This document shows positions 1 to 64,000 of a DNA stretch of 64,000 bases, piece after piece. The stretch comes from Bryum argenteum (Eukaryota > Streptophyta > Bryopsida > Bryales > Bryaceae): the NCBI GenBank assembly GCA_037043015.1, contig CM073322.1:16007601-16071600 (forward strand). The letters run 5' to 3'. The position numbers and the translations under genes were made by a program. Numbering within the stretch: position 1 is the stretch's first letter; each line of letters begins with the position of its first letter. The notes beneath the pieces are model-generated. The model saw only the letters and a list, made by a program, of their open reading frames with translations, did not search any database and had not been told where the DNA came from.

Positions 1-996
1 ACCACCGTCGCTTCCGGGGACGACGCCGGCACCATCAAGGTCCGGGACTTTTCTCCTCTCAAATAGATAGATTCTATTACACTTCCGGAAGTCGAAGCTT
101 CTTCTCGAATTAGTTCGTCGTCTCTATTGCATCAATCTAAAACCCTGTGAGAGCTCACCTCTTCGCCATTTTTTCATTTTCATCCCACTACAGATTACGC
201 TTCTTGCAAGTTGTGATTCTACTGCTATAGACAGATATGATGCAAACCTGCATCTGATTTCGGTGCTTTCGGTTCGTTGCAGATATGGGATACGAGGCAG
301 AACAAGTGCTGCAACACATTCTCGGCGCACGAGGATTTCGTAGCCGACATGGAGTTTCTTCCCGGCAGTAATCAGCTCTTAGCCGCGAGCGGTGACGGAA
401 CCCTATCAATATGCAACCTCCGTCGCAACAGAATAGACTCCAAAACGGAATTCGCAGAGGATGAGCTACTTTCAGTCGTCGTTTGCAAAAACGGGCAGAA
501 GGTGATTTGCGGCTCTCAAGATGGGATCCTCCTCCTGTACACCTGGGGAGCTATGGCTGATTGTAGTGATCGATTCGTAGGGCACCCGAACTCCGTCGAT
601 GCTCTCCTGAAAGTGGACGAGGATACGCTTCTCACAGGATCAAGCGACGGTATCATCCGCATTGTGTCGATCCTCCCGAACAAGATGATCGGAGTCATTG
701 GAGAGCACGCTGATTTTCCTGTCGAGCGTCTGGCATTCTCACATGATCGTCATACTCTTGGAAGTGCCTCCCATGATAACACTGTGAAGCTCTGGGATGT
801 GAAGTATCTGCTCGAAGACGACGAGGAGGAAGAAGTGGAGGAGGATGTCAAGGTTGCTGATGCTGTTTTACCGGTTGCTGATCCGGAGGATAGTGATGAT
901 CAGATGGAAGTTGAAGGTTCGAAGCAGAAGAAGAAAGGGAAGAAGGGCAAGCAACGTGGTGGCGCTCCATCCAACAGCTTTTTCGACGACCTCTAG
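1..996 (+). CDS. WDR55: WD40-repeat protein WDR55, 3' portion
   Basis: The gene runs in from before the window. Exon 1 is 1-39 (ending ASGDDAGTIK), the intron is 40-282 (GT...CAG), and the last exon is 283-996, starting IWDTRQNKC. The seen part carries several WD40 blades (GDGTLSICNL, CGSQDGILLLYTWG, HDNTVKLWDV), then a very acidic stretch, a lysine-rich tract and the end NSFFDDL. This order matches plant WDR55, which works in nucleolar/ribosome-related functions and as a candidate DDB1-CUL4 substrate receptor in gametophyte and embryo development. The split after TIK and before IWD falls inside one blade, so the reading frame is secure. The TTG seen just before exon 2 is intronic and not a start. 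The N-terminal blades lie outside the window. Confidence 0.9.
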
Positions 997-1881
997 AAAT
1001 TGGTGATCAGGAAGAGGGTTTTTGTTTTCAATCACAACTGCGATCTTTCAGCCAAAAGTGAGTTGTCAAATTCTATTGCAACAACAAGCAGAAGAATCTT
1101 CTGTTGCATTCAGGAACGAGGGGCTTTGTTTAGTGCTTGTCTTGCATCGAGAAGCGCAAAGAGTGATGTTTCTCTTTATGGCTTGTGCAGGTGTTGGTGC
1201 TGGTCGACTGGCAGTGGTGCAAGGAAATTGAGCGTGTACATTAATTTGCTATTGATTTCATGAATTTAGTATACAATTTTGGTCCATTGTATCATAAAGT
1301 GCACTAGTCTTTAGGAGATCAGTTTTGTTAGTAATTTTGTTGTACTCCCATTCTGTCATCTTAGATACAATGTATGGGCTATGCTTTCAATCTTCCCAAA
1401 CATATGATCGCTTGGAATCTACCTACTCACTAGCTCACAAACTCATTAGATGTCGTTCGGGCTGATCTCCATTGTTCAGTTCGTCTCCAGAGTTCAGTAA
1501 CTGCTGGCAATCAGTGATTCATGATTTTTCCATTACTATAGAGCTATTTTAGGTTTTTAGAACTCGTCCGGGCTCTAGCGTCATCCGAAGGTGCTAATTT
1601 ACGCATCGAACTCAACATTGCGTCTCTCGAATACGGAACTCAGAATCCTGCCGGGTGTTTTATATAGGTCATAAGTATTGAATCCTTGCTGTGTGAAAAC
1701 AGCATTCCTCTCCTCTTCATTCTAATGCCTCACTTCAGAGCGAAAAGCTTGAGCTCATTAGCTTCGAGATCCTGTGCTCAACTCAAGGTTTTTTGCAGAG
1801 ATCGGATCACAAGACTTGCTTGAGCCATGTTGTACTCGTTAGAGCAGGTCCCGCTAAACTGGAGGAGAATGTGAGCAATAA
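997..1881. other. WDR55 3' UTR and intergenic DNA
   Basis: This is AT-leaning sequence after the WDR55 stop. The first roughly 400 bases probably hold the 3' UTR (T-rich, with ATAAA-like stretches). No further gene or repeat is recognised before the MITE at 1882. Confidence 0.5.
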
Positions 1882-2295
1882 GAGCATCCCAATGGTTCTG
1901 CGCCATTGGATAATGACGAGGGACGTACTGTAGCGTGCCACAAAATGGAGGGTGCTGGCTCCAATGGAGGCTCGCTACAGAACCCCCAAACAGCCTTGGT
2001 TGGTTGGGGAGGGTGGGCCTGGGGAGGGAGGCTTCGGCATTAATGATTTCTGCACTTTATTCCATGTCAGTAATGAAAAGTGGGAGATTGTGTTCAGAGG
2101 TGCTTTCTTGACATTATTATTTCCCGTGTGGAAAATGTCTCCCTCCAACAAGAGAAAACTTGGCGTGAGCGGGGCTCCAATAGAGTGCCACGGAAAGGTG
2201 GAGGGAGGGATGGCACGGCCATTGGGGTACTACTTCAATGCGGGCCCACCAATTATAGTTGGCGAGGGCAGTTCGCGCGGCTAATGGGGATGCTC
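1882..2295. mobile_element. Harbinger/Tourist-like MITE
   Basis: A 414-bp element begins GAGCATCCCAATGG and ends, read inward on the other strand, GAGCATCCCCATTAG. TAA stands on both outer sides (1879-1881 and 2296-2298), a 3-bp target duplication. GAGCATC ends with TAA/TTA duplications are typical of PIF/Harbinger-derived Tourist MITEs in plants. The interior is GC-richer than its flanks. The open frames inside have no recognisable product and are probably chance. Confidence 0.75.
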
Positions 2296-2429
2296 TAAGG
2301 CATGAAGAGGTTTCGTGAATGTGGTTTTTGTGGTAGATCCAACGGACTCCGGCTTTTGTGATAGATCCAACAAAGTCCGGCTGCAGTTGCTGCCTATCTC
2401 TTCAGCTGCTGTTCTCGCAAATAGTAATG

Positions 2430-3160
2430 TTACTCACTATTCTCATGTAGTTTTTGGAACAACATTTGGAATTGCCCTCCCTTCGCTCTATCTTTCATGA
2501 CAATACATGGTACACCCATACTCGAACACCCATACTCAAGTGCTCTGCTAAAAGCAATCCCTATAAATGCATGCATTTGCAAGCAATGACTCATTGGACC
2601 TAATTCTAGACCTCTTGCACTCAAATTTATGCCTTACCTTCTATACATCATTAATTGGGTCAAGGTTTTATGCTGTTATAACATTACTGGAATTTGAATC
2701 CATCCTAAAATGTAAAGTTAGATTTTAACAATGAATGAAGGGATATAGCTCTTTGACAATCATCTATCATCATAGAAACATCATTGCAAAGCCAATACCA
2801 AAGTTATTTGGATTGAAAAACTTCCAACTAAAAAGGTTGTTAGGATGCACCCAAAGATTACACCTATGCGAAAATAATTCGAGAATAACTATTTTTGATT
2901 TCACATAATTGGCTTGCAATGGTAAAACATGCCAAAGGTTTAAAAACCAAAAATACAAAAGATGCCTTCACTAAAATAAATGCCATTGAGTCATACTTAT
3001 TGTATAAGTCCGTAATTCCTACAACACATACTAGACTTGATTTGTGACCCAACTCAACTGATTTTGTCCAAAACAAAGTTCCACTGAACAACTTATGGCT
3101 ATCCAAAGTTTTTGCCCTTCATCCAAAATGTCGTTTTTTGACACTAGGGACGTCTAGGGG
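2430..3160 (-). mobile_element. TTAA-type element, old copy of the 41.9-kb element
   Basis: Read on the minus strand from 3160, this copy begins CCCCTAGACGTC and then tracks the element at 41873-42840 over several hundred bases. Shared stretches include CAAAAAACGACATTTTGGAT, GCCAATTATGTGAAAT and TTTGCAATGATGTTT. The outer tetranucleotide is TTGA where the better copies have TTAA. The far end near 2430 has no clear inverted end, so this copy looks truncated or decayed. Confidence 0.65.
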
Positions 3161-3164
3161 TTGA

Positions 3165-4674
3165 ATGCACGACAATAGGTGTTTCTACCATATGTTGACT
3201 AGTATTATGTTCCATAATTCAATATTACTACAACCGGCGTTGTTGCCATGGATATATTGTCGAAATTTGTATACTTATATAAGTTATTATATAAGTAATA
3301 AAAAAATGAAAATTATAACAAGTTTCTATATTTGGGTCACGTTTGTAATTTCCAGTGATTTGAGGGCCATAAATACTTCAAAATTCAATATCCCAGGACC
3401 CATTGACCGGTTCTCCAATCCGATTGTTGTCCACATTTTTACGAAGAACTCGCATCCAGCGACACCCCATGCGCCCCAATCTGACCGGCGGTTCTCAAGA
3501 TCATAGTGTCACTCACAAGTCAAAACGAAACAAACTACCATCCTTAAATAATAGATGCTTTTAGCCAAAGTCGATTTCTTCCTTTGCCATTTTGTGGTTA
3601 CATGTAGATTTCTTGTACGGGAAATCAGTAACCACCCATTTGGCAACCACCATTATCAATTTTTGAAATGCATGATATTCCAAAATTCATGATTTTACAT
3701 GGAAGATGAAAATGGAGGTTGACCTCAATCTTTTAGCCCTTGCCTCTCATTGTTTGTCTCATCGAGCCTTCACCCTTTGAATGTACTAAAGATGTAATTG
3801 AAGTTACTAAAATTGCAGGAAATGTAATTAAAATTATTGATAAGTTAATGAAAAGAACTAAAAATTATTGAAAAGTTACTAAAAATTATTGAAGGCTTCT
3901 AATTCAAATTACTAGAAATGGAGGTCGTGTAATTATCAAGATATTTGATTATTGGGTTGCCAAACATAGCCTAAGACTTTGTATAAATAACATACTAACA
4001 TAATTAATATATCAGTTAACTTATCAATGGGTATTTGACCCACATGCTATGAACCAATGACTAGTAAATCACATGTACTTTATTCACCTTTTAAAAAAAA
4101 GAAAAATCTTTCAACAAAGTCAATTTTAAGATTCACTGCATGTTCAATTGGAAATAGGACAACCTCTTCTTTACTCAAGCACCTTTGACAAAATAAAATT
4201 AATATCAAGGCATGGCACAAACACCCAAAAGTGGGCGCATTTTCCACACCAAAGATAGTCCGAAAAAGCGAGACACTCCCCTTGGCAACCAAAAGGATGT
4301 TATCCCAGCAGCGCGCGCGTTTCGATGCATGCATGTACCCAATCAGCAAGACGAGATGGAAAGAAGGAGAGAGAGAGAATGAAAGAATGGAAGGCGCCAT
4401 GTCCTCTTCCCGGGGTGGGGAGGGTGACGGAAAAGCGTCGTCCCGAGTTGGAGAGGTATCAGTGGCTGGGGTGGCGACGCCACCCTCATCCCACAATCCT
4501 GGACACATTGCCACCCCACATTCACACATAATCCACCCAACGTGTGGAGGACCTTCGCCATTCCCATTCCTCCCTCATACTTGTACCACTCCCTCTTCCG
4601 CCTCCACACTCTCAATTCTCACTCCTCCTCTTCCCAACCCCCGCTTGGGCGCTGTAGCTTAGAAGCTTGCAGCG
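3165..4674. other. Intergenic DNA and AGT1 upstream region
   Basis: The left part to about 4080 is AT-rich, with short internal repeats of the AAAATTATTGA type, and no gene is seen. From about 4330 the sequence turns CT- and GC-rich, with pyrimidine runs (CTCTTCCGCC-like) up to the ATG at 4675. This fits the core promoter and 5' UTR of the aminotransferase gene. The longer open frames here (4080-4662) are low-complexity Pro/Ser/Arg readings and are not supported. Confidence 0.4.
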
Positions 4675-6618
4675 ATGGAGTACTACCCTGCCCCTGGCCG
4701 AAACCACTTGTTCGTGCCCGGCCCCACGAATGTCCCCGAGCCCATCCTGCGGGCCATGAACCGCAGCAATGAAGATCACCGCTCCCCCGCGTTTCCCAAG
4801 CTCTCGAAATCCGTCATCGATGACGTGAAGCAGATCTTCCGGACCACGACTGCCACCAGCTTCATCTTCCCCACCACCGGTACTGAACTAATTGCTCTTT
4901 ATCCTCTTTTGTGAGAATTGGGTCCTGCCCTGATCCAGTTGTGAGGGTGCTGAGTTCTGTTCTGGTTTGTAGGGACGGGAGCATGGGAAAGTGCTCTGAC
5001 GAACACATTGTCCCCTGGCGACAAGATCATCTCCTTCCGGATGGGTCAATTCAGTCTGCTCTGGATTGACCAGATGCAACGCTACAACTTCGACGTGGAC
5101 GTTGTTGAATGCGAGTGGGGTGCTGGTGCTGATTTGGACATTCTCAAACAGAAGCTGCAGTCGGATTACTCGCACTCCGTCAAGGCTGTCTGTGTGGTTC
5201 ACAACGAAACCTCCACTGGGGTCACGAATGATATCGGCGCTGTGCGCAAGATTATGGGTAGGGCTCCCACCCTAATCGACTGGAGTAGCAATTCTGATTG
5301 GTTGGGTATGATTTGGATTGTGGCTATGGCTGTTGTTGATAAGGGTGGTGTGTGGTTTGGCAGATGAGGCCAGGCATCCGGCATTGTTGTTGGTGGACGG
5401 AGTGTCTTCCATTGGAGCCATTGATTTCCGGATGGACGAATGGAATGTGGATGTGGCGCTGACGGGCTCCCAGAAGGCGTTGTCGCTGCCGACGGGGTTG
5501 GGCATTGTGTGCGCTTCCCCGAAAGCGCTGGAAGCCGCGAAGCACTCGAAGTCCACGCGCGTGTTCTTCGACTGGGGCGATTACCTTAAGTTCTACAAGG
5601 CTGGCACTTACTGGCCTTACACGCCCTCCAGCCAGATGCTGTATGGCCTGCGCGCTTCCCTCGACTTGATCCTCAACGAAGAAGGACTCGACAATGTCAT
5701 CGCCCGTCACTGCCGCCTGGCCGAGGCTACAAGGTAGCCTTTCCCCTCTAACTCACTCCCAATCAGTGCACATATGACAACCAAGCTTTCTGAACGAACC
5801 CTCCATGCTTTTATCAGCCTACATCCATATGTTGAAACAGGAGCTGTTCACGTTTATATGAAGCAACAGATAACTGGTATTTCGGGATTTCTCTGGTTCT
5901 GCCTAGAATTTAGACCTCGGAATTTTTCACAGCAGTTTTAAATGTTCAAATTATATGGTCTCCAAACTGTCGAGTACTTACAGGAAGGCTTTGTGGACAT
6001 TCTGGTGAGAGTGAGCGACCCTTGTGATGGTGTATGACTCATTTCTACATGTGGATTGTGTAGGCAAGCGGTTAAGGCGTGGGGATTGACCTTGTGTACA
6101 AAGAACCCCAAGTGGAAGAGCGACACCGTGACAGCAGTGGTAGTACCGTCGTGGCTCGACAGTAACGATGTTGTGAAAGTTGCATACAAGAAATACAACC
6201 TTGCCCTTGGAGTGGGTCTCAACAAAGTGGCCGGCAAAGTCTTCCGCATCGGTCATCTCGGCAACTTGAACGAGGTTTGCTCCTCCCCAACTCCAATATC
6301 ACAAACTGCTATCATTAATTTTAGTACTGCAGGATTGACCCACTGACTGCCCTCTTACTTTACAACATCATCACAGTTCTAGGGTGTCATGCTCACAAGA
6401 TCTACAAGCCTTTTCGAGTGTTTTATTGAGGATGAGATTTTTTGGGGGGCTGATTGGATGGCGATTCTGGTGTTTGGCAGTTGCAATTGCTGGGAGCTTT
6501 GGCAGGAGTGGAGTTGTGCCTGAGGGAAGTGGGGTACCCAGTGACGCTAGGAAGTGGAGTGGCTGCGGCGCAGGCACATCTTGCGAAGAAGACGCCATTG
6601 ATTGCTTCTCGCATCTAG
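4675..6618 (+). CDS. AGT1: Serine:glyoxylate aminotransferase (peroxisomal)
   Basis: Five exons, 4675-4879, 4973-5257, 5364-5733, 6064-6274 and 6481-6618, join in frame to about 402 residues, the usual length of plant AGT1 (about 401). All junctions are GT-AG. The N-terminus MEYYPAPGRNHLFVPGPTNV is the family hallmark. The PLP-binding lysine lies in TGSQKALSLPTG at about residue 201, and GKVFRIGHLGN is near the end. The protein ends SRI, a peroxisomal PTS1 signal. The enzyme uses PLP to transfer the amino group from serine to glyoxylate, giving glycine and hydroxypyruvate in photorespiration. The start is the first ATG after a pyrimidine-rich leader and gives the full conserved N-terminus. 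No defect is visible. The many short open frames across it are shadows or intron read-through. Confidence 0.96.
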
Positions 6619-6980
6619 AAAGAAAGCTTACAGCTAGCCACCTCTTATTTACTTCTCCGACCTTGTTAGTGTAAAGTGTACAATCAATTACTTGTTGTCA
6701 CGTCGTAGATTTCCATGTTCCATTGCGTTTCAATCCCATTTGTATAAAATGAAAGAGAGACAGATTATCTTGCATATGTTAAAGCTTCCCATTTGACTCT
6801 CAACTCTTTCTTTCTACCAGTGCATGTCTTTGACTGCGGTCCTTGATATTTTGTCAAAAAGATGCAATGAGTAGCGAATCCGAATCAGAGCCTTTCCATT
6901 CTCAGCTAGTTGCTAGTGTAGCTTTGAGGCAGTACGTGTGGGTACATTTGTCTTGTGAACAGAAGTTTGAGTACAGTAAA

Positions 6981-7043
6981 CAGTGCCTCTCCTTTTTATT
7001 CCAGTGCCTCTCCTTTTTATTCCAGTCCCTCTCCTTTTTAATC
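6981..7043. repeat. 21-bp tandem repeat, three units
   Basis: Three head-to-tail units of CAGTGCCTCTCCTTTTTATTC (units start at 6981, 7002 and 7023). The third differs at two bases. The pyrimidine-rich strand is the plus strand. Confidence 0.9.
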
Positions 7044-7139
7044 CAGTTGATCATTTTTAAACCGAGTATAGCAGCTCGTAACTGTTCCTCTACTTTGCAT
7101 GATTTGATGGTTATGATTTTGGATGATTTGATATTTGAT

Positions 7140-7342
7140 TGGAAGTGAGAAAGCTGGTTGAAGAGGAGGAAAAAGCAACGGTATTCGTGACAAAAAGTGG
7201 AGGAGGTAAAGCGAAGTATCGAGTATCTTGTGTGCAAGATAGTAACTGTTCCGTAACAGTGTCCATAGGGTCCACAAATTCTGTGAATATCGGTTTACCA
7301 GTCATTATGGCTATGGCAATGACGGATGGAAAATCCTCATAG
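7140..7342 (+). CDS. Unrecognised short coding-like exon
   Basis: An uninterrupted frame reads from VRKLVEEEEKATVF through KAKYRVSCVQDSNCSVTVS to DGKSS and a stop at 7340-7342. The composition is protein-like (an acidic/basic helix, then a beta-like stretch), but I do not recognise the family. There is no ATG with a clear leader and no partner exon that joins in frame. It may be the last exon of a small gene, a decayed fragment, or chance. Confidence 0.2.
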
Positions 7343-8289
7343 GTAATGCTACAGCTAACTACTATCACAGAAATTGGTTGAGAAAATAAAGATTAACGCA
7401 ATCTCCTAAAAGTACGAGGGTAGCTTTCAACACCTGACCCCTCAAACCGCCCTCATTCGATGAAAGCTGAGATAGTTTCTCTGTTATGGAATCTCTGGAT
7501 TGTAACCGTAGGATTCAGTAAAATCACCAAACTTCTGGTGATATTTTAAAGTGCCTCTGATCTAATTGTTTTCTGCCAGAGAAGATACAGGGATACACCG
7601 TACCTTTGGGCAGATTTCAGCATGCCCTGATATTGTTCTTTAACTTTGCGAGTGAATATCTCCTTAACTATGAAGAATTTTGAGGCATGAATGGTCTTGT
7701 TGGAAATGGTTGACAAAACTCGTGAATTTATGAAAGGAGAACACTCTAAATTTTGTGAAAGGTTTGAACTTTGGACGAGCTAAATTTAGTAACCCAGAGC
7801 CTGACAAAAGTCAAAACGGCTATATGTTGGCCTCCTGAAATCTTAGGGGTTGAAGCCGGGGAATTGGGTCTCGTGTCTCGTGATTAGCGGATGGGGGATC
7901 TTTCCGAGCCCAGTCACTTCTCTAGCCCTGCAGGTACTTATGCCTGGCCATCTTCCAGGTCTAGTCAAATGTTGTTGTCAGCTTCCCGAGCCTGGTCAGC
8001 TTCAACATCCAGGTCTAGTCACACTGATGTCAGCTCCCCGAGCCTTGTCACCGTCCTTGTCACCGTCAGGTCAGTCTCGTAATTTTTATTTTTATTTTTT
8101 GAAGAACAGTTAATGCATTCTATTATTTATTGCAGGTAGTTTGTTTAGTGTGTGTGCATGACATTACGATCTCATGCTCATGCACAATCGGCCAGATTAG
8201 GGTGCATGAGGTGTCATTGAATGCGGGTGTTCATGTAGAGGTGCAGGCAACAATCAATTGGCAAAATGCGCTTCTAAAATCCAAGATAT

Positions 8290-8673
8290 TAGAGAAATCC
8301 GCTAAGTACGACGGACTGGGGACGAGAACACCCAGTTTTGGTCGGACTGGGGACGAAATGTCGAACTGGGCACCAACTTTTTACACTACGATCGAACTGG
8401 GGGCTAAACTCAAGAATGCACCGATTGTGATGGTATTCCGAGTTTGGTCCCTAGTTCGACTTGGTGCCCAGTCCGCAACACAACGAGAAGCTAGAGTGAA
8501 GAGTTCGGAGGGGCAGCGCCGAGCGCCGAACATCAGGTCCCCAATTTCGTGCATTTGGTCCCCAGTTTGCTCTACTTAGCGGATAACCGAAAACTGGGCA
8601 CGAAACGACGGACTGGGGACCAACTGGGGATCAACTAAGGTCCAAACTGGGGACTACTTAGCGGATTTCTCTA
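8290..8673. mobile_element. MITE with TAGAGAAATCCGCTAAGTA ends, copy 1
   Basis: A 384-bp element whose two ends are perfect inverted copies of TAGAGAAATCCGCTAAGTA. The interior repeats ACTGGGGAC and its complement GTCCCCAGT many times on both sides of a centre near 8440, so the element can fold back over most of its length. There is no coding capacity. The target duplication is unclear: TA is inside or next to the ends, which would fit Tc1/mariner-type insertion. A second copy lies at 16633-16992. Confidence 0.85.
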
Positions 8674-9440
8674 TTGAATATCAAATTATTTATGGCCCTA
8701 GAAGTACCATAAATCATTTATGTGAGCATGGCCACATTGCGTGTACTAGTATCAATTGAGAATTCTCACTTGCGTAGAATATGCAAATTAGAAGAGCAAG
8801 TTCAAATCGCATCTAGGGAATTGAAAAAGTGAGAACCTTGAGTGTTTGTTTGGAAGGGTTAAAAATTTCTTAAAATATTTTTCACTTCAAAAGTGAGACC
8901 AAAGATCCGTAATCACCTGTCGACTCAAACTAAATACCTAAAAAAATTAACCTTATTTACCAAATTTCACTTACTGAATAGGGTGGGACCCTATGTATAT
9001 TTGAAGGTGAAATTCTACTTCTTTTTACAATAACATCAACATTGTAAATGCTCTTGAAATGCAAAAATGTACCCATGTGTTTCTTAAGAGCATCTTTGTC
9101 TTGCATTGCAGAGGGTCTCGGCCTCGCTTTGGAGCGCTCGACTAGGGCAAATTTGCCGCAACGGCACTCTTGCAACGGTCGGCAGGATGATGGGCTCAGC
9201 TAATCGATTGCATTTCACATCAATTTGAGGTGTCTTGGCGGGTCATGCACACCCTCTGGAACTACATCCACGTTAGATAACAAACAGGTGTGAGGTGCAT
9301 GACGTTCAAGTGCTATGGCGTGAAATTTCAAGAGGAGCTACAATGAGGTTTCGGCGAGGTAACGAGTGCATGTGGCTATGGCGGCACGCTAGCAACGAAA
9401 CCCGGTAGCTACTATTTTGACAGTGGTAGGCCAAGTGCCT
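8674..9440. other. Intergenic, nothing recognised
   Basis: AT-rich sequence up to about 9080, then a slightly GC-richer stretch to 9440. No open frame, RNA gene or repeat with supportable identity was seen. Confidence 0.35.
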
Positions 9441-9770
9441 TGTAATGGAGAGTGCTCACAACTGGAGCAGTACCAATCATGGAGGAGTAGGCTTCTAAAC
9501 CTAGAGGTATACAATAGCTTCTTCACTCAACAGTAGCATGTACTCATGACAAACATTATAGTGTGCAAAACAAGGGCACCGATTTAGGAACACCTTTAAG
9601 TTCACCTTCAAAAATTCATAGCAAAATTGTGTAGAAGTCCACAAATCATGAATCCACTTCGACTGTCATTCTACTTACTTTCCCCATGCATGAAAATTGC
9701 TCCCATTGTTATCTTCACTGCAGATTGAGAAACCTGAGATATGAAACATTTTTGAGCACTCTCCCTTACA
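9441..9770. mobile_element. Putative 330-bp MITE
   Basis: TGTAATGGAGAGTGCTCA at 9441-9458 faces TGAGCACTCTCCCTTACA at 9753-9770; the two are inverted copies with one mismatch in 18. Weaker similarity continues a few bases outward (GTGCCT against GTGCTAC). No target duplication was seen and there is no second copy in the window, so the family cannot be named. Confidence 0.45.
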
Positions 9771-10790
9771 GTAGCACGACAACCACCTGATTTACGAATA
9801 TTGTTACCGTAAATATAATTTTACTATTGAATATATGATCGGAAGATGATGCAAGCAGATCGCATAACAAGGAAGCGTAATCACCCTCCCAGCTTCAACG
9901 TTCATCATACTGTCCATTTACCCCATGTCTATTGCTGCTTTCCGTACTCTCTGTTCCTACAATACCCAGCTTGCACGCTCTGCCATATCACGGAGTCGGG
10001 TGCTCAGCACAGAGCGAACTATTCTTTCGCCTTTTACTAAAGAATACCGTGCGCTGGGTACACTCACCGGCATACCCCATTTTTTGGACTGCCTCTCACG
10101 GGGCCCATCAACCTAACGCACAAAATTGGATACAGGAACGCAAAAGATCGGATTCAAGACCACTCCCGAGATAGGGTTTCAAGGTCCAATTGATCTCTGT
10201 TCAAGCTTCCATATATCTAACGTGTACCAGGCTGCCAAATTTTCAGACAAGATGGAAAGGAAACGGCTTACATACGATACCTGTTTTCTGCAATCGAACA
10301 CATAAATGGGTGTTAAGCAACAAATTCATCCTAACAAACACTCCACCTTCCACTGTACTAGCTTGAAGTATTTAAGAAAAGCTACCAGCAATCTGCTATG
10401 AAGTTCATTCAAGAATCATTTCCCTTCCTTGCTAACAATCATGCCTAATTATGCTCTTTTCTGAGTAATATTGAAAGAGTCCCAAAAAGCTTGCGTAACT
10501 GCAGATTGATTCAGCGTAGCTAAGACTGCGTACACCTCCATATTTTAGTTCTCGGATATTCGTTTTGGTTAACAAATAAAGAGAGGTGTAAAGTGACCTC
10601 GAACGAGTCTTTTTGGAATCGTTGTACAAAATAACTTTGAACTCGTTTTTGAGAAATCTAACCGTAAGATCTTGTTCGGATCTTGAGTTATATTGAATCA
10701 GAGTTTCATCTTTTGCAAAAACAGCACATCTGTATTAAGCAAATCGACCACAATGTGATGGTCAATGTGACTCCAATCAGGAATGCCTCC
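9771..10790. other. Intergenic, one weak open frame
   Basis: Mostly AT-rich. From 9925 an ATG frame begins MSIAAFRTLCSYNTQ and runs 63 residues; it looks a little like a mitochondrial presequence but has no visible partner exon. Nothing else is supportable. Confidence 0.3.
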
Positions 10791-11093
10791 TTAGAGCCCA
10801 TACAGTTCAACTTCAAACAATCGCATGTAGATTTTCAAAGCTTGCTGGAACCCCAAAAATGATGCCAGTTTTTTTCTGCCCTCCGTTGATTGCAGTAATG
10901 ATCCTTCAGTCTGCACTCTACAGTAGGCCTCATAAAGTCTCTTACTAAAATAATCAACACCATATTCAGTGAATTTTGATAGCAACTGAACAAGAAAATC
11001 GTGATGGGCTCTAATCTCAAAAGGATCCAGCACAAATCCAATCACTAGTGTCGACCTCATTGTCCGTTTCTTAGGAGCAGATCGTTTTGACAA
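10791..11093 (-). CDS. Unrecognised gene fragment
   Basis: A 100-residue minus-strand frame contains an amphipathic, protein-like run (VLDPFEIRAHHDFLVQLL, KRLYEAYCRVQTE, LGFQQALKIYMRLFEVELYG). Composition and helical periodicity look like real coding sequence, but I do not recognise the family. It lies directly downstream of the thioredoxin gene on the same strand, with no frame connecting the two. It could be an exon of a decayed neighbour or a chance frame. Confidence 0.3.
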   Translation of the reverse strand: MSKRSAPKKRTMRSTLVIGFVLDPFEIRAHHDFLVQLLSKFTEYGVDYFSKRLYEAYCRVQTEGSLLQSTEGRKKLASFLGFQQALKIYMRLFEVELYGL

Positions 11094-11296
11094 TGGAAGT
11101 GCTCCAGGATTAGAAGCGAGACTTCATACAACCAATTTGCCTGTGGTAATCCAATTCCGACCAGATCAATATTTATTACCGGTACCTGGAAACTATATTA
11201 TCATATTTACAGCCAGAGAAAATTCTCACAAGTTTAAAGCCAGTAATTAAGTGAGTCGCGAGCATGCCATGAAAGCTACATGAGAATGTCTGCTGC

Positions 11297-13097
11297 TCAT
11301 CGTGCGTAACGGCTGCACTTGCTCTCAAGATCATTTTTGTTGGCTCCAACAACTGAGTCGACTTGTTGGCCATCCCTAATGAATAAGAAAGTAGGCATTG
11401 CACGAACCCCATACTGAGCTGCAACTTCCTGCACATCCAACGCATTACTCACTCAGACAGTGCGAATTGGAAGATACTCAAGACTTCATCAATGCTGTTG
11501 GTTTCACTTCGAGCTTGCACTCATTCATGACTTGGTCAACTGTGAGAATGAGTACCTGAACTTCGTCCACATCCACCTTCACAAAGACCAATTGTGTGTA
11601 CTTTTTACTCAACTCCGCAAAGACGGGAGCCATGAGCTTGCACGGTCCGCACCACGATGCCGTAAAATCAACAACAATCTGCAAGAGCCGAGGTATCAAA
11701 ATGCTTCAACAACATCTGTCACTACCGTGTATATACCGAGTGTAACGAAAAAGAGGAGAGCAAATTGAGTGCCTTGCAACTTACAACTTTTCTAGCAGTC
11801 TTAGCCTCGTTCACTTTGGTCTGCCATGCCCGTGAACTGTTTATGACGTGAACGTTACCGTGATCACCACCCCCTGAAGAGCCTGCACCACATTCAAACA
11901 AAAGCTCAATTCTGACACCTCATAGAACACCTGAAAGTACGGTAGTACATGAAATTGAAATTGGTGTTATTCATTTTGAAATATAACAGAAAAACACAAA
12001 CGAGATCTTCAAGTTCTCAACACAATGTGACTCAATGGAAGAGTAGCGTACTGTTACCGAATAAGGTGTGCACATTGTTTGTGGCGCGAGGTGCCGCACC
12101 TCCAGATGGACGGGCAGGTCCCCCAGGCTGTTCAGTGCCAGCGGGCCTCCCGTAGTTCTCTTGCGCATCCAACTGCAGTGCTCACACTTCAATAACAGCT
12201 AATACAAAATAACAAACTGTAGTAAGACTTCCTACCAACGAATCCCCTGATACGTTCATTTCAAGATTAAAGTTCCTGATACGAATGTAAGAAGACTCAC
12301 CGAAAACATGGTTTTGAAAAACGCGATAATGATGTTGAGCAGATTGAGAAACGATTCCTGCATGACGGTCCATATTGAGGGTGAACGTTTCGCTCGCACA
12401 TCCCCTGTTACGAGCATTTCACACAATCAGAAAAAACAACAATCAAACCTCACCAGTAAACGTTCAAGAGAACGAAAAAAACATGACCTCGTTGAAGTGG
12501 AATATGATCTCACCACACAAAGTCTAAGGAATCAATCAAAGTCCAGCACAAAGTATTGACTATCATGTCCAATGTCCTCAACACTGTTAATAACTATTTC
12601 ATAAACTGTCGAAGGAAATGGATTACGTCCACTGAGGAAATATTTAAGAACAGAGGATAGCGCAAACTCAAACAACGAGCGAGCAAGCCATCACAAAGAT
12701 GAATATGCTGTCCATAAAGAATCCTTCTATGCCACTAACAGATACAATTAAACAATAAGAGGTGATGATTCTTCACATACAAAAGGAAACCCTAATTCTC
12801 CCGGTGTAAACGAATCGCCCGCACTAATCAAGCTTCTCCTACGCTGAATTGGTAACAGAAGCTACAGAGTGATGTGAAGAAGCAGACCTCCTTGTACGTA
12901 CGCCATGGCTGCCTAAATCGATCGCAATGTGCAACAGCAGAAGCTCCGCTCGCAGTTGACAGCACTCGAAGCAGACGAAATGGAGATGGAGAAGAGAGAA
13001 CCCGATGAAAGATCGTAGGATGAAAAGCTATTGGATGGATGATATTGTGCAGTCCGACGATGAATGCCTGTGTTGGCGGTAAGTTACGGTAGAGCAT
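11297..13097 (-). CDS. Thioredoxin with N-terminal extension
   Basis: Minus-strand exons in order are 13097-12888 (uncertain), 12357-12301, 12172-12058, 11882-11785, 11678-11556 and 11428-11297. All are GT-AG and phase-compatible, giving about 244 residues. The active site WCGPC is at about 169-173 within [15 protein letters not shown]; the cis-proline motif is RAMPTF and the end is KCSRYAR. Ahead of the thioredoxin fold lie a hydrophobic exon ([18 protein letters not shown]), then a Gly/Pro/Ala-rich linker ([18 protein letters not shown]). The enzyme reduces protein disulfides. The linker and extension are unlike simple h-type proteins. The start is open: either the ATG at 13097, giving a Ser/Arg-rich leader that could be organellar, or an in-frame ATG just before the hydrophobic exon, at 12363. 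The hydrophobic exon could be a membrane anchor. Confidence 0.8.
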
Positions 13098-13119
13098 GCC
13101 CAGCCCGGCGCGCCATTTA

Positions 13120-13225
13120 GGGCCGGGGAAGAAGCATATGGCGTGCCGCGGGGCCGGGGAAGAAGCATATGGCGTGCCGCGGGGCCGGGGAAGAAGCATA
13201 TGGCGTGCCGCGGGGCCGGGCCGGC
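13120..13225. repeat. 31-bp GC-rich minisatellite
   Basis: Three full head-to-tail units starting GGGCCGGGGAAGAAGCATAT at 13120, 13151 and 13182, plus the start of a fourth at 13213. The units are essentially identical. The array lies just upstream of the possible thioredoxin start at 13097 and is much richer in GC than the region. Confidence 0.9.
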
Positions 13226-13893
13226 AAGTCAACTGCCCCGGCGGGGCCGCCGCTACCTGCAGCTGGATGACGCGAACCGCCTAAAAGCCGCCGACTACCG
13301 CGGGTGTGTCCGAGATATATCATAACATCCACCCGGCTCCTCAAATGAAACATTTGCCACGTGGCGCTCCTCCATTAGTTAAGAGGATGCTGAATTTTCC
13401 CTCTCATTTATAGAGGTATTAACAGTCAACAATTATAAAATCGCTTATTTGAGAAATACACAAATTTTAACACTTATTAAATACAAGCACTTATGAAGAC
13501 GCCTTGTGGGAGAATAACATCCATAAAAAATGCAAGCCCAAGAAAAAATTAATTCAATATTGAGTGACGACATGTAATTGGATGGAATATAGGTTCTATC
13601 ATCCATATGATGGATGTATTTCACATGTTGATATTTATAGAGTTAAATTTACAAGGAGGGGATTATCATATTGTTAACAGTTACCACATTCAACATTCAT
13701 AGTGTGCGATATGTGGGGAGTAGAAGAAAGTGAACAATTAGGGCGCAGTCACATGTGAGACCCGACCCCGTAAAATGGATCGGGTCTCAGAAAAGTAAGC
13801 CACTCACATGCTCCCCAACCCAACATAATAATCACGGGCTCCCGTATTATAATTCGGGCTTGCCAAGGGAAGGTGGCAAGCCCTTGAAATTAA

Positions 13894-14471
13894 CCCCTAA
13901 ATTTCCTTGGTGTTTTTTGGGAGCTTAAAAACTCAAAACTGCGATTCTCCACCTCTAAGCACTCGTGGGAGTGTGGACCAATTTCTTCTCCTTTTTTAAG
14001 ACTTCCAACCGTAAGATCTGTACCTAAGAATATGCTTGATTACTGTTCAAAAAATTGACCGTTGGATGTTTACCATTTGAGATATTATAACATTCAAAGT
14101 TTGTCTCCCAAGTTTTTTTGGGCATTGCGAAGATTGGTTTTGAAAATTTTGGAGGCTGCCCTTGTAAAATTGGTAAACTTTTTGACTTGAGTCACTTTGA
14201 AATTTGAGTAGTGATTCAGTAATGAACATGTTTCAAAAAACAAAATTCAAAAAAGTTACTTATTTGAGCTGCCCCATCTCGGCTCGCAACCCAAGGATCA
14301 TCCTAGAAGACTCAAAAATTGGAATTTAACTTTGCAATTTTTGCCGCACCTACTTTGCAATGTAACTCACACAATTCCAAAAAATATCTCAAAAATATTC
14401 ATTTTTACTAAGAAACTAAGGCTGCCCAAAACATCAAAAGACCATTTTGGTTTTTAAGGAAAGTTAGGGGT
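13894..14471. mobile_element. TTAA-type element nested in the 13.7-kb element
   Basis: The left end TTAA-CCCCTAAATTTCCTT and the right end, read inward, TCAA-CCCCTAACTTTCCTT match at 17 of 19 positions. The left flank tetranucleotide is TTAA and the right is TTGA, probably a mutated TTAA. The first 20 bases are the exact complement of the surviving end at 35852-35871. No coding capacity is seen. Confidence 0.7.
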
Positions 14472-14490
14472 TGATATAGAACCCGATTTA

Positions 14491-14600
14491 TAAATTAGTG
14501 TGTTCTTTTGTGGCTTATTCCCTGACAATGTAAACTTAGCATGGAACTTAGCTAAGTTTACATTGTCAGGGAATAAGCCACAAAAGAACACACTAATTTA
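14491..14600. repeat. Near-perfect 50-bp hairpin
   Basis: The arms around 14491-14540 and 14551-14600 are complementary over about 48-50 bases with a one-base bulge, separated by a 10-base loop (ATGGAACTTA). The arms contain GTGTGTTCTTTTGTGGCTTA and its complement. It lies inside the 978-bp element just right of the nested TTAA element. It could be a foldback insertion or a small-RNA precursor. Confidence 0.85.
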
Positions 14601-14721
14601 TAACATCATGAATGAACATGGAAGTGACCCGTAATGTTCACCCTGAAAAGTGACCCTTCAAAAAATATGGGTAGCTACAGTGAAATTATGGGGTCGGGTC
14701 TCACATGTGAGTGCGCCCTTA

Positions 14722-15454
14722 GAGAGGATAAACACCTACGGTGAAACCACCAAAAGGTGAGCACCCACCATTTTTGCTTTTATATAAATCCAACCTACCT
14801 TGCATGTACCTCATCCGTACATATTTAGGGTGCCTGCTTTTTAGGTTCCTTCTCTAAAATTCGGATTTTAAAAAAACCACAAAAAAAGGAAAATTCCACT
14901 TATCCTATTCCTCATTTTCTGGAAATAGTAAACCCACTTTATTTCTCACTCCAAGTATGTAGATTCCCTCAATTTTCCTGAAGTGCTAGACAATACTTAC
15001 GTGTGTGAACCGTACCCCTCTGTGCAGCTGGGGTACGACGCCGTACGGCCTCCGTGGGGCATGGAGAATCAGTCAGGAATCCAGATGCTAGCAATACCTA
15101 CCCCACTTCCAACCCCAAAAGCGCCGACTTCTAGCAACCCCGAAGCGACACACACAATCGACAAATTGTCCCACATCACTCGTTCGCCTTTGACTTCAAC
15201 ATCAAATGTTTCAGACAAACCAAACCAATCGTTTCCATCACCACTGTCGCAAATCCACACTCGCACACAAGCGGAAATCGATAGCCGAAGAAGCGCACAA
15301 TCAATCTACGCGCGCTGAGAATCTCTTTACAAATTCAACGTTACAAATGGTGCATAGCACGATCTCTTCTTTACACTACTGGTACTACTACTGCAAGAAT
15401 CGTCTCTCATTGGGTTGGTTCCCGAATGGCGAGATATACACAAACCTAAACTAG
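14722..15454. other. Intergenic, downstream of the LTP gene
   Basis: AT-rich to about 15000, then more balanced. From about 15310 to 15454 it is the likely 3' UTR of the minus-strand LTP gene. No other gene was recognised. Confidence 0.4.
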
Positions 15455-15958
15455 TCAAAGTACTACGCGAGCAGCGACGAAGAGGGAGAAGAAGAAGAGG
15501 AGGAGAGATCTGAAATGAGAGGGACGAGGGGCAGCGGCGGATTCCACGCCAGTGTGGTGGGGTGCGGGCGGCAGGGATGGCGGCAAGGGGTACCCCGGCG
15601 GTGCCGTGAGAGTGGGGCATTGGACGACGTCGACGGGGATATTGCATTGCAACGGAAGAACGCAGGCTTTAGTGAAATTGACATTGGGATTCTCCCCTAG
15701 TTTATTGATGATGGTGCACAGGCAGTATGGGTCGATGTCGTTCAAGTGACCAACGCCTCCGCAGCAGATGGGATTGGGTTGGGCGTCGGGACCAGAGACG
15801 AACGTCAAGCACCCCGCAAAGTAGTTGTACGCCGACGTGCACGGCGCCTCCTTCACCCCGCTCACCACTCCTCCGAAAAAACCCAACAACAACACCGCCA
15901 GAACAACAAAACTGCCACAATCACTGCCACTGGTGCTGAATCGCCGCGTTGCCTTCAT
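15455..15958 (-). CDS. Lipid transfer protein, GPI-anchored type
   Basis: A single-exon gene of 167 residues. The N-terminal hydrophobic signal segment (VVLAVLLLGFFGGVVSG) is followed by the plant LTP cysteine pattern: APC, AGC, ICC, YCLC, KAC, LQC and VQC. This gives nine cysteines, one more than the canonical eight. After the domain come a Pro-rich spacer (PPGYPLPPSLPPAPHH) and a C-terminal hydrophobic tail (LLLFFFSLFVAARVVL) fitting a GPI-anchor signal. Such LTPG proteins bind lipids at the cell surface and help cuticle or wall-lipid export. They are known from land plants and not from algae, which supports a land-plant source. The start is the first ATG before the signal peptide. Confidence 0.88.
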   Translation of the reverse strand: MKATRRFSTSGSDCGSFVVLAVLLLGFFGGVVSGVKEAPCTSAYNYFAGCLTFVSGPDAQPNPICCGGVGHLNDIDPYCLCTIINKLGENPNVNFTKACVLPLQCNIPVDVVQCPTLTAPPGYPLPPSLPPAPHHTGVESAAAPRPSHFRSLLLFFFSLFVAARVVL

Positions 15959-16559
15959 CCTCGTTCGGAAGCTCCAGCTTCTGCAGCTTCGAATCGAATC
16001 GATCCTCCACCAGGGCCTGCTCCGATCGATCCTGCCTGATGAGGGTACTAATACTGCAAGAGATCTATCTAGCTAGTGAAGGAGGAGGGTACGAGGCGGC
16101 GGAGGAGCATGGTGTGCAGGGGATGCCTGCCGTGCTCTCATATGCCACATGGCGGGCCTGGATTCACGGCAGAATGGTTGTTGGCAAGGGTGCGGGGTGC
16201 TGCCTACTCCAAATCCCCCGTTTTAGTTCACAAAAAATCAAATTATCGAGAAAGTACAGTAATTACCACTTCTTCTTGTGAGCTTTTCCCCGGAAAGACG
16301 GGTTGCAGATATCAGGAGCTTCCGTTAGAGCCTCTCCGGGACTGCTTCAACGCACTCTCGTAGCCTTTCCCGCCTTTGGTCACCAATTCGTATGGTCCTG
16401 TTGACATCTTGTTTTTCCTTTTCCGCTTGCGACTTCAAGCCTCGTACGACTCGTGGTACGACACATGGTTTTGTCCTACTCACCACTAAAGTTCTTGCCC
16501 TTCTTTCTGTCCTTTGCACTGTAAATATGTCAACCTGATCTTGACAGTCTTATGCATGT
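15959..16559. other. Intergenic, LTP upstream region
   Basis: A GC-rich stretch to about 16330, likely including the minus-strand LTP promoter and 5' UTR (a purine-rich GAAGGAGGAGGG tract near 16077). The open frames here are Arg/Pro-rich shadows. Nothing else is supportable. Confidence 0.35.
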
Positions 16560-16563
16560 TTAA

Positions 16564-17167
16564 CCCCTAAAACTCGAAATCTATTTGCTTAATGTTTTTT
16601 TTGTTTGTACAAAAACTGAAACTTTGACTCTATAGAGAAGTCTGCTAAGTAGGACGGATTAGGGACCAAAACACCCAGTTTTGGTCAGACTGGGTACCAA
16701 GCGTCATACCGGGCACCAAAAATTTTACTCTAAAATCGAATTGGGGATGAAACTCAAAATGCATGATTTTGATGGTTTTCTGAGTTTGGTCCCCATTTCA
16801 ACTTGATGCGGAGTCCGCAATGTGATGCGCGGAAGATCAAGTGATTTGGTCCCTAATTTTCATCTGGTCCTCAGTTTGGTGCATTTGGTCCCCAGTATGT
16901 ATTACTTAGAGGATAACTGAAAACAAGGCACGAAACGACGGACTAGGGACCAATTGAGGTCCAAACTGGGGACTACTTAGCGGATTTCTCTAATATATCT
17001 CAAGATCCGTGTAGTGAAATATGATAATAGTTGACCAGAAGACTACTTAGAAAGTTATAAACAAGATCCTACGGTTGGATTTTTCACAAAAATAATTCAA
17101 TCGAATTTAGTCACACAATTTAAACATAGCCGTTTGGAGGTGCAATGTAGAGCTTCTCCTTTACTCG
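16564..17167. mobile_element. TTAA-type element carrying a nested MITE
   Basis: The left end TTAA-CCCCTAAAACTCG and the interior (GTACAAAAACTGAAACTTTGAC, then CTCAAGATC...GTAGTG, and near the right GTTTGGAGGTGCAATGTAGAGCTT) follow the smaller element at 38564-38834 along its length. The right end is decayed near 17167. The homology is split cleanly by the MITE at 16633-16992. Confidence 0.65.
16633..16992. mobile_element. MITE with TAGAGAAATCCGCTAAGTA ends, copy 2
   Basis: A 360-bp element with ends TAGAGAAGTCTGCTAAGTA and, inverted, TAGAGAAATCCGCTAAGTA. The interior matches the 8290-8673 copy (CACCCAGTTTTGGTC, GAAAAC..GGCACGAAACGACGGACT). It has diverged more from its own inverted partner than copy 1. 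It sits inside the TTAA element at 16564-17167. Confidence 0.8.
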
Positions 17168-17171
17168 TTAA

Positions 17172-18198
17172 TGTATTAAAGTATTTTTTTGACAATGCAA
17201 TGAAGTGAGAAAATTATTTGAAGCAACATTGATGATTATAAAGAGTTTATTGATGGGATACTAAGGTACATATATAGATTTACATAACATTGCATACTAC
17301 TTCTAGCATTCGGATGGCAATGTTATGTGAATAGGATTTGGTATGGCAAGATGATACTTGGAATATATCTCTTTTAGTGAAATTTTTATGAGTTCACAAT
17401 TCTAAGTGAGTGAAACAAAGGCACTAGAGGTTTGTTATAGAAAGTGCATCGACGAGCGATTCCGTCAAAATTGCACTATTTCGCTAAAATGACACATCCC
17501 AACTTTCTAAACTAGGATTCACAAACCATGTTACATTACAAAGTTTGAAGATGATGATATGAGATATAAGTGATATTTTACAAATGGAAATGCTACTAGA
17601 AATAGAGTGAAATTCTGGTATACACCATTTCATAAATTTACATATTCTTGCGGGCAAAAACATCCTCAATCCGAAAACTAGAAGATTAGCCAAATAAAAA
17701 ATTAGACTCCCCACACTCTGATGATAATAAAATTGTTGATTGTGTGACAAAATGTTGCATGGAATAGTGCAAAATTGAGGTTATCATAACAAATGCAACC
17801 TAAAAAATTGTCATTCTACCAAATGTGGTATCAACTCAAGATCCGTATACCCTTGCTACAAGTTCCATATGTCAACATACATTATCAATGGAATATGTAA
17901 CTTGGTTGAAATGTGGAACTTGGTTTAGTCTTGATTCGTATACCCTTGATATTAACCAATGTTTTGCTCATACTTAGTAGAGTACAAAGAATATCCCATA
18001 TTTGTGTGGGAATTATTCACATATAAATGTCTTTCTCTATAGTTCTAATGTGTTTAAGATATTAGGTATATGAATGTTTGTAATTACACAAAATACTTTT
18101 GAAATACCTACAATTTAGAAAGAAATAAGTGTTTGTGATTTTTACAAGAATAAGAATATTCATGTACTTGGGTAACCTTAGTACGTCTCATATCGTTC
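17172..18198. other. AT-rich intergenic DNA, nothing recognised
   Basis: About 1 kb with low GC and scattered short open frames. No repeat with a partner in the window and no gene were seen. Confidence 0.35.
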
Positions 18199-18282
18199 AC
18201 TACGGCAATAAAAAAAGCAAAATAACATCTTAACCCTTAAACTACGGCAGTAACAAAAGCAAAAAAACATTTTAACCCTTAA
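18199..18282. repeat. 42-bp direct duplication
   Basis: Two units beginning ACTACGGCA (18199 and 18241) each end with TTAACCCTTAA. The second unit's end merges with the left end of the TTAA element at 18276. Confidence 0.8.
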
Positions 18283-18611
18283 ACGCCCAAAGAAGCCCAA
18301 GAGGCTTTTCTCCAACAGAATCTACGCTATAGCTCTTACTGTACCCAATTTTGATGTCAAAGTCGTCACCTTCTTATGATGCATTCAGATAGTGAAATTT
18401 TAGAAAACACAATTTGTATGAGTGATTTTGTGCTTTGGAAGGATTGTGGTAGGTAGGTTGAGGTTGTACATAATAGGTTGCAAGCTCATCATTGATTGGT
18501 TCATTCATGATGCCCAAGTTCAAAAAGTGCAGTATTCATGATGCCCAAGTGCAAAAGATGATATGATTCAATTTTGGGCTGCCCGGTTCAGACCCCATGG
18601 GCGTGTAAGGG
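18276..18611. mobile_element. TTAA-type element, CCCTTA subfamily
   Basis: The left end is CCCTTAAACGCCC and the right end, read inward, is CCCTTACACGCCC (12 of 13). TTAA flanks both sides (18272-18275 and 18612-18615). 336 bp, with no coding capacity. Confidence 0.65.
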
Positions 18612-18615
18612 TTAA

Positions 18616-19190
18616 TTAGTAATGAACGAGGGGGCGGCCATGGTTGCTCGCTACAGAGGCAAACGATGTTAACGATGTTTGTATCGACGAGGAAGACGAC
18701 AGAGCTCGCTCCAACAGTAAGCCAAATCGTAGGCTGCTAACTTGCTGCTGCACCCGCACACGCATGGTTTGCTCGCACGGTCTCCATTTCCGTCCCGCAA
18801 GCCGGCTACCTAACAAAGCGAGCTCCGCAGGCGGTTCAACGACCTAAAAAGTCGTGACTGTGCTTCTAGCATCTTCGAAGGCAAACGAATGTTCCATTGC
18901 AGGCAAAAACTGTACTACTTGGCAATAGAAGGCCATCATTCGGTATACAAAAAATCACCGACACTTGAATGGAGTTAATTTAATACGCAGATGAGGCGGA
19001 GCTTTCTTTTAAACTTAGCTGATTGTTCGCCATTCTTCCTCTGCTGAATTCTTATTTTTATCATATTGAAAATGTGACAGTGGAGATGTAATGACTCCAG
19101 TCTTATAGGAACGCAAAATCAAGATACCATTTCCTGGAGTGAAGGAAATTGATGCATTGTTTCTAATCCTGTGCAGCCAAAGCACCGGCC
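18616..19190. other. Intergenic, downstream of the protease remnant
   Basis: A GC-richer patch at 18640-18850 has overlapping open frames on both strands without a recognisable product. The remainder is AT-leaning. Confidence 0.3.
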
Positions 19191-20080
19191 TCACCTTGGG
19201 CACCTACATTCCCACTCTGTAAACCCAATTTTCCCGTCCACGTTATCATAAACAACTAACATGTCTTGTTGCATGATATTGCCAATCACACAAACCGGAA
19301 ATGGTTTCATCGCCATGCAAATCGTGGTTTGATCCATGAAGATAAACACATTCTCAGCCCACATAGAAATCGGTGTCCGCGAATTTGAACATCAAGTCTG
19401 GAAGCACGGGTCTCGGATCAGGTCTAATGTCGAAGCAGAACGGCATGGTGAGATGACCATAGTTGTAAATCACAGGAAGCTTGACTTGATCTTCGTCAGC
19501 CTCGACAACAGCCTCGAACAAGTAGCTCAAGTGGTGCCAGAATCGAAGATGGTGCCGCCGCGTCCGTTCGCATCGAACCCAAACAAGAAGGGATTGATAT
19601 CGAGACTGTGTCGCCTACTCAGATGGCGATTAACTGCACGTGATAGTAGTGCGGTTTCCCGAGGGAGATTGTTAGAATTGGAGTGTACCAGATGCCGATA
19701 TGCTCCGGAACGATCGTGAGCTTGCATGCTAGTTGCCGCGGAGTCGATTCTCGTGAGACAGTAATAGAATTTGTTACGAAAGTCGGAAACCCAGAGCTGT
19801 GAAGTTACCGCGACCCAAGCCGACCATTCCATTGTTCGCTAGACTGGTTCCCCTGTTCTTCTACCCCCATCTGAAAATGTAAGTTTGCAAATAGATACTC
19901 CTGCCCTTCCACGTGAAGCGCGTTCGTGCTTAAGTCGCCGAAGCTCGTCGCCCCGTCGGCGTATCCATAGCCATACTCGCACAATTCGCCCTCATCCGGA
20001 TCGCATCGTTTCTCGTGCAGCCACTGTCAAGCCACCATTGTCAGTATCGATTGCGACTAGTGCAAGAACATGGTTGAAAC
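19191..20080 (-). pseudogene. Decayed pepsin-like aspartyl protease (nepenthesin/ASPG type)
   Basis: Minus-strand pieces in family order are: CEYGYGYADGATSFGDLSTN (conserved Y-G-D-G-S-T region), NNGMVGLGRGNFTALG, FYYCLTRIDS, the second catalytic motif GTIFDSGTT at about 19520-19550, PVLPDLMFKFADTDFY, KPFPVCVIGNIMQQDMLVVY and GKIGFTEWECRCPR with a stop at 19191-19193. These lie in at least three frames, with in-frame stops after DSGTT and after the DFYVG stretch, so no continuous protein is possible without several changes. Family A1 proteases cleave peptides in the wall, vacuole or apoplast. The first DTGS motif region (about 20040-20080) is hardly readable. No intron signals explain the shifts. 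This is an old host-gene copy, probably intronless. Confidence 0.75.
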
Positions 20081-21029
20081 ACTCGGTTGAATCAATAGCA
20101 CTGTTCTAACATAGTGTTTCAATCGTACCTTACTCTCGCAGTGGTGTTGAAATACCGTCAACACTTCAAATCACATTTTGAAACACGTTGAAAGACCATC
20201 GCAAAAAGAGGAAAAGATCAGAGTGGTTTAACCGTGATCTGCACTCTCCTGCACACTATGATCTGACTACTGTGTTTCTCCGTAAGAGCATTGTCGTGAC
20301 CAGGAGCTTCTGCAACTGAGAGCCTCACTTCTTCCCGGACCAAAATTTTGATCTCTAGAGCTTTCATTGTATCTATCTCTCGGGAGGCGTCATGTAGAGC
20401 AGGAAAGCTCTGTTGATGATAATCAAGAACTTGCGACTGGTTTTGATCGAGGGTCACGTGCGTCTCATTACACTCTCCTGGTTGTGTCGATCAAGGCTTC
20501 TAACAATCATGTGGCCACAGCAGGACGAATAGCCATCCAAAATCATGCCAATAGTCATCTCGGTCATATAAAAGAGCAGATGTCGAGGTTATCAAGGTAT
20601 GCTGCCGACATCTATGCAAAGCAACACCGCATGTCGTCTGAACTTACAATTGCTGATCACCTCGCTGGAGTTTCCAGTCAGTGTGGGAAGTGTTCCTGTT
20701 TTCGATCACAACTTCAAGCTGTGAGTATGGCGATTCAGTTTCTGCGGAAAGCATAACTGCTCCGGCATGATGCTTCATGTTAGTTTTCGATTCTGACACC
20801 TTGGATACAGCAAACGCCTCGTTTCATGTTCATCGATTGCTTATCAGTGCGATGAGTAACGGCGGGCAGTCACCGGCTACCGGCAAAGGATCGCCATCGT
20901 ATTAGGATTTAGCAAGTTATAATTCTATCAATTCGTCTCTTTTTGAATGTTTAGGGTTTCTCTGATGGTTCATGTTAGGGTTTAAATATAATAATGTATG
21001 CATTGTTGTCGTCGGCAAATATAGGGCAT

Positions 21030-21106
21030 GGGACATGGAGTTGCCTTTTGTACTAAGAAGTTACCACGAAAGTCCGTGAGGTCTCGGTTTCGAATCCCCA
21101 TGTCCC
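21030..21106 (+). repeat. tRNA-like segment, possible SINE head
   Basis: 77 bases begin GGGACAT and end ATGTCCC, a 7-bp acceptor-like pairing. Near the end is GGTTTCGAATCC, close to a pol III B-box. The A-box side and the other stems are poor, so a functional tRNA is unlikely. Confidence 0.35.
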
Positions 21107-21108
21107 AT

Positions 21109-21180
21109 GGGTGTTACCTGGTTACCTAAAGTAAAAGCATGCAAGGGTGTTACCTTGTTACCTAGGAGATAAGCATGCTA
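21109..21180. repeat. 36-bp direct duplication
   Basis: Two adjacent units begin GGGTGTTACC(T/T)(G/T)GTTACCTA and end AAGCATGC(AA/TA)A. It follows directly on the tRNA-like segment and may be the body of the same element. Confidence 0.7.
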
Positions 21181-22719
21181 AAGTGCCCTATAAGACCATT
21201 TTTTGGATTACTATTTGGTGCGAATGTAGAAATTACATTTAAGTTATATATTATATATGAGGTGTATACCTTACTAGGGTTCCGGTGAATCGGAGAGATG
21301 GAACGTTGTAAAGTAACAAACGTCCCATACTTCAACCACCCTAGGACTGCACGGCTTGGTGACCACGAAATTCCTAAAACCACATTTAAACATTCATACC
21401 TCCTAAACAACCCCCACCACAAACTGTTTTATGTAGGTTACCCTAGACTTAGTCTAGCCTCTGCCACGTGTGTCGTTAGTGTCTATTCCCGAGAGGGGTG
21501 AGTAGTTTTGTTCTTTTACCTCTTTGTCCTGTGGCCATCGAGGTAATGACATTACAAACAGACACTGTATTCACGCCAATCTTCAATTGAAGATTGGAGC
21601 TCTTATCTATCTATCTGTTGTAAAGTAGAAACAATCACTCGTGACCTCTCACTGATTTGCTTCACCTTAAAAGCCCATTTTTTTAAAAAAATTTCAATAT
21701 TAAAACTACAAATTTTCACCTCTATACACATGTAAGACATGTATTCACTTTTGTTTGCTTTTCAATACTTTTGATTATAGAATTTTGAATCTAACTTCTA
21801 TGACAAGTACTAAGTATGCCAAATCTCAGCCGTTGGATGTGCACCCTCATGACATTGTAGCATTCAAAATTCACATGATGTCTTTCTTGGATATGCTTGA
21901 AAGAAATAATCTATTTTAAATAAATTGAAACATAATGATTCTAACTCATATATTTTTCCATACTAAGCTCAAATCCCTAAGTTTTTCTATTTTCGTCAGT
22001 TTTTTTTATCTTATAAGCAAAAGAATGTTGAAAAGTGGATAAGAGAATCATGTGTTTGTCTCAAACCTGTTTTATTCTTACGAAAATTTCAAGATGTAAG
22101 AATATCAAATTCATGCATATTCCATGGCAATGCACCAAAATCTGTTGAAAAATCTTACCTTCCTTGTCTTTGAAGTCTTAAAAGAAAAACAAAAAAAAAA
22201 GAATATAAATTAAATATACGACTCTTAACGCACCAATTTCTCAAGAAATATGATTTTTTCATCACCATGTTCTAGATAGATAGAAACTCCGGTCCCTTTC
22301 ACCATGGGGGGGGGGCCGCACAGGGCCATTCAGTTGAAAAATGGGCACTTTTTAGTTGAGATTTTTTTCAACTGGGGGCCGCACAGGGAGGCTCATTTCA
22401 ACTGTGAGAAAATTTCTCAACTGTGGTCCCACAGAGGAGAAAATTTCTCAACCTTGTCCCCCACACCTAATAATAACATAGTTGAGATTTAACACTATGA
22501 ATCTCAACGAAACTCAATGGTGCCCCGACCCACCATTGAGTTTCATTTTTTAGAGGGCTTCCATGAATTGGATGTTAATTTGATCATCATCCATTTTTTC
22601 CCTTTCTTGTATTGCAATTATCGAAATTGGTGCCTAATAAACTAGGGGCTTGAGGTACCAGTACCACCAATACTCTCACCCCAGCTTATTATTCGGTCAC
22701 CTCACCTCACCACTCGATC

Positions 22720-22905
22720 ATATTATTAATAAAAATTAATAAATATTATTACATTATTATATTATAAAATATTATTATACCATTAAATATTATTATATTA
22801 TTAAATTATTAATATAAAAATATTATATTACATATTACAAAATATGTATTCATTATATTTGTATTAGTAAACTTTGTATTATTGATATATTAACAATACT
22901 AGTAC
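22720..22905. repeat. AT-rich simple sequence (ATT/TAT)
   Basis: Nearly pure A+T with irregular ATT/TTA units, inside the 22.3-24.1-kb element. Confidence 0.8.
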
Positions 22906-22943
22906 AAGGGAATTATGGTCATAAATCAGATTTTCGGCAGACA

Positions 22944-23153
22944 ATGCTTACAACCGAAGAAAAAAGATATCAGGAGGAGTCACAAGCCCGTCAAAGCATG
23001 TTGGATCTGGAACGCAGACGTCTCACTCTTGATCAAGAAAGAAACAATCGACACGGAGCGCAGCTAGATGCTATCTTGACTGTTGTCAATAGTTTAGCAC
23101 AATCGCTGGCTACAATTGCAAATTCCGTGAAAGAGAAACGTAGTGATGATTAA
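22944..23153 (+). CDS. Coiled-coil fragment, likely transposon DNA-binding ORF remnant
   Basis: An open frame of 70 codons has MLDLERRRLTLDQERN followed by AQLDAILTVVNSLAQSLATI and a stop. The heptad-like charged helix followed by a hydrophobic helix resembles the C-terminal part of the Myb/trihelix-like second protein of Harbinger/Pong elements. The DNA-binding part is not seen upstream, where the DNA is AT-rich filler. It could also be the tail of another trihelix-type protein. Confidence 0.4.
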   Translation: MLTTEEKRYQEESQARQSMLDLERRRLTLDQERNNRHGAQLDAILTVVNSLAQSLATIANSVKEKRSDD

Positions 23154-23367
23154 AAAAAATAGCATTTTAGATCTCATCTTAAGGATTATGTACTTGTCAT
23201 TTTCAATGATCTCTAAAGGTTCAAGGATTGTGTTCATTTTTGTTTTTGAATAAAGGGTTGTGATTTATTTTTTCTTAATTAATTCCAAGTACTCGAATTT
23301 CATCTAGTATGAACTTGTATATATCTCAGTAGACATACATATGTCTTACTAACTCAATATAATCTAA

Positions 23368-23560
23368 CCCCTAAACATTCCAAATGTTTTTTTTGTACAC
23401 TATGAATGAAGGGCCTTAACTTTGAAGAGCCATAACTCTGTCATTCAAATTTTGTTTTGAACCTTTTTGTACATTTTCAATTAAGGGCCTAAACTTTAAA
23501 AAATTCTTCAGCGCTAAATAATTAATTTTTTGAGGGCTAAATAATTTATTTATTGAAGCC
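23368..23560 (+). mobile_element. TTAA-type element fragment
   Basis: Begins CCCCTAAACATTCCAAATG and continues with GGGCCTTAACTTTGAAGAGCCATAA, like the start of the 41873-42840 element (CCCCTAAACACGCCGAATG ... AACTTTGAATAGCCATA). No right end was found. Repeated TTTTTTGAGGGCTAAAT motifs follow to about 23660. Confidence 0.5.
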
Positions 23561-24129
23561 TAAGTGACAAGTTTTTTTAGGGCTAAATGACATATTTTTT
23601 GAGGAGTAAATAATAAGTTTTTTGAGGGCTAATTATTAAATTTTTTGAGGGTTAAATAATAATAATAATTATTTTTTTTTTATCTTAATACTCTAATTTG
23701 TGTTGAAATAGTCCAATATGTCTTGAAGTAATTTATATCAAAATAATGTAAATTGTGTCCAAACATTTGAACTTCACAAGACTATGGAATAAGGCAAAGG
23801 AAAAAATTGTGTCACAATTATCCAATTTATGTGAAATAATATTAAATACCTAATTTGTGTAAAAATAATTCAATAAGTTGAATGGAAAGAAAGAGGATGT
23901 GTTGATGAATTATGAAGTCTCATCCATTGCTTTATTTTCAACTGGATTTCTTGTGCGGCCTACAGTTGAAAAACAATCCAAGTTCGGTTGAAAATCTTCA
24001 ACTGGATTTTTTGAACTCAACTGCTAGTGCGGCCTACAGTTCAGTTGAAAACTTTCAACCAATAGTTGAAAAACTCAACTAGCTAACTTCAACTCAACTC
24101 AACTGGACTCCCAGTGCGGCCCCCCCCAT

Positions 24130-24432
24130 GTTCTATTTCTAATCGCGACAACCCTTCAAGACTTTGCGTACATCCAAAAAATGGTCGATTGGGCTCTAAA
24201 GGGGTCAATTGGGCTCTAAAGGGGTCAATTGGGCAAGCGAGAATGAAACGAGCAGTTGAGTACGGGTTCAGGTTCTCCTTCGCCTCACACGAGGCGGACA
24301 GGGGAAGCGAAGAAACGATCACGCTCGCAGCGGCAGAGCAGCAATGATCTTCCTTCCAATTTTTCCCACGCTCACTACACGTCCTCCCTGATTCCCCTTC
24401 CAATTCTCAGTCGATCGATCGGTAATGCAGTA
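24130..24432. other. SWC2 upstream region
   Basis: Contains a 21-base direct repeat (GGGCTCTAAAGGGGTCAATT at 24191 and 24212) and then a balanced leader up to the ATG at 24433. It is probably the promoter and 5' UTR of the SWC2 gene. No clear TATA box. Confidence 0.4.
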
Positions 24433-27400
24433 ATGGCTACACAACCGACCGATCGTCGTCCCTCGCGGGCGACTCGCGGCAAGCGGTAAGCTCCAGAATC
24501 CTCTCCGCAATTGCTCGTAGAAATCATTTCCGCATCACAAACGCCCACGCACTTCTGTTTTTGCCGTGTCTTATGCTCCGGAAATTACAAACCTTAATTC
24601 TCTAAAACCCTAATGGTTGGCACACTCCTTGGTTATGCCGAAGACTCTAAAGTATGCAATTAATCACCGATTGGCAACATTGATACAATCGACCAATTTG
24701 CTCGAATTCTGAGAGCTCGTTACATTTATTATCGTTTCCAGTCATCCCGTGTTTCAAAACCCTAATTTGCTAAAACCCTTGTGCTAGGCATTTTGCCTTC
24801 AATTTGGGTTGTGGCGAAAAGATTTAACCGTGGAACTAAGTGCTGGTTGGCGACATTGATTCAGTCGATTAAAATGATCGAATGCTGCGACTCTGTTTCA
24901 GAGCTGGTAATGCTCGATTGAGCAATTTAGTTAGCATTACTGATTTAACGACAATGGTGGAGTGAGTGTGTTGCTTGAGAATTTCTGAGTTATGTTTGTG
25001 AGTGAACAGATTATCGAAGTTGGTGGATGAAGAGATTGAAGCCGATGAAGAGTTCTGGGGTCAAGAGGCGTTTAAGGAAGTAAGAATTTTAATATTTCCG
25101 TTTCGTTATTTTCAACTGGTTCTCGAAATTACCATTGTATGATTTTTAAGTCACGCTTGCGTGAAAATGTTCCGTCACATGCTTTTCGCTGTTTGACAGG
25201 ATGTGGTAGACGACGAATACGAAGAAGAACAAGAGCTTGCTGATGAATTTGACAGTGACTTTAACGATGAGGTAATTGCAATTACACTCACAATATACTC
25301 CATTGGCTCTTTTCTGACTTGCACAATTGGTCTTAAGAGTGCACTTGGCATTGATTCTGTCATAGCAGGATCACGTTACGGTAATCTTAGTGCACAAAGG
25401 ACGAATCGATCACATTCTTTTATGGAAGTCATCGCATATAGTTAAACTTAGGAGATGGCCTCAGCTCACATATGTTGGGTTTCTCACGCAGGAAGCTGAA
25501 TCTGATGATGGAGAGGTTGAGGAGAAAGAAAGGTTGCTTCTATTTCCTTTCTGTACTGGCTATTATTGATTGCTGCAAGTCACTTGTTAGCTTTAGCCCT
25601 TGCTTTGATCTATTTGGTTTATACCCTCTGTTCTATTGAGGATCTCGTGACTATCATCTAGGTTCCGTTCGGCAAGGTCAAGCATATGAATGCTACTGAT
25701 ATGCTTAAAGTTCATGATGGCACTTTGCATTATCGACATACTACGAGTGATCTTGTAGAAGGAGCTGTGGTTCAGCTTGAAGCCTGCTTGAGAATGTGAT
25801 TATTCGTTAGGCGCGTGTTTCGGGGCTTGTCCGGGAGCCTGATGCTCTTGTCTTCGTGATCTAGGAACACTAAGAGGAAGTTCAAGCTGCCTGGTGGTGG
25901 TAAGAAGCCGCTCAAGAAAGGACCTTCCGGGAGTAGTGCAAAAAAGAAAGGTGTGTCGTTTTTGGAAGAAGCTGCAGCAGCAGCCGATGCAGGGGAAGGT
26001 CCTCTCCCCATTTTGGAGACTCCTCGACAGGCGGTTCGCCCAAGTCCCGACGAGAAGGAAGATGGTGAAATGGAAGAGGGTGAGAAGTCGTTGCGGAAAT
26101 CCACTCGAACTTCTGTGATTGTCAGACAAGCTGAACGGGACGCACAACGCGCCATACAACAAGCTCTACCAAAGGTTAGAGGGTTATCATACTCCTCTTA
26201 ACGAAGGAGCTCCTTCGAACTTCAGTCTTTGCTGTAGTATCGCTTGCTGTAAAGCTGCCTTAGTACTAGACTCTCTGCAGACAGTATTTGTACACTATGG
26301 CATAGTTGTCTTTCTTCATTTTATTCCAGCATGTTTCCTCAAGATCTCGATTCCCTTGTACGCATTATAGAGATTATTGAACATCGTTAAGCAACGTCGG
26401 GTGATATTCAATAGATGATTTGAACACACACAGATACAGAAGAAGAAAAATCAGGGTGAAGAAAAGAAAATGACGCAGGAAGAGATGCTTCTGGAGGCTG
26501 CGCAGACTGGTATGTTTGCTATTGCAAAAGGGCACAGAATGTGCAATTATGGAATGAAATATCAAGTCACCGCAAAGAAGTTATGCATGTGTATGCGCTT
26601 GTGTACAGCTTTCTCAGTTTCTTATTATCCTTAACGCTACTCAAATCCTGGATCTCCTTCTTATATTACTTCTATTCTTATGTATCTGACTTATTTGGAG
26701 CTGCTTTGGTTTCCTTCGTGCCATTGCAAAAGGCTCATAATTGGGTCTGGTCTTGCAGAAATACAAAACCGTCAGTCTTTAGAGACGTTGTTGGCCCGTG
26801 AAGAGGAGGTCAAGCGGAAGGCAATCATTAACAAGGAAGTGTACAGTGGTCCTCTTATTAGGTATTACTCCAAAGCGGGTATGTACTCTTTTGCTCCCTT
26901 TTGTAGGTAACTGACCCAGGCACACATGGAGCGTCGTATTGTACTTCCTGAGAACATAACAAAGTTCACATCCCAAACTTTTATTCTGGTTTGTCAGATT
27001 ACCATGCGTTGCATATGAAGCAGTACTTACTAGTGTAGTGCAGGAAAGAATTGAATTGGACTACATCCGATGTTCTAGCAGTCGTCTGTATTGTGAACGG
27101 CGGGTCCGAGTGATGCATGTAGTTGTGGTATAAGAAGTTGCTGACAGAAACGATGGCTGTGGCTGTCTTCTAGGTGTGAATATCCTTGAGTTCGTAAAAA
27201 TGGCTGACGTTCCAGCTGTTATAAGGGCCAAGGCGCCACCATGTACGTTCATATTCCGAATCGTGTATGTTCCCGTATTGATTTACAGTACTGCTTTGTG
27301 GTGTCTGATTCTATTTCCTTCTGGGGGTGGTGTGAGCAGATCCAAGCCAGCCCATCTGTGTCGTGACTGGGCTACCTGCTAAGTATGTGCAACCTCTATG

Positions 27401-28145
27401 AAATTTCTGCACTTATCATATCATTACTGCTTACAGATAGTAATCTGAGTGAAAATAGTTGTATTGACGGCTGTCGTCGTGGGCCTTGAAGGTATCGAGA
27501 TCCTAAGTCCGGCCATCCGTATGCCACTAAGGAAGCATTTGCTACAATCCGTGAAAGGTATGCTTGTCTTTAATCTTGTCTTTTCGTGTTCACTGGATGA
27601 GGAGCACATCCACATCCTCATCAATGTCAACTGTTTTCCGTATTTTTTTGTGTAGAATACGGAAACGAGGGAGCATATCTCGAAACGACTCACTGGAGGC
27701 AGTTCAAAGAAAACGAACAACAGTAGAGAGGGAAAGATCAATGCCAGGCAGTCGAGCAGGTTCTGTAAAGATCAAGTTCAAGATACCTACCAGGGCTAAT
27801 GCAGAGCCGGCACAAGCTCCAGTAGCAGCGACCCCGGTGGTTGCTGCTGCACCACCACCACCACCACCTAGAGCTCGTACTCCGCCGAGGCCACTGCCAC
27901 GACCAATGGTGGAAGCGAACGAAGCAGATTTCATGTTGGAAGATTTAGAAGTGTCCTTGCCTTCGAATCTTGATACTGGCCTCTCCATCCAGACGTCAGG
28001 CATGGGCTCAGGAGGCGAGGGAGGTTCTCGAGAGCTTCAACTCGAGCATGTGTTGAATCTGTCGCCGACGGAACGCTATGATCTCAGTATGGATGGTCAA
28101 AGTAACAGCTTGCTTCTGGATGATTCATGGCTGCAGAACACGTGA
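24433..28145 (+). CDS. SWC2: SWR1-complex subunit SWC2 (YL1/VPS72 family)
   Basis: Eleven GT-AG exons join in frame to about 469 residues: 24433-24485, 25010-25079, 25200-25271, 25492-25532, 25865-26174, 26434-26509, 26759-26878, 27174-27242, 27340-27382, 27492-27557 and 27656-28145. The acidic N-terminus (RLSKLVDEEIEADEEFWG, DEYEEEQELADEFDSDFNDE) is the H2A.Z-binding region. The middle has the conserved LRKSTRTSVIVRQAERDAQR and MTQEEMLLEAAQT. The YL1 C-terminal domain is RAKAPP, CVVTGLPAKYRDPKSGHPYA and KEAFATIRER. The protein binds H2A.Z-H2B and helps SWR1 load H2A.Z into chromatin. The last exon adds a long Pro-rich and acidic tail ending LLLDDSWLQNT, longer than in angiosperm homologues. 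A second frame at the start of that exon (YGNEGAYLETTHW) is also open for a short way, so the last acceptor deserves cDNA support. Confidence 0.9.
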
Positions 28146-29714
28146 ACCAACTGATCTTTTAGAAACCCCTAGAATGGGATACAGGACTTGACAAGTGCTT
28201 GACAAGTGCTTTTCGGCAAGACACGTGTGGGGTTGCATGCGAAATGGGCCATGTACTCCTGGCTCAGTTTTCAAGCCCCGGATTGCAAGTCTTGACCGGA
28301 GACCAAGAAATTCACTGCACCAAATGAGACATTACTGCAGTCTAGAATCTCCAGTTCTCAGCTCGTGTATATACAGTACAGCGACCCTCAGCATTTCTGT
28401 AGTCGGAGAAAGGTAAAGTGATAGCGTACCTAAAGCCACCAGTAGTTCCACCACATTTTGTGGCATCTCCATTTGGAGCTTGTTCAGAACTTGTTAAATT
28501 TGGGTACATTGACATACCATTTCTGAGCTGATTCCTGTTTGTTGTCGTAAAGGGACCTGTTATGTTATGATATGGTTCGTTGGATTTAGGTACACGGACA
28601 TATCAGTTTTGAGCTATTTGTTTTTTGTTTTTGCGGAGGAACCCACTATGTTATGGTTCATCTGAAAGTATTCTTCATTCGTGGATTCAGGAAAAGGGTT
28701 CTTTGACAACATACCTGTGAGGTACTGTTGTTGGATATTGCATGACTTGTTGAGGTACTGCAGAGCTGGAGTTGTACCATACGTCCCCATTCAGAAGTCT
28801 TCATCACCAACACTCAACCTCTTTGATATGATATGATATATTTTTGAGTTTCTTTACTTGGCATGCCTTTCTTGACAAGCACTGCTGATCTGTGAAGGAC
28901 ACGGAGGCATCCTTTTTGCCCTTCTGAAGCTTCTTTCTTTGACCGAGTGAGTGAAATGGGTTTCTTTGGAATTAGCGGACGCGTAAATCCAGATATCATG
29001 CATGTGATAGTAGCTTTTCACTATATTGAGGGAGTGTCATTTAAATATCATGCATGTAAAAGTATCTTCCCCGTGTTTTCAAATTCTGACTATGTACTTC
29101 TAGCCAAATTTACATGTACAGTGCCCTCGAAATTTTTTTCCTTGACTTTAGGGTGACCTAAAGCCATCAATCAAGAGTATCAAGACACCAGTTTGGTACG
29201 TATAGATGTTAGCATATGAAGCTTTTATAAAAAATTAAAAATGTTGAAAAAAGATACAACATTACATCACATGGTACGAGAGTAGGTGACTTTATACATT
29301 GACCTTGTCAGAACCTCAATCTGGATGTTACAACACCTGCACCAACTGATGCAACTCAGTGCTTGTGCACAAAAAAAGATGTAGAACATCAATCCGGATT
29401 CACACAAATCCACATCTGCTTGCCTTGCAGAACCCAGCTGACTGCAGTTTTGAGGCAGTGCACCTACTCCGAAATCGAAATTTCTGATTCTACAGTCTTG
29501 AAACGTTGCAGTTTTCAAACTTTCTGACTGTAGAATCAGACCTACTTAGAAAATTTGTGAATCAAGACTGTTGAAGGTTCTTTGAGTCAGTTGCTAAAAA
29601 TTAACCACCTGGAAGAACATGGTACCTTCCCATCTTTACAGTTCCGATCGAACACTCTATATCCCAAATATCCATGCCGAAGAGATCAGTGAGATGAGAG
29701 AGGGCTGATTGAGG
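28146..29714. other. SWC2 3' UTR and intergenic DNA
   Basis: The first few hundred bases are probably the 3' UTR. No gene was recognised up to the GT92 start. A 12-bp inverted repeat (GATTCTACAGTC ... GACTGTAGAATC, about 29487-29540) lies upstream of the GT92 gene. Confidence 0.4.
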
Positions 29715-31732
29715 ATGAAGCCATGGAAAGATCCCGGGGTGCGGAGATTGGTCTTAACATCACTAGTTGCCGTCATTGTGCTCGTCCCACTCGCGGTTCT
29801 GCTCAATCGTAATACGCAAGCACCAGAGATTTTCTCTCCGTTACGAGCCGGCCCGTCAGGAATCGCGAATCTTGACAGTGAAGAGTTTGCAGATTCAAAC
29901 AACAGCCCGCTAGTTTCGCCATCGCCGTCTGGTGATGGGGAGGATGATCGGGGCTCGTCGGCACCGACACACCAGAACCGGAGTGATGCAAGGCGGCAGC
30001 GGGAGTTTCAGCCCGCGAGCCTGGCCCACTACGCGTTCGTGAAGTTCAGTGCCTACCGCCAGTCCCCGCGCACGATACTTGTCATGGGGATCACGTCCTA
30101 CGTCGCGCAAGCTTTCGATCGAGACCGAATTGTGCACACTTGCCAGTGGAACCACGCCGGTGGGGGACGGGTTTTGGAGGCCGTCCCGAATCACATCTAC
30201 TGGAAGTCGGACGATCATCACGGGACGTACAATCCGGTTACAATCAACTGCACGTTCGGTGAGGATGTGGGGGCGGACGGGACGGGCGGGGTGCTAGTGC
30301 TCAGAGTATCGACTGGGTACGATCGATGGGACCGGAACTTGCCCGTGGTAGCATTCGAGGAGCTCGCAGGCGAGTTTGTGAAAGTGCTGATGAAGCGGCC
30401 GGCTCCGTTCAAGTACGCGTTTTGCGGGGCGCCTATGCACGGGACGATCCGTGCCGACTGGGTCCTGCAGTGGATGACGTACCACCATTTCCTCGCGGAC
30501 GGGAGGGCGCACTTCTTCTTCTATAACTTAGGCGGATTGGCGAACGCTGATAGAGCTCTGTTTCAGCAGTTCCTCGATGCCGGGAAACTGAGCATCACGG
30601 ATGTCCTGGACCCCAACCTTGTTGCGGACTACCCCACTTGGTATCACCATCAAGTGCTCTTCATCAACGATTGTCTCCACCGGTCCCGCTTCATGGCGGA
30701 GCGCGTCTTTTTCATCGATTACGACGAGTTCGTGCAGGTGCGTGCATGTATCTCTACTACTAGGTCGAGACAGTCCCGAAACTGTAACTCAAGATCGAAT
30801 ACTCAGATGCTCGTCACGGCCAAAGTTGCGACAGCTCAGTACGCAATTCTGAAAATAAGTAAGATAATCCGAGGGGGTTTGAGATGGGGCAAGATTGTTT
30901 GAGGGATCTTGAGATGGGATAGGATGGGGCGCATGCATGCAGGTTCAGGCGCCGGATACGCTGGAGGCATTGATGGGTCGCCATGAGAAGGAGCCATGGA
31001 TGAGCTTCGGCAGTGTGTATGCCAACACGCAAGACTGCTGGCGTGGTGAATCCCGAGAAGCGGCGGTGGAGCGCATGCTGTGGCGTCGTCCCGCGCCGGC
31101 GTGCAAGCAGAGAGCGAAAACGCCCATTGATCCGTGGCTGTGTATCGGTGGGCTGGGGCGGCGCAAGTTCGTTGTCAATCCTCTCAAGGTGCGAATTCTC
31201 TTCTAACTCCAAATTTTGGTTCATCTGTACAAACTCTGTGTATTGTGACATGATCACAGTGTTCGAATTTTCTTATTTGTTGCCACATCCAGTCTTCGAA
31301 CATGAACATGAACATGAGTACCTCAATTCCGTCAACATGGCAATATTATGCAAAAATGGCACTTCTAATGAGTAGATAGTCTATTACTCAAACAATAAAC
31401 TTAGGAATTGAAGGAGTTTTTGGTTGGGGGCTCTGTCTTTTCTTAAAAAAGTTGAAGCTTTCGTGGCGATCGTAGTACATGATTGCTGTTCCCCCAAGTT
31501 TGTGTTGCAGACATTTGCAGCAGGAGTACATGATGTGACCATACCGGCGGCGGAGGGGTTGAACCTCAAGGGCGACGAGGCACGCATTTTGCATTACCGT
31601 GGTGCACCCACTTTCAAGACCAGGCTATGTGGGAACATTGTGAACAATGAGAAAGCCGTGTTGCATGCAGGCTGGATCCGAGACGAGTCCACCTCCCACA
31701 TCTACGCGCAAGCTAAATTGTTCCCCATTTAA
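29715..31732 (+). CDS. GT92-family glycosyltransferase (beta-1,4-galactan synthase-like)
   Basis: Three exons, 29715-30737, 30943-31188 and 31511-31732, all phase 0 and GT-AG, give about 496 residues. The N-terminus is MKPWKDPGVRRLV, then a single membrane segment (about 11-30, LTSLVAVIVLVPLAVLL), a type II Golgi protein, and an acidic Ser/Pro stem. The catalytic domain shows VHTCQWN, VTINCTF, YAFCGAPMHG, the conserved HxxLFxNDCLHR-like HHQVLFINDCLHRSRF and the DxD-type FFIDYDEF (D335-D337), then GVHDV and RILHYRG. This order is that of DUF23/GT92 proteins such as GALS1, which adds galactose to pectic beta-1,4-galactan using UDP-galactose. The exact acceptor cannot be read from the sequence. 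The first ATG after an in-frame TTG is used as start. Confidence 0.9.
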
Positions 31733-32117
31733 CATCTCACCATGGTCGATCAGCACAATAGAACCTCTGTAAACTAGTAATGTTGGAAACGAGCATCGTA
31801 TATCAGTAGCTCAGAAACAGGGATATCAATATAATCAGGTGTGCATTGTAGGTTACAAGGCCAAGGGCGAGATCACCCTTCGATATGAGGTATCAGTTCA
31901 CGGAACTTCATGCAACATTTAGTTTACACAGTCAGGTTCTGTTGCAAGTATATATAACGGTGATTCGTACATTGTAGTATTCATTGATTACAGTAACATT
32001 CATGCAACTGAAATTAAGATGTTAACTACTAAGGGTGCAGTTGTTTTGTAATTTTCTTCGAAGGTACAATACCAAGTAACGTGAAATTATGATTTGTAAG
32101 CTCGATTAGTGTGTTAC
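31733..32117. other. GT92 3' UTR and intergenic DNA
   Basis: AT-leaning sequence after the GT92 stop, with likely polyadenylation region. No gene seen. Confidence 0.4.
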
Positions 32118-32347
32118 TATCCACTGAAACTTGCCTGCAGGGGCAATAATTCATTAGAGGCCTGGGGTTCTGGGGGAGTTCTAGGGGGGGCAAGGGGCCT
32201 GGCATGGTGATGGTATGAGGGGGGTTATCCACTGAAACTTGCCTGCAGGGGCAATAATTCATTGGAGGCCTGGAGTATTGGGGTCCTGGAGGAGTTCGGG
32301 GGGGGGGCAAGGGACATGACATAGCATGGTGATGGTATGAGGGGGTT
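32118..32347. repeat. Tandem duplication, about 108-120-bp unit
   Basis: TATCCACTGAAACTTGCCTG begins at 32118 and again at 32226, followed in both by GGGGCAATAATTCATT, a G-rich part and ATGGTGATGGTATGAGGGG. The second unit is slightly longer. Confidence 0.85.
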
Positions 32348-32400
32348 CTGGGGGTCTAGGGTGAGGGGTCTTGGGGACGGGGTCTTGGGGGAGAGAGTCT
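32339..32400 (+). other. G-tract cluster with G-quadruplex potential
   Basis: At least seven runs of three or more G on the plus strand within about 60 bases, separated by 2-6 bases (GGGGGTTCTGGGGGTCTAGG, GGTGAGGGGTCTTGGGGACG, GGGTCTTGGGGG). It meets the usual four-run quadruplex pattern more than once. Confidence 0.6.
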
Positions 32401-32699
32401 TGGAGGGATTTACCCCATACTGTTTGGAGCTGCGTCCTCTCCCTAAAAAGTATAAGAGGGTTGGGGGCCGGACGGAATGATATTTTAATTTTAAATGCAC
32501 CCTAAGTTCATGTGGCACTCCCTTAAGGGGTCCATGTGGCAAAACAAGCCCCCATAAGCTTCATCTTGTTAATTAATTAATTCAAAAATATAGCCAGTGA
32601 CTATACACCTTAAGTGCCTATTACATACTATGCAATGCATGTGTTACTACTTGCATTGATCAGTTTGATCATGGTCGAACATGGCTCGTAATCATGTAG

Positions 32700-32925
32700 A
32701 GGTGCTGTCTGCATGGTTCTACAACCGCGTTCTTGACATGGTCCTACGACCGCGATATTGTTGGGTTCTACGACCGCGATACTTTTAGGGCTCTACGACC
32801 GAGAAGCTGAAGGTCCCAAGGGCGGGTATCATGATTTTTTACGACCGGGTACAAGGATGTTCTACGACCGGGTATAAGGATGTTCTACGACCGGGTATCA
32901 TGCTGTTCTACGACCGGGTATTTGA
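32700..32925. repeat. Degenerate CTACGACCG tandem repeat
   Basis: About nine irregular units of 20-30 bases share (T)TCTACGACCG(G/C)G. The last three are nearly identical (GTTCTACGACCGGGTATAAG at 23-25-bp spacing) and the earlier ones vary (CTACAACCGCG, CCTACGACCGCGATA). It lies between the GT92 gene and the Copia fossil. No coding reading is convincing. Confidence 0.8.
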
Positions 32926-33286
32926 AGCTCTTAGAATTAAATCGTGGTGACTGGACTTACAAAGTAAAAGAAACGTAAAAGCCCAAGACGCACATACTGT
33001 TTTAGAACAATCACAAACAGCAGTTAACGAAGAGTGAAACTGGGGCAACAAAAGCAAATAGTAAAAGGTGATGTGAAAAGGACATCTTCCATTTCGAGGG
33101 CATGTATGTATACAAGATTTTTTTTCCCGCCCAGGATTCTTCGTAAGGATGGACATATACTTTGTCATCCACATGATGGGCGGACAGATTTCATTCATCC
33201 GTTATGTTCTAAAACTCCCACTCGACCTCATGTGCGCTTATGACAAAGTAACTGACTCCCACTTCAGAGTGCAAATGAGGGAGAGA
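32926..33286. other. Sequence downstream of the Copia fossil
   Basis: AT-leaning DNA after the CTACGACCG array. It may hold the non-coding 3' part of the retroelement, but no LTR boundary pair can be identified in the window. Confidence 0.3.
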
Positions 33287-35755
33287 TCATGCAGCATGGC
33301 GATGAACACCAAGTTGATCTCGTAGCTGAAAGAATTGAGCTGGCGGTAAAGCCTTAGTAAGGATATCTGCTGTCTGATCGTGAGTACACACGTAAGAGAC
33401 ACTGCTGTCCCCGTTCGTGTGATGTTCACGAATCACGTGATATTGAATATCAATATGCTTCGTTTTCTGATGATATTCGGGATTGAGGATGAGCCGAATA
33501 GCTGATTGATTATCAGAGTAGAGCGGTGTGGGTCCACGCTGAGGGTAGCCCAGCCCAGCCCGAAGTCGTCTGCTCCAAATAATTTCTTTCGTGGCAATGT
33601 GGGCGGCTAGGTACTCAGCTTCTGTCGTGGATGAGGCGGTGCAGGGCTGCTTGCGACTAAGCCAGGCAACAGGACCGTGGTTGAGGATGAGTACAACACC
33701 CGAGCGTGATTTTCTGTCGTCAAGATCTTGGCCCATGATCAACTGCGATGGAAAGCTTGGAATTCGGATCGGCAGGCACTTGGACAGAGTGAAGATCAGT
33801 ATAACCAAATTTTTGAAGAAGGCGCTCCACATATTGCGTTTGATCGAGAAAAAGAGAACGCGTGGCCCGGTTCCGGGTGATGTGTAAACCCACAAAGGTG
33901 TCAGGTTCATTACGTCGAACCTTGAAAACATCGTGCATTTCATCCAGGATGGAATGAATAGAAGCGTTGTCAACAGAAGCCATGAGTCCGTCATCGACGA
34001 AGATGGCCAGTAAGATAATCGGGGTTTTTGTCGAGACGTAGATGCAAGGATCAGCATCTGTCGATCGAAGTTGATGGTTGTGTAAAAACTGATTAAACCT
34101 CCGGTTCCAAACTCTCGAAGCTTGTCGTAATCCGTAGATAGATTTCTTCAAACGACAAACTTTTGTAGGATGGGACTTATCCTCAAAGTACGGTGGCTGC
34201 GTCATGTATAGCTCTTCGTCTATCTCCCCATGAAGAAAGGCAGTACACACATCGAATTGCACCATGTTCAGATCGTTCACTGCAACCAGAGAGAGGAGCG
34301 TACGGATAGAATCGAATTTAGCCACAGGACTAAAAGTTTCCGTAAAGTCGATACCGTATCTCTGAGTAAATCCGCGAGCGACTAGGCGGGTTTTGTATCG
34401 GTCGATCTCACCATGGGCGTTGTACTTAAGCTTGAATGTCCATTTACATGTGACTGGCTTGCGCTGAGGTGGAAGATCAGTGATTTCCCACGTTTCGTTC
34501 TCGAGCAGAGAACGGTATTCATTCTGCATGGCATCGATCCACATGGGAGCTTCGGCAGAAGACAAGGCCTCGGCCAGCGTGGCTGGTTCTAGGACAGTGT
34601 CGTTCGCAGTCGCAAGGCGTGTCATGAACGCCCAATCCCCATAGCGGTCATGAGAATAAGACATGCGAGAGGGATTATCCAAGACTGTTTGAAGATCTAT
34701 ACGATTGAGAGGATCGGATTATCCAAGACTGTTTGAAGATCTATACGATTGAGAGGATCGGATTCATGAAGTAGAGATATAGAATTACATGATAGAGCAG
34801 TTGTAGAAATGACAGCTGATGAGGGAACATGAAGGGAAGATGGTAACGTAACGACCTCAGTGGAGGAATCAGAAACTGGCGGAGCAGATAGAGAAGGGAA
34901 CATAGTAGAATATGTGGAGGTAGGCAAGTTAAAAGCGACAATAGTTGGTGGAGGAGAGAGGGAAGAAACAAGTTCAGGAAAAGTGACCTGACCATGCTCA
35001 TTGAAAATGACATCCCGAGTGATAGCAACGTTATTCTTGGTGAAATCCCAGATTCTGTATGCCTTGGATTCGTCAGAGTATCCGACAAGCATGCCAGGCC
35101 GACTCTTGGGCTGCAACTTCGTCCTTGTGTGTTTCTCTGCATGGATGAATGCCGGGCAACCAAATATGCGTATGTGATTCAGTGATGGTTTTATTCCAAA
35201 CCAAGCTTCGTAAGGAGTCGTTGTAGATCGAGTGAACGATGTCGTTCTATTCAGAACATAGATAGCAGTTTGTACGGCTTCACCCCAACATTTGAGTGGA
35301 ATTTTAGGGGAATGCATCATGCTGCGAACCAACTCCATCGTTGTCCGGTTTTCTCTCTCTGCGGCACCATTCTGTTCGGGTGTGTAAGGAGCCGTAAGCT
35401 CTTGACGGATTAGCTGTTCATCAAAAAACTGTTTGGCTCGTTTGCTGACGAATTCACCTCCACGGTCAGATCGGAGGACACAAACAGGGTGACCAGTGTC
35501 ACGAAGTACTTGACGAAAAGCTTGCTGAAGAGCAGATAAGGCATCGGACTTATGCTTGAGACAGAAGACTAGGCCGTAGCCAGTAGCATCATCTTTGAGT
35601 AAAAGCACATAAAAAGCCCCACCAATAGATTCAGTATCCATGGGACCCATTAGATCAGCGTGAATTGAGGCTCCGGGGTGAGTAGCAGTGGCACGAACAA
35701 GATTGACTGGAAATGGTGTCCGATGCTGTTTGCCGTAGCAGCAGCCTTCACAAAG
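33287..35755 (-). mobile_element. Ty1/Copia LTR retrotransposon fossil (pol part)
   Basis: Minus-strand remains of a Copia pol: integrase core, reverse transcriptase and RNase H in the Copia order, with typical wording such as AERENRTTMELVRSMM, GIDFTETFSPVAKFDSIRT and RSGVVLILNHG. Gag and LTRs were not recognised in the window. It is broken in a handful of places and looks moderately old. Its right side abuts a TTAA-type DNA element remnant (35757-35867). Confidence 0.9.
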
Positions 35756-35756
35756 A

Positions 35757-35867
35757 TCTTACGGTTGGATCTTTTAAATAATGCTTAGATTGAGATGTTT
35801 TGAACATAATCTGAAGGAGGGTCAAATTTTGTGACTTCGACCGTTTTGCAACAAGGAAATTTAGGGG
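35757..35867. mobile_element. TTAA-type element end fragment
   Basis: The right end is GGAAATTTAGGGG-TTAA (TTAA at 35868-35871). The last 20 bases are the exact complement of the left end of the 13.9-kb element, and the shared internal motif TTACGGTTGGATC sits near 35760. Only about 110 bases remain, next to the Copia fossil. Confidence 0.6.
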
Positions 35868-35871
35868 TTAA

Positions 35872-38559
35872 GCTCTAATGAATTAATTACTCATTAAAGA
35901 AGAATAATTATCTAACATGGCCCATGGATATAACAAAAGTGCGTGAGAATCAATCAACCGTCGGTAATGAAGTTATTGAAGATAATTACGCAAAAGTTGG
36001 TATCAAAGTTATCTTTTTGATTACTCACTAACAAAGAACTCTGACATGTTCGGATGGAATATGTTTTCTTTGATTTAGAAGCATAAATCAAGAATCTTAA
36101 AGCATAAGAAGAAAGTATTATATTAGTTTATGTACCATAGATCAATTTATGTCCTCATTGGTGGTATATAAGAATTTTGATTTACCACATGAAAGATGTT
36201 TTATTGATGCAAGTCTATGACAAAATTCTAAATACATAAGGGGTTTGAAGAATTACTTAGATGTGTTATGAAATGGGTGCTTAGTAACTCCTATAAAGAT
36301 CTGCTGATACAACATAATAAAAGTCTTTATTTTTTGGCATTTTTAGCATTTTTAGGCATTAGTTAGATTACTTTCAAGAAAAAAATCTCTGATTTGTGAT
36401 GGAATCAAGAGCTTTAAGTTTGTGGATGAATAGATATCATAGTTTTTATTAGTAGTGGTTGGAAAAAGATTGATTGGCTAAGATTATATGTTATAGGTTG
36501 AAATGGAAAAAGGGTACTAGTAATTTTGAATTTTTGTTGTTAGTTTCTCAAAGTAAATTTTTTATAATGCCAAGCAAATTTTTTCCATGTTTGTGCTTGA
36601 AAACATGTAATAAAATTTCTATGCATTTATTTGAAGTTCTCAAAATTGTGTATGATTCATCTTTCTTTAGACACCTTGTATACATTTTTTTACTTTTTAT
36701 GAAAGATATTATTTCAAGTTGTAGAAATCTTTCAAAATTTTGCATTTATTATTGTTGGGCCATATATATTACAAACATTTTAAATGCAAGTCTAAGCTCT
36801 CAACAATTGCACACATGATTTTTATTAGAAATGAACTTGGAGGTGCATGTGAAGTTTGGAACACGTCTATGAGTATGACTTAGCATGGATTTTTATTTAA
36901 TTTGGTGAATTTGGTTCTAAATCCTTGCTAAGTAGGAATATTGCTATAAAATTAAAATGAGAATAGTAATTTAGTACCAATTCATGTCTAAACTTGAAAA
37001 CACATCCATGGATGGACTCTCCTATAATCTTTTCTGCATAAATATCTAAGGCTAATTTGAATATTTGAAAAGGCTTAGATCCACATAGATCACATATTCA
37101 TATTTGACCAAAAGGCCTCTACATTTATAAGTGATAACCCTTTTTTATGCTATAGTAATGACTTGAAATTCACCAGCAGAAAATTTTGCCTAGAAATATA
37201 ATCTTAATTGGCCCAATGGAACATGAAATTGATTCAAGTTACATATCATTATAACCCTATGAATAAGGCATGCCCTATAATTGAAGATATGGAAATTGAA
37301 AACTGCATTTTTCATAACCCCTAGACTTTATTCCTATTTGGTGGAATCTCTACTATTTAATCTTCTTGAGTAGAAAAATCTTCAACTAGAATTAAAGTTT
37401 ACACCTCCGTTGTCTCATGTAGAAAATAGTAATAAAAAAAAATATTGGCTTAAATAATAAACCTATAAATGTGAGAACTACCCCAAATTTTACAAAAGAG
37501 AAGCAGTCCAAAACCAAACCCCTTGAGTTATAATGAATGCCATATCTTTGTTGCATTTTGGATTGAGAAAATATTCTTCAAGGAAAATTAGACTCAAAGT
37601 AGAATTCAAGACAACAAATAGAGTTGAAATCTACTCGTGAATGGAGGTGATATAACTCGTGAAGAGCCTTACATTTTTATTTTATTACTATTATGATTTT
37701 ATTCTTTTGGTATGAAAATATTATTACAAATCTAGGACCTAAACATTTGAATGAGATTTCTAGTTGTTTGGCATGTCGATGTCGACTCATCACATCCTAG
37801 GATTGAAGAAGGTCCCAAGGGTTCCGTTGTTCACTTATGAAAGTAGTACATGAGTTGGGTTCAAAACGTTGTAAGACACCTCCGTTCCTATTTACCATTG
37901 ATGTTCAAAAGAGAAGTGCGAGAAGCCAAGCGTAGTACGAGAGGAGTGGGTGGGGTCAACCTATGGTGTACCGGTTGTTCTGCCAATAGGAGCGCCAAGT
38001 AGCTAAGTTGGTAAAAAAGAACTGATGAAAGCATATAAGGGAGAAATCCTTCATTTTATCTAAAATATCAATATTTATGAAAAAGTTATGTTTTTGTGAT
38101 TAGCTTACATTTGCAAAACAAAACCCCCCATGTTTTTAAACCATAAATCAAAAGCTGCTTATTCCAAAATGCATGCCATACATCAACAACATTTTTGAAG
38201 GATAGATTCTCTACAACTTTATGACTAGAAGTAGACTTGATGACTTGATGTAGGTTCCAAGCCAACAGATTTTGGCGGATTTTTTTGCATGAAGAAGTTA
38301 CGACTCAAGGGTGAGTCCTTCATCTAAAATGTTGAATTTTAACATTAGCCTATAGACATTTGTGGTGTCTATGTGCCCTTACTTATTCCAACATGCAATA
38401 GCATTTAATCTTTTGTATCACACAAGTAAAATATGAATTGCAAGTTCATAACCATTGTAGATGATAGTATATTTCAAACAAATACACCATGTATTTTATT
38501 GAAAAATGAAAAATGGATTGAGGAGGGAGAATGTCAAAAAAATAACATGTGCGTACAGG
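35872..38559. other. AT-rich intergenic DNA, nothing recognised
   Basis: About 2.7 kb with low GC, no coding frame above chance and no repeat matched elsewhere in the window. A slightly GC-richer stretch at 37770-38000 has no identifiable content. Confidence 0.4.
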
Positions 38560-38563
38560 TTAA

Positions 38564-38834
38564 CCCCTAAAGTCAAAATTGACCACATTGGTGTAGGTCT
38601 GTTTAAAAAATATTACTTTTTATTGCAAAAACTCAAACTTTGACTAAATACATCTCAAAATCTGTATGGTAAAATTCGATAAAATTGGTGGGTAGACTCA
38701 TTAAACAATTGCCAATTAATTAGATAATCAAAGATCTTACGGTAAGATCACCAAAATCAGTCTGAAAAAACTTTGATCACGGATTTCCAAATATGGCAAT
38801 CTGGAGGGTTACTGTAGAGCTTTCCCTCTAGGGG
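38564..38834. mobile_element. TTAA-type MITE, short intact copy
   Basis: 271 bp with ends CCCCTAAAG and, inverted, CCCCTAGAG, flanked on both sides by TTAA (38560-38563 and 38835-38838). It contains CAAAAACTCAAACTTTGACT, CATCTCAAAATC and CTGTAGAGCTTT, shared with the 16.6-kb element, of which it represents an unoccupied version. Confidence 0.8.
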
Positions 38835-38838
38835 TTAA

Positions 38839-39371
38839 CCAAAACCCACTTCCTTGGTCAGAGTTTCCACCATTCATTTTATTTATATTCATTATTTTGA
38901 AACAAACAATTTATCTATCAATTGAGAAATACTTTTGTACCATAGGAGAAACTTTGTCTGGAGAAACAACGGCTAAATTCGAGGCACCTAAAACCGACCA
39001 GGCACCCATAACCAACTAGTAGAGTATTCCAAATCCGCTCACAAGAAATCTCCCCGCCAAGTAGCCATGATACTTAGGTTCATGATAGTAATTTTCTCAA
39101 CTGATATGATACATTGATTGGTTCTTAAAAAAATCAAAAAAAGTATCTAAAATGTTACTTTCAACATTATCCGTTTTAGGGGAACCTACATATCGGTTAA
39201 GTGTATGAGTAACATTTTGGCTCTCAAAAGTCATTGTAAATTACATATTGGAGCAAACATTTAAATTTGAAGATGCATCCCTCATAACATTTATTTTTCT
39301 CCGAAGGAAAAGCACCCTCCATTGATACACCTCCCTTTTTGGTGGGAATCCTCTTAAATGGTCGGTTTTAG
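38839..39371. other. Intergenic, nothing recognised
   Basis: AT-rich sequence between the TTAA MITE and the SINE. No gene or repeat identified. Confidence 0.35.
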
Positions 39372-39565
39372 GTTAGTGCAACTTGCCTTCGAGATACCCG
39401 GCATGGTATCTCTCCCCATACGGACTTTCGGGTACCCATACAACAAGGCATATCAACCCCTACTATAGCTGAATGGACTATGATAGTAGCAACCATGCTA
39501 GCAGGAGGAATAAAACCCACAACCTCCTCATTAGCCCTAACCACCAAGCCAACACACCATCAGAA
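39372..39565 (-). mobile_element. tRNA-derived SINE, copy 1
   Basis: On the minus strand the head TTGGCTTGGTGGTTAGGGC looks like a pol III A-box and GAGGAGGTTGTGGGTTTTATTCC holds a B-box-like segment. The body then carries ATAGTCCATTCAGCTATAGT, GCCTTGTTGTATGGGTACC and AAAGTCCGTATGGGG. The same order is found on the plus strand at 43868-44052. The tail is not a clean A run. Confidence 0.6.
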
Positions 39566-40033
39566 TTTTTGGTTTCCAAACTTTTGTTGACCAAAAAGCT
39601 CACCCCCTCCGTCCTTTCCAAGGCGAAATTTCCTCATCATCTCCGCACAAAGAGTACGATATGATAAAATACTGTCCGGCACCGTTTCTGGCAAACCTCA
39701 CCACAATCCTTGCACCGTTTGCATCCTTAGAACCCACAGATCAATCGATCGTCTCGCACTCTTCCAGCTTAGTGGAGCTTCTCACTCATTCCCAGGTAAA
39801 GGCATTTCTTTCACTTTCTTTTCACTAGACCAAGCACAATGTGTGAGCATCCGATCAATTGCTGTTACTCACACAGAATTGGAGCCTTTAGGGTTCCAAG
39901 GAGAGAACGAAAGAAAATTTTGTGTTGTCGGCCGAAACCAGCGATTCATGCAATCAATGGTGCTTTGCTTTAGTATGATCAAACAATTTAGCCTCGAGCT
40001 AAAGATGGCGTTCGTGACAGGAATTGCATTGTA
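39566..40033 (+). promoter_or_regulatory. GST kappa upstream region with possible 5' UTR intron
   Basis: A pyrimidine-rich leader leads to CATTCCCAG|GTAAAGG at about 39796 and GTGACAG|GAATTGC at about 40019, a plausible 5' UTR intron ending 14 bases before the ATG. No TATA box is clear. Confidence 0.35.
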
Positions 40034-41713
40034 ATGGAGGAGAATGGCGATGATCCAGTTGAGATCCTGGTGTGCTTGGACGCCTTGTCGCCCTATTCTT
40101 TCTTTGCCCTCTCTGTACTCTTAAGGTGACCACTCTCTCTCTCTCTCTCTCTCTCTTTTTTCCTCCTGTTCTCTAGCTGATCGACGTGTTAACGATGAAC
40201 ATGTGATGAGGTGACAGATACAAAGAGAGATGGAACTTGCATATGAAGTTGCTGCCGGTGCTTCTTGGTGCAGTACAGAAAGCCACGGGTAATCGGCCGC
40301 CCGGAGCCGTTCCTGCCAAAGGTTAGCCAGCCTCGCTCAAGCATTGACCTAAAGATTATGCAACTAGGAGCTGAGGGATCAACTCCACCTTAAGAAACGC
40401 CATGATTCATCAAATTAGTTGCTTCCTGTTTGCAATTTAGTATCAGGATTGACTGACCTTTTCGCCATGTGCAGCTCGATGGGGGAGCGAGGACACCTTG
40501 CGAAATAGTCGTTTCATGAACGTTCCATTTCGGGGGGTTCCTGCAGGATTTGGAACCACGGCGACTTCCATGCGTTGTCAACGCGTTTTGACAGCCATTG
40601 CCGAATCTAAGGTTTTACTTTAGACATTTCCTCCTGAATATGAGCATTCATGGTGCTGCTCCATGTCTGGTTTCGAAGGCTCTAAGCTATTAGATTGAGT
40701 AAAGCCTGAGTGAGTTTCGTGTTTTGTGACGGTGGATGAGCAGGGGTACTACTCGAAGGAGCTGGCGGCGGCATTCATGGCGTTTTTCCATGCCATCTTC
40801 GCCGTGAAACCCAACCACGATGTGAACCTCACTGATTCCACCTTCCTGCGCAACTGCTGCATGTCTGCAGGATTCTCAGAAACCGAAGCTGACCAATTCG
40901 TTCGCTCTAGTGAGGATGACTCCATCAAGTCACGCCTCAAGGTAACTAACTACTCGCCCCTCCGCCTTCAAATCACGAACACAAAATGGCAATTTTGTTA
41001 GAATAACAAGATCTCAAACTGTGTCATGTTGACATACCAAAATCACCATATTGGCATTCTGGTGGGCATGTGCCAGTATAGAGCACCCATTGCTGTCTAG
41101 TAGTATTACTTATCCTTCGTAAACTCACCCTCTTTATTCATCGAAACTTCATCCCCAATCGCCATTTTAACTGAATTGAGGTTACAACAGTCAGTTCTTC
41201 GATGGTTGCGTCTTGGCACACATTATTAAGTATCATACTATGAGGACTGTCTTCTATAATTCTCCATACATCGAGGAATCTTCGAGGGGGGATCTCCTTT
41301 ATTGCTTCGAATCTTATTCTCAGAGTACAACGCTTCCGGTGCATGCATTTTGAGTATTAAACTTTCAGGATATCGGTGAGAGGTTCTGAAACTTCTCGAT
41401 AGAAACATGGCTAGTAAAAGAATCCATAACGGAGAGGAAGCAATGCTGAGAATGGATGGAGAGTTTTATGTTTCTTTTCTGGGATTTTGAATGCTAAGAA
41501 CATTCGTGTGTTTTCTGTTGACAGGAAAATACAGAATTGGCAGTGAAGAAAGGGATGTTTGGGGCACCAACATTTTATGTAACAAAGAAGAGTGGCCAAA
41601 AGGCACGGGAGATGATGTTTTTTGGGTCAGATCGGTTTGAGCAGATGGCTTTCGTGCTTGGCAAGCCTTGGGAGGGTCCTAACCCTCCTCCACAAACTAA
41701 TAGCAGATTGTGA
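40034..41713 (+). CDS. Glutathione S-transferase kappa-class (DsbA-like) with PTS1 end
   Basis: Five GT-AG exons, 40034-40125, 40218-40321, 40475-40611, 40744-40941 and 41525-41713, join in frame to 239 residues, close to the 226 of human GSTK1. Exon 1 holds the active-site segment LDALSPYSFFALSVLLR, with the catalytic-type serine at about 19. Next comes LLPVLLGAVQKATGNRPPGA, matching the kappa FLGGIM..SGN.PP region, then NVPFRGVP, a helical insert, and GAPTFYV with the cis-proline. The C-terminus FGSDRFEQMAFVLGKPWEGP is diagnostic, and the last residues are SRL, a peroxisomal PTS1 (human GSTK1 ends ARL). Kappa enzymes conjugate or reduce peroxides with glutathione in mitochondria and peroxisomes. 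Bacterial 2-hydroxychromene-2-carboxylate isomerase is a close relative and an alternative name. A (CT)n run lies in intron 1. Confidence 0.9.
40133..40157 (+). repeat. (CT)n microsatellite
   Basis: About 11-12 uninterrupted CT units within intron 1 of the kappa GST, followed by a T run. Confidence 0.9.
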
Positions 41714-41872
41714 TTGCTTAGTTTTTGTTATTATTGCTTTGACAAACATATGTAATTTTATGTGAAGAAGGATCAAATGTTTTTCAGTAGATTTTGGGTA
41801 TGTGGGAATCTATCAATATATGGAGGTGAGATTTCGCAAAAGTGGGATACATTATGGCCTCAAAGCCTTTAA

Positions 41873-42840
41873 CCCCTAAACACGCCGAATGTCAAAAAAC
41901 GACATTTTGGATGGAAGGCAACAACTTTGAATAGCCATATCTTCTTCTCCCAAGGTCCGTTTTGGATGAAATTACTTGGGTTAGGTTCCAAATCAAGTCT
42001 TGTTTGTGTTGTAAAATTTGCAAGCCCATACAATAAAGTATGAATCAATGGAGTGCACTTTAGTGAAGACAGCTCTTGTTTTTGGGTTTCCAAGCATGGG
42101 GCATGTATTACCATTGCAAGCCAATTATGTGAAATTAAAAATAGTTTTTCATGATTTTTTTTTTCATGGTCATGATCTTAAGGTGATTCTTAACAACTTT
42201 GTAGTGAGAAGTTTTTGATCCAAATGATTTTGCTATTGGATTTGCAATGATGTTTTGTCAATAGAAAAAGTTGAGAAAATGGATGATCTTTGAGGAGCTA
42301 TATCTCCTTTATCCACCGTTGGATTTCAACTTAATTTTTTGGGATGGCCTCCAATTAGAATCTAGTGGTAGAACCCTTAACAAGATCGAAGATGTTTTGA
42401 AGATAAGGCATGAAATTGAATGCAAAGGGTCTATTTTTGGACTATTTTTCCTTTGTAAAATTTTTGGCAGTTTTTACCATTGCATGGCTTTTATTTGAGC
42501 CAAGAAATTTTTTTGGTGAATTTTTGTTGGGTAAAGGACTTATTAAGATGAAGGTGAACATCTTTCTAGTTGGTGATTTTTTTCTTTGCAATAGGTATAT
42601 TGGTAGCATTTCCACCTCAAAGTGAAAATGATGAAATTTTGCAGTTTGTTTTTAGTATTGATATGTTATGATCTCCCGATCTATAAGGCCTCATGACTCA
42701 ATATTTGGTCCACATGATCTTCGATAAGTCTATTACAGGTTTGTACGGTTGAGATCTTAATAGCTTCTCTTCATTTTCATTTATGACGATTTCTATGGAA
42801 ATGTGCTTTTCTGCTAAAAATAGGTTGGGGCGTTTAGGGG
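41873..42840. mobile_element. TTAA-type element, about 970 bp, full-length
   Basis: The ends CCCCTAAACACGCC and, inverted, CCCCTAAACGCCCC lie between TTAA at 41869-41872 and 42841-42844. The first half is repeated in inverse orientation at 2430-3160. Short open frames inside are AT-rich and lack a transposase signature. It lies about 160 bases downstream of the GST kappa stop. Confidence 0.75.
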
Positions 42841-42844
42841 TTAA

Positions 42845-43867
42845 GGTAGAGGCACCTAATTTGGTTTCTAGCCAAGTTTTCACACATGGTATGTTGAGAT
42901 ACAAATCATGCATTAAGAATGAGCTATAGTATCTAAAGAACACATTTGTAAGCTCATTTCAAATTTGAACATTCAAATTGAAGCAAAGAATGGTAACACT
43001 TGTTTGTGGATAGTGTATGAAGCTTTTGTAATATCTTGTATCCTTGTCATTGATGAATGTGGACAAATGTATTGAAAATGAAGTAGTCTTCAACGTGGTT
43101 GCAACGCACTTTACGGTTTTGAAAACGGATCACTTTTGAGTGCACAGGAAATGTTCAAAGTTGATGGAAAAGTTACCCTTCACTGCTGGATCCGTAAATT
43201 ATCTCGAGGGTATTGCACATGATCTTATAGAAGTTAAGTATTGGTTATATTCTTCAATTTACACCATAAAATACAAATTCTCACATTGCATTGAAAGAGG
43301 GTAGATCTGAGGGTAAAACATGCAAGTAAATACTGCCTTGAAACTTAGAAATTAGGGGGTTAAGGGTTGCTTTACACTGTGGACCACAAAGATTGACCAC
43401 GACCTTCTAAAACTTGTGATTGGAGAATAAAGTGCTCTTGGTCCCATTTGGTTTTACACTACCTTGAAAAAGGGAGAATAACCACTAACTTTGAGGTCCC
43501 AAAGTATGCAAAAATTTTCATAATGGATAATGTTTTCATGATCTCCTTGATTATAGTTGAGTCCAAGCAAATGCCTCCGCTCAACTACAATTAAGGACCC
43601 CATGAGGCTCAAAAATAATTGATTGGCCAATCTTCAATTATTTAATGAGAAAAAAGGGAAAAAGGGGAGGGTAAAAGAGAGAATGATGAGGATTTATATT
43701 AAGGAATTGAGCTTAAACTTGTCCCAATCCAAATCCACTTTACACTACAAGATTGACTAAGCCACTCTAGATTCATTTTTTTAATTTTACATGGTTACGG
43801 CCCTTGGCCAAGAGCCACGACCATGAAAACAATTTTAATTTTCTTGGTCATGGCTCTTGGTGTGTAA
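42845..43867. other. AT-rich intergenic DNA
   Basis: No gene recognised. TTAGGGGGTTAAGG at about 43353-43366 looks like one more TTAA-type end, but a partner end was not found. Confidence 0.35.
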
Positions 43868-44052
43868 AGGGAGGCACTATCAGTGGTTCGGGCTCATAGC
43901 CCGCATGAGGAGGTTGTGGGTTCTATTCCCCATGCTCACCACCATAGTCCACCCAACTATTGTGGGGGGGGGGGGTCCTTGGACCTTGTTGTATGGGTAC
44001 CTCAAAGTCCTTTGGGGAATGCTATGTCAAGTATTTTCAAAACACTAGTAAC
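43868..44052 (+). mobile_element. tRNA-derived SINE, copy 2
   Basis: The head ATCAGTGGTTCGGGCTCATA is followed by GAGGAGGTTGTGGGTTCTAT and TCCCC. The body has ATAGTCCACCCAACTATTGT, a G run, CCTTGTTGTATGGGTACC and AAAGTCCTTTGGGGA, in the same order as the minus-strand copy at 39372-39565. It ends shortly before the left inverted end of the MULE. Confidence 0.6.
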
Positions 44053-44959
44053 TAGCTAGAAATTAGCATAGTTATAGTACCCACCCTCGACCGCTTTGGC
44101 AGGATATCCCCCACGCTGGGCCTTTACCACGCGTGGGGTACATCCATCATCCGTGCCGCGCTGGTGTGCCCCCCAGCTCATCCCTCATTGCACGCCGTGT
44201 CTGCCCTCGCTGCTCGCCCCATCTCGTGCCCGGCCAGTTTGCTTTCCTCGCGCCTCCGCACCCGCTCCTGCTCCAGCTCCGCTCCTACGGCGGCTTCTCT
44301 CCTGCTCCGGCTCCACTCCTGCGGTGGCTTCGCTCCTTCGACGGTCGTGTTTCCTGCTGCCGCTGCCGCCCCATTGCTCAGGCACCCGTTAGTAGTGTCG
44401 GTGCTTGACCTGCTTCCTGACAATTTAGTGAGGGATTAAATAATTTCTGGTGCTCTGGAGTAAGTAACCGTGCACTAAGGCCGTTCATCCACAAATCATG
44501 AAATTACTACACATTGTGTAGTAGCATTCGAGTTTGCTCCGTCGTATTATCCAAATTGTGGTATAACCGCATTCCTACCTTGGTTTCATCAATGAGCTCT
44601 GTTAATAACTCCCAGGAATAGCGTGATTACTTCGTTGTCGCTCTTGTGCGAGCCTGACAAAGTTTATGTACATAATTCGAACCAGTGCGCAGTACATAGT
44701 TCGAACCTTGTCTATGACCAACGCGATTTCAAACCGGAGCGCTTCCAGGACACAAGCATTGGAAGTTGCAAGCCGTGGGCGAAGGCAGGTGAAGCTTGTG
44801 TCGATGCAAGCAGTAGATGCCAGTCATGTGTTGACATTATTGAATATTTCTCCAATGCTTTTGATATGAACTCTAATCCTCTTGCTTGTGTCCTTGCTAG
44901 GTTAACTTAATTTGATCTCGACATCAACAAGCTTGCTTAGAAGATCTTGATCAATCACT

Positions 44960-46115
44960 ATGTTGGAGCCAATCATTTCGGAGAATGAAGATGCGAGTTT
45001 ACGGTCCGAGAGTGAGACATCTGATACCGAGCGATCACAGATGCATCTTCCTCCAAATATGAGGACAAATGGTACAAAACTTTCAATTTATAGTTACAAA
45101 TGTATAATACTTGGTTATTTTAAATGTCCTTTTATATTGTAAGTATGTAGTGATGCATATTTCTTAGATTAGTGATTTTATCACCTTTTGATTCTAAAAT
45201 GGTAATTTATTTCTTCTATGGTGTAGAGGATGGTTTGCCCATTGCGGATTTTGAAACTCATTATTGGTTTCCTGAAGATCGAAAGGACCGAGAAGGCATT
45301 TCTCAAGCCTTTGAATGTCGTTATGAAGAATGCACTTGCAAATACAAAAATTTGAAGAATCTTCGGGGTCATATGAAGAAGAAACACAATCTCTTCATAG
45401 AGAAAGCAGAACCGGGGCGGCCACGAAAAAGTCATCGCATTCGAGTTCAAGACCACAAAAAAATGAATTCCAAAATCATGGGTGATGTGGAGAAACGGCT
45501 ACGAAAAATTCACCATCAACAAATGGAGGTATGGAGGCAAAAAGCATTGTCTTCTTGGAGTGAGATTGAAAAACATGCCCAAGATCGTGAGCCGTTGCCT
45601 AAACCTCTCCTTTGTAGCTTTCTTGATTCAAAGAAGATAGAAATTCTTGGAATTAGTGAATGGGGGGTTGGTTTGATTAATTCCCAACTATGGACTTCAT
45701 TGGAGTCAAATGATGTATTCCTTCGAAAGCTCGCAACTTCGAGAGCATCAAAATATGCGCATGTGGTCAAACACTTTTCGAAGAATCACATTCCTCAAGA
45801 GCGAGAATTATTGGAGGAATTGCTTGCGTTTCACAAAGACCAAGAAGTATTTTATTGGTATGTTCTTTTTAATCTATATGCGTTTGAATGATTTCTTATA
45901 TCTTTGTATGTGGGCATCTTATTGTTTAATTTATACTTAACATTTAAAATGTTTTTCTTGGTGAAAGGTACAATCTTGGATGGGAGAAGTATGAGCAAGA
46001 GATGCTCAATGTGGAAGAGAGTTTGTGGAATATGAAATCCACATCAACTAGGGTTAAGGTTGAGGAGAAAGTAGAGGATTATCGCGGTCGATATCCTCAT
46101 TACTTCCATGAGTAA
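44960..46115 (+). CDS. C2H2 zinc-finger protein of the MULE
   Basis: Three exons, 44960-45071, 45227-45857 and 45968-46115 (GT-AG, in frame), give about 296 residues. An acidic Ser-rich start (SENEDASLRSESETSDTE) leads to one C2H2 finger with spacing C-x4-C-x12-H-x4-H (C68, C73, H86, H91; ending RGHMKKKH). Next come a basic patch (GRPRKSHRIRVQDHKK), a helical region and a Trp/Tyr-rich end (YNLGWEKYEQEML, YRGRYPHYFHE). Apart from the finger I do not recognise the family. Its position inside the inverted ends, convergent to the transposase, suggests an accessory DNA-binding protein of the element. A host gene captured by it is the alternative. A possible extra 5' frame at 44623-44907 is not needed. 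Confidence 0.7.
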
Positions 46116-46389
46116 AGGCGTAGCGTAGTTTTCTTTTTTAGCTTATGATGTTGAATTCAAATAATTCAATAAAGACCCTTTTTGTAAAGACTATGAATGT
46201 TGTGTCTTTTGAACAATCTTTACCTATGTGAAACATGATCCATAAAGATTGCAATTCAAAGACTACACACGATGACTGCTTATACTCTTATGTTTTTAAA
46301 CGTATACAATACCTTGAAAACAATGCACCAAATAATACAAGGCAAACATCACTCTCTCGGCACTTAAACAGATGCTTTGTAACACAGTT

Positions 46390-46640
46390 CGGCAAGATAT
46401 GCACGGCAAGTATTGCTTTCCCACTGTTCTTTCTCGGAATTACTCACACAGTGTGGCATAATATGCGCGGCAGGTATTGCTTTCCCACTGTTCTTTCTCG
46501 GAATTACTCACACAGTGTGGCATAATGCGCGCGGCAGGTATTGCTTTCCCACTGTTCTGTTCTGAGTATTTCTCACACAGTGTGGCAAGATATGCACGGC
46601 AGGTATTTCATTTTCTTGGTATTTGTAGAAATGCAAGTCT
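46390..46640. repeat. 64-bp tandem repeat between convergent genes
   Basis: Units start at 46390, 46454, 46518 and 46583, giving three full 64-65-bp copies and a partial fourth. Each carries CACGGCAAGTATTGC or GCGCGGCAGGTATTGC, CCCACTGTTCT and the palindrome-like CACACAGTGTGGC. The array sits between the 3' ends of the zinc-finger gene and the transposase gene. Confidence 0.95.
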
Positions 46641-46869
46641 CTAAAGCAATGATATGAGAAATGACATCAACAAATTATATTCATATAATTTGTATTCAAT
46701 GAACATAGATAAATAACATACAAAATAAATGAAATTAAAATTTTACGAAATTGTATCTTGTTTGAAAATACTTATAAAAATTAAACTTGCATGGAAATCA
46801 ATAAGAATAATACTTATAAAAACACATTGAAAACATAGTATATAATAAGCATCTTATACCTGTACTATA

Positions 46870-49571
46870 CTACTCACCCCTATTCTTTCTTGCTCTCCGG
46901 TGTTCCCTCCCTATGTAAATCTCCATATGGTCTCTGGTCTGCTTGATAGATTTTGAAGTAATATCCGTCCTTTCTTCAAAACGTACATTAGGGTGAAGTG
47001 AACCAACCGCATTTGATCTTCGTAAATTTCTCACATCAGTATGTAGCCTCTCAAGAATTGCGTTCGTATGTTGCATCAACAACATTCCTCCCGTAACACA
47101 CTCTTCTTGTATCTCCTCTAGAAGTTGTTTCATCCTCAATGCAACTCTTTCCGGGGTCGTACCTGTCAATGTATTTGTAATTGCCTCATCATCAGTATTA
47201 CTATGTTTTTCTTCTTCTCTGTATCCATCACCGTTTGCGCCTTCTTCCAATTCTTCTTGAAATCACCGATTTCATTTGGCTTCAAAACAAACACAAAGCC
47301 TCTAAGCCGCGCGTTGAGTGCCATAGTAAGTTCCACAATATTCTAATATGGAACTCTCACGGCAATCTGGCAAAAACTTTAGAAGAATAGCAATCTGATG
47401 TTTGCAAAAATTACCTCTCAAAGCATGTTCACAAGAACAACAAGCGTAATTTACAAATGGATTTCCTCTAAATACATACCACTGAATGATAGTTCTAGGG
47501 GTTTGAGACTTCACTATCCATTGATTCTCCCAAGATGTTGGTTCTAGGACATCATCATTAGGAATGTGACGGGCTTTCTCAATACCCTTGCAGACGATTG
47601 CTTCAACTTTCTTGTTTGGAATGAAACCTTTGAGCTTTTATTCTTCAATGTACATATAGTGAGTAACAATAGATTTTGTTAAACGCCACACCAACCAATC
47701 TAGTCTTCTTCCCGACGCTCCTCTTGTGAATTCACTAAGCCATCTCTTTAAAGCACTATGGTAAGACTCGATACTGTTGTTGGTATCCTGGTTTGCATGA
47801 GGTAATCGACGCAAACCAACGAGCCATAACTCTGCATATAAAGATATAAGTTATAATTAAAACTCAAAAATTGGAAACCAATGTAGATTTATGACAAAAA
47901 TGAAATAAAGGATAAAACAAGATAATCCATGCAAAATAAAACTTCTGAAGTCAAAGAAGTTAGAGAGACGTACCATATATCTTGGCATAGTGTTTTTCAA
48001 AATATATTTTAATAGAAGGTACATCATACTCTTTGAATATCTTATTCATAGCAATCTTAGCCCGTTCAATAAAATGCTCTTCAGTTTCTTTGTACTCAAT
48101 GCTCAGGTACAACACTTGTTGCATTTCTCAAAATACTTCCCACTTTGCAAAACTGTCACCCGGTATTCTTGTTTTACATTTTTCTTTCCAATTCTGCAGA
48201 ACATGGAATGCACATAAGTAAATTTTTGCATCATTCCACACTTTCCTACAAGAACATCAAAATCAAAATTATAATTTCATTGCCAACCAATAAAACATTC
48301 TATCTTAAATGTAATTACATCAAATGCATAAAAAATAAAAAATAAAACAATAAGATACTTACTTGATTGCTTCTCTTTCTTGAATTGCATCGTCTACTAT
48401 GAAACACGACGGTTTCCAATCAGAGTCCTCGTTGTTAATAAACAACTTTAGTGCCCACAACCAATCATAAATATCATCTTCTCTTTGTCGTGATGTGATA
48501 ACCCATGCAATCGGGATTCCGTTGTGCCACTCATCAAAAACCACTAAAGTAAACAAGTGGTACATCATATCATTTGTGCCAAAGGTTGCATCCATAGAAA
48601 TACATCCATCTTTTCCATATTTCAAAAGAGTTGTTTTTTGCCATGGTGTTTGAATACCAATAGTGAAAGGAACATCGTTTGAAGCGTCACCATTTTGAAA
48701 GTAGAATACTGCATCAAGATTTTCCAACCTCCACATATTCACACTTATCAATGCATTTTTATGCCTGTACCAAATACTTTTTTATCTTTGATACTCATAA
48801 TAACGAACATGCTTAAGAAGTAAAGAGTTGTCCTTCGAATGTTTTCTATTTTTTGTCCAACATTCATACCATACCTTCTTATGTTCTTCAAAACTTGTCC
48901 GCCGTAAGTCCATCATCCAACCGTTTAATAAGCCATGTCTTCAAATCTTCAGATATTCGAGGAGCTACCTCACTTCTCCTCGCTATTGAATCAGGATCCA
49001 TCAATCCATGTGCAACTTCACCATTTTCCCTGGTATGGTCACTATGGTAGTAGATAACCTCACCAATATGAGGATATAATAGTAATTGCCTCACAGCAAA
49101 TCGTGCTAAACATCCCCTTTTCTTGGATTTTTTATGTTTAGGATCAAATCGGTGATCTTCTTTTCCGTAAAGACAATAAAACCTAAAAAATACAAGTAGT
49201 TAATTCAATTTCAATTATAATAATATGTTTGTATTTTTCATTAAATGGGGTACTAAATAATAAACAAACAAATAAACAAATGAAATTACATACCATGTTT
49301 GAATAATAGATGAAGTTAATTGTATGCGTTTGACCTCTCTCTTGTTGTCCTTTGTATCTTCCTTGGCCCATTCAACTGAAGAACCATCGTCCATGACTTG
49401 CCCAACAATAAAGTCATTAATTCGTTCCCACAAAATATACGCCGTCATCACTATACAAATAGACGAGTCTTTTGTACCGCGTCTCGTCCCTTGAGTCCAT
49501 ACCAAATCTTCGTAATGAATAGGACCTTCACTTGGATATTGAATACATGGTATCTCTTTTTTTTTGCCCAT
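46870..49571 (-). CDS. MULE/FAR1-type transposase with SWIM finger
   Basis: Coding blocks read leftward from 49571. They are: an N-terminal part (MGKKKEIPCIQYPSEGPIHY); a zinc-finger-like block (GCLARFAVRQLL, VIYYHSDHTRENGE); the MULE catalytic core DGCISMDATFGTND (first Asp), SCFIVDDAIQER (second Asp) and DTNNSIESYHSALKRWL (Glu); a SWIM finger YACCSCEHALRGNFCKHQIA (CxCxnCxH); and a C-terminal helical, charged segment (46870-47250, with LRMKQLLEEIQEEC). This is the Mutator superfamily DDE transposase from which plant FAR1/FHY3 factors derive. Several introns are likely, but at least one stop (within the IEE/KLKGF stretch near 47640) is not obviously spliced out, so the copy may be lightly damaged. 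The first ATG is inferred, and splice sites were not all resolved. Confidence 0.8.
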
Positions 49572-49904
49572 GGTACTTATCTTACCTTACAAAACCAACA
49601 AAAAATAATGTTAATTGAAACTTCAACACACTCGGAAACTAACATGGCCATGAATTCTACATTACATTCAATCAATCCATACAATAGGCTTCAAACATTC
49701 ACATTTATGGAAAACATAAGGAAATCAATTGTGAAACAAAAAAAGAACATATTGTAAACAATAAAACATAAACTTTAATAAATTCAGCTAAATCATACAA
49801 AGAAAAAACATTTTATATGTGAGCTATAGTGTTATAATTGACCTACACAAATGTGTTTTATTGTTTAATTATATTATGTTTTATTGTTTAAAATATGTCC
49901 TTTT

Positions 49905-50250
49905 AGTGGTTTGGGGACGCGTAAATTAATTCCACAAACACATTATGAAAAGTAATCACATCAACTATGCAATACCTGGCACAACATAATATGCTATACA
50001 GTCTTTGGACACCTTCCATGCTTGCGTAAATGAAGGACACGGAAGATAATGCAATACCTGCCGCAAAATAAATGTGCCTTGGATCTCCCTGTCCACGCCC
50101 TCGTTTCATGCTCCAAGTTACAAGTGAAGAAAGGAACCCTAAATCAGTACAAACATGTTATATAGTTTGTTCCGTAGTTTCGCATCCTAGGACCCACATT
50201 CCACATCCATCCATTTCATAAAGGAAAGAGTGGTTTGGGGACGCGTAAAT
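49905..50250. repeat. 22-bp direct repeat pair upstream of the transposase
   Basis: GTGGTTTGGGGACGCGTAAA with one or two further matching bases on each side stands at 49905-49926 and 50229-50250, 324 bp apart. Between and after them, GCAATACCTG(G/C)C and its complement GGCAGGTATTGC occur at about 49970, 50050 and 50335, the same core as in the 64-bp repeats at 46.4-46.6 kb. Confidence 0.8.
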
Positions 50251-50444
50251 CCTACACTCGCACCTCCTTCAAACCCTAACCTAGTTCAAACTTTGGGCAG
50301 CCAAAAAAATAAATTCTATTGGTCGTGGCAAATATTGTGCGGCAGGTATTGCAACATGAGCGACACTTCGCCGTTGGATGTGAACTTCGACGGCATTCAT
50401 CCACGCAAGCGGCGTGGTAAGTCCCAGCTTGGGGGATATCCTGT

Positions 50445-53400
50445 CCACGCCACCCTCGACAGGGGGAATAAGTATTGTCTAGTGGGCATCAGGATATTAG
50501 CATTACGAAGAGACACTTCATTCACGCCAGCCACTTAATAAGGAACCGGAGTTTATTTCTATATGTGTAAAAGGACCCTAACTCTATTTTCCTTATTCTT
50601 TGAAAATTGGTCCAATTTGGTCTTACTTTTCAGCCCATACACACGAGTTGCGGGGTTCATAGCTTTGTACCGAATCAACATCGAACAAACCAATATAAAA
50701 ATATTTAAGCACCAATCAGAATTGTCAGAATTGTCAGTTGATCCAAAAGTCAGTGTCATCCATAATCCATTAGAATTCAACTCTGCACAATACCTGACAA
50801 TGTTGACTACCGTATTAAAAAGGAAAATTAATAATTGTATTCCACTGGGCGACTTTATCAATCCAGTATAATTTCGTATGACGACATAATAATCTTCCTA
50901 CCCTTTAATAAATTTTGGTCAGATTTTGAGTTAAGATTTAAGCTATAGGTGTGCTCATTCAGTTTTTGGGTGGTTATATCCTTGAACGCTATAAGGTTGA
51001 GTGTCCTAAAAGCACCAACTTAAGAGATCTGGCCTATTTTTAGCACTAGTAAATTCAAAATAAAATTATGACCACATCCGAAATAGGTTTTCAAGAGGAT
51101 TGCAAAAATTTCCAGCATGTAATTCGCATTTGTGAATTTTATATAAAATTCCAAAGTGCTAAGTAAGATTTGACCCAATTGTGTTATATACAAATGAGGT
51201 ACATCTGTATTTTCACAATCTATAAATGAGGTACAATGCGCTTTTAGGTCCCCTGGCGCTTTTAGGTAGTCCAACCGTACGTGTAAAAGGTGGTTAGATT
51301 TGTTGGGTGGAATAAGTTGGAAAGGTATTTTGTTTGAAGAAGTTAACATGGTTAGAAACCATCAAATTCTATAAATGGAGGAGGTCTATACTCTAGCTCT
51401 CGTAATCTTCAGTTCACGTAATAGCTTCTTGATCCAACAATACCATGTACTCGAAGCGTACATAAAAGGGTGCCATTGTAGGGCACCTATGAGCTGAGCT
51501 TCATAAAATCTTATAACTAATTGTAGAAGAGTCCAAAAATGATGATTTCACTTACTCTGTCTTTCTTTTCACTCTCCCCATTCCAGTGATTTCCGTGCTG
51601 AAAATTAAGACATTATTCAGCACCTTACTGGATATGGATTTCTTCATGCATTGGTTATGAGACATCTCAGAACTTGGAGATAGTGAAGTTCACACTAGCT
51701 GCATGTAAACTGCATCATTGGGTCCTCGAGGAATGATCACTGACAAATAATGGCCTTGGAAGGACTCAAGGAGGCAACAAGCAGGCTTGCATGGTAAAGT
51801 AGAATTGGACTATGTATGAAACTATTGGACATACTTTGACAAGAGATACAAGAATACCACTTGCATACAGAGAAAGGTCAATATTCAGCAATGAACAAGG
51901 CTCCAAAAGATGTCCTGCAAGAATGATGTATTCTCAATTACGAGTGGCTGCATCAGTGGCTCATCACTCTTCACTGGCAGCCATGGCAGACAGTCACTTC
52001 CTGTACTTGATATAACACCCATCCCCCAGCCGGTGTCGTGGAGGCGTGCCTTGTGCTCAATAACGAACGTGGAGAGCTCCTCCGTGACGGTAGAGGCACG
52101 GGAAACCATTTGGGACGGTCCATGTTGTAGGAGATTCATCATACCTCAACACCATTGAAGGGTGCCCGTGAGGGCTCCTCTGTGTAATGTAGAGGCACTT
52201 GGGACTAACATTTTTATTCAGGCCTCCTTGAGTCCTTCTAAGACCATATCATGAGTATATGAGGTTTGTCACATACCTTTATTGACATTCCAGCCATAAG
52301 ACTTGGCTCAGGACCCCTCCATTTATAATAGGCTCAGAGATGAAAGGAAAGAACACTGATTATAATGATGTGATTGTATGAAGGTTTTACACAACACCTG
52401 ATAAAAAGAAAAATAGTTAGTAACGATGGGAGAAGAACATAAGTACCACCTTGCCACAATATGCTCTCTTGTAAGAGATTCAACTTGCTGTCAACATTCA
52501 AAACTATAGTTAATGCTTCAACATGTCTAATCTTTTCATTGATAGTTTACCAGACCGGAAAATAATTATTAACCAATTCTTCAACCATGCTTTTCTAAGT
52601 ATAAGTATGTTCATTGTACATTTGAATTTTTATCGTGTACTTATATCGCAAAACCTGTGCACAAAGAAATTATTACTTATAATTAAGAACACTTACGAGC
52701 AACATTTATTGAAATCATTGAAAGTCGTTTGTATATGCAAGATACTTTGTGTAAGTACATAATGGCAACCCACTAACACTTTCTCAAATAATCTTGGCAA
52801 ACCTCCTTTACATCCTTTGTGATTTTGTAGAAGCAATTTCAATATTTCATAGACTAATGCCAAATTCACAGAAACTTATGTGATGTGATATGATCCTGAA
52901 TCTTGAAACGGTGCTGAAGGGTTTGATCACAACCTCTTTACACACGTATTGGAAGACCACTTCATAGTTTCACCGGCATTCTAGTGCAATGAGACCCACT
53001 ATGTAACTATATAAGCTTCTTCCTGTGTAATGGTCTCAATTGCTTTGTTTCTTTAATTTTGTGACGGGCACATTTTCTGCCTCAAGAACACTGTAACTTA
53101 GTCAATGATCAGGTGGTGCAAGTGTACCTGAGGAATTGGTAAAACTCAGCGCAATCAGCGCTGCGTGACGACGTCATGATTTCAAATCAGTGAATCCTCG
53201 TCCACAGGCTTTGCAGGCCACCACTTATAACGAGAGCCTTCCTGATCATGGTTGGTTACGAATCAATAACTTCCCATCAGTGGATCAAAGAAATACAAAG
53301 AAACGCAGGAACATGATGATTGATACGCGCTAGACTAAAAGCTCTCACCTGTGTAGAAAATCATAGACTTGCTCAGACTCCTGTCGAGAGAGGCACATTC

Positions 53401-53604
53401 TTCTGTGCTCCAAAAGCTGCCCCAATTCGGTTGATTGTCAGTTGTCCCACTCCTGCCATGGCCTAACTTCCAAAGCGGTCCAAGCTTGTCAGTTCTGTCG
53501 GGTCACTCCGAGAGGATGACGGTCTTGGATCGATCGCGTTCATCATATATGATGAGTAGGGGAGTAGTTCAACGTACCGGTAAGTAGCTGTGGCATTGTG
53601 CGAG
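50445..53604. other. Intergenic DNA, expansin upstream region
   Basis: No gene recognised over about 3.1 kb. There are short local duplications near 51190-51270 and an inverted repeat of about 26 bp at 51749/52222. TGACGACGTCA (about 53168) is a bZIP-like element some 430 bases before the expansin ATG. The open frames at 51885-52158 on both strands mirror each other and have no recognised product. Confidence 0.35.
51749..52247. repeat. Inverted repeat pair, about 26 bp
   Basis: AATGGCCTTGGAAGGACTCA continuing AGGAGGC (51749-51775) is complementary to GCCTCCTTGAGTCCTTCTAA continuing GACCAT (52222-52247) with a few mismatches. The enclosed 450 bp has no known content. It may be a decayed foldback element. 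Confidence 0.5.
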
Positions 53605-55435
53605 ATGGGTGTCACCATTCTGTTCTTGGTGGCTCTTGCCAGCTGCGCCTTTCCTGTGGCTCTGATCAGAGGCGACGACAGATTCAGCAGCAGCTTCTTG
53701 GCGGCAAATGGGTACACAGATTGGATTCCCGGACATGCCACTTGGTATGGAGATCCCCACGGAGAGGGCTCAAGCGGTACACTCCGCTTCTATCGATTTT
53801 TCTTGCTCCTTCAGCTCCTCCTCTGACTAAATTACACTGCAGTTACTTCCAGAATTCACTCCAGTCTTTGACTTGTTCTGGATGAAATTCAAGGATTTGT
53901 GCTGCGAAGTCGTACATTCGAGCTCATTAGACTACACCAGTTCATTCTGTTAGAATTCCAAGCATTTGTACTGCCAAGCCATACATTCGAGCTTGTTGTC
54001 CAGATCAATTCTGTTCACTCTAGTAGAAGTTAAGGGTGGGTGTTGCAGGATGAAATGATGCCCATATTGATCAGATCAATCAGGAAGTTGCATGCCTGCT
54101 TAGGTTCAGTGGAGCTTTTTTTCGCGGAGCTTTCTCGTTTTGATTGTTGATGATGTGCACTTGAACGATCACCTCCGTCTTAAAATGATGTCGGATATCA
54201 ATGCAGGAGGGGCTTGTGGTTACACCGAGCTCGCAGGTACTCCCTACGGTTTGAGTGTGGGTGCTGGGAGTGCTATCATCTTCGCGAACGGTCAGGGCTG
54301 CGGCCAATGTTACGACGTAAGTTCAGTGTGAGCTTTCTCCATTATTGACGCAAGGCCTGCTATAACACGTGGTGTCCAGAAAAAAATGCACTGACTGATC
54401 TTCAATTGCATTATATTGACCGCAGGTGAAATGCTCCTATTCATCCTGCAAACAGGAACCCACCAGAATTGTCATTACTGACTCCTGTCCAGGTTTGCTA
54501 CCACAACCTTCACATGCTAACCAATTTCGTTATGTGTTACAAAATCACCACCTCAATCTGAAGAATTGCATTTGATTTTCTCTGGCAGGAGGCACTTACT
54601 GCAGTACAGGCGAACCCGCGTTCGACCTCAGCGGTATGGCTATGACGAACATGGCTCTTCCTGGACGGGATCAAGAGTTACGCAATCTTGGCTTGTACGA
54701 TATTCAATATAAAAGAGTGCCATGCTATTATCCAAACCGGAACATAGCATTCATGGTTGACCCTGGGTCCACCCCCTACTGGATGTCGTTCACCGTTGAA
54801 TACCAAGGAGGGCCAGGGGATATTGACAGCGTCGAAGTTCGCCAGGTAATGAAGCACTCACCCCATCCAAACTCGGCCATGGCACTCCTCTATTGTCCCT
54901 TACCAAAAAATCATGTAGGATTCTCTACAGAAGAAAAAATATTTACAGGAATTGAGTAAGCTTGTGTATTCGATTGAAAACTCCCAAGATTCTCTGAGTT
55001 GCTGCACCATACCAACATGCCGAGATGTGTTGATTTGAAGAACAGTATACATCTGGTTGTGAAGGCCTAGTTTCAAGCGCAGTCATCTATACTAATTCTT
55101 TATCCTCTCTGTGGGGTATGCTTGTAGGCTGGGAGCTCTGAGTTTCAGCCGATGCAACATAACTGGTAAGAACTAACAACATCTCTCCTGGCTCTGTTAC
55201 TGGCGAAGCTCTGATCAAAGATATCGATCCTAATCATATGGTACATGTTCCGATACTGTGTGGCAGGGGCGCTAGGTACATGTTAATTTGCTACTCTGGG
55301 CAGCCATTCAGAGGACCATACGACGTTAAGATAACAGCCAGATTGAATGGACATGTCGTCATTGCTGAGCACGCCATTCCTGAATATTTTCAACCCGGCG
55401 CTTTGTACGAATCAAATGTGCAGCTTGCATACTGA
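53605..55435 (+). CDS. Beta-expansin
   Basis: Six GT-AG exons, 53605-53776, 54207-54316, 54426-54492, 54589-54845, 55128-55165 and 55267-55435, join to about 270 residues, normal for EXPB. A signal peptide (MGVTILFLVALASCAFPVAL) is followed by the GH45-like domain: GHATWYGDPHGEG, GGACGY, AIIFANGQGCGQCYDVKC and VITDSCPGGTYC. The expansin HFD motif is here AFDLSG: the aspartate is kept and the histidine position is Ala. The C-terminal CBM63-like domain includes WMSFTVEYQGGPGDI, FRGPYDVKITA and ALYESNVQLAY. Expansins loosen walls at acid pH without hydrolysis. The set of cysteines and the GQCYDVKC spacing point to the beta rather than the alpha class. No damage is visible. Confidence 0.92.
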
Positions 55436-55660
55436 TTCAAGAATGAGGGACACATGTAGTATCGGCGACCTCACCTCGGCAAATGTACCCGCCTGCTACA
55501 TTCTGCAGGAAATAATACATGGAAGGTCGCCGATACTACATCTTAGCCCAAGAATGAGATCATTCAGCTTTGTAGTGCAGATTAGAATTTCACTCAGGAA
55601 TGAGCTCGTTCAGCTATGTAGTATAGATTATAATTTCACTTACTAGGCTAAGTGATCGGT
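55436..55660. repeat. Expansin 3' region with inverted and direct repeats
   Basis: GTAGTATCGGCGACCT (55457-55472) faces AGGTCGCCGATACTAC (about 55525-55540), a perfect 16-bp inverted pair about 50 bases apart, able to fold in a 3' UTR. Two direct copies of about 42 bases, AATGAG(A/C)TC(A/G)TTCAGCT followed by TGTAGT, lie next to it (about 55553 and 55597). Confidence 0.8.
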
Positions 55661-56129
55661 ACCTTCTGCCATCCTCCGCCGCATGGTATGTGGATTAGTT
55701 CATCCAAATTAAGAGTTTCGCAGCTCCGAACCGCATCTAAGTGTCTTCGACCATGAAGGTCTGGATCGGTTGATATTTAGCTCCGCATGATAAATCTGTT
55801 GAATGTAATATTATCTATTAGGTCATAAATTTCAGCAATTAATCGTATGAAGCAGCTCAGACGAAACAATGTTGTATATAGACACATACACTATTAAGCA
55901 ACGAAAACTTTCGCATTCCTTGAGATGATCACGAAAATCACACAAAGACTTGAACATTCATAAACATTCAGCCGAGAGATGAGTCGGTTATATAAGCCAT
56001 CTACAAAATTTCCTTGATAAAAAGGGATGCGATCCATTCCGTTACATGAAGTTGAGTTTGCAGCATTCTTCTACATCGTTACATATATACACCGAAATGC
56101 GCATAGCTGCTTAAAATGGTATCATCTCT
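55661..56129. other. Intergenic between convergent expansin and LEA genes
   Basis: AT-leaning sequence holding the 3' UTRs of both convergent genes. Nothing else was recognised. Confidence 0.4.
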
Positions 56130-57055
56130 TTAGTTGGTGAGACGATCAGCACCCTTCTGGGCATCCCTCTTCATGTCATTAGCTGTGTTCTTGGCAGAGT
56201 CACCTGCATCCTCGGCCTTTCCTTGCAAGTCCTTTCCAGTGTCCTTAGCTGAGTCTGTGCCCTTGTCCACATTCTTCTTGATTGAATCGCCGGCATCTTC
56301 AAGGGTATTTTGAGCCTTGTCCTGCAGCAATACAAACAAAATTTTCAGCAACCTAATCATGAAGAACCGCAACAGTCAACCGCTTTCTGCCGGAATAATT
56401 TAACTACAACCATAATAGCTTCTGTAACCTCCAATCTCTATAATCAATAGCTCAATAACAACAGTATGACGGGAGAAATTGCATCACAAGAGTGATTCTG
56501 TAATTTATAGAGCACATTCTAATGAGAAGGAAGTGCAAATGCAGCTCTACATCTGCGACCTAGAGTACTTACGGTGAAGCTCTCGGTATTGTTGCGGGCA
56601 TCTTTGCTGGCGTCCTTGGCCTTTCCTTCCAAATCCCGTCCAGTATCAGCAGCCTTGTCTCCCAACTTCTCAGCCTCATTCTGAACTTTGCCACCGGCAT
56701 CCTTGGCCTTATCCTTAGCCTCATCGGCCGATCCGGCAATGTAATCACCGGCTTGCTCCAACTTTCCCTTGGCAGCTCCAGCGACATCCTCCACCTTGCC
56801 CTTAACAGCTCCCGCGGTGTCCTTGACCTTGTTGGCCGCTCCACCGACTGCATTCTGGGCCTTATCAGTGATACCTTCCTCGGCGCGGACCACCACGGAT
56901 CGGCGCCCCTCGGACCTCAATGTCAATCCAGACACATTCAGCCTTAAGCCTCCCAATCTCGCGCTTGATGATCCCAAGTGCTGCACATTCACAGTCGCCA
57001 CTCCATTCAAGGACTGCACACCAGTAACGTTCATGCTCGCCATCACAGTCGCCAT
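56130..57055 (-). CDS. Late-embryogenesis-abundant-like protein, plastid-targeted
   Basis: Two exons on the minus strand, 57055-56573 and 56321-56130 (GT-AG, phase 0), give about 224 residues. The first 58 residues are Ser/Arg/Val-rich and acid-poor and end VVVRA|EEG, a typical chloroplast transit peptide. The mature part is a long amphipathic helix of repeated 11-mers (GKVEDVAGAAKGKLEQAGDY, DKAKDAGGKVQNEAEKLGDK, KDTGKDLQGKAEDAGDS) made of Lys, Asp, Glu, Ala and Gly, the LEA_4 (group 3) pattern. Such proteins fold on drying and protect membranes and enzymes. The upstream TATA box and G-box fit stress control. The longer open frame reaching 57466 includes promoter and is not real. Confidence 0.88.
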
Positions 57056-57161
57056 AGCTACAAAATAGATGCGAAGGAGTAATTCGAAAAGTGGGCGGGC
57101 GCGGTAAGAGAAGATTGCTGGGTTGTTTGTTTTGTTGTGGATTACGACAGAAGTGGCGGGG

Positions 57162-57301
57162 TTTATAGGGGTTAGCGGCAGGGTCCAACTCAAAAGTGGG
57201 CGGGGGACAGTGAATGCCAAGTGGAATGTATGAATGACACGAGGATGAATGCGTGCCAAGTGGATGGACCCGGAGAAATCGCATTCGAGCGCCGCACGTG
57301 G
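57162..57301 (-). promoter_or_regulatory. LEA promoter: TATA box and ABRE/G-box
   Basis: On the minus strand CTATAAAC (57168-57162) lies about 107 bases before the LEA ATG. CACGTG, in the wider CCACGTGC, is at 57301-57294, about 240 bases upstream. ACGTG cores of this type are bound by ABA-responsive bZIP factors, fitting a desiccation protein. This is inferred from sequence only. Confidence 0.6.
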
Positions 57302-57417
57302 ACCGATCTCAGCGGTCGGTATGAATCCAGGCGGTTGAAGCTCAAGAGCGGCAAACGGTTCATGCACAAGCCTTGTACTTTGCCAATCATGTCTATCCAC
57401 CAAATGCCATGACGGTA

Positions 57418-57719
57418 AGATAAGAGAATCCAAATCCATTATGCATGCGCCTGCATGCGCCTGCATGTTATCATGTTATCCTATTTGCTAAGAATTCCTT
57501 ATTAATTTAATCGAATGCTAAGGAATTCTCTATTGCTCCTACCGATAAGCAGTTCGTACGTCACTTCCTGCTCGTAAGTGCCAATAGGGCCAGATAAGAG
57601 AATCCAAAAGCAGGATGCTTGTGCCTGCATGTTATCAGTCTCATTTCTCTCCTTTTTTGCAATCTTCGGGAAAATCTCTGGTAATCCCATCATTTACCAG
57701 TTCGTACGTCACTTCCTCT
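57418..57719. repeat. Diverged tandem duplication, about 150-175-bp unit
   Basis: GATAAGAGAATCCAAA at 57418 and 57593, GCCTGCATGTTATCA at about 57462 and 57626, and CAGTTCGTACGTCACTTCCT at 57550 and 57699 follow in the same order, marking two copies with internal length differences. Confidence 0.8.
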
Positions 57720-58700
57720 CAAAAACCAGAACTGTAGGGCCCGTGCATGAAAAGCGTCTTGGAATGTTGTTCACATGGAGACGACGATCGAGGATGGTCT
57801 GATCGGTGATCGATTCATGCTACCGTATATGAGAATGATGTACAACTGAAAGAATGATCCTGGGACTTAGGGGGATAAGAAGTTAGTGAGAATGACGAAT
57901 CAATTGCAAGTTCATGGTGGAAAATTGAGGCGCAGGAAAATCTGGTCTACAAGCGGATTGTGATGAAGAATATGTTATATGAATCTTAAGCATCAATCGC
58001 CTGATCCTGCTTACTCTTGAGGTTGCCTGGTTAACAATTTTATGCAGGATTTGTACTCGATCACGCTCCCGTGAGCTCATTGGAAATTCTTGCGAGCATA
58101 TTCTGTCCTTCAGGATGGTTGCTCACCCAACTTTTTCTTCTACTTCATCATCGAGTACACGACAAAGTAAAGACGTAGATAGATAATTGGCATCAGTTGT
58201 GACTTCTTTATGTCACATTCCGTGATTTCACATGTGCGATATTATCCAATAACTAGGGTTATCATATTATAGGAATATTCTTGTATTTTCAAATTTCAAC
58301 TAGGTACTTCTTCTCAAAACTTATATGTATAGTACCCAGCAGATGAGTTATGTTTATCCCTGTTACAGCAAGTTTTCATGAGTGGGATGACTTTGGAAAG
58401 AGAATTTGACGAGATTTTGTGGGTACATGAAAGCCATAACCGCAGTCCAGTCGATTTGACCTGTCGTGGCAGCTTTTTACTTGAGAAGAGGATCAGCGTT
58501 ATAATGCATAACAGCGCCTTCCCTGGCCTTCCCTGGCGTTATGTGTCTGCGCCAACGAATGCATGCCAGGTGCTACTACCCGAAAAAAATTTCCAGTACA
58601 CCACAATTTTGTGGGGGGGGGGGGGCTTATACTCCCTGCCTAGGCAAGGGGTACCTTTGACCGTGCTATCCATATGGGATACATGGTTCTTCTATGGACA
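57720..58700. other. Intergenic, nothing recognised
   Basis: No gene seen. A long G run (about 58615-58627) follows CACAATTTTG. A faint likeness of this part to the SINE body (G run, then GGGGTACC) was noticed but is too weak to call. Confidence 0.35.
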
Positions 58701-61106
58701 TGGATGAATGAGGATGAATGTCATCCAAAGCTCTAGTAGGAATCCTTGGATTTGACATCCAGTTTTACAGTTTTCCGTCCACCCATCCATGCTTCATCCG
58801 ACACAAAGACACTTCAACATACATAATATTTACAGCTTTATTGCACAATATTTCTTTCCACATTACATTGTCCGACTGTTCTTTGTACATTGTCACACCA
58901 AGCTGCCCTATTTTTCGCCAATGTGCACATTGAAAACACAGTTCGTGAAGCTTCCGCGTAGTATTGATTTCTTGATTAACTCCTCAATTTCCGGCACCAT
59001 CACAGTTTCTTGTCTCGAATGGGATCCTGGAATCCTCTCCTGGCCTCCAACAACCGATCGAGAAGTGGGACGCATTGTTTCTTGTTTTTTCGCCACTCAT
59101 CTTTGAACTTCTTGGACTTGATCGAAGCTTCATTATCCTATTTAGCTTTTCTGGATCAATATTCTCCCAAAATTCATCCTCATCAGAGACCTTCTTCATC
59201 GCGACTTTCGGTCATTGGAATATCCTCAATACTCAACCCGCAAAATAGAAGCCAAATCAAAACACGAGCCAACTCAACAAAGCGCAGCTACATCCTTGAA
59301 CCACTTTCTATGACGCAAAAATATGTTTACCTTTGTAACTCCGACGTAACTTCGTAAACATGTATACTTGGAGCCGACTTGTCAATTGTTGCGCATGCCA
59401 TGCCTCCAACTCTTGTTGGTAATGATACTCGAAAGTAAAAGGCTCCCCATTATCATGTTGTAAGGCTCCGTGTTAAAAAGCTCATACGCTTCCCTTACCT
59501 TTACAATGCAATCTTTGTAATCATACCTGGCGAGAGTTTTCTCATTGCGATGGCACGTGATGCTAGACATTATCTCCTTTGGTACTTGAGCGCGGACATT
59601 CTTGTAATTGCCGTCACTCTCTCTGCTTTTATTCTTTGAAATTACCTTCAATCCCAGTTTCCATCATCTGTTTCACCACCCCCGCATTGTACTCAAACCA
59701 ACCGGTTGTTGCTTGAACCATGTATTCGTTTTTTTATTGTGAATGCATGATAAAAAAGTGGCCCACATGTTTTAGACTCGGGTGGCATGTGCTCAATGAG
59801 CGTCGAAAAGGTCTCCAACACGCCTCGGTTGTAGGAAACAACAACCGCACTTCGAAGTGCTCTTCTTTGAATCGCTTCAACGACACTTTGTAGTTTTTGG
59901 AGAGTCTTTCGTCAGACCACTGTATAAATATAATCATGAACTTATCAATACAACATATCATGCTCAAAGTTTCCACATTTCAGAGGTTCAAACTTACCTT
60001 AGAAAGTCTTTCCCTGCTTCATCTTTTCCAAGTTGAAAGTCAGACACCAAAAGTCCTTGCAATTCAGATCCTCCTCGTATAAGAAACACTGTAACACAAT
60101 AATATGCAAATCTCTTTTGAACTCCCAACGGATGAGTTGCCAAATGTTTAGAATGAGAAAGTACTCTACATTCTTCATCAAATGTGATACAATCAACCTT
60201 CTTCCTCGGTTTGTTGGCACCGAAATCTCTACTCCGTTCCATAGCATCCTGTACAGCCCTAGTAGTGGCTTTGAACCAAGGATGCGTTTTTATGTTAAAC
60301 GGCACCTCCTGAATTCCGGTTATTCACCACTTTCCTTGTTCAGCATAATAAAAAACTTACACAACATTGATCCAAATTCTTGAAGAGGAAGCTTCTCAAT
60401 TGTAATAGAAGTATCCAATCCACAAAAATTTCTCCAAGCATCAAACCGATTTCTCGCCCATGTATCTCGATCTCTTGCTTGGATTTTACTACAGAATTTA
60501 ACATTTTTTCCATTTTTTCCGGATCACAATCAAAAATCCACAAAAGACACTTTCCGTCGCTACTACTCGACTCTCGTGTATCGGGATCTACGAAAAACTA
60601 TCTCAATTCAAAACGGTGTCCGATAACTCCCTATTCGGCACTTCAACAATTGTAGGACTTGAAAAATCGATCCCAATTCCGAAGATATCAAAGCCTTCTA
60701 GTGTTTCTTCATCAAACACCGAGGAGTTTCCACACTAACGAGACTATTCTCCGTCATTAGATCATTTCGAAGTGAAACAGTCGCAGGTTAAGAGTTGAGC
60801 TATCGTCAGTATGTAGGGATTTGGTGCGGCGCTACTACCACTTTCACCACCACGACCTCGCCCTCGACCGCGATCATGCGTGGGACGATCGGCAATCGAC
60901 ATGATCCGCTTGTATGTAGGAACCCTCTTGCGCTTGAACGCTCCATCGCAGACAGAAGCACGCACCTCGCGAGAAAATGACGGCACTCATCACAATGGCG
61001 GCGTAGTTATTTGGGAGGGATGAACAAACGGATGTCCTACGGAAAATGAAATTTCATTCAAGGATTCCTACTAGACGTTTGGATGAAAATCATCCACATC
61101 CATCCA
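58701..61106. mobile_element. TIR-bounded element carrying a tyrosine-recombinase gene
   Basis: The left end TGGATGAATGAGGATGAATG then TCATCCAAAGCTCTAGTAGG and AATCCTT (58701-58747) is matched in inverse orientation at 61060-61106 (TGGATGGATGTGGATGATTT, TCATCCAAACGTCTAGTAGG, AATCCTT). The core of about 25 bases differs only at the two bases GC/CG. A minus-strand gene fills the interior: its ATG is at 60990, about 70 bases inside the right repeat, and its last stop is at 58908, about 160 bases inside the left repeat. A target duplication is not clear. The element is 2.4 kb and has no second copy in the window. Confidence 0.65.
58908..60990 (-). CDS. DUF3504/Crypton-type tyrosine recombinase
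   Basis: Minus-strand blocks from 60990 leftward are: MSAVIFSREVRASVCDGAFK with an Arg/Gly-rich run; DGKCLLWIFDCDPEKMEKML; the core FNIKTHPWFKATTRAVQDAM ... DCITFDEECRVL ... HPLGVQKRFAYYCVTVFLIR-GG-SELQGLLVSDF; then SERLSKNYKVSLKRF; TTGWFEYNAGVVKQMMETG; the recombinase box SSITCHRNEKTLARYDY (H-x2-R then Tyr); and the tail LRGSFTNCVFNVHIGEK before the stop at 58908. This order matches the C-terminal domain shared by KIAA1958, ZMYM2 and QRICH1, which descends from Crypton tyrosine recombinases, including the F-x-N-C-x-F-N tail. Introns lie between blocks (one near 59980). Some shifts are not explained by clear splice sites, so the copy may be lightly damaged. The catalytic first Arg could be R in LIRGG, but this is uncertain. 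Confidence 0.7.
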
Positions 61107-61127
61107 CAGACTTCGGTTATGTCCGGC

Positions 61128-61250
61128 AATGGTCAGCAGCCCGTGGTTATGAGAAATAACCAATGGGGCAGTACCTACCTCGCCGCTCGCGCGGCTCGGT
61201 AGGTACCGCCCCATCGGTTATTTTTCATAACCACAGGCTGCTCGACCATT
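61128..61250. repeat. Foldback, about 52-bp arms
   Basis: AATGGTCAGCAGCCCGTGGT then TATGAGAAATAACCAATGGG and GCAGTACCTACC pairs with GGTAGGTACCGCCCCATCGG then TTATTTTTCATAACCACAGG and CTGCTCGACCATT, with few mismatches. An 18-base GC-rich loop (TCGCCGCTCGCGCGGCTC) joins the arms. It begins only about 20 bases right of the recombinase element. Confidence 0.85.
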
Positions 61251-61440
61251 ACCTAGTCCATTGTTGTGACTCATGAGCTGCCAACTTTTAGAGCATTCCT
61301 ATCAAACATGCACTTCATAGAGTTGGTTTAAGTTTGCCAAAAAATGCCAAAAAACCACAGCTTTCTCTCAAAAATGTACAGACACGTTTAGAGTTTGCTA
61401 GTGTCTACAAATATTGTATTGTAGAGGATTGGAGTTGAGT

Positions 61441-62160
61441 ATTCTTCTCATTCGAGTGTAAAATCAACCACTTCAAGTAAGATGGAAAGGTTTGGTGTCG
61501 AACACGAGAGGCTATGCCGCTTTCGAAATGAACTATCACTCAAACAGTAAACCATGGAGGTGGGGGATTATGGGTTGGCAGTCCATTTGCATGCATGGAC
61601 TTGGATTGATATGCAAAGTAGAGGGGCGCTTGAATGAGATTTGTTATCATGACATTTTAGAGGAAAATGTCTACAAGGTAATTTGCAAGTTGAACTTACA
61701 CCATTCTCGTGTTATCTCCATTAAGAAAATGCTTCTATTCACACAACAAAGATGCCTCAAGAGTGATTCTCACGGCAACCTTTTGTTGTCCTTCCTTGGG
61801 GCTTGCTTAATCGCCTAATTTGAATCCCATTGAACACCTTTGGTCAATCCTCAAATGAAGACCAATCAATATGAGATACACTAGTACCTAGATAAGATTA
61901 ACCTCGTTAAGATCAAGGTTTAGTTAAGGACGTTGTCCTTGTCCCTTTATTATGCAAAGAGGCATTGTTTTATTATGGTCAACGCTTGGACAGAATCAAC
62001 GTTTTTGTCTCTCCAAAAACATTTATCTAATCCAAGCACCACTGTACCTCCAAATGGATTATTAAAATTGAAGGATTGTGTGGTAGAAGTTTTCCACTCA
62101 ATTACACCCGATGATTTGTACATTTTTTGTCCACCTCCCATTTTCATTTGTACATTTTTT
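61441..62160 (+). mobile_element. Tc1/mariner transposase remnant
   Basis: Plus-strand pieces in family order are WGIMGWQSICMHGLGLICKV, EGRLNEICYHDILEENVYKV, LNLHHSRVI, NLNPIEHLWSILK (61820-61857, the third-acidic-residue motif region) and, after about 160 bases of unrelated sequence, PPNGLLKLKDCVVEVFHSIT-PDD. The pieces lie in several frames with stops. The N-terminal helix-turn-helix half and the TIRs were not found. It is a 5'-lacking, inactive copy of the DD34E Tc1 group. Confidence 0.8.
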
Positions 62161-63472
62161 GTCCACAAAGGATTGAATGAAGTGTTTGCAGATGTTTGAT
62201 CAGTTTTGACAATCCCCGTGTAACATGATGTATAACGTGATGCATGTCTTACTGTATTGTTGTTCTCAGAGCTTTTTCTAAAAGACAATCTGCATGAAGG
62301 TCAAAATAGAAAAATGAGTCTCTAATTTTGCATGGGTGTGCCGAACTTGGTTATTTACATGGAAAAAATTATGAATAGAATGTTTGAGGTAACAATCTCC
62401 AACTTCCCCTTTGCACCATGTAGCCAATACCTCCGGAGCAATGCCCAGAAAAAGTTTTGCACACACTTTGGATGTTATTATGATGCAAATGATAAACAAC
62501 CAAGGGTCAATTTTTGGAACCAACGACTATGAATAACCTTATGTACAAAAAAAGTGAACATAACTTGAATCACACTCTTAGGAGTGCATACAGGGAAAAA
62601 AACACAATTTTGAGGTTTCAAGCTCCCAAAAACATAAGAAAATCTAAGGGTTTAATATCTCCAGTATAACATGTTCCCTCATTGTTCGAGGTTCTTGGTC
62701 CGTGAAATTTGAACAACTAACTGCCAGGCGCGAGTACCGTCTTGGAAGTGCCGCTCAAATTTGGACGACAATGTCTCTCAAATCGAACGTCATCTGTTCT
62801 CCAAGCAGATCACCTGCGATCGTGCACTTGCAAAGCTCACAATCGCAGAAGCTTGCGTCAATCAGAATTGCTCCAAACTCTTTCCAAAGAGCCGCCGTTC
62901 GAGCTGCGCAGAACGAGCCTCAATCCGATCCAGGTTCTTCATTGCCATCTCCGTCTTGCCATTCTTGCCCTAGTCGAGTTTAACAAAGACATTGCGCAAG
63001 AGCCGGCACATTTGATAGTCAGCACCGTAGCTGAGGCTTCTCTTAAAATAGTGATGTGATCCTATGGGAATTAAGACTTAAGTCTGCTTGCCCGACAACA
63101 ACACGAGTCCGTTTCGTTGTCTGCAGCCTTACAAACAAGCGCTCCTGAAAATGCGAGCGAATGGCATTTTAGGGCGTGAGTCGGTGTAAAGAATTATCAA
63201 GATAAGCAATTGTGATAGAATAGAACTTGAGATGTGTAGAACGGATCAAAATCAAGAAGTTATTATTGGAAATCTTCGAGATGAAGTTCCAGTATAACTG
63301 GGAGGGGGTTGCGAATGGCGCAATTTAGTCAAAATTTAGAGGAATTCGATTGGATATTAAACGTCACACTTGGTATCTAATGTGCCATTGGTCGTAATTA
63401 GGTGAGATCTGACGTTTTGAGATCTGACAGGTGATATCCCCTTCTGTTGTCCAGAGCGTGTGAGGGTCTGCA
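62161..63472. other. Intergenic with an unassigned GC-richer patch
   Basis: 62700-63060 is richer in GC and readable in several frames. The minus frame gives NLDRIEARSAQLERRLFGKS with later stops and the plus frames give Ser/Arg-rich peptides; none is recognised. The rest is AT-leaning, and the last 150 bases are probably the HAD gene leader. Confidence 0.3.
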
Positions 63473-64000
63473 ATGAATCTGATTTCCTCCTGCTTTTGCT
63501 GGTGTGTAGGACCGCCGCGACGTCCACTTCCACCAATTAACTCTGTTCAAGCCATTTTGTTCGACGTTGATGGCACCTTAACGGACTCCGACCCCCTTCA
63601 CTACCAATCTTTTCGTGATATGTTATTAGAGGTATTCAATGCTCATTTTTTTGAACGATGTAGTTTGCCGAATGATTCGATTCCAGCACTGTGAGACCGT
63701 AAAGCTAAGATTTTATTGAATTTTTAGGCAATTCTTTATGATTCAATGTGATATATGGAGAGCTTTCCTGAGAAGTAGAGGTTATTTAGGGCAGCATCCT
63801 TTATATCATTGGGAAGTGGTTAGCAGTGATGACAACAAGGTCCTGCAACAAACTGATTTTTCACTGTTGTGCGTAGAGTGATGATATTTGGAATTTGCTT
63901 GTGATAGATCGATAATTACAACGGTGGAAAGCCTATAACAAAGGAATACTACAGCACCTACATCAGCGGCAAACATAACTCAGAAGTTGGTGAAATACTC
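63473..64000 (+). CDS. HAD-family sugar-phosphate phosphatase, 5' part
   Basis: Exon 1, 63473-63631, encodes 53 residues ending SVQAILFDVDGTLTDSDPLH...RDMLLE, with HAD motif I DVDGT (D31 and D33 as nucleophile and general acid/base). The GT-AG intron is 63632-63907, and exon 2 runs from 63908 to the window end (IDNYNGGKPITKEYYSTYIS, then GKHNSEVGEIL). FxxxxxGKHN after the cap start is typical of the plant SGPP/beta-phosphoglucomutase-like group, which dephosphorylates small sugar phosphates. The gene continues beyond the window. An upstream exon cannot be excluded, because TGTGTAG precedes GACCGCCGCG, but the ATG at 63473 gives an uninterrupted start. Confidence 0.88.

Follow-up and report, generated by a model that had tools for sequence, protein, structure and literature searches.

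A Probable Crypton-Like DNA Transposon with a Long Palindrome at One End in a Plant, Apparently a Moss

The Element and Its Host

The feature at positions 58435-61261 of the window (the whole 64,000-nucleotide stretch of DNA that was analyzed) is a single dead copy of a mobile-element family, apparently of a moss host, that carries a phage-integrase-type recombinase. The host is a plant, as the original prediction had it, with the SAM_LFY domain at five places in the genome. The LFY gene at locus L047 holds the residues MRDYVH, GAWCQACY, and MCHIER, which we take to be the moss type of LFY. The parts of the element are the following:

58435-61261, minus strand (gene strand): whole element, 2,827 bp, a dead copy; the homology common to the copies begins and ends here, and the flanks are unlike
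58435-58437, unstranded: left core trinucleotide CAT, present in 15 of the 15 left ends listed; it sits at the 3-bp position of the empty sites of other copies
58435-58448, plus strand: left member of the short inverted repeat pair, CATAACCGCAGTCC, identical to the right member at 12 of 14 bases
58701-58751, plus strand: left arm of a 51-bp inverted repeat, subterminal by copy comparison
58908-60946 (approximate, by eye), minus strand: decayed gene for a tyrosine recombinase, with three exons as judged against copy L010; 83-bp deletion at 60321/60323
61056-61106, minus strand: right arm of the 51-bp inverted repeat, bordering the short inverted repeat at 61108-61121 on its inner side
61108-61121, minus strand: right member of the short inverted repeat pair, CATAACCGAAGTCT, located on the palindrome's inner side
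61122-61124, minus strand: inner spacer of 3 nt, GGA, which separates the palindrome from the short inverted repeat
61125-61253, unstranded: near-perfect 129-bp palindrome at the gene-upstream end
61254-61258, minus strand: 5-nt outer spacer between palindrome and core, NAYTA in all five families
61259-61261, unstranded: right core trinucleotide CAT; C-N-T in 18 of the 18 right ends that reach the end

The inverted repeats first noticed at this locus, opening at 58701 and closing at 61106, are indeed present and, at 51 bp, are 86% complementary. They had been regarded as the termini of an element fitting tightly around its gene, but among the near-full copies homology passes them by 266 bp on the left and by 155 bp on the right; the 51-bp repeats are subterminal, and the element ends lie further out. 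The minus-strand gene predicted between them survives as a trace at about 58908-60946, but it is broken, with its frame split and 83 bp of exon 1 missing in comparison with L010. The element is adjoined at 61299-61880 by another repeat family, matched in at least about 20 other places, whose end, by eye, resembles the NPIE-W motif of Tc1/mariner transposases.

Copies, Ends, and Insertion Sites

A search of the genome (258.8 Mb in 25 contigs, with the window on contig C2) using 58701-61106 returned 110 matches, comprising roughly twelve near-full copies and numerous partial matches. The nine longest, excluding the window itself, are 89-96% identical to the window copy. Both repeats and the gene are common to multiple genomic copies, which bears out the proposal of a mobile element. 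The copies share their ends, and their flanks are unlike over the 40 bases compared. On the left, the shared part opens with CATAAC or CATAAT in all 15 window-family ends listed, while at the 18 right ends it closes with CAT (13), CTT (3), or CGT (2), all of them C-N-T; this count covers matches reaching the end, and those of L037, L040, and L041, which break off earlier, were set aside. Both flanks are readable in thirteen insertions of the window family, namely the window and twelve others, with the halves taken separately in three cases split by large insertions; L019 is interrupted too.

With four insertions from other families added to these thirteen, 17 could be compared at their flanks. 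An exact duplication of at least 2 bp is absent in 16 of them and amounts to 3 bp in the remaining one; none of the 17 has more than 3 bp, and the C-N-T core repeat remains. Sixteen joined flank pairs were used to search for empty sites, and three insertions have such counterparts at 7 paralogous places, 80-84% identical, each consisting of left flank, 3 bp, and right flank. The two empty sites of L015 both carry CTT between the flanks, the single one of L016 carries CAT, and the four of L078 carry TAC, TAC, CGC, and CAG. Because just 5 of 12 core bases at the L078 sites match CAT, strict targeting of CAT is unlikely for this insertion. CAT stands at both ends of the filled sites, and therefore three target bases have been overlapped or replaced. 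No empty site was found for L024, where the repeated left flank ends near the junction. The original prediction looked to empty sites and a constant target duplication as marks of mobility: the former exist for three insertions, but no target duplication extends past the 3-bp core. Less probably, the core repeat could represent a 3-bp target duplication made by another enzyme at a preferred C-N-T site.

The Recombinase Gene

Judged from its sequence, the gene of the element encodes a tyrosine recombinase, an identity that rests on copies other than the one in the window, since none of six fragments of the window copy matches a recombinase model. The Phage_integrase profile (PF00589) matches six of seven aligned relatives, in agreement with the predicted enzyme class. 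Membership of the KIAA1958/DUF3504 group, claimed at the same time, was rejected for the window family, which matches Phage_integrase and lacks any match to DUF3504 (PF12012). The DUF3504 profile matches one of the seven relatives, presumably L045 (C2:29424692-29428862). This distant recombinase paralogue is the sole DUF3504 place in the profile scan of the genome, below the cut-off, and is possibly a separate lineage or a host gene.

None of the other copies among the ten listed has open frames as long as those of L010. The L010 gene has an ATG near 664 and introns that run from GTAAG or GTAAA to CAG, with limits set by eye. Exon 2 of L010 matches Phage_integrase with an E-value of 5.8e-6 and 26.6 bits, against a cut-off of 27.1, which L019 exceeds with 28.8 bits. 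The catalytic-type motifs of L010 are RGGSELQGL, WFK, NKSGR, GHR, and YDY; by inspection, the first catalytic arginine seems to lie in RGGSELQGL, the motif that closes exon 1. N-K-x-G-R, G-H-R, and the tyrosine are invariant in all seven aligned recombinases. The position of the catalytic histidine is occupied by lysine in the same seven, giving K-x-x-R for the usual H-x-x-R, a pattern known from topoisomerase IB and telomere resolvases and one that counts against the explanation preferred here. In the alignment to an integrase of solved structure, the lysine of K-x-x-R falls on the histidine. That integrase is the one weak match (E 0.088) between the family profile and solved structures, and L010 alone gave three chance-like matches only. 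The structure prediction for exon 2 is poor (pLDDT 52), and a pattern search of viral contigs returned 16 matches, none of them a relative. No other transposition enzyme was recognized by eye in the open reading frames of L010; the Pfam profile scan for such enzymes covered fragments of the window copy and of other window-family copies.

The Hairpin End in Five Families

At its gene-upstream end, the window element reads ATG-GACTA-palindrome-GGA-CATAACCG. The corresponding ends of four other recombinase families, whose exon-2 proteins are 39-51% identical to that of L010, read ATG-TATTA...GGA-CGTAACC (L075), ATG-AATTA...TTT-CATAACC (L077), ATG-GACTA...GGA-CATAAGC (L078/L079), and ATG-AACTA...TTA-CGTGACC (L065/L082). 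All five share one layout, in which the inverted repeats start with C[AG]T and a palindrome of 93-131 bp lies between one repeat and the flank, set off by an outer spacer of 5 nt and an inner one of 3 nt in every family. At the opposite end of the element, an inverted repeat of this kind faces the flank in each family. The palindrome is always located upstream of the gene and has a small apex loop.

The end regions fold with energies of -78 to -138 kcal/mol (RNA parameters); the window copy reaches -117.0, against a mean of -46 over 100 shuffles. Low in the stem, a bulge of one base is predicted in the window family only. A first view that palindromes of different families are wholly unrelated in sequence had to be dropped, as four of ten pairs outscore every one of 200 shuffles. 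These alignments start at the base or the apex and the remaining stem differs; the families have thus retained the pairing although a large part of the stem sequence is altered.

Within the window family, the palindrome was compared in 13 of the 15 copies tried, two lacking the end motif being dropped. For twelve copies against L010 over 64 pairs, 681 of the 768 cells are unchanged, 47 are broken, 23 have become G-U by one change, 4 are paired after a one-sided change, and 12 are gaps. Compensatory change was not found in this comparison, where a single two-sided paired change stands against the 47 broken cells, and the changes are plain decay.

Seven recombinase lineages could be read upstream for at least 2 kb or as far as a hairpin, which is present in five of them. 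The other two, which are more distant, have no palindrome in the 2.3 kb (C6:10.0M) or about 2.3 kb (C2:29.4M) upstream. Neither L071 nor L073 has a palindrome of at least 25 nt in about 1.5 kb of flank, and twelve further recombinase loci, most of which stop short of the element end, have no inverted repeat of at least 25 nt there; among these loci, L034 and L035 hold an unrelated palindrome and L029 one rich in A+T. A strict, bulge-free hairpin finder detected two hairpins in the 64-kb window, that of the element and a near-perfect 116-bp foldback at 14488-14603 that has no link to it. The same finder missed the hairpins of L075 and L077 and picked up unrelated palindromes in L034 and L035. 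In L019, the apex of the palindrome seems, by eye, to be inverted with respect to other copies.

Hairpins are also found away from listed recombinase genes. A genome search with four of them located the L075 type at 12 places (one a half, one without its outer end) and the L079 type at 8, some partial. A recombinase lies within 10 kb of four of the former and one of the latter; for the other eight and seven, no exon-2 match is listed within that distance, and therefore gene-less copies, those with no recombinase listed, keep the hairpin. The L077 type (2 places) and the L082 type (1 place) always adjoin a recombinase. Three apparent solo arms, L087, L089, and L094, adjoin sequence resembling the left end and seem to derive from elements by internal deletion. 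At L083, L085, L086, L088, L090, L091, L095, and L096, the palindrome is represented by its outer arm alone, next to the element end. An inverted half-hairpin at about 5148-5220 of L076, some 150 bp from a truncated element, may be the mark of a hairpin-mediated rearrangement.

Comparison with Known Systems

Cryptons are DNA transposons with a tyrosine recombinase, found in fungi, stramenopiles, and animals, whose boundaries are hard to define; Chlamydomonas is listed in a figure legend (PMC3212892). They have no terminal inverted repeats and carry 4-6 bp direct repeats, and a Mariner-fused Crypton with inverted repeats is described as owing these to its Mariner transposase (PMC3212892). The moss element resembles them in using a tyrosine recombinase as its transposition gene, in the short direct repeats at both ends, in its non-autonomous derivatives, and, putatively, in a circular intermediate such as was proposed for Cryptons (Kojima and Jurka 2011, PMC3212892). 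It differs in its short inverted repeats, its long palindrome at one end, and a core of 3 bp instead of 4-6 bp. The available part of PMC3212892 mentions neither land plants nor palindromes. The same part derives the recombinase domain of the DUF3504 proteins KIAA1958, ZMYM2-4, and QRICH1 from Cryptons; one relative in the genome matches that model, but the window family does not. Like a Crypton, the element encodes a tyrosine recombinase (PF00589 in six of seven relatives) and no other transposition enzyme recognizable by eye in L010, and the direct end repeats come without further target duplication, as C-N-T of 3 bp. Contrary to Cryptons, all five families have C[AG]T inverted repeats, one of which is displaced inward by the palindrome in each.

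An integrated integron cassette carries its site at one end. This site, attC, shares with the moss element a tyrosine recombinase system, the boundary boxes, the unpaired spacer, and a stem of variable sequence. As described in the accessible part of PMC2727003, attC palindromes are 57-142 nt long with poor sequence conservation and conserved boundary boxes, an unpaired central spacer lies between the outer and inner stem, and crossover takes place at one boundary. The moss element is eukaryotic, however, encodes its own recombinase, and has longer and more perfect stems. Boundary boxes that pair around an asymmetric unpaired spacer and a variable inner stem occur in all five families, but the conserved extrahelical bases of the attC inner stem have no consistent counterpart in the predicted folds.

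TEC elements of ciliates share inverted repeats and a recombinase gene inside a DNA element with the moss families, and differ in having long terminal repeats and encoding a DDE transposase as well. The accessible text of PMC4157794 presents them as DNA elements with a tyrosine recombinase. Neither a plant or moss Crypton nor a hairpin-ended recombinase element is among the titles and opening abstract lines listed from the literature searched. Of two plant reviews, as far as their available text goes, one does not name Cryptons (PMC9033089) and one names them only in general (PMC11630846); the corresponding text of Iyer and Aravind (PMC3537659) deals with DIRS1-type retroposons and plant ALOG domains.

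Proposed Mechanism and Alternatives

The element is probably a Crypton-like DNA transposon whose plant host seems to be a moss. A tyrosine recombinase would be all that it encodes, and it would move via a circle whose recombination site carries a hairpin. The recombinase family, the ends, the palindrome, the independent insertions, and the empty sites are read from the sequence; the circle, the crossover point, and the palindrome as part of the recombination site are what we infer. The recombinase would join both ends of the element at the short C-N-T core and release a circle, in which the two short inverted repeats would face one another across the long palindrome. The core of the circle would then recombine with a loosely matching chromosomal core, and this insertion would leave the entire palindrome at the gene-upstream end. 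The Phage_integrase matches, the shared ends with unlike flanks, the empty sites, the layout common to five families, and the hairpins at places with no recombinase gene listed all argue for this transposon. Against it stand the lack of compensatory change in the palindrome, the lysine in place of the catalytic histidine, and the two distant lineages, along with L071 and L073, without a palindrome in the stretch examined.

The hairpin itself may be part of the movement mechanism. By analogy with attC, it is tentatively conceivable that the recombinase acts on a folded site recognized by its structure, that the element moves via a single-stranded hairpin, and that integration leaves this hairpin entire at one end. 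The inverted repeats would then form the outer stem, followed by the unpaired 5/3-nt spacer and a long inner stem whose sequence is largely unconstrained.

The palindrome could instead lie outside the recombination site and serve expression, as promoter, insulator, or terminator, or trigger silencing. Its place immediately upstream of the gene, common to all five families, fits such a role, as does the absence of compensatory change in the window family, but its exact position between core and inverted repeat, with the fixed 5-nt/3-nt geometry in five of five families, and its persistence where no recombinase gene is listed make this unlikely.

A telomere-resolvase-like site, cut and resealed by the recombinase into the hairpin ends of a linear form, is improbable to a much greater degree. 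Long palindromes with small apex loops and the replacement of H-x-x-R by K-x-x-R recall such sites, and a brown-algal virus offers a parallel, having, according to the available part of PMC13236599, a tyrosine recombinase and a separate telomere resolvase with a telRL-like palindrome. The single palindrome, however, is found at one end only and inside the core, the empty sites are of the integration type, and the Pfam scans gave no resolvase similarity.

Very improbable, too, is the capture of a recombinase gene by a conventional TIR transposon that duplicates 3 bp of its target, an option raised in the original prediction and now disfavored. The short inverted repeats and the trinucleotide repeated at both ends would suit it, but the left trinucleotide is CAT in 15 of 15 cases while the right one varies, none of the L078 empty sites holds CAT, no second transposase was recognized by eye in the L010 open reading frames, no duplication goes past the 3-bp core, and five families each combine such ends with a recombinase of their own. 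Descent from a DIRS-type retrotransposon through loss of the reverse transcriptase is the least credible origin, for although DIRS elements also have a tyrosine recombinase and inverted repeats and occur in Viridiplantae (PMC4157794, available part), no reverse transcriptase was seen by eye in the listed open reading frames of L010 or in the 3.4-kb loci of the other families.

Implications

The Crypton-like transposon proposed here is represented in one plant genome by several families with clear ends, some empty sites, and a common hairpin architecture. Clear ends and a shared hairpin make the recombination site definable and directly testable. If the hairpin were recombined as a folded strand, the reaction of bacterial integrons would occur in eukaryotes.
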